Below, one piece after another: positions 1 through 20,102 of a DNA stretch of 20,102 nucleotides. Position 1 is the stretch's first letter. Each line of letters begins with the position of its first letter. Below the pieces are notes generated by a model. That model did not search any database. It was not told the origin of the DNA and saw only the letters and a list, made by a program, of their open reading frames with translations. This stretch comes from a virus: positions 3,616-23,717 of IMG/VR virus record IMGVR_UViG_3300000116_000231, one strand, 5' to 3'. Made by a program: the position numbers and the translations under genes.

Positions 1-1
1 T

Positions 2-1369
2 ACCCCTGTAGTGGAAACTAAAGGCACGTTTAAAGAGATGCGAGGCATTCAGTCACGCACAATGGAAGAGTACGGTGTGTACACCTTCAACGACACACAA
101 GAATACATCTACCCCTCTGGGGGAAAGAAAGTCAGAGTAGTATCTGACAAGAAGTTCTTTACTAAGGATGGCTTCAAGGGTGACGAACTGTTTGGTATGA
201 ACCTGTTTCCAGCAGGTAGTAGTAAATTTGTCACAATCACTGAGGGTGAGCTTGATGCTATGTCAGTGTGGCAGATGATTAAATCACAGTACACTACTCC
301 TGTCGTGTCTCTACCATCAGCAACCCCGTCAAAGAAGCTATGGGAGAATTGCAAGGAGTGGTTAGACAGCTTTGAGAAGATTATTCTGTCTGTCGATACA
401 GATGATGCTGGCAACGCTATAGCTGACCGTATGGCTCGCTTGTTTCCTAACAAGGTCTACCGTGTAGATCATGGCAAATACAAGGACGCAAACGATTTCC
501 TACAGGCTGGTGCAGCACAACAGTTTAAGAACGTCTGGTGGAAGCCTATTAAGCACACGCCAGAGAATGTTATAAATACCGCTGACCAGTTTCTAAAGAT
601 GTATGACGAAACACCAGAGCATGTCTACGTTCCTACAGGCATACAGGCACTGGATGACAAGATCTTAGGACTTATGCAGGGTCACTTCACTATGTTCAAG
701 GCACCCACAGGAATTGGTAAGACTGAGCTTATGCGTTACCTAGAGTATCAGATGCTACAGCGAAATATTCCTATTGCTACGTGGCACCTAGAGGAAACAA
801 AGTTGCGTTCACTATTAGGTCTTGCGTCATACGAGATGAATGACAATGTAACACGGCGTGACCTTATCGAAGAGAAGGGCGTAGACGCAGAGGTACGTGG
901 TGCCATTGTAAAGCTAACCAAGGATGAAAACCTGTATCAATTCTATTTACAGGACGGGCAGGGAGCCGACGAATTATGCGATCAGATACGCTTTTTCAGT
1001 CAGGCATGTGATTGCAAGTTTGTCTTTTTCGAGCCAATTCAAGATGTTATCAGTGGTTCTAGTGAAGACAGCAAGGAGCAGCAGCTTGCAGACCTGTCCG
1101 TCCGTCTGTCAAAGTTGGCAGCGGAGCTTAACATTGGTATTGTGTCAATCGGTCACACCAACGAAAACGGTGATTTTAAGTATTGTAAGATGATTGGTCA
1201 ACGTGCTAGTGTTATCATAGATTTGTACCGTGACAAGGAGTCAGAAGATTTGGAAGAGAGAAACACAACGTATCTCAAGATTGAAAAGAACCGCCCGTCA
1301 TCAGAAGAGGGATCAGCAGGGCGCATGAGGTTCAACTACGATACATTCACATTGAGGGAGATCCTGTAG
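2..1369 (+). CDS. T7 gp4-like DNA primase/helicase, 5'-partial
   Basis: Bifunctional replication primase and hexameric helicase; the 5' end is outside the window. The frame is open to the left edge, so the GTG at 11 is probably internal, and the zinc-binding domain expected at the N-terminus is missing here. Numbering from that GTG: the TOPRIM domain shows TEGE (E78) and DTDDAG (129-134). A RecA-like helicase follows, with Walker A APTGIGKT (231-238), the catalytic glutamate pair in HLEE (E261/E262), a Walker B-like strand FVFFEP (337-342), the sensor histidine in SIGHT (H382) and the arginine-finger equivalent in EKNR (R428). In T7 gp4 the Walker B acidic residue is Asp; here it aligns with Glu341. 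The gene runs straight into the HNH nuclease and polymerase genes, as in a T7-type replication operon. Family assignment is firm; exact length is unknown. Confidence 0.92.
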   Translation, partial: TPVVETKGTFKEMRGIQSRTMEEYGVYTFNDTQEYIYPSGGKKVRVVSDKKFFTKDGFKGDELFGMNLFPAGSSKFVTITEGELDAMSVWQMIKSQYTTPVVSLPSATPSKKLWENCKEWLDSFEKIILSVDTDDAGNAIADRMARLFPNKVYRVDHGKYKDANDFLQAGAAQQFKNVWWKPIKHTPENVINTADQFLKMYDETPEHVYVPTGIQALDDKILGLMQGHFTMFKAPTGIGKTELMRYLEYQMLQRNIPIATWHLEETKLRSLLGLASYEMNDNVTRRDLIEEKGVDAEVRGAIVKLTKDENLYQFYLQDGQGADELCDQIRFFSQACDCKFVFFEPIQDVISGSSEDSKEQQLADLSVRLSKLAAELNIGIVSIGHTNENGDFKYCKMIGQRASVIIDLYRDKESEDLEERNTTYLKIEKNRPSSEEGSAGRMRFNYDTFTLREIL

Positions 1370-1767
1370 TGGAATATGACCTGTTTGGAAACCCTATAAC
1401 AGCCATACGGAGTGATGGTCTTGGTAAAGAGTGCATAGTGTGTGGCGAGTACAAATTCAAAGAAGAGTTTGATATTCACACTGGACACAAAGATAACAGA
1501 GATGGCAGATGTAGGGCTTGCAAACGGTATCAAGTTAAAGTAAGAAACGCAATAAGAAAAGGCGCACCACCAAAACCTGATGCTTGCAACTGTTGTGGTA
1601 AGGTGTATGAACCTAGGCTAATAGTGTTAGACCATGACCACGACACTAATGAGTTTAGGGGATGGATATGTCACTATTGTAATGCTGGCATAGGTCAGCT
1701 TGGTGACACAATAGAGGGGCTTGAGAAAGCCATGAGGTATATGAGGAAACATTATGACAGTATTTGA
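1369..1767 (+). CDS. Recombination endonuclease VII-like HNH nuclease
   Basis: A 132-residue nuclease of the T4 endonuclease VII family, which cuts Holliday junctions and branched DNA. The core is clear: CNCC (C73, C76), LDHDH (D88 to H91) and CHYCN (C101, C104, N105), matching the zinc ligands and the Asp-His-Asn active site of T4 gp49. An additional CxxC...CxxC finger (C22, C25, C48, C51) precedes the core. The GTG start at 1369 overlaps the last base of the helicase stop, and the end overlaps the polymerase start by 14 bases, so translation is probably coupled. Alternatives are a resolvase acting in packaging or a free-standing homing endonuclease of the same fold. Tight embedding in the operon favours a fixed phage function, but the sequence does not settle this. 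Confidence 0.88.
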   Translation: MEYDLFGNPITAIRSDGLGKECIVCGEYKFKEEFDIHTGHKDNRDGRCRACKRYQVKVRNAIRKGAPPKPDACNCCGKVYEPRLIVLDHDHDTNEFRGWICHYCNAGIGQLGDTIEGLEKAMRYMRKHYDSI

Positions 1768-3586
1768 TATAGAAACTGACGGACTAAACCCAACAAAGAT
1801 ACACGTAATATCTTGGATGGATGACAATGGTGTGGTTCAGCATACACACGACTATGTAGCTATGCGTATCTTGCTTGAGGAAGCGTCTATCCTGATTGGT
1901 CATAACATTGTGCGGTACGATATTCCCGCAGTGGAAAAGATCTTGGGTGTGCAGATTAGTGCAAAGATAGTGGACACTCTGGCTCTGTCTTGGTATCTCA
2001 ACTTTGACCGTGGCTCACATGGCCTTGAGGGTTACGGAGAGGACTATGGAGTGCCTAAGCCTAAGATCACTGACTGGTCAACCCTGACGCCAGAAGAGTA
2101 CGCTCACAGGTGCAATGAGGATGTCAAGATCAATGCTAGACTGTGGCGTGACCTAGAGCTAAAACTAAAACGTCTATACCCTGACGAAGATGACAAGTGG
2201 CGTCTGATTGACTATCTCACATTCAAGTTACAATGTGCGGCAGAACAAGAGGCCCTGCAATGGAAACTAGACGTAGAGAAAGCTAAAGGTCATGTGGCAG
2301 ATTGGGAAAAGTCCAAGCTAGAGAAGACAGAAGCTCTGGCAGATGTTATGCCACCAGTACAGAAGTATGTCATGCGTAACAGGCCAAAGGTTTACTTCAA
2401 GGCTGACGGTAGTATGTCTGCTAATGGGGCTAAGTGGGAACAGTTGTGTAAAGACCACAAGGCACCTACCACTACGCAAAGCCTAAAGGTTAAGGTAGGC
2501 GAAGATCGTGCCAACCCTAGCTCAGTGCAGCAGGTAAAAGAGTGGTTATTCATGCTGGGATGGAAACCTAGAACATTTAAGTACATAAGGGAAGATGATG
2601 GCTCCACAAGGAAACTGGAACAAATACGGAAAGACGGGGAACTCTGTGAGTCCGTTAGAGAGTTGGCTGCTATCGAACCAGCTATTAGCTTGCTTGATGG
2701 CCTTACTGTTCTTAGCCATCGTATTTCTGTCCTTAAAGGGATGGTTGACTCAGAGCGTGATGGATACGTGCAAGCAAGTGTTGCAGGGTTCACTAATACT
2801 CTCAGGTTCCGACATGCAAGACCTCTTGTCAACTTGCCATCAGTGGATAAGCCCTACGGAGAAGAGATAAGAGGGTGCCTAACTGCACCAGAGGGATACA
2901 CCCTATGCGGAGCAGATATGACTAGTTTAGAGGACACTACAAAGCGGCACTACATGAAACCACTAGATCCAGACTACGTTGCGGAAATGTCTAAGGAAGG
3001 ATTTGACCCTCACCTTGACCTTGCCAAACATGCTGGTGTTGTCACACAAGATGATATCGACAAGCACAATACAGGAGAGCGTAGCCTAAAGGCCCTGCGT
3101 AAGAATTACAAGGTGGTCAATTACAGCGCCACATACGGCGTAGGTAAGCATACCCTATCCAGAAACACAGGCATGTCTGAGGACGAAGCACAGACGCTCC
3201 TAGACGCCTTCTGGTCACGTAACTGGTCTGTGGAGAAGGTGAGTAAAGATGCTAGAACTAGAACTCTGGGTGGGCATACTTGGTTGTACAATCCTGTTAG
3301 TAGGTTTTGGTATTCGTTAAGGTCAGATAAGGATAGGTTTAGCACCCTAAATCAAGGCACAGGTGTATATTGTTTTGATAGTTGGGTTCAATATTGTCGT
3401 GGTTTTATGATAAAGACTATCGGTCAATTCCACGACGAAATTATCGCATTAGTACCAGAAGGAGAAGAGCAAAACACTGAAAACAAAATGAAAACTGCCA
3501 TAGAGCTTCTTAACGAAGAGCTACAACTAAACGTACCTTTAGGGATAGATGCACAGTTCGGAAGTACATACGCAGATATCCATTAG
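1754..3586 (+). CDS. Family A DNA polymerase with 3'-5' exonuclease domain
   Basis: Replicative DNA polymerase of the PolA/T7 type, 610 residues (T7 gp5 has about 700). Exonuclease motifs: FDIETDG (D5, E7), GHNIVRYD (D56) and RCNEDV (D123). Polymerase motifs: ADMTSLED (D388, E393), the O-helix pattern R449-x3-K453-x3-Y457-x3-YG and the HDE of motif C (560-562). Tyr457 aligns with T7 Tyr526 and E. coli Phe762, the residue governing dideoxynucleotide discrimination. The tyrosine usually found in exonuclease motif III (YxxxD) appears as Arg119. The run after the motif A glutamate (EDTTKRHYM) differs from the E. coli ELR but is, from memory, typical of a group of phage polymerases. It should work with the upstream helicase and the downstream single-strand binding protein. 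Confidence 0.97.
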   Translation: MTVFDIETDGLNPTKIHVISWMDDNGVVQHTHDYVAMRILLEEASILIGHNIVRYDIPAVEKILGVQISAKIVDTLALSWYLNFDRGSHGLEGYGEDYGVPKPKITDWSTLTPEEYAHRCNEDVKINARLWRDLELKLKRLYPDEDDKWRLIDYLTFKLQCAAEQEALQWKLDVEKAKGHVADWEKSKLEKTEALADVMPPVQKYVMRNRPKVYFKADGSMSANGAKWEQLCKDHKAPTTTQSLKVKVGEDRANPSSVQQVKEWLFMLGWKPRTFKYIREDDGSTRKLEQIRKDGELCESVRELAAIEPAISLLDGLTVLSHRISVLKGMVDSERDGYVQASVAGFTNTLRFRHARPLVNLPSVDKPYGEEIRGCLTAPEGYTLCGADMTSLEDTTKRHYMKPLDPDYVAEMSKEGFDPHLDLAKHAGVVTQDDIDKHNTGERSLKALRKNYKVVNYSATYGVGKHTLSRNTGMSEDEAQTLLDAFWSRNWSVEKVSKDARTRTLGGHTWLYNPVSRFWYSLRSDKDRFSTLNQGTGVYCFDSWVQYCRGFMIKTIGQFHDEIIALVPEGEEQNTENKMKTAIELLNEELQLNVPLGIDAQFGSTYADIH

Positions 3587-3606
3587 AAAAAAAGTTACTA
3601 ATTTAG

Positions 3607-3636
3607 TTTACAGTAGCGAAAAAAAGTACCATACAT
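3607..3636 (+). promoter_or_regulatory. Weak candidate sigma70-like promoter
   Basis: The 80-base gap between the polymerase and the next gene is AT-rich. It holds TTTACA (3607-3612, 5 of 6 to the -35 consensus) followed, after 17 to 19 bases, by poor -10 matches (CATACA or TACATA, about 3630-3637). An A-run lies between them. A good Shine-Dalgarno (GAAAGGA, near 3651) follows. The gap is the longest in the left arm, which makes a promoter plausible, but the -10 box is unconvincing. Confidence 0.25.
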
Positions 3637-3666
3637 ATATACCAGTCACAGAAAGGACTATACATA

Positions 3667-4212
3667 ATGGCAAAATATACACTCGACATGGTTCTGGAAT
3701 ATGCCAAAGTTTTTCCAGAGAACGCAGATATGGGCAACCCTGATGGCCCTGCGTGGCAAAAAGCCATCGCTGACAAAGGTGGTCAGTATGTGGTAAATGC
3801 TTTCTTCACAGACGAAGAGCAAATCAACCGACTTATGGCAGATGGCTTTAAGGCTACCGTCATGGGAAATAACCGTATCCAAGAAGGTAAGGGTGAGTAC
3901 GGTATCAATAAGTACATGAAGATCAAACGTGCTGTCGCTGATGACATACGGGATTGGATTGACCCTATGACTAAACAGCCTATCAATCTTGGTGGGCCTG
4001 TTAAGGTTGTAGACTTACGACAAGGCCGTGAGAACGCTAAAAGGTGGCAATTTGCGACCGATGGTGAGTTAGGCAACGGCACTAAGGCAAAGGTGCAGTT
4101 TGAAACCTACGCTGATGGTAATGGTGTCCGACTAAACGGCATTGCTGTAACTGAGTTGGTAGAACGTACCAATGAGCCTACGGAAGATGACCAAATCTTT
4201 ATGGTGGCATAA
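3667..4212 (+). CDS. Probable single-stranded DNA-binding protein (T7 gp2.5-like role)
   Basis: 181 residues, starting at ATG 3667 behind a clear GAAAGGA ribosome binding site. It lies between the polymerase and exonuclease genes, where T7-like phages carry their single-strand binding protein. The sequence is rich in beta-forming stretches and basic/aromatic residues (for example KYMKIKRAVADD and RQGRENAKRWQF), consistent with an OB-fold. The C-terminus is acidic (NEPTEDDQ) but ends IFMVA rather than in the acidic-aromatic tail of T7 gp2.5. I see no diagnostic motif, so the function rests on position, size and tail acidity. It could be an unrelated replication accessory protein. Confidence 0.55.
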   Translation: MAKYTLDMVLEYAKVFPENADMGNPDGPAWQKAIADKGGQYVVNAFFTDEEQINRLMADGFKATVMGNNRIQEGKGEYGINKYMKIKRAVADDIRDWIDPMTKQPINLGGPVKVVDLRQGRENAKRWQFATDGELGNGTKAKVQFETYADGNGVRLNGIAVTELVERTNEPTEDDQIFMVA

Positions 4213-4412
4213 TGAGAGCCAGTATTAATTTTCAATTCGATAAAGACTATGACGGTTACGAGGGTTCAGTAGACATGTCCCGTGATGAGGTAGATGACCT
4301 AGATAGTATGCTATACTTCCTGACCGAAGCTGTTAGAGCATCTGGGTTCAACTACGTTACAGCATTGGGCGCTCACAAAGAAGGCGGCGATATCGTCTGG
4401 TCTGAGTCATAA
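4212..4412 (+). CDS. Small acidic protein of unknown function
   Basis: 66 residues, strongly acidic, not recognised. The start overlaps the upstream stop as TAATG and the stop overlaps the next gene in the same way. There is no strong Shine-Dalgarno, so translation is probably coupled to the upstream gene. No membrane segment or metal motif is visible. Its place between the putative single-strand binding protein and the 5'-3' exonuclease suggests a small replication accessory role, which is only inference. Confidence 0.7.
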   Translation: MRASINFQFDKDYDGYEGSVDMSRDEVDDLDSMLYFLTEAVRASGFNYVTALGAHKEGGDIVWSES

Positions 4413-5119
4413 TGGACTATGGAAAGGCGCTGATAGACGGTGACGTATTCGCCTATCGTGCGGCCTTTGCTACCCAAGATGGTTCTGAAACAGATGCCCG
4501 TGTTAAGATTGATGACCTACTACAGAACAGCATAGAGTTTGTATGTGATTGGCTGTATGACAGCGAAGACTATGAAATCTACCTGACCTGTAGTGGTTAT
4601 CAGTTTAGGCACGACATTGCTAAGTCACATGTGTACAAGGGAAATAGGAAAGGTAAACCAAAGCCTACACACCTGTCGTACATACGTGACTATATGATAT
4701 CAGACTGGAAAGCTATTACCAGTGTGGAACAAGAAGCAGATGACTGTCTAGCTATACAAGCAACAGAATTAGATTATGATTGTACCATTGTATCAGTTGA
4801 CAAGGATATGCTACAAGTACCGTGCTGGCACTACAATCCAGTAAAAGGTAGTATGATAAGAGTGCAACCCTTTGAGGGAACTAAGTTCTTCTATACTCAA
4901 ATACTTACTGGTGACAGTGCTGATAACATACATGGCTTATACCAAGTTGGACCTAAGAAGGCAGACAAGATCTTAGATGGTGCTGCCACAGAGGAAGAGC
5001 TTTGGGAAGCTGTGGTTAAGGCTTACGAGGGTGACGTAGATCGTGTAATAGAAAATGCTAGGCTTCTTTGGCTTAGACGATATGAGGGAGAAATATGGCA
5101 ACCACCAGACAGGCAATAA
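4412..5119 (+). CDS. FEN/PIN-type 5'-3' exonuclease (T7 gp6-like role)
   Basis: 235-residue flap/5'-3' exonuclease acting on RNA primers and recombination ends. Metal-binding acidic residues follow the FEN order: LIDGD (D9, D11), EQEADD (E106, E108, D110, D111), SVDKD (D130, D132) and GDSADN (D168, D171). A helix-three-turn-helix DNA-binding segment follows (GLYQVGPKKADKIL, 175-188), as in T4 RNase H, T7 gp6 and the PolA 5' nuclease domain. A basic stretch YKGNRKGKPKP (75-85) fits the helical arch. The family A polymerase here lacks its own 5' nuclease domain, so this protein would supply it. The start overlaps the preceding stop (TAATG), and the 3' end overlaps the resolvase gene by 25 bases. 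Confidence 0.92.
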   Translation: MDYGKALIDGDVFAYRAAFATQDGSETDARVKIDDLLQNSIEFVCDWLYDSEDYEIYLTCSGYQFRHDIAKSHVYKGNRKGKPKPTHLSYIRDYMISDWKAITSVEQEADDCLAIQATELDYDCTIVSVDKDMLQVPCWHYNPVKGSMIRVQPFEGTKFFYTQILTGDSADNIHGLYQVGPKKADKILDGAATEEELWEAVVKAYEGDVDRVIENARLLWLRRYEGEIWQPPDRQ

Positions 5120-5475
5120 AACATGGCTGGCGTTCTGGTTTGGAAGAGAGGGTAGCTAAGGAGCTATCGGAGTCTGGGATCAAGTATCAGTACGAAAGTA
5201 TGAAGATCAAGTATGATGTAATTGAGACACGTACCTATACCCCAGACTTTATTCTCCCCAATGGGATTATCGTCGAGACAAAGGGAAGGTTTGTTGCGGC
5301 AGACCGTAAGAAGCATCTCCTAATACAGAAGCAGTTTGACTACTTTGACATTAGATTTGTGTTTCAGAATGCTAGAGCTAAGTTATTCAAAGGGGCTAAG
5401 TCAACATACTCTCAGTGGTGTGACAAGCATGGCTTCTTATGGGCGCAAGGTTCTATACCAGAGGAATGGCTATGA
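5095..5475 (+). CDS. T7 endonuclease I-like Holliday junction resolvase
   Basis: 126 residues, closely resembling T7 gp3 along its whole length. T7 gp3 is a PD-(D/E)XK enzyme that cleaves four-way junctions and takes part in host DNA breakdown. The catalytic set is intact: E17 in SGLEERV, D51 in YTPDF, and E61 and K63 in VETKG, with the same spacing as E20/D55/E65/K67 of T7. Further shared blocks are DRKKHLLI (70-77), RFVFQNARAKLFKG and the C-terminal IPEEW. It lacks the longer basic C-terminal tail of T7 gp3. The ATG at 5095 is preceded by GAGGGAGA. The gene lies inside the end of the exonuclease gene, as replication genes do throughout this operon. Assignment is very secure. Confidence 0.95.
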   Translation: MATTRQAIKHGWRSGLEERVAKELSESGIKYQYESMKIKYDVIETRTYTPDFILPNGIIVETKGRFVAADRKKHLLIQKQFDYFDIRFVFQNARAKLFKGAKSTYSQWCDKHGFLWAQGSIPEEWL

Positions 5476-5669
5476 TGATAAGCGAGTATATACAAGTGTA
5501 CGATGTACTTGACGAAGAGGACGATTTAGAGAAACTAAGAAACATGGCAAAGTACCTATTAGTAGGACGAGCTATGAATGATAGAAATGTGTCAGAGGAA
5601 GAGGCTATAGCTTTAGCTGAGTATTCTTCTGTTGACATGGGAATGGCAGAGGAGATTACCATACATTGA
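5472..5669 (+). CDS. Small acidic protein of unknown function
   Basis: About 65 residues. The frame has an ATG at 5439, but ATG 5472 is preferred: it overlaps the resolvase stop as ATGA and has AGAGGA about six bases upstream. The product is acidic and largely helical in appearance (DEEDDLEKLRNMAKYL), with no metal-binding or membrane motif that I recognise. The stop at 5667-5669 overlaps the start of the MazG-like gene. Function unknown; its neighbours link it to the replication and nucleotide-metabolism module. Confidence 0.68.
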   Translation: MMISEYIQVYDVLDEEDDLEKLRNMAKYLLVGRAMNDRNVSEEEAIALAEYSSVDMGMAEEITIH

Positions 5670-6004
5670 TGTACTCAGCGAAAGATATGAAAGATATGAT
5701 TGACATGTACTCACAGTTTGTAGAGGACAAGATGCTTACAAAAGGGCGTGAGCGGTTAATTGAAAATGCACTAGGTCTTACTGGCGAAGCTGGTGAGGTA
5801 TCAGAGAAGATCAAGAAATTGTTTCGTGATAAGAAAATAGATGACGATGCGGTCTTGAAAGAGCTAGGAGATGTACTATTTTATACAGTAGCACTATCCA
5901 ACATCTTTGGTGGCAGTTTGATTAAGATTATCGAATTGAACATGGAGAAGTTGAATGAGCGTGTAAAGAATGGTACACTACAAGGATCAGGAGATAATCG
6001 GTGA
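5669..6004 (+). CDS. MazG-like nucleotide pyrophosphohydrolase
   Basis: About 111 residues, an all-alpha NTP pyrophosphatase fold that hydrolyses (d)NTPs, or alarmones, to monophosphates. The signature is clear: LGLTGEAGEVSEKIKK with E40, E43 and E46, then LKELGDVLFY with E65 and D68, the Mg-binding ExxE...ExxD arrangement of MazG/MazG-like proteins. ATG 5669 overlaps the upstream TGA. A TTG at 5666 in the same frame is slightly better spaced from AGAGGAG (5648-5654) and could be the true start, adding one residue. Phage MazG proteins have been suggested to tune the nucleotide pool or host stringent signalling; which applies here cannot be read from sequence. Confidence 0.9.
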   Translation: MYSAKDMKDMIDMYSQFVEDKMLTKGRERLIENALGLTGEAGEVSEKIKKLFRDKKIDDDAVLKELGDVLFYTVALSNIFGGSLIKIIELNMEKLNERVKNGTLQGSGDNR

Positions 6005-6210
6005 GTAAGAAACAATCAGGCATGTCGTGGTTCTGGCGTTACATGAACTACCTTGCGACATGGCGAAGTCACCGATTAGCAATTAAACAGCTAAACCAGT
6101 TGACCGACAAAGAGCTATACGACATTGGAATAGCTAGGTCAGACATTGATCGAATGGTCTGGTTAGAAGAAGATAAAACTATGAGAGCGAGAGGAAAAGA
6201 ACAAGAATGA
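6001..6210 (+). CDS. DUF1127 (YjiS-like) small basic protein
   Basis: 69 residues from a GTG at 6001, preceded by AGGAG and overlapping the upstream TGA. Residues 21-52 match the DUF1127 signature well: W21, HR, a basic helix, then LTDKELYDIGI and RSDID. DUF1127 proteins are small arginine-rich proteins common in Alphaproteobacteria. Some have been linked to RNA binding and to phosphate, nitrogen or carbon-source responses. In a phage operon between MazG and ribonucleotide reductase it may imitate or interfere with a host regulator of nutrient use or RNA turnover; this is inference. The last codons overlap the reductase start (ATGA). The N-terminus has an extra aromatic stretch (WFWRYMNYLATW). 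Confidence 0.85.
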   Translation: MSKKQSGMSWFWRYMNYLATWRSHRLAIKQLNQLTDKELYDIGIARSDIDRMVWLEEDKTMRARGKEQE

Positions 6211-8102
6211 ACAATATGCTCCCCACCCCATATCAAAACTTTATTGCACTTTCACGTTATGCACGTTGGAAGGGTGATGCAAGAGAAACATGGTCAGAAA
6301 CCGTAAGCCGTTACATAGACAGTGTGGTTAAGCCGAAGGCTGGTGATGACACATACACCAAGAACATAGAACAGGCTATCTTAAACTTAGAGGTAATGCC
6401 TTCTATGAGAGCTATGATGACTGCTGGCAAGGCTTTAGAGCGTGACAATACAGCAGGGTATAACTGTTCTTACCTGCCTGTAGATGACCCTAAGAGCTTC
6501 GACGAAGCTATGTTCATCCTCTTGTGTGGTACAGGGGTGGGGTTCAGTGTTGAACGTCAGTTCATTTCTAAACTCCCAGAGGTTCCTGAGTTGTTTGTTA
6601 GCGACACAATCATTCACGTTAAGGACAGTAAAGAGGGCTGGGCCAAAGGCTTCCGTCAACTACTAGCCTTGTTATGGGCAGGGGAAATCCCTAAGTGGGA
6701 TGTCTCTAAGATCCGACCTGCTGGTGCAAGGCTGAAAACATTTGGTGGTAGAGCTAGTGGTCCAGCACCTCTGGTTGAGCTATTCAACTTCGCTGTACAG
6801 ACATTTAAAGCTGCACAAGGACGTAAATTATCTAGCATTGAGTGCCACGATCTTATGTGCTTTATTGGTCAGATTGTTGTTGTAGGTGGTGTTCGTCGTA
6901 GTGCTATGATTAGTTTGTCTAACCTATCTGATGACCGTATGCGTCATGCTAAGTCTGGTAACTGGTGGGAAACTGCTGGTCATCGTGCCTTAGCTAACAA
7001 CAGCGTCAGCTACACAGAGAAGCCTGACATGGAGACATTCATGCGTGAGTGGACTGCCCTTGTGGAATCTAAGTCTGGTGAACGTGGTGTGTTTAATCGA
7101 CAAGCAAGTAAGATACAAGCAGCTAAGAATGGACGAAGAGATGCAAATTATGAGTTCGGAACTAACCCGTGCAGCGAAATTATTTTGCGCCCAAATCAGT
7201 TCTGCAACCTTACAGAAGTTGTTGTACGTGCTACGGATACCATTGAAGATTTGGAACGCAAAGTCCGTATGGCAACTATTCTGGGAACTATCCAATCAAC
7301 CTTCACCAAGTTTCCGTATTTGCGAAAGGTGTGGACTACCAACACAGAAGAAGAGCGGCTGCTCGGTGTGTCACTCACAGGGATAATGGACAATGTTCTT
7401 ATGACAAGTAAGAATGCTGGTCTGGATAAAACCTTAGAGCATCTAAAGGCTGTTGCAGTTAAGACAAATAAGGAATGGGCAGAACGCCTTGATATTCCTG
7501 TAGCGGCTGCTATTACGTGCGTGAAACCATCGGGTACAGTTTCTCAGTTGGTAGATAGTGCTAGTGGTATTCATGCCCGTCACAGCCCATATTACGTCCG
7601 TACAGTACGTGGTGACAACAAAGACCCACTTACTAACTTCCTAAAGGATCAGGGAGTGCCTAGTGAGCCTTGTGCAATGAAGCCTGACACGACTACTGTG
7701 TTTAGCTTCCCTGTGCAGTCACCTTCTGGGTCTATTACACGTAATGACATGACAGCTATTGAACAGCTAGAAATGTGGCTTATGTACCAAAGACATTGGT
7801 GTGAGCATAAACCAAGCGTGACTATCTCAGTACGGGATAGTGAATGGATGGAAGTAGGTGCATTTGTGCATAAGTACTTTGATGAGATGAGTGGTGTATC
7901 TTTCTTGCCACACTCAGATCACACTTACCAGCAAGCACCTTACCAAGACTGCTCTAAGGAAGAGTATCAAGATTTGCTTAGTATAATGCCGACAGACATT
8001 GACTGGACAAAGTTGTCAGACTACGAAAAAGAAGACAACACTTCTGGTATGCAGACTATGGCATGTACTGGTGACGTTTGTGAGATGGTGGACATCACAT
8101 GA
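6207..8102 (+). CDS. nrdJ: Class II (adenosylcobalamin-dependent) ribonucleotide reductase
   Basis: 631-residue single-chain reductase that turns ribonucleotides into deoxyribonucleotides for phage DNA synthesis. The cysteine set of the Lactobacillus leichmannii class II enzyme is present: C87 in NCSYLP (partner cysteine), the thiyl C322 in NPCSE with E324, C333 in FCNLTE (11 residues on, as for C408/C419), and a C-terminal redox pair C620/C625 in MACTGDVCE (spacing of 5, as for C731/C736). Other family blocks are GTGVGFSVER (108-117) and KPSGTVSQL (440-448). It is shorter than the roughly 740-residue L. leichmannii protein. There is no separate radical-generating subunit gene nearby, as expected for class II. 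Host-made or imported B12 and a host thioredoxin would be needed. ATG 6207 follows GAGAGGAA. Confidence 0.95.
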   Translation: MNNMLPTPYQNFIALSRYARWKGDARETWSETVSRYIDSVVKPKAGDDTYTKNIEQAILNLEVMPSMRAMMTAGKALERDNTAGYNCSYLPVDDPKSFDEAMFILLCGTGVGFSVERQFISKLPEVPELFVSDTIIHVKDSKEGWAKGFRQLLALLWAGEIPKWDVSKIRPAGARLKTFGGRASGPAPLVELFNFAVQTFKAAQGRKLSSIECHDLMCFIGQIVVVGGVRRSAMISLSNLSDDRMRHAKSGNWWETAGHRALANNSVSYTEKPDMETFMREWTALVESKSGERGVFNRQASKIQAAKNGRRDANYEFGTNPCSEIILRPNQFCNLTEVVVRATDTIEDLERKVRMATILGTIQSTFTKFPYLRKVWTTNTEEERLLGVSLTGIMDNVLMTSKNAGLDKTLEHLKAVAVKTNKEWAERLDIPVAAAITCVKPSGTVSQLVDSASGIHARHSPYYVRTVRGDNKDPLTNFLKDQGVPSEPCAMKPDTTTVFSFPVQSPSGSITRNDMTAIEQLEMWLMYQRHWCEHKPSVTISVRDSEWMEVGAFVHKYFDEMSGVSFLPHSDHTYQQAPYQDCSKEEYQDLLSIMPTDIDWTKLSDYEKEDNTSGMQTMACTGDVCEMVDIT

Positions 8103-8545
8103 CAGTAAGAAAGAAGTTTAGCAGGGCTTTGTACGAAGCCTATGATGGCCCTGCAAAAGAAGCACTAGTGTCCCTGCTGGAAAGCAGGGGCCACACTATA
8201 GTAAATACAGAAGAGAACTACTACGTTGATGTCGTGTCTCAAAAGGGTGGCTACACCTATTTTAATGAGGCAGAGGTTAAGGTAGCTTGGGATGGGGACT
8301 GGCCTGTTACTTGGAAGGATATACGCATTCCTGAGAGGAAACAGAGGCTGTTAGACAAGCATGGGTCTGAGAACGGTGTACTAAACTTCTACGTCTTCCG
8401 TAAAGACATGAAGCAAGCATGGCGTATCAAGGACACACTGCTTACCAAGGAAAGTTTAGGTGGAGCTAAGGGAAGATACATACGGAAGAATGAGTTATTT
8501 TTTCATATACCATACACATCAGCGGAGCTAGTAAAGACCGACTGA
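8099..8545 (+). CDS. Unknown protein, possible PD-(D/E)XK nuclease fold
   Basis: 148 residues, overlapping the reductase stop by four bases (ATGA). I do not recognise a named family. The sequence layout resembles a minimal PD-(D/E)XK domain: a helix (AKEALVSLLESRG, 19-31), a strand ending in an acidic residue (YYVDVV, D44), a strand with ExK (EAEVKVAW, E59 and K61), a basic helix (RIPERKQRLLDKHG) and a strand (VLNFYVFRK). The Asp and Glu-x-Lys spacing is compatible with this fold. If real, it could be a recombination or host-DNA nuclease or an anti-host factor. If not, it is simply an uncharacterised phage protein carried with nrdJ. Confidence 0.75.
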   Translation: MTVRKKFSRALYEAYDGPAKEALVSLLESRGHTIVNTEENYYVDVVSQKGGYTYFNEAEVKVAWDGDWPVTWKDIRIPERKQRLLDKHGSENGVLNFYVFRKDMKQAWRIKDTLLTKESLGGAKGRYIRKNELFFHIPYTSAELVKTD

Positions 8546-8563
8546 CAAAAACAGGAGAAACCT

Positions 8564-8752
8564 ATGTGGGTTCTAGTAGTAATTCTAATGCACGAAGGGA
8601 ATATCAGGGTAAATTCTTTTAATGGAGTATTTATGGAGAGGGCATCTTGTGTCCAACTTGGTAATAGAATGGAAAAAGAATTGATGAAAACTAGGCCCAC
8701 ACCCGAATCTGTTGCAAAAAGCTATTGCTTTCAGATTCCAGAGAGAGTATAA
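8564..8752 (+). CDS. Small protein with hydrophobic N-terminus, unknown function
   Basis: 62 residues with a strong ribosome binding site (AGGAGA) just upstream of ATG 8564. The first ten residues are hydrophobic (MWVLVVILM), then a short polar domain containing one Cys-x5-Arg stretch (SCVQLGNRMEKEL) and a C-terminal segment PTPESVAKSYCFQIPERV. The hydrophobic start is too short for a confident signal peptide or transmembrane helix and may be a beta strand. Small proteins of this shape are frequent in phage accessory regions; no function can be given. The stop codon is inside the -10 box of the predicted promoter for the next gene. Confidence 0.7.
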   Translation: MWVLVVILMHEGNIRVNSFNGVFMERASCVQLGNRMEKELMKTRPTPESVAKSYCFQIPERV

Positions 8753-8753
8753 T
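8725..8753 (+). promoter_or_regulatory. Sigma70-like promoter upstream of the DUF3310 gene
   Basis: TTGCTT (8725-8730) and a perfect TATAAT (8748-8753) are separated by 17 bases. Transcription would begin near 8760, leaving a short leader with GAAAGGAG before ATG 8777. The -10 box overlaps the stop codon of the preceding gene. The perfect -10 and ideal spacing make this the best promoter candidate in the window; the -35 matches only 3 of 6 positions. Confidence 0.5.
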
Positions 8754-8776
8754 ACGGTTTATGAAAGGAGAGCTAT

Positions 8777-9040
8777 ATGGCTAAGTGGGATTTAAACAAA
8801 CTAAATCAGGTAGGGCATGACCCTGTTGAGAAGCCTGTACACTACAACCAAGCAGGTATAGAGTGTATTGACGCTATAGAGGCTATGACAGAAAATATGT
8901 CAGGCAGCATAGCACCACACGCAGCTAATGTGTTGAAATACATGTGGCGTTGTGAGTACAAGAACGGACTAGAGGATATCGACAAAGCAATATGGTATCT
9001 CAACAGACTGCGTAAGCGGTGGACTGAGGTGCATAAATGA
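8777..9040 (+). CDS. DUF3310 protein (T7 gp1.7-related domain)
   Basis: 87 residues. The DUF3310 pattern is visible: a PVHYNQAGIECIDAIEAM block (20-37), then NVLKYMWRCEYKNGLEDIDKAIWYLNRLR (51-79, conserved core YMWR...KNG.EDI.KA.WYL). The family includes the C-terminal part of T7 gp1.7, reported as a nucleotide kinase, although the short stand-alone versions in many phages are uncharacterised. A nucleotide-related role fits the neighbouring MazG and reductase genes. ATG 8777 follows GAAAGGAG. The stop overlaps the oxygenase start (ATGA). Confidence 0.88.
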   Translation: MAKWDLNKLNQVGHDPVEKPVHYNQAGIECIDAIEAMTENMSGSIAPHAANVLKYMWRCEYKNGLEDIDKAIWYLNRLRKRWTEVHK

Positions 9041-9540
9041 TTGTATTTGACAACCTACTGTCTGACTCACAATTTGATGACTTTAATAAAACCTTTGCCC
9101 CTATAAGTACGGGGCATTGGATAGGCGCAAATGACGAACCTACTGACAAGATGGCTGCTTATGGTAAATTGTTATGGAAACACTACATAGCTGCTAATCC
9201 TGTACCTAACTTAATGGGGTATGAATACTGGACTAACACTCTGTCTAATACTGTACCCTTAGATTGGCACTACGATAAAGATGAAACCCTGTGGGAAAAC
9301 ACAGGTGAAATCAGTAGGCCACTATTCGGTGCAGTCTTGTACGGAGAGGGTGAAGTGTATGGGGGATACCTAGAAATTAAGCAGCATGATGGGGAGATAG
9401 AAAGAATACAGTACAAACCAAACAGAGCTATCTTCTTTGATGCAGGTAACTTAGAACACAGAGTAAGCCCTGTCAACAATGGGTCAAGAAGAACACTTGC
9501 ATGTAATATATGGGATAAGGAACTAACCACTTGGAAATAA
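9037..9540 (+). CDS. 2-oxoglutarate/Fe(II)-dependent oxygenase
   Basis: 167-residue double-stranded beta-helix oxygenase. The Fe(II) triad is H78-x-D80 in DWHYDKDE and H141 in EHRVSP. R151 or R152, in GSRRTLACNIW ten to eleven residues after the distal histidine, is the expected 2-oxoglutarate-binding arginine. A G-rich strand (GGYLEIKQHDG) and FDAGNLEHRV are typical of the prolyl-4-hydroxylase-like group found in many marine phages. The substrate is unknown: protein side chain, nucleic acid base or small molecule are all possible. No base-modification pathway genes lie nearby. It begins four bases inside the DUF3310 stop and ends overlapping the small membrane gene. Confidence 0.87.
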   Translation: MIVFDNLLSDSQFDDFNKTFAPISTGHWIGANDEPTDKMAAYGKLLWKHYIAANPVPNLMGYEYWTNTLSNTVPLDWHYDKDETLWENTGEISRPLFGAVLYGEGEVYGGYLEIKQHDGEIERIQYKPNRAIFFDAGNLEHRVSPVNNGSRRTLACNIWDKELTTWK

Positions 9541-9704
9541 CACTATTTGAAGCTATCATAGTTGTAAACCTAGTTATATCAGCAGGGTTGGCATACAAGT
9601 TCGGACAGATCAAGGGAGAGATAGATACCCTATACGAAGGTCTGGCTATGGTTATGACACACCTTGAACTAACACCGCCAGATGTTACGCCACCAGAAGA
9701 ATAA
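9531..9704 (+). CDS. Small membrane protein, TTG start, unknown function
   Basis: 57 residues read from TTG 9531, inside the last codons of the oxygenase gene, to TAA 9702-9704. AAGGA at about 9517-9521 gives a suitable ribosome binding site. Residues 5-22 form a hydrophobic helix (LFEAIIVVNLVISAGLAY), followed by an amphipathic segment (KFGQIKGEIDTLYEGLAMVM) and a proline-rich acidic tail (TPPDVTPPEE). The stretch would otherwise be an unexplained 160-base gap before the terminator. The topology suggests a single-pass inner-membrane protein with a cytoplasmic coiled coil. Because it relies on a TTG start, its existence is likely but not certain. Confidence 0.65.
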   Translation: MEITLFEAIIVVNLVISAGLAYKFGQIKGEIDTLYEGLAMVMTHLELTPPDVTPPEE

Positions 9705-9745
9705 AAAAAGCCCCCCTAGGAATTAACCTAGGGGGGTTCTTTAGT
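9703..9745. terminator. Bidirectional rho-independent terminator
   Basis: A perfect 10-bp stem (9711-9720 with 9727-9736, six G-C pairs at the base) closes a six-base loop AATTAA. An A-run (9703-9709) precedes it and TTCTTTAGTTTT follows, so U-rich tails occur on both strands. It sits exactly between the rightward genes ending at 9704 and the leftward genes ending at 9769, and should stop both convergent transcripts. Confidence 0.92.
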
Positions 9746-9768
9746 TTTATAAGGTAGTCTTTTTATAT

Positions 9769-10119
9769 TTATTTACCGAAGAATTTAGATACTGATCTGA
9801 TTCCTATGGATGCTGATACGATACCGCCAAGGCTATATTGATACCATGTTGGCATAGTCTCAAGTGCTGCAAAACCAGCCTGTACTATAGCATTACCCCA
9901 ATCTCCACAAAATGCTAGTATCAAAGGGATACTGAAAAGTAGGGTTATCCACTCATCTTTCCATGAGTTTTGTGTAGCTTGTATAGCAGCTAGATCCCAG
10001 TCAATCTCACCTGTAAGCTGTTTCTTCTTAATCTCAGCCTCAGTTAGTTTGATCTGGGTTTTACTGTCAATCACGCTTGTCGCTAAACCAACAACACTAC
10101 CTAAGATTTGACCAATCAT
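9769..10119 (-). CDS. Holin, 3-TM type (GTA holin-like)
   Basis: 116 residues resembling the three-helix holin of gene transfer agents and alphaproteobacterial phages. It opens with a hydrophobic N-terminus (3-17), then a charged helix (DSKTQIKLTEAEIKKK, 18-33) and the conserved WKDEW (53-57). A membrane helix (ITLLFSIPLILAFCGDW) and a last hydrophobic segment (YSLGGIVSASIGIRSV, 95-110) follow. Holins make the inner-membrane lesion that lets endolysin reach peptidoglycan. It is the last gene of the leftward unit and overlaps the preceding small membrane gene by four bases (ATGA). The M15 endolysin four genes upstream completes the lysis pair. Confidence 0.78.
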   Translation of the reverse strand: MIGQILGSVVGLATSVIDSKTQIKLTEAEIKKKQLTGEIDWDLAAIQATQNSWKDEWITLLFSIPLILAFCGDWGNAIVQAGFAALETMPTWYQYSLGGIVSASIGIRSVSKFFGK

Positions 10120-10322
10120 TTCTCATTACCCAACCAAACGGCGAAGGCTCCTGTTAAAGCTCCCGTTACGGTTGCAGTGAGTGCAGTTGCTTGTGATGTC
10201 ATTGCCTCTGGTGGTAGCGACATAAACCATTCAATTACTCTAATATACATACCAGTCATCACTAACATCATTAATCGTGGTAATAGTTTCCACGCCAATA
10301 TGCGTTCCATTGCTACTGTCAT
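10116..10322 (-). CDS. Small two-helix membrane protein, possible second holin or antiholin
   Basis: 68 residues with two predicted membrane helices: roughly 12-34 (LLPRLMMLVMTGMYIRVIEWF) and 45-64 (ALTATVTGALTGAFAVWLG), with a short loop between. Such class II-like topology next to a three-helix holin suggests a second holin, an antiholin or another lysis accessory. I do not recognise the family by sequence. The start lies one base past the upstream stop, and its stop overlaps the holin start. Confidence 0.65.
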   Translation of the reverse strand: MTVAMERILAWKLLPRLMMLVMTGMYIRVIEWFMSLPPEAMTSQATALTATVTGALTGAFAVWLGNEK

Positions 10323-10323
10323 T

Positions 10324-10617
10324 TTATACCTCTACGTCTAGTATTTTGCCTACTTCTATGGGAGCTACAATTCTACCATTCGGGCTGTAAGCCAACTCAG
10401 CCATACTTCTTTGTCTATTTTGCAGTTCTTCTGCCTTCTCTTGCCAGTACTTGTCAAGCCTTATGGTAACTTCACTGCGTGTAGCTGGCTCCACAACCCT
10501 TGGCTTATCAGGCTCAGTCTTAACTGGCGCAGGGGCTGGTGGGGTTATTGTGGTGGCTATAAACTCTGGTATTTGGTACATTTGAAATGGGAAAGTTCCC
10601 TTAGCTTCTAAGCCCAT
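10324..10617 (-). CDS. Proline-rich protein of unknown function in the lysis region
   Basis: 97 residues: a short N-terminal part (FPFQMYQIPEFI), a Pro/Ala/Val linker (TPPAPAPVKTEPDKPRVVEP, 25-44), then a helical segment (RLDKYWQEKAEELQNRQRSM) and a C-terminal part ending GRIVAPIEVGKILDVEV. There is no signal peptide, lipobox or membrane helix. The linker suggests two small domains. It may be a minor virion or lysis accessory protein. The start overlaps the preceding stop as TAATG. Confidence 0.65.
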   Translation of the reverse strand: MGLEAKGTFPFQMYQIPEFIATTITPPAPAPVKTEPDKPRVVEPATRSEVTIRLDKYWQEKAEELQNRQRSMAELAYSPNGRIVAPIEVGKILDVEV

Positions 10618-11060
10618 TATAGCATTCCCTTTGATGACATTATAATAAGTACAGCTATACCAGTTATAATAGACAACACAGTTACTGTACCTCCGATAAC
10701 AACTACCTTCTCTACTATCTCTTGCTTACGAAGTTTAGCAGCAGCTTCTCTCTCTTTACGTTCTCTTCGTGTTCTAGCTCTTATCTCTTGTAGCTCACCC
10801 CAAGCGGAGTAACCTCTGGTGGCTATGACGATAGCTCTCAGTTCTTCCTCTGCATCCTTTGCTTTCTGCAACTGTACAAAAGTCTCCATACTGTTTTCAT
10901 CGTCACCTGAGAATATACTACTCTTCTTTTTGTTGTGGTTATTGCGAAGTTCATCAACCCCATCAAAGAACTCTCCAATCTGCTTAGTGACTGACACAAG
11001 CTCCTTACCTGCACTCACAGCCGTTTTAACAGCCGCCAGAGCAGTAAATGGATCTACCAT
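10617..11060 (-). CDS. Coiled-coil protein with C-terminal membrane helix
   Basis: 147 residues: an N-terminal helical part (ALAAVKTAVSAGKELVSVTKQ), a polar stretch with KKKSS, a long charged coiled coil (RARTRRERKEREAAAKLRKQEI, around 93-114) and one C-terminal membrane helix (KVVVIGGTVTVLSIITGIAVLIIM, 118-141). The topology is that of a tail-anchored membrane protein with most of the chain on the cytoplasmic side. Similar uncharacterised proteins occur near lysis and packaging genes of marine phages. ATG 11060 has AAGGGGG about nine bases upstream on this strand. Function unknown. Confidence 0.72.
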   Translation of the reverse strand: MVDPFTALAAVKTAVSAGKELVSVTKQIGEFFDGVDELRNNHNKKKSSIFSGDDENSMETFVQLQKAKDAEEELRAIVIATRGYSAWGELQEIRARTRRERKEREAAAKLRKQEIVEKVVVIGGTVTVLSIITGIAVLIIMSSKGML

Positions 11061-11084
11061 GCACCCATACCCCCTTAGTGGAAA

Positions 11085-11324
11085 TTAGTCTGTAGCCATC
11101 TTCTCTACGGCTTCTCTGATGGCTTTTATATTTTCATCTATTCGGGCAATAGATATAGCTTGTGATTGACTAGCAGATTCTAGTCTACCGATACGTTGTT
11201 GGGTTTCTATAATCTTTTCTCTGTTACTCTCTATGTCAGACATCATCATAGATACTGTCCACACGATTGCTGCACCTTGTGTGACTAACCCTACCACAAG
11301 GCCAATAGGGAACTTATCAGACAT
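11085..11324 (-). CDS. Membrane-anchored coiled-coil protein, possible i-spanin
   Basis: 79 residues: one N-terminal membrane helix (PIGLVVGLVTQGAAIVWTVSMMM, 6-28) followed by a coiled coil to the C-terminus (DIESNREKIIETQQRIGRLE and onwards). This is the topology of an inner-membrane spanin (Rz-like), and the gene directly follows the endolysin. No partner outer-membrane lipoprotein with a lipobox was found inside or beside it, so the spanin role is only a suggestion. It could also be a small holin-associated or superinfection protein. The start overlaps the endolysin stop (TAATG). Confidence 0.7.
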   Translation of the reverse strand: MSDKFPIGLVVGLVTQGAAIVWTVSMMMSDIESNREKIIETQQRIGRLESASQSQAISIARIDENIKAIREAVEKMATD

Positions 11325-11761
11325 TACGGATCAGGGTATTGGTCAGAGTTAAGTTCAAAGTGCGGTAAGTCATAAAAACTACCATCGTAGGCATTAACTA
11401 AATCCTCTGCACTTCCTTCCCATTCCCGAAGGTCACGCACTCTCCAATTACCGCCCCAACGTAAGGGTATGTCCAAGTCTTTACAAGCTTGTATAACGGC
11501 ATCCCCTACAGGGAAAAAGTCTGGAAACTCCCAAGACACAGGGTACGGAACTAAGTCTATAGCAAAGCCATGAATGTGTCGGGATTTAAGAGTTTTAGAC
11601 TTGCCTTCTTTAACAAGCTCTTTCTGTCTACCAATAGATCTAAGACCTTCAATAATAGTGAAGTCCCTAGTAGAAATAGACAAGGCGTGAGACATAACAT
11701 TTACCATGTCCTGATTTACGCCTGATAGTCTTTGTTTACTTCTTAGTCCAAATTTATACAT
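11324..11761 (-). CDS. M15 family peptidase endolysin (L-alanyl-D-glutamate or D-Ala-D-Ala type)
   Basis: 145 residues from ATG 11761, which stands one base beyond the tail-tip gene stop and has TAGAGGGT just upstream. A longer reading to 11827 would run back into the preceding gene and is unlikely. The zinc site of VanY/endolysin-type M15 peptidases is present: SRHIHGFAID (H62, D69) matches SxHxxGxAxD, and DLPHFEL supplies the general acid position (D131) and third ligand H134. The GLRSIGRQ block (39-46) is the usual arginine-bearing element. It cleaves peptide cross-bridges or stem peptides of peptidoglycan for lysis. There is no signal peptide, so it should depend on the nearby holin. Confidence 0.9.
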   Translation of the reverse strand: MYKFGLRSKQRLSGVNQDMVNVMSHALSISTRDFTIIEGLRSIGRQKELVKEGKSKTLKSRHIHGFAIDLVPYPVSWEFPDFFPVGDAVIQACKDLDIPLRWGGNWRVRDLREWEGSAEDLVNAYDGSFYDLPHFELNSDQYPDP

Positions 11762-11762
11762 A

Positions 11763-14700
11763 TTACCCTCTAAATATTCTAACATAAGCCTCATCAAAGT
11801 GACCAGTACCACCTGTTTCAATACCACTTACATTTATAGTTGGATTAGTGTAGTTTGTAGTTATTGTTTTTGTACCACTTACTGTGACTTCTCTTGGATA
11901 ACTATAGCTGCCTGATGATTCAGTGTGTGACTTAGTTACCCACGTAGTGCCGTTAATTTTTATCCTAAAAGTCCAAATTTGAGTTGTCCTAGATCCACCT
12001 GTGGCTCTCCATACCATAGTGTCCCCAGATTTTATAGTAAAGTTAGTACTTATGTTCCCACCACCAGTGTAAAACTCTACCTCATTAACTAAGTTCCTAT
12101 TCATAGTGTCAAAACCACTATCAAGAATATCATCTCTACTTAAGTCTCTGAAAACAATAGGTAAAATGCCGGGTGCTGCTAAAATAGAAGTGCCTTTTAA
12201 CTCAAAACCATTGCTGCCAAACCTCATAAAAGAATTAGAATCACCAGCCACAAAGTTTCCAGAAGTATTTACTTTAAAACCTGACTTACTACCAGTAGGT
12301 GTGGCAGTAGCAGATGTTAGAGTACCAGTAGAAAGTTCATCTGCATTAATATTGACAGCATTAACTTGATTGGATGTAAGCGTACCAGCGTACACATAAT
12401 CAGAGGCAATCTCATTAGCACTAATTTCATTAGCAGCGATTTTGTTAGCAGTAATAGCACCAGCAGCAATTTTTGAGCCTATAATAGAACCAGCCGCTAT
12501 TTTATCGGTAGTAACCTGATCGTCTTTTATGTCTGTAAATAGTTCGTCCGTCCAAGCTGATCCATTCCACCTGTATATTGTAATGTCTGGTAGAAGTAGT
12601 ACCATTTGCCCTACAGCATCACCTGTCGAAGGTAAACTCTGTACGGGCTTAATGTTAAACTTCTCTGCTTCATCAAACAAGTCATCAACAGCGGATGAGA
12701 AATCACCAGCTTCTACACGAGTTGTAGTACCAGAAGCTGCTGTTGATGTTAAGGAAGAGACATTACCAGAGTAGTCTACAGATCTCACCCAGTAGTACTT
12801 AGTTTGATTTGTGTTCAAGTTACCACGTATAAAGGTGCTTCCAGAAGATTCACCAACTTTTGTAGAACCACCCCTATTATTTGTAGAGTTCTCAAAGATT
12901 TCTACATGTCTAAGGTCTTTATCAGCAGGGTTAGTCCACTTTACTTCTATAAACTTGTACCCACCAACAGCAGTAACTCCCGTAGGTATAGCAGGGGCTG
13001 TCGTATCCGCAACAGGCGTGGTACTTGCCGTAACAAAACTTGACCTAACACCTATTGAGTTTACTGCTCTTACTTTGACCTGATAATCAAAAGATGTAGA
13101 TACAGGTGAGATTAGGAAATTGTTGTTGCTTACAAACATTGAGGTAAAGTTCGCATCACCACCAGTCCCTACACGTTTGTAGTGTACCTCATAGTAGTGA
13201 ACATAGGCATCAGGCGATTCAGTCCACGACACAACAATAGCGGGTACAGAGGCCCCGTCAGAGTTTAGAGATGTTGAGCTTGTTAGTGTTAGCCCTGTTG
13301 GAGCATCCACTTGACTAAATATAGGCAGAGTTGAGTCATTTGATATGATGGCAGTTTCTTCTGCGTTCCAATTAAATGCTGCTGCTGATGTCTCACGTAA
13401 AGTTAGATTGATCCTTAGATCCCCAGCATCATCACTAGCAGCTAATTTCCAACCAACCACCTCAAACTCTTTGGCATTAAATCCGTACCTTGAGTTTGTA
13501 AACGACACAATATCTCCAACCTCAAGCTCAAGAGCTTCAAGCCCAAAGTCAGCACTGAGTGTCATTTGCTCCCTTGCTCTAAACAGGGTTAGTTTAGCAA
13601 GCCGTTGGGCTGTAGCTGCACTAGTAGTAAATGGAAGCTCTAAGTCTAGTGATACTTCTTCTCCATTATCTTGAGCAATAAACGTACTACTCTTAACCTC
13701 TGGATAGTCAGCCGTAATCCACTTCTGGTCTGCATCGTTAAATGTACCACGTACCGTGTTAAAGTTATCTTGCATAGATACACGGGTAGATAGGTTTATA
13801 GGACCCCTAAGATCGTCAAGAGTGAGGGTTTTAACTGGTGACGAATATGCACCAGCCTTTAGCTTCCACTTACCACCACCCCAAAATAGAGTACCTGCAC
13901 ATGATGTAACAAGATCTTCTAGTACCGCACCTTTAGGTGTGTTCGCCTTGATTACACCGTTTGTAGTATATCTGTTCTCATTACCACCACCCGAAAGGGA
14001 TATGTTTTCATCACACTCATTAGCAGCCGCAGCAAAGTCAACCTCATCTACACTGCCATCATTTAGACCATATGAGCTAGTAATAAAGTCTCTTATGCAC
14101 AAAGCAGAGTTATTGCTGTATGCAGTAGTGTTAGTCCTTGGATCAAGTACTTTTTTACCACGTATTTCTGCTGTTATAAGAGGCATACCGTTAGCAAATA
14201 CTTCTTGGTCATACTCATACCTTACATACAAGTAAGCTACTCCACGGCCCTTAAAAGCGCTTGTAGCAGAGGTTTCGCTAACTAAGTCTGAGTCAGCAGT
14301 TGTCTGATTTCCCCTGTACTTTTTAATTCTTATCTTACTGTCCCAGTTGGTTTGGTCATCACCACTAGGACCAGCAGTTGTAACAAAGTTGCCACTAAAA
14401 GATGCAACCTGATCGTTTATATAAATGTCATCAATGGCATGTACCTCATGCCCTGCGAGACAAATAATTTGATGTAGGTATTTATTCTTTGTGCCTGATG
14501 TTTCGTAGAAGGTTATTACTCCACCCTTCCTTACCTTACCGTACACAAAGTCTTGAGCAGCCGCTGGTTCTTTAGCATTTACAAGTATACCCTGTGAGCT
14601 AGAAGACCTAGAAGGCGCTTTAGGTGCTAGGGCTTTCATAGCCCAAGATGTCACCATAGATGTTATAATGTAGCCAACAATATACTGAGGGGTGATAAAC

Positions 14701-14843
14701 GCAAGCATCCCCGCACCAAATATAGATGTTGTTGCAGCAGCACCACTGCCTATAACCATAGCTCCGATGGATGCGGGATCTCTAGGTACATTTTCCCAAG
14801 CGTTAGGGTTTCTTAGTACATTATAAGGAAGGTTGTTCTTCAT
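11763..14843 (-). CDS. Tail tip/host specificity protein (gpJ-like)
   Basis: 1026-residue tail-tip protein, the likely receptor-binding hub. The N-terminus has a small hydrophobic region (28-64) as in lambda gpJ-like proteins. It is followed by a gpJ core (YGKVRKGGVITFYE, 101-114) with HEVHAIDDIYINDQ at about 132-145. Two fibronectin type III domains follow: DAPTGLTL...VVSW (about 513-610) and PAIPTGVTAVGGYKFIEVKW (about 617-708). Residues 778-845 hold degenerate short repeats of the IAAGSI/IAAGAI/IAANEI kind that would form a fibrous or beta-helical stalk. The C-terminal 150 residues are beta-rich (GGGNISTNFTIKSGD onwards) and are the probable receptor-contacting tip. The gene is preceded, on the same strand, by the tail-tip assembly genes and followed immediately by the endolysin. 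Confidence 0.88.
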   Translation of the reverse strand: MKNNLPYNVLRNPNAWENVPRDPASIGAMVIGSGAAATTSIFGAGMLAFITPQYIVGYIITSMVTSWAMKALAPKAPSRSSSSQGILVNAKEPAAAQDFVYGKVRKGGVITFYETSGTKNKYLHQIICLAGHEVHAIDDIYINDQVASFSGNFVTTAGPSGDDQTNWDSKIRIKKYRGNQTTADSDLVSETSATSAFKGRGVAYLYVRYEYDQEVFANGMPLITAEIRGKKVLDPRTNTTAYSNNSALCIRDFITSSYGLNDGSVDEVDFAAAANECDENISLSGGGNENRYTTNGVIKANTPKGAVLEDLVTSCAGTLFWGGGKWKLKAGAYSSPVKTLTLDDLRGPINLSTRVSMQDNFNTVRGTFNDADQKWITADYPEVKSSTFIAQDNGEEVSLDLELPFTTSAATAQRLAKLTLFRAREQMTLSADFGLEALELEVGDIVSFTNSRYGFNAKEFEVVGWKLAASDDAGDLRINLTLRETSAAAFNWNAEETAIISNDSTLPIFSQVDAPTGLTLTSSTSLNSDGASVPAIVVSWTESPDAYVHYYEVHYKRVGTGGDANFTSMFVSNNNFLISPVSTSFDYQVKVRAVNSIGVRSSFVTASTTPVADTTAPAIPTGVTAVGGYKFIEVKWTNPADKDLRHVEIFENSTNNRGGSTKVGESSGSTFIRGNLNTNQTKYYWVRSVDYSGNVSSLTSTAASGTTTRVEAGDFSSAVDDLFDEAEKFNIKPVQSLPSTGDAVGQMVLLLPDITIYRWNGSAWTDELFTDIKDDQVTTDKIAAGSIIGSKIAAGAITANKIAANEISANEIASDYVYAGTLTSNQVNAVNINADELSTGTLTSATATPTGSKSGFKVNTSGNFVAGDSNSFMRFGSNGFELKGTSILAAPGILPIVFRDLSRDDILDSGFDTMNRNLVNEVEFYTGGGNISTNFTIKSGDTMVWRATGGSRTTQIWTFRIKINGTTWVTKSHTESSGSYSYPREVTVSGTKTITTNYTNPTINVSGIETGGTGHFDEAYVRIFRG
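12309..12512 (-). repeat. Degenerate coding repeats in the gpJ-like protein
   Basis: Residues 778-845 of the tail-tip protein repeat a unit of about ten residues: KIAAGSIIGS, KIAAGAITAN, KIAANEISAN, then EIASDYVYAG and two looser copies ending GTLTS. The repeats are visible in protein more than in DNA. They resemble the stalk repeats of many marine phage tail-tip proteins. Confidence 0.7.
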
Positions 14844-15246
14844 TTTGTCTAATCCAAGAATAATTTACTAAATCAAAAGGCAACTGCATTAAGCCCTTTT
14901 CAGATAGAAAAACACCACATTTACCGTTAGAAATTCCTAATGAAAAACCCGTTATCCACCGTTCAGCTTCTTTTGTGGCAATCAATGCGCCTAATGGTGG
15001 TACATACTTAATACGGGTCAATTTGTCATCTATACCTTTTAGAAGCGACTTGTAACCAAACTCTTCTTGTAACTGCTTAGGTCTTGAGGATTTGTTGTAT
15101 CTGCCCAACCAATCATCTGCCCAACCTTCTCCATACATTTTTCGGAATGCATTGTTAGTAAAGGTAAGGCAATCATGCTCTGTAAAAACAAAAGGCTTTA
15201 ATCTAACCTCTGCTATATACTGATTTAAACTTTCTCTCTTCCCCAT
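14821..15246 (-). CDS. DUF6950-like tail-tip assembly protein (NlpC/P60-related position)
   Basis: 141 residues. The FTEHDCLTFTNNAF segment (21-34) carries a conserved His-Asp-Cys, the pattern seen in DUF6950 and NlpC/P60-like tail-tip proteins. A later HGF-like histidine pair is not obvious, so peptidase activity is uncertain. GTA gp14 and lambda gpK occupy the same place between the distal-tail proteins and gpJ, which suggests a peptidoglycan-facing or tip-assembly role. The gene overlaps the upstream tail gene by 22 bases and the gpJ-like gene by 23 bases, as in tightly coupled tail operons. Confidence 0.75.
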   Translation of the reverse strand: MGKRESLNQYIAEVRLKPFVFTEHDCLTFTNNAFRKMYGEGWADDWLGRYNKSSRPKQLQEEFGYKSLLKGIDDKLTRIKYVPPLGALIATKEAERWITGFSLGISNGKCGVFLSEKGLMQLPFDLVNYSWIRQNEEQPSL

Positions 15247-15776
15247 ACAACCTGCTCATCTTGAAGTTTAGTAACATACGAAAAAAAGGTATCATTGCTG
15301 TATCTTGTAGCATGGTTTTCTTCTGTATAACGTCTGTTACTAGCTTTTTCTAGCTCAATTAACTTGCTTTCTATAGTAACAGTAATGTCACTAGTCTCGC
15401 CAGTGTCCTGTATAGCCATTGTGTTTATGTAACCACTAAAGATTTCTATAGGGTTACTTGTGTCAGTTGTGCCTAAGTAGACTGTACATCCCCTTCTCTG
15501 ATAAGGCTCTTGTAGTGCCATAGAGATGATTGTAGAGGATATACCACTAACTGTGATTGTCAGAGATTTGGCAGATAAGTCATTAACTTCATCAAATCCT
15601 GATATAGTAAGTAGGTTGCCAGCACCAATATAAGTGTCCACACCAATAGTCTTATCACCATGTCCCGTCCACAATCTAACGGGTGAGTTATCTAGGTCAA
15701 ATTCTACTGCAATGTAGGGATTTACAACATCTTGACTGAAAGCTGTAATTAGTTCTGCTGCTATTGTACGGCTCAT
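15225..15776 (-). CDS. Tail-tip protein (gpL/DUF2163-like)
   Basis: 183 residues, beta-rich, starting ATG 15776 with an ATGA overlap of the preceding gene. The segment VRLWTGHGDKTIGVDTYIGAGNLLTISG (33-60) and the following LSAKSLTITVSGISS are typical of baseplate-hub-like proteins in siphoviruses and GTAs. Lambda gpL and GTA gp13 (DUF2163) lie at the same place and nucleate tail-tip assembly. It lacks the C-terminal iron-sulfur cysteines of gpL: only one cysteine (C97) is seen. The family match is by recall of pattern and position. Confidence 0.72.
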   Translation of the reverse strand: MSRTIAAELITAFSQDVVNPYIAVEFDLDNSPVRLWTGHGDKTIGVDTYIGAGNLLTISGFDEVNDLSAKSLTITVSGISSTIISMALQEPYQRRGCTVYLGTTDTSNPIEIFSGYINTMAIQDTGETSDITVTIESKLIELEKASNRRYTEENHATRYSNDTFFSYVTKLQDEQVVWGREKV

Positions 15777-16402
15777 GTAATTGCCTCAATCGCTGAGAAT
15801 GAAATGCCATAAGTACTGGCCTCATTTATGCTAAAGGACTGCTCATTTGATGCAAGTCTAAACAGACCCTGAGTATTTTCTACTGTCACAGTAGCGTTGT
15901 TACCAAGGCTGACCCTTACGTCAGGCCAGACATCTAGTGTAGCTTGACCAGAAGCATTTGTGTTTGCATCTTTTAGTACCTTGAACAGTTGCCTAGTTGT
16001 GCCATTGTTTACATGTATGTAGTCACCAGCTTTAAGATAACCTGTACGGTTTATAGGGGCGCTGTCTATAGCTATCGTGTTTCCAGAGGATTGAGTTCCA
16101 TTGATATCAATAGTGTCGCTGTTTCTAGCAGAACCTCTAGGGGTTTTAGCATTAGGGTCCCCCAAGTAAAACGTACCCACTTGACCCTTTAGTGAAATTA
16201 ACCAAGCTAACCACTCTTCTGCTAAGTCCCTTTGAATTGGTGGTAGCGTTACGTCAGCTTGCCAAGATTGTCCAGCATAGGCATGTACCTGTTGTGCGAA
16301 GGTAAAAGGGGACCTTGATATCGCAACAGCATTAGTAACTCTGAGTTCTATCTGAGCTATTCCAATACCCGTAGGTAGGCTCAAAGGGTAGCTTATAGCC
16401 AT
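15773..16402 (-). CDS. Distal tail protein (gpM/DUF2460-like)
   Basis: 209 residues, nearly all beta strand. The part PFTFAQQVHAYAGQSWQADVTLPPIQRDLAEEWLAWLISLKGQVGTFYLGDPNA resembles the distal tail ring proteins of siphoviruses: a strand with an aromatic core, a DLAEEWLAWL helix (59-68) and an FYLGDP motif (78-83). It follows the tape measure gene (TAATG overlap), where lambda gpM and GTA gp12 lie. It should form the ring joining the tube to the tail tip. Confidence 0.75.
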   Translation of the reverse strand: MAISYPLSLPTGIGIAQIELRVTNAVAISRSPFTFAQQVHAYAGQSWQADVTLPPIQRDLAEEWLAWLISLKGQVGTFYLGDPNAKTPRGSARNSDTIDINGTQSSGNTIAIDSAPINRTGYLKAGDYIHVNNGTTRQLFKVLKDANTNASGQATLDVWPDVRVSLGNNATVTVENTQGLFRLASNEQSFSINEASTYGISFSAIEAIT

Positions 16403-18192
16403 TATGCAAATCCTCTTCCGTAACTACCGCCACGCCTCTTAGCGTCCAACACTGCTGTCTTAGCTGTGTCTGCTATCTGTGGCATGAGGCTTCGTATTTC
16501 ATTCCTAACGGTTGCTTGTACCCCAGTGGAAATGTTGATGTTCTGTACTACACTTACACCACCAGCACCCATAGCTTCATTAGATACTATGGCCCCACTA
16601 GCTTTAGGTACGAAGAGTTCTGGTCCCCTCTCACCTACAACATAGGGTTGACCACCTGTTACAGGACCACCATTAGCTCTAAACATACCACCTAAGAAAC
16701 CAGCTATTCCAGAACCCTCTTTACTCACAAAGTCGTAGCTACCTACAAGCTGTTGCACGTAAAGAATACGGTACAGTTGAGCAATGATGTCACGGGCCAT
16801 AGCTCTAAATGCATCCTTAGCAGATGATGTTCCATCTATCAGCTTCATCATAGCATCCTCAAAGCTGTTACCTACACCATCAAGTAATGTCTGATGGTCT
16901 TTGTAAAGCTTTCTGAGTTCTTTTTCTTGCTTAATTCTAGCAGCATTAGCGGCTTGGGCATCAGAATGGGCTTTTCTCTCAGCTTCCGCTCTTTCTTGAA
17001 TAGCAGCCTTACGTCTAAACTCCGCTAGTTCAAATTCATGGGCATCTTCAAGCTGACCGATTGCCATTTGAGCTTCTACACCCATAATGTCAACTCTTTC
17101 AGAAATTAACTTACGTCTTAATGCCTCTGCTTCATTGGCCTGTCTTAGTCTAAGCAGAGCTTCTGCATCAGCACCATAAGCTGCCTTTGCATTCTGCGCC
17201 CTATCAAAATTAGCTAAAGCTATTTCTTTTACATTTGTAAGACCTTCTTTTGCAGCAGCAGCAGCATCTTTTTGAGCTTTTAAACCAAGGTTCTTATCAT
17301 ACTCTTTGTTAAAACCTTTAAGTTTATCTTGTAACTCTTGAAGTTCTTGAAGAGGACTTTTACCCCCAAATAGACCTTCTTTAGTTGCTGGGTCTATTAC
17401 ACCCCCAGATAATCTAGCTTTCCTTGAACCACGTTTGCTTGGGTCTACGAAACCCATATTCATTGGATCAGCTTCTTTTCTTAGATCTGCTATTTCTTGC
17501 TTTTTAATCTCTATAGCTCTGGCAGTCTGTGCCTGTGTAAGAGTATCAAAACTACCAGCAAGCATATAGTTCTCTAAGGCTAGGTCACTAGTAGCTGTTT
17601 TTAAGTCGTCTAATACTTTTTTGTAATCCACAGAAGTTTCTGTTGCATCACTAGCAGCTTTCTTAGCTGCCATGAAAGCACCAGCTAGGCCAGTACCAAT
17701 GGCAAGTATCATACCTGCAATAGCACCAAAAGGACCAAAGATACCAAGTAACTGTGAACCTTGTTGACCAAGGGCAACCATTACACTAGTACCAGACTGA
17801 ACCTGTACGGCAAAATCCTGTACCTGATAACCGACCTGCTGCATACCAACAGCGCCGAATCTCTTGAACTTACGTGTGTTTACGTCTGCAACTTGACCAA
17901 ACTGGTTTATTGTTACGCCAGCTTGTGCAGCTTGCTTTTGTATTTGAGCAAATGCTGTAGCATACTCTTTCTGTGTTGCAGCACCAGTAGCAACGGCCTT
18001 TTGAGCTACCAGTACCTGATCTTTAAATATCTTAGTAGCCCTGTAAGCAGGGTCAATAGCCATTTTAAGTTGATTGAATGACTTTTTCGCTGTCTTAGCG
18101 GTCATATCAATCTTATCTTCTGTAGTGTTTAGATAGTCATTGAGAACCTTTAGGTCCTGCATATCCACACTGACTTTAATCGAACTAGCCAT
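16402..18192 (-). CDS. Tail tape measure protein (short)
   Basis: 596 residues, short for a tape measure protein. It shows an N-terminal helical part, a conserved block KRFGAVGMQQVGYQVQDF (110-127) leading to the hydrophobic segment FGPFGAIAGMILAIGTGLAGAFMA (152-175), and long charged coiled coils around 300-440. The C-terminal PVTGGQPYVVGERGPELFVP is typical of lambda-type tape measures (TMP_C). At about 1.5 Angstrom per residue, it predicts a tail near 90 nm. Tape measures set tail length and are later ejected into the cell envelope. The gene begins eight bases inside the preceding chaperone frame. Confidence 0.93.
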   Translation of the reverse strand: MASSIKVSVDMQDLKVLNDYLNTTEDKIDMTAKTAKKSFNQLKMAIDPAYRATKIFKDQVLVAQKAVATGAATQKEYATAFAQIQKQAAQAGVTINQFGQVADVNTRKFKRFGAVGMQQVGYQVQDFAVQVQSGTSVMVALGQQGSQLLGIFGPFGAIAGMILAIGTGLAGAFMAAKKAASDATETSVDYKKVLDDLKTATSDLALENYMLAGSFDTLTQAQTARAIEIKKQEIADLRKEADPMNMGFVDPSKRGSRKARLSGGVIDPATKEGLFGGKSPLQELQELQDKLKGFNKEYDKNLGLKAQKDAAAAAKEGLTNVKEIALANFDRAQNAKAAYGADAEALLRLRQANEAEALRRKLISERVDIMGVEAQMAIGQLEDAHEFELAEFRRKAAIQERAEAERKAHSDAQAANAARIKQEKELRKLYKDHQTLLDGVGNSFEDAMMKLIDGTSSAKDAFRAMARDIIAQLYRILYVQQLVGSYDFVSKEGSGIAGFLGGMFRANGGPVTGGQPYVVGERGPELFVPKASGAIVSNEAMGAGGVSVVQNINISTGVQATVRNEIRSLMPQIADTAKTAVLDAKRRGGSYGRGFA

Positions 18193-18481
18193 TTATTGCC
18201 CTCACGTAAAGTAGGTCTAATTTCTTTATGACATCTACTTCCCAACCTTCAAGGGTATTGTCAGTAGTCTCTTGCCACGCTTTTATCTCTGTGAATGTTA
18301 GAGGTTGTGGGCCACTGTAACCAAATTGCCTACCCCCACTGATGGAAAAGAAGGAAGACCAGACATGAGCCATAGGAAAAGGAAACTTAGGGGCTTCTAA
18401 TTCTTTTGGCCTATGTCCTAGTTGTTTGGCAACCTGTTCCAAGTGTGCCGATTCAGTTACGCCTTTACTGTCGGATCTCAT
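18185..18481 (-). CDS. Tail assembly chaperone, T-like part (expressed by -1 frameshift)
   Basis: A 98-codon frame after the first ATG at 18481, but the same frame is open back to 18547 and has no ribosome binding site at that ATG. It is in the -1 frame relative to the upstream chaperone gene. The real product is probably a 245-residue fusion: 129 residues from the upstream gene, then 116 residues of this frame beginning FNRLVDQLEAFAEHSFKLMR. This is the lambda gpG-gpGT arrangement, in which the G-T form binds the tape measure protein and recruits the tail tube subunit. The T-part ends with TLEGWEVDVIKKLDLLY, and the stop lies inside the tape measure start. Confidence 0.82.
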   Translation of the reverse strand: MRSDSKGVTESAHLEQVAKQLGHRPKELEAPKFPFPMAHVWSSFFSISGGRQFGYSGPQPLTFTEIKAWQETTDNTLEGWEVDVIKKLDLLYVRAING

Positions 18482-18522
18482 TAGCTTGAAACTATGTTCA
18501 GCAAATGCCTCTAGCTGATCGA

Positions 18523-18921
18523 CTAGGCGATTGAAAAATTTAAGAAGTCAGTCAGGGCTTGTTCAATCTGGGTCTTCATCCAGAAAACCTCTGTGTAAAC
18601 CTCTTCGCATTTCTCAACCGTGCAGGGTGGTTTCTCACCATCAAATGTAATGTTCCACATCTTAGTTGTGTGGATTAGAGTTTGAAGTGTGCCTTCCTCT
18701 AGGTCTTCTGATTTTAACTCAAAAGTCCCACCGTCAGAAACCTGTGTAAGACGTTTATTAGTCTGCTGGTGCAGAACGTCCTTGTAAGGCTTACTGTGAG
18801 GTGCCCACATGGTAATAGTCATAGGGGTATCATCAGGGTTCATAAGGGGTTCATTAGTGTTAGGGTGAACCAGAGATACTTCAAACGTATCGCTCTTAGG
18901 CGTTAAGTCTTTTAAATCCAT
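18523..18921 (-). CDS. Tail assembly chaperone, G-like protein
   Basis: 132-residue protein lying between the major tail tube and tape measure genes, the place of lambda gpG. It is beta/alpha mixed and acidic, with MWAPHSKPYKDVL (38-50), a middle helix and CEEVYTEVFWMKTQIEQALTDFLNF (105-129). Four codons before its stop, the AAATTTT heptamer at 18535-18541 would shift a fraction of ribosomes to the -1 frame. AGGAG lies about eight bases upstream of ATG 18921. The chaperone coats the tape measure protein during tail assembly and is absent from the mature virion in lambda. Confidence 0.85.
   Translation of the reverse strand: MDLKDLTPKSDTFEVSLVHPNTNEPLMNPDDTPMTITMWAPHSKPYKDVLHQQTNKRLTQVSDGGTFELKSEDLEEGTLQTLIHTTKMWNITFDGEKPPCTVEKCEEVYTEVFWMKTQIEQALTDFLNFSIA
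18535..18541 (-). promoter_or_regulatory. Programmed -1 ribosomal frameshift site (AAATTTT)
   Basis: On the minus strand, A AAT TTT lies in frame with the G-like gene, so both the P-site codon AAT and A-site codon TTT re-pair fully as AAA and TTT after slipping back one base. This matches the X XXY YYZ rule. It lies four codons before the zero-frame stop, and the -1 frame is open from 18547 to 18185. A weak stem (CTAG/CTAG or GCCT/AGGC) can form just downstream. Confidence 0.8.
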
Positions 18922-18950
18922 TGTCGAGTCTCCTTCGGGATTAAGTCGGG

Positions 18951-18993
18951 TAAAATAAAGTGGGGGGTATCGGACCCGACACCAACACCCCCC
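18951..18993 (-). terminator. Rho-independent terminator-like hairpin after the tail tube gene
   Basis: Read on the minus strand, GGGGGGTGT (18993-18985) pairs with ATACCCCCC (18970-18962) over nine base pairs, including one G-U, around a 14-base loop. ACTTTATTTTA then follows. It lies between the tail tube stop (19009) and the chaperone ribosome binding site. It probably acts as a partial terminator, giving more tail tube than downstream transcript. Confidence 0.72.
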
Positions 18994-18994
18994 G

Positions 18995-19008
18995 TTCCTA
19001 GCTAGGAA
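18995..19008. other. 14-bp perfect palindrome next to the tail tube stop
   Basis: TTCCTAGCTAGGAA at 18995-19008 is a perfect inverted repeat directly after the tail tube stop codon and just ahead of the terminator-like hairpin. It may be a short mRNA 3'-end stem or a protein-binding half-site pair. Too short to assign. Confidence 0.35.
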
Positions 19009-19914
19009 TTACGCTGATCTTGCGATCTTAAAGTTAGTGTCCTCAGTAGCATCTCTCAAGGCAACAAATGACGCTTGGATAATTCTACTTTCTGGACCAT
19101 CTACACCTACGTCAGCAGAGTTAATTTTGCAACGTGGGAATGTGAATGTCATGGTGTTTGTACCATCACCTACTTGTACTTCAAGTGCTGTCTCTGTTTC
19201 ATTTACAAAGCGGTCAAGCATAGCTGCATTTTCATAATATACAGAGATGCTACCTTCTACTTCCGCTCGACCAAAACCTAATGCTGGTGCAGTATCGGCA
19301 CCGATAACAAAGGTTGGTGAGAACCCGTTAGTTATTGTAAAGTCCATAGCTGTAACAATAGCTGAACCAGATCCACCAATACTTACTGAACCAGTATATG
19401 CATCAAAAGGCTTTGGTTCTAGGTCTGGTGCATCAAGCTCTGCGCCACCAGCTTCACCAGTGTCAATCAATGCCATGTCTTTACCAACAATACCGAAGGT
19501 AGTTGTAATCATTTGATTTGGTGCAAGTGATACACCTAAGCTGTTTACAGTACAGCCCGTAAATCTACGTGTTTGGTCAATATCTGCTGCGTAGTCCTCA
19601 ATAGTAAAGAACTTTGGATCTGTACCAACCTTTAGTGTGTTTGTAGAAAAAGCACTCATCATGGCTGATTCTAAGAAAGTGTCGTATGTTGCATCACGAA
19701 GGTCAGCAACAATATCACCAGAAACAGATTTATTACCGTGACGATCAACCCTTGCCATACGGTCAGATTGAATGTCAGTTCCAGCCACACGATCTTTTGT
19801 CATGTTTAAGCTGTGTGTAGAAAAAGGTAAGTTTAAAGTCGGTGTTACAGCAGTTCCAAAAGTTGTTTCTACTGCGTAAGACAGACTGGACCGTGAACCC
19901 TGTGCAAAGGCCAT
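19009..19914 (-). CDS. Major tail tube protein
   Basis: 301 residues; the subunit that polymerises into the tail tube. Its place before the chaperone pair and tape measure gene and its beta-rich sequence identify it. Typical features are the N-terminal SRSSLSYAVETTFGTAVTP (7-25), SISVYYENAAMLDRFVNETE (about 222-241) and the C-terminal beta segment NTMTFTFPRCKINSADVGVDG. AGGAG stands just ahead of ATG 19914. A terminator-like hairpin follows it, which suits a protein needed in hundreds of copies per virion. The homologous family is the phage tail tube/Ig-like group in siphoviruses. Confidence 0.87.
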   Translation of the reverse strand: MAFAQGSRSSLSYAVETTFGTAVTPTLNLPFSTHSLNMTKDRVAGTDIQSDRMARVDRHGNKSVSGDIVADLRDATYDTFLESAMMSAFSTNTLKVGTDPKFFTIEDYAADIDQTRRFTGCTVNSLGVSLAPNQMITTTFGIVGKDMALIDTGEAGGAELDAPDLEPKPFDAYTGSVSIGGSGSAIVTAMDFTITNGFSPTFVIGADTAPALGFGRAEVEGSISVYYENAAMLDRFVNETETALEVQVGDGTNTMTFTFPRCKINSADVGVDGPESRIIQASFVALRDATEDTNFKIARSA

Positions 19915-19928
19915 AGTTATCTCCTAAA

Positions 19929-20102
19929 TTAGTTATAAGCGAACCAACGAATACTTACAGGTACAAAGTACCAAGGACTATCTATAAACCCTTGCTGTCT
20001 TTCTGCGTATTCTATAGTCACATCTTGACTGTTGTGAGTAAGTTTTGTTGTAGCCTCAAATGTTTCCATTACATTCTTAGCTAGTGTATCTGCTGCATTA
20101 GG
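19929..20102 (-). CDS. Tail terminator/completion-like protein, C-terminal part
   Basis: The last 57 residues of a frame cut by the window edge, ending TAA at 19929-19931. The visible end contains KNVMETFEATTKLTHNSQDV, then a strand region with SPWYFVPVSIRWFAYN. It stands just before the tail tube gene, where siphoviruses place the tail terminator or completion protein. The identity rests on position, as too little sequence is visible to judge the family. Confidence 0.6.
   Translation of the reverse strand, partial: PNAADTLAKNVMETFEATTKLTHNSQDVTIEYAERQQGFIDSPWYFVPVSIRWFAYN

Follow-up and report, generated by a model that had tools for sequence, protein, structure and literature searches.

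A predicted lambda-like -1 frameshift between two tail assembly chaperone frames in a virus related to Roseobacter phage CRP-6

This study considered a 20,102-nucleotide stretch of the IMG/VR record IMGVR_UViG_3300000116_000231 (positions 3,616 to 23,717; hereafter the window), in which a short chaperone-like gene, G, is overlapped at its end by a second frame, T, raising the question of whether T is expressed as a protein of its own or as an extension of G. In phage lambda and many siphovirus counterparts, the equivalent pair is joined by a programmed -1 frameshift that produces gpG and gpGT (Xu, Hendrix and Duda 2004, as cited in PMC5009743 and PMC3483164), and the first-pass annotation of this DNA had predicted a comparable fusion. 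From comparison of sequences across relatives, programmed -1 ribosomal frameshifting very probably gives the predicted G and GT proteins in the window's phage, as in lambda (probability about 95%). Most ribosomes would stop at the TAG at 18523 and release the 132-aa G protein; a minority would arrive at AAT-TTT, Asn-tRNA occupying the P site and Phe-tRNA the A site, move back by one base to AAA-TTT and continue in the T frame as far as 18185, producing a 245-aa GT protein. By analogy with lambda, G and GT would then cover the tape measure protein and bring in the tail tube protein as the tail is assembled.

Anatomy of the locus and the predicted fusion

The minus-strand gene order is tail tube (PF18906), G, T and tape measure (Table 1). 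The minus-strand end of G, re-read from the sequence, is GAC TTC TTA AAT TTT TCA ATC GCC TAG; this contains the heptamer A AAT TTT in the frame of G, three sense codons separate it from the stop, and its Phe codon is the fourth codon before that stop. The first-pass annotation had placed the heptamer at this site, and its position was correct to the base on re-reading; it had also described the T-like frame as exactly -1 relative to G and open back to 18547, and the same register and the same open stretch were recovered here. A -1 slip would carry the ribosome from residue 129 of G (Phe) into FNRLVDQLEAF, and the length of 245 residues proposed earlier for the fusion was reproduced (129 + 116).

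Table 1. Features of the chaperone locus, in window coordinates.
Feature	Coordinates	Strand	Remarks
Tail tube protein (Phage_tube_2)	19009..19914	-	PF18906, E 2e-46; directly upstream of G
Shine-Dalgarno of G, AAGGAG	18930..18935	-	8 nt before the ATG of G, read directly
G-like tail assembly chaperone ORF, 132 aa	18523..18921	-	Stop TAG 18525-18523
Slippery heptamer A AAT TTT	18535..18541	-	-1 codon TTC (18535-18533) starts at the heptamer's last base
T-like -1 frame, 120 codons open, 116 after the slip	18185..18547	-	Phage_TAC_18 domain at frame residues 39-113
Predicted GT fusion, 245 aa	18185..18921	-	G residues 1-129 + 116 T-frame residues
Candidate 3' stimulatory stem	18460..18529	-	Begins 5 nt after the heptamer
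Candidate stem, outer helix	18529-18525 with 18464-18460	-	
Candidate stem, inner pairings	18523-18520 with 18473-18470; 18519-18517 with 18477-18475	-	
Tape measure protein, 596 aa	16402..18192	-	Overlaps the end of T; own SD GAGGG (18203-18199), 6 nt upstream of the start

The T frame matches the Pfam family Phage_TAC_18 (PF23812) with an E-value of 4e-18 and 65.7 bits (gathering cut-off 27), and the same family was matched by all 16 of the family sequences scanned. A sequence-profile search with G returned no significant match, the best being phrog_313 (E 0.24). The AlphaFold2 model of G (pLDDT 80) resembles predicted structures in BFVD that are annotated as tape-measure chaperones of phages Seurat and CcrColossus, with a best E-value of 1.5e-4 (e.g., the tape-measure chaperone of Escherichia phage Seurat). 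Among PDB chains, the two top rows for this model were YqbN (Z 4.8) and the HK97 tail assembly chaperone (Z 3.9); with such low scores, these matches to the model appear weak but pertinent. The T-frame model (pLDDT 90) includes a confident helix at residues 2-23, and comparison of the T domain with the PDB gave no informative match. Family and gene position suggest a chaperone function for G and GT.

Conservation of the slip site among relatives

Relatives were drawn from 80 IMG/VR loci gathered by G, together with CRP-6 and Rhizobium phage P106B, and from 160 more loci gathered by T and G alignments, many of which overlap the first set. Collapsing at 90% nucleotide identity left 36 representatives, comprising 35 relatives and the window; in two of them (L114 and L233) the slip-site position was adjusted by hand by 6 nt, also for the folding test described below. 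In all 36 representatives, and equally in the 80 IMG/VR loci, CRP-6 and P106B, T occupies the -1 frame, and each of them also carries a site, either N NNT TTT or N NNT TTC, at a distance of exactly 16 nt ahead of the G stop. The commonest heptamer is GGATTTT (20 of 36), followed by AAATTTT (4), AAGTTTT (3), GGGTTTT, GGATTTC and AAATTTC (2 each), and TAATTTT, AGCTTTT and AGATTTT (1 each). From this tally, the invariant core is the A-site T_TTY, where Phe-tRNA would re-pair, and the P-site codon varies. Residue F129 of G is likewise invariant across 21 aligned sequences. In relatives with TAATTTT, a -1-frame stop codon falls within the heptamer itself; therefore, the change of frame is confined to the 13 nt that separate this stop from the G stop.

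The strict form XXXYYYZ is present in only 8 of the 36 representatives, and the window has this minority form. The earlier expectation that relatives would keep both heptamer and frame was therefore borne out for N NNT TTY and the -1 register, both found throughout, but not for the strict heptamer, and the window's copy could be a lineage accident atop the conserved T_TTY. When G genes are codon-shuffled, about 3% of them have an in-frame XXXYYYZ within the 25-nt overlap, so that the window heptamer taken alone is only modest evidence; the frequency of the motif in the window's genes is 0.004 per codon. Comparative conservation, by contrast, lifts the slip site far beyond chance. Measurements in E. 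coli single out R_RR.U_UU.Y motifs as notable shift-prone exceptions (PMC4066793), and the A AAT TTT of the window falls in this class. In some relatives, the slip site is preceded by GAGGAGG, a candidate dnaX-like stimulator of the Shine-Dalgarno type, which is absent from the window.

RNA structure and alternative sources of the second frame

Compared with synonymous shuffles that leave protein and codon usage intact, the 80 nt that follow the heptamer have a mean folding z of -2.39, with 22 of 36 representatives below -2. This peak is the strongest of all T positions (the next best position has a mean z of -1.3), and it was additionally scored on 22 representatives and by a dinucleotide scan. 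In most representatives, the first long-range pair of the stem falls 5-8 nt after the heptamer, which is the usual spacing for -1 frameshift stimulators. The 3' partner of the stem differs by clade, with registers of i+j = 98, 103, 107 and 114, and RNAalifold on 39 aligned sequences found no common structure. The global consensus fails because the stem register changes between clades; for the same reason, the stem is visible only by single-sequence z-scores combined with within-clade alignment. Within the best-sampled clade, a 19-pair stem holds in 96.4% of cells and carries 9 two-sided changes versus 3.2 expected by shuffling; sliding the partner by 1-3 columns drops the pairing to 34-44%. 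The candidate stem of the window (-18.4 kcal/mol) is no better than shuffles, with a z of -1.26 by dinucleotide shuffling and about -0.6 by synonymous shuffling, where the family mean is -2.39. Its spacer of 5 nt compares with the 5-9 nt of a canonical -1 frameshift signal.

Overall, we lean, by a narrow measure, towards a family signal made up of a fixed A-site T_TTY, a P-site codon that is usually non-canonical (most have GGATTTT) and a stem in which the 5' arm stays 5-8 nt behind the slip site and the 3' partner has been relocated between clades, such that a stimulatory structure persists without any family-wide conserved base pairing. The less ordinary aspect of this signal is the combination of family-wide non-canonical P-site codons with a stem that stays in position but pairs with different partners. 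A tendency for weaker (non-XXX) slip sites to be paired with stronger stems gave p 0.03 in a plain test and p 0.18 with phylogenetic contrasts, and was dropped. Separately, a second and weaker folding peak was seen in the T frame of relatives about 100-180 nt after the heptamer (mean z -1.3, with 9 of 36 below -2).

The second frame could instead be a separate gene, started in its own frame or by termination-reinitiation after the G stop. The first ATG, GTG or TTG of any kind in the T frame is the ATG at 18481, which lies 44 nt beyond the first base of the G stop codon, and annotators have chosen internal starts of this sort in relatives, such as the TTG of CRP-6 gp44. However, as the first-pass annotation had pointed out, no Shine-Dalgarno precedes this ATG; AAGCTA stands before it, while G has a Shine-Dalgarno, as does the tape measure gene. 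The T protein is conserved from the slip-site Phe onwards; this residue, invariant in 23 aligned sequences, lies well ahead of any ATG, and a start at 18481 would remove 22 conserved residues that form the confident helix at residues 2-23. The T frames of many relatives have no ATG (several of them) or have one only far inside (others), and no Shine-Dalgarno was found near the first T-frame starts in relatives, in keeping with what had been claimed for the window. An independent start for T is therefore improbable, given these residues and the scarcity of starts in relatives.

Even less probable is transcriptional slippage, in which RNA polymerase instead of the ribosome would change the frame on the A3T5 run. 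The sequence there is indeed a short A/T run (AAATTTTT), but its T run is only five long in the window, and most relatives have four (GGATTTTA), which makes such slippage unlikely; in bacteria, polymerase slippage is known to be driven by runs of about nine, and the T runs of this family are shorter. The post-site RNA stems of the family also sit at a translational spacing. A sequencing indel that split one continuous gene into G and T would likewise yield a -1 overlap from a single base, yet 36 distinct sequence types have the same -1 arrangement at the same distance to the stop; because of this conservation, an artefact is effectively excluded and was given next to no weight. Programmed -1 ribosomal frameshifting is thus the preferred reading, and the comparisons below are made with it.

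Comparison with known systems

The predicted frameshift of the window is of a known kind, that of lambda G/GT, and judged by sequence it is well supported as such. As in lambda, two overlapping ORFs on the same strand separate the tail tube gene from the tape measure gene, the second ORF overlaps the first in -1 and has no usable start of its own, and a slippery site lies in the overlap near the end of G, where it is conserved as N NNT TTY (36/36 representatives). We infer that slippage occurs in the window's phage at a frequency that would leave the long fusion as the minor product, as is expected for lambda. A lambda-type pair would also make GT at a low, fixed ratio to G, and its two proteins would bind the tape measure and tube proteins and be absent from the finished virion. 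Compared with lambda at the level of gene arrangement, this locus is set apart by its A AAT TTT (N NNT TTY in relatives) and by the 3' RNA stem of the family, which is not clearly present in the window.

A homologous T domain is found in the Phage_TAC_18 (PF23812) chaperones of the more distant Bradleyvirinae, Pamexvirus and Queuovirinae phages (e.g., PAKlein3, phiH1 and vB_VhaS-tm), where T also lies in -1 ahead of the tape measure gene and a slip site occupies the homologous place; these homologues differ in having a T TTT TTC site and little stem enrichment. Frameshifts were predicted earlier in other siphophages (KL1, AH2, Loki and 9g), and for E. coli phage 9g a -2 shift on CCCUUUUUUU was reported (PMC4276943). 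In Pseudomonas phage PaMx28 (L089, ~1498-1510), the homologous slip run has six T versus seven in its relatives, so that T falls in +1 (= -2) relative to G; this may be either a real -2 site, like that of 9g, or a homopolymer sequencing error.

The heptamer of most relatives has a natural precedent in pea enation mosaic virus, for which G_GAU_UUU is a frameshift site (PMC5009743), with a stop codon shortly 3' as well; this is a plant RNA virus with unrelated genes and is a precedent only for the ability of the heptamer to shift. In Rhizobium phage P106B (L003, ~3375-3384), the site is GGATTTTTTT, which offers two in-frame heptamers, G GAT TTT and T TTT TTT, and the T homologue is annotated only as a 43-aa ORF. 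In another relative (L053, 4001-4423), G carries a short tandem duplication (around TLDLLAKTT), which makes it 141 aa long versus 132, with the slip site unchanged.

The closest cultured relative is Roseobacter phage CRP-6 (gp45/gp44; MK613348), with 49% identity in G and 45% in T; it shares the arrangement, with G GAT TTT as the slip site. Its record has no annotated frameshift and lists two hypothetical proteins with no link between them, the latter with a TTG start; therefore, the first-pass annotation was right to warn that a plain two-gene annotation would miss the fusion. A literature search found no paper describing a frameshift in CRP-6. The predicted fusion provides a correct gene model of the tail chaperones for abundant and poorly annotated marine (CRP-6-like) phages. 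Additionally, the nine heptamer alleles and several stem registers form a natural comparative set on the slip-site bases and RNA structures that bacteria tolerate for -1 frameshifting.

CRP-6 has been described as short-tailed (PMC6918029). Nevertheless, a complete tail module of the siphovirus type, made up of tube, chaperones and a ~570-600 aa tape measure, is present in both CRP-6 (L002) and the window (16402-19914), and in both this module stands beside podovirus-like replication genes.
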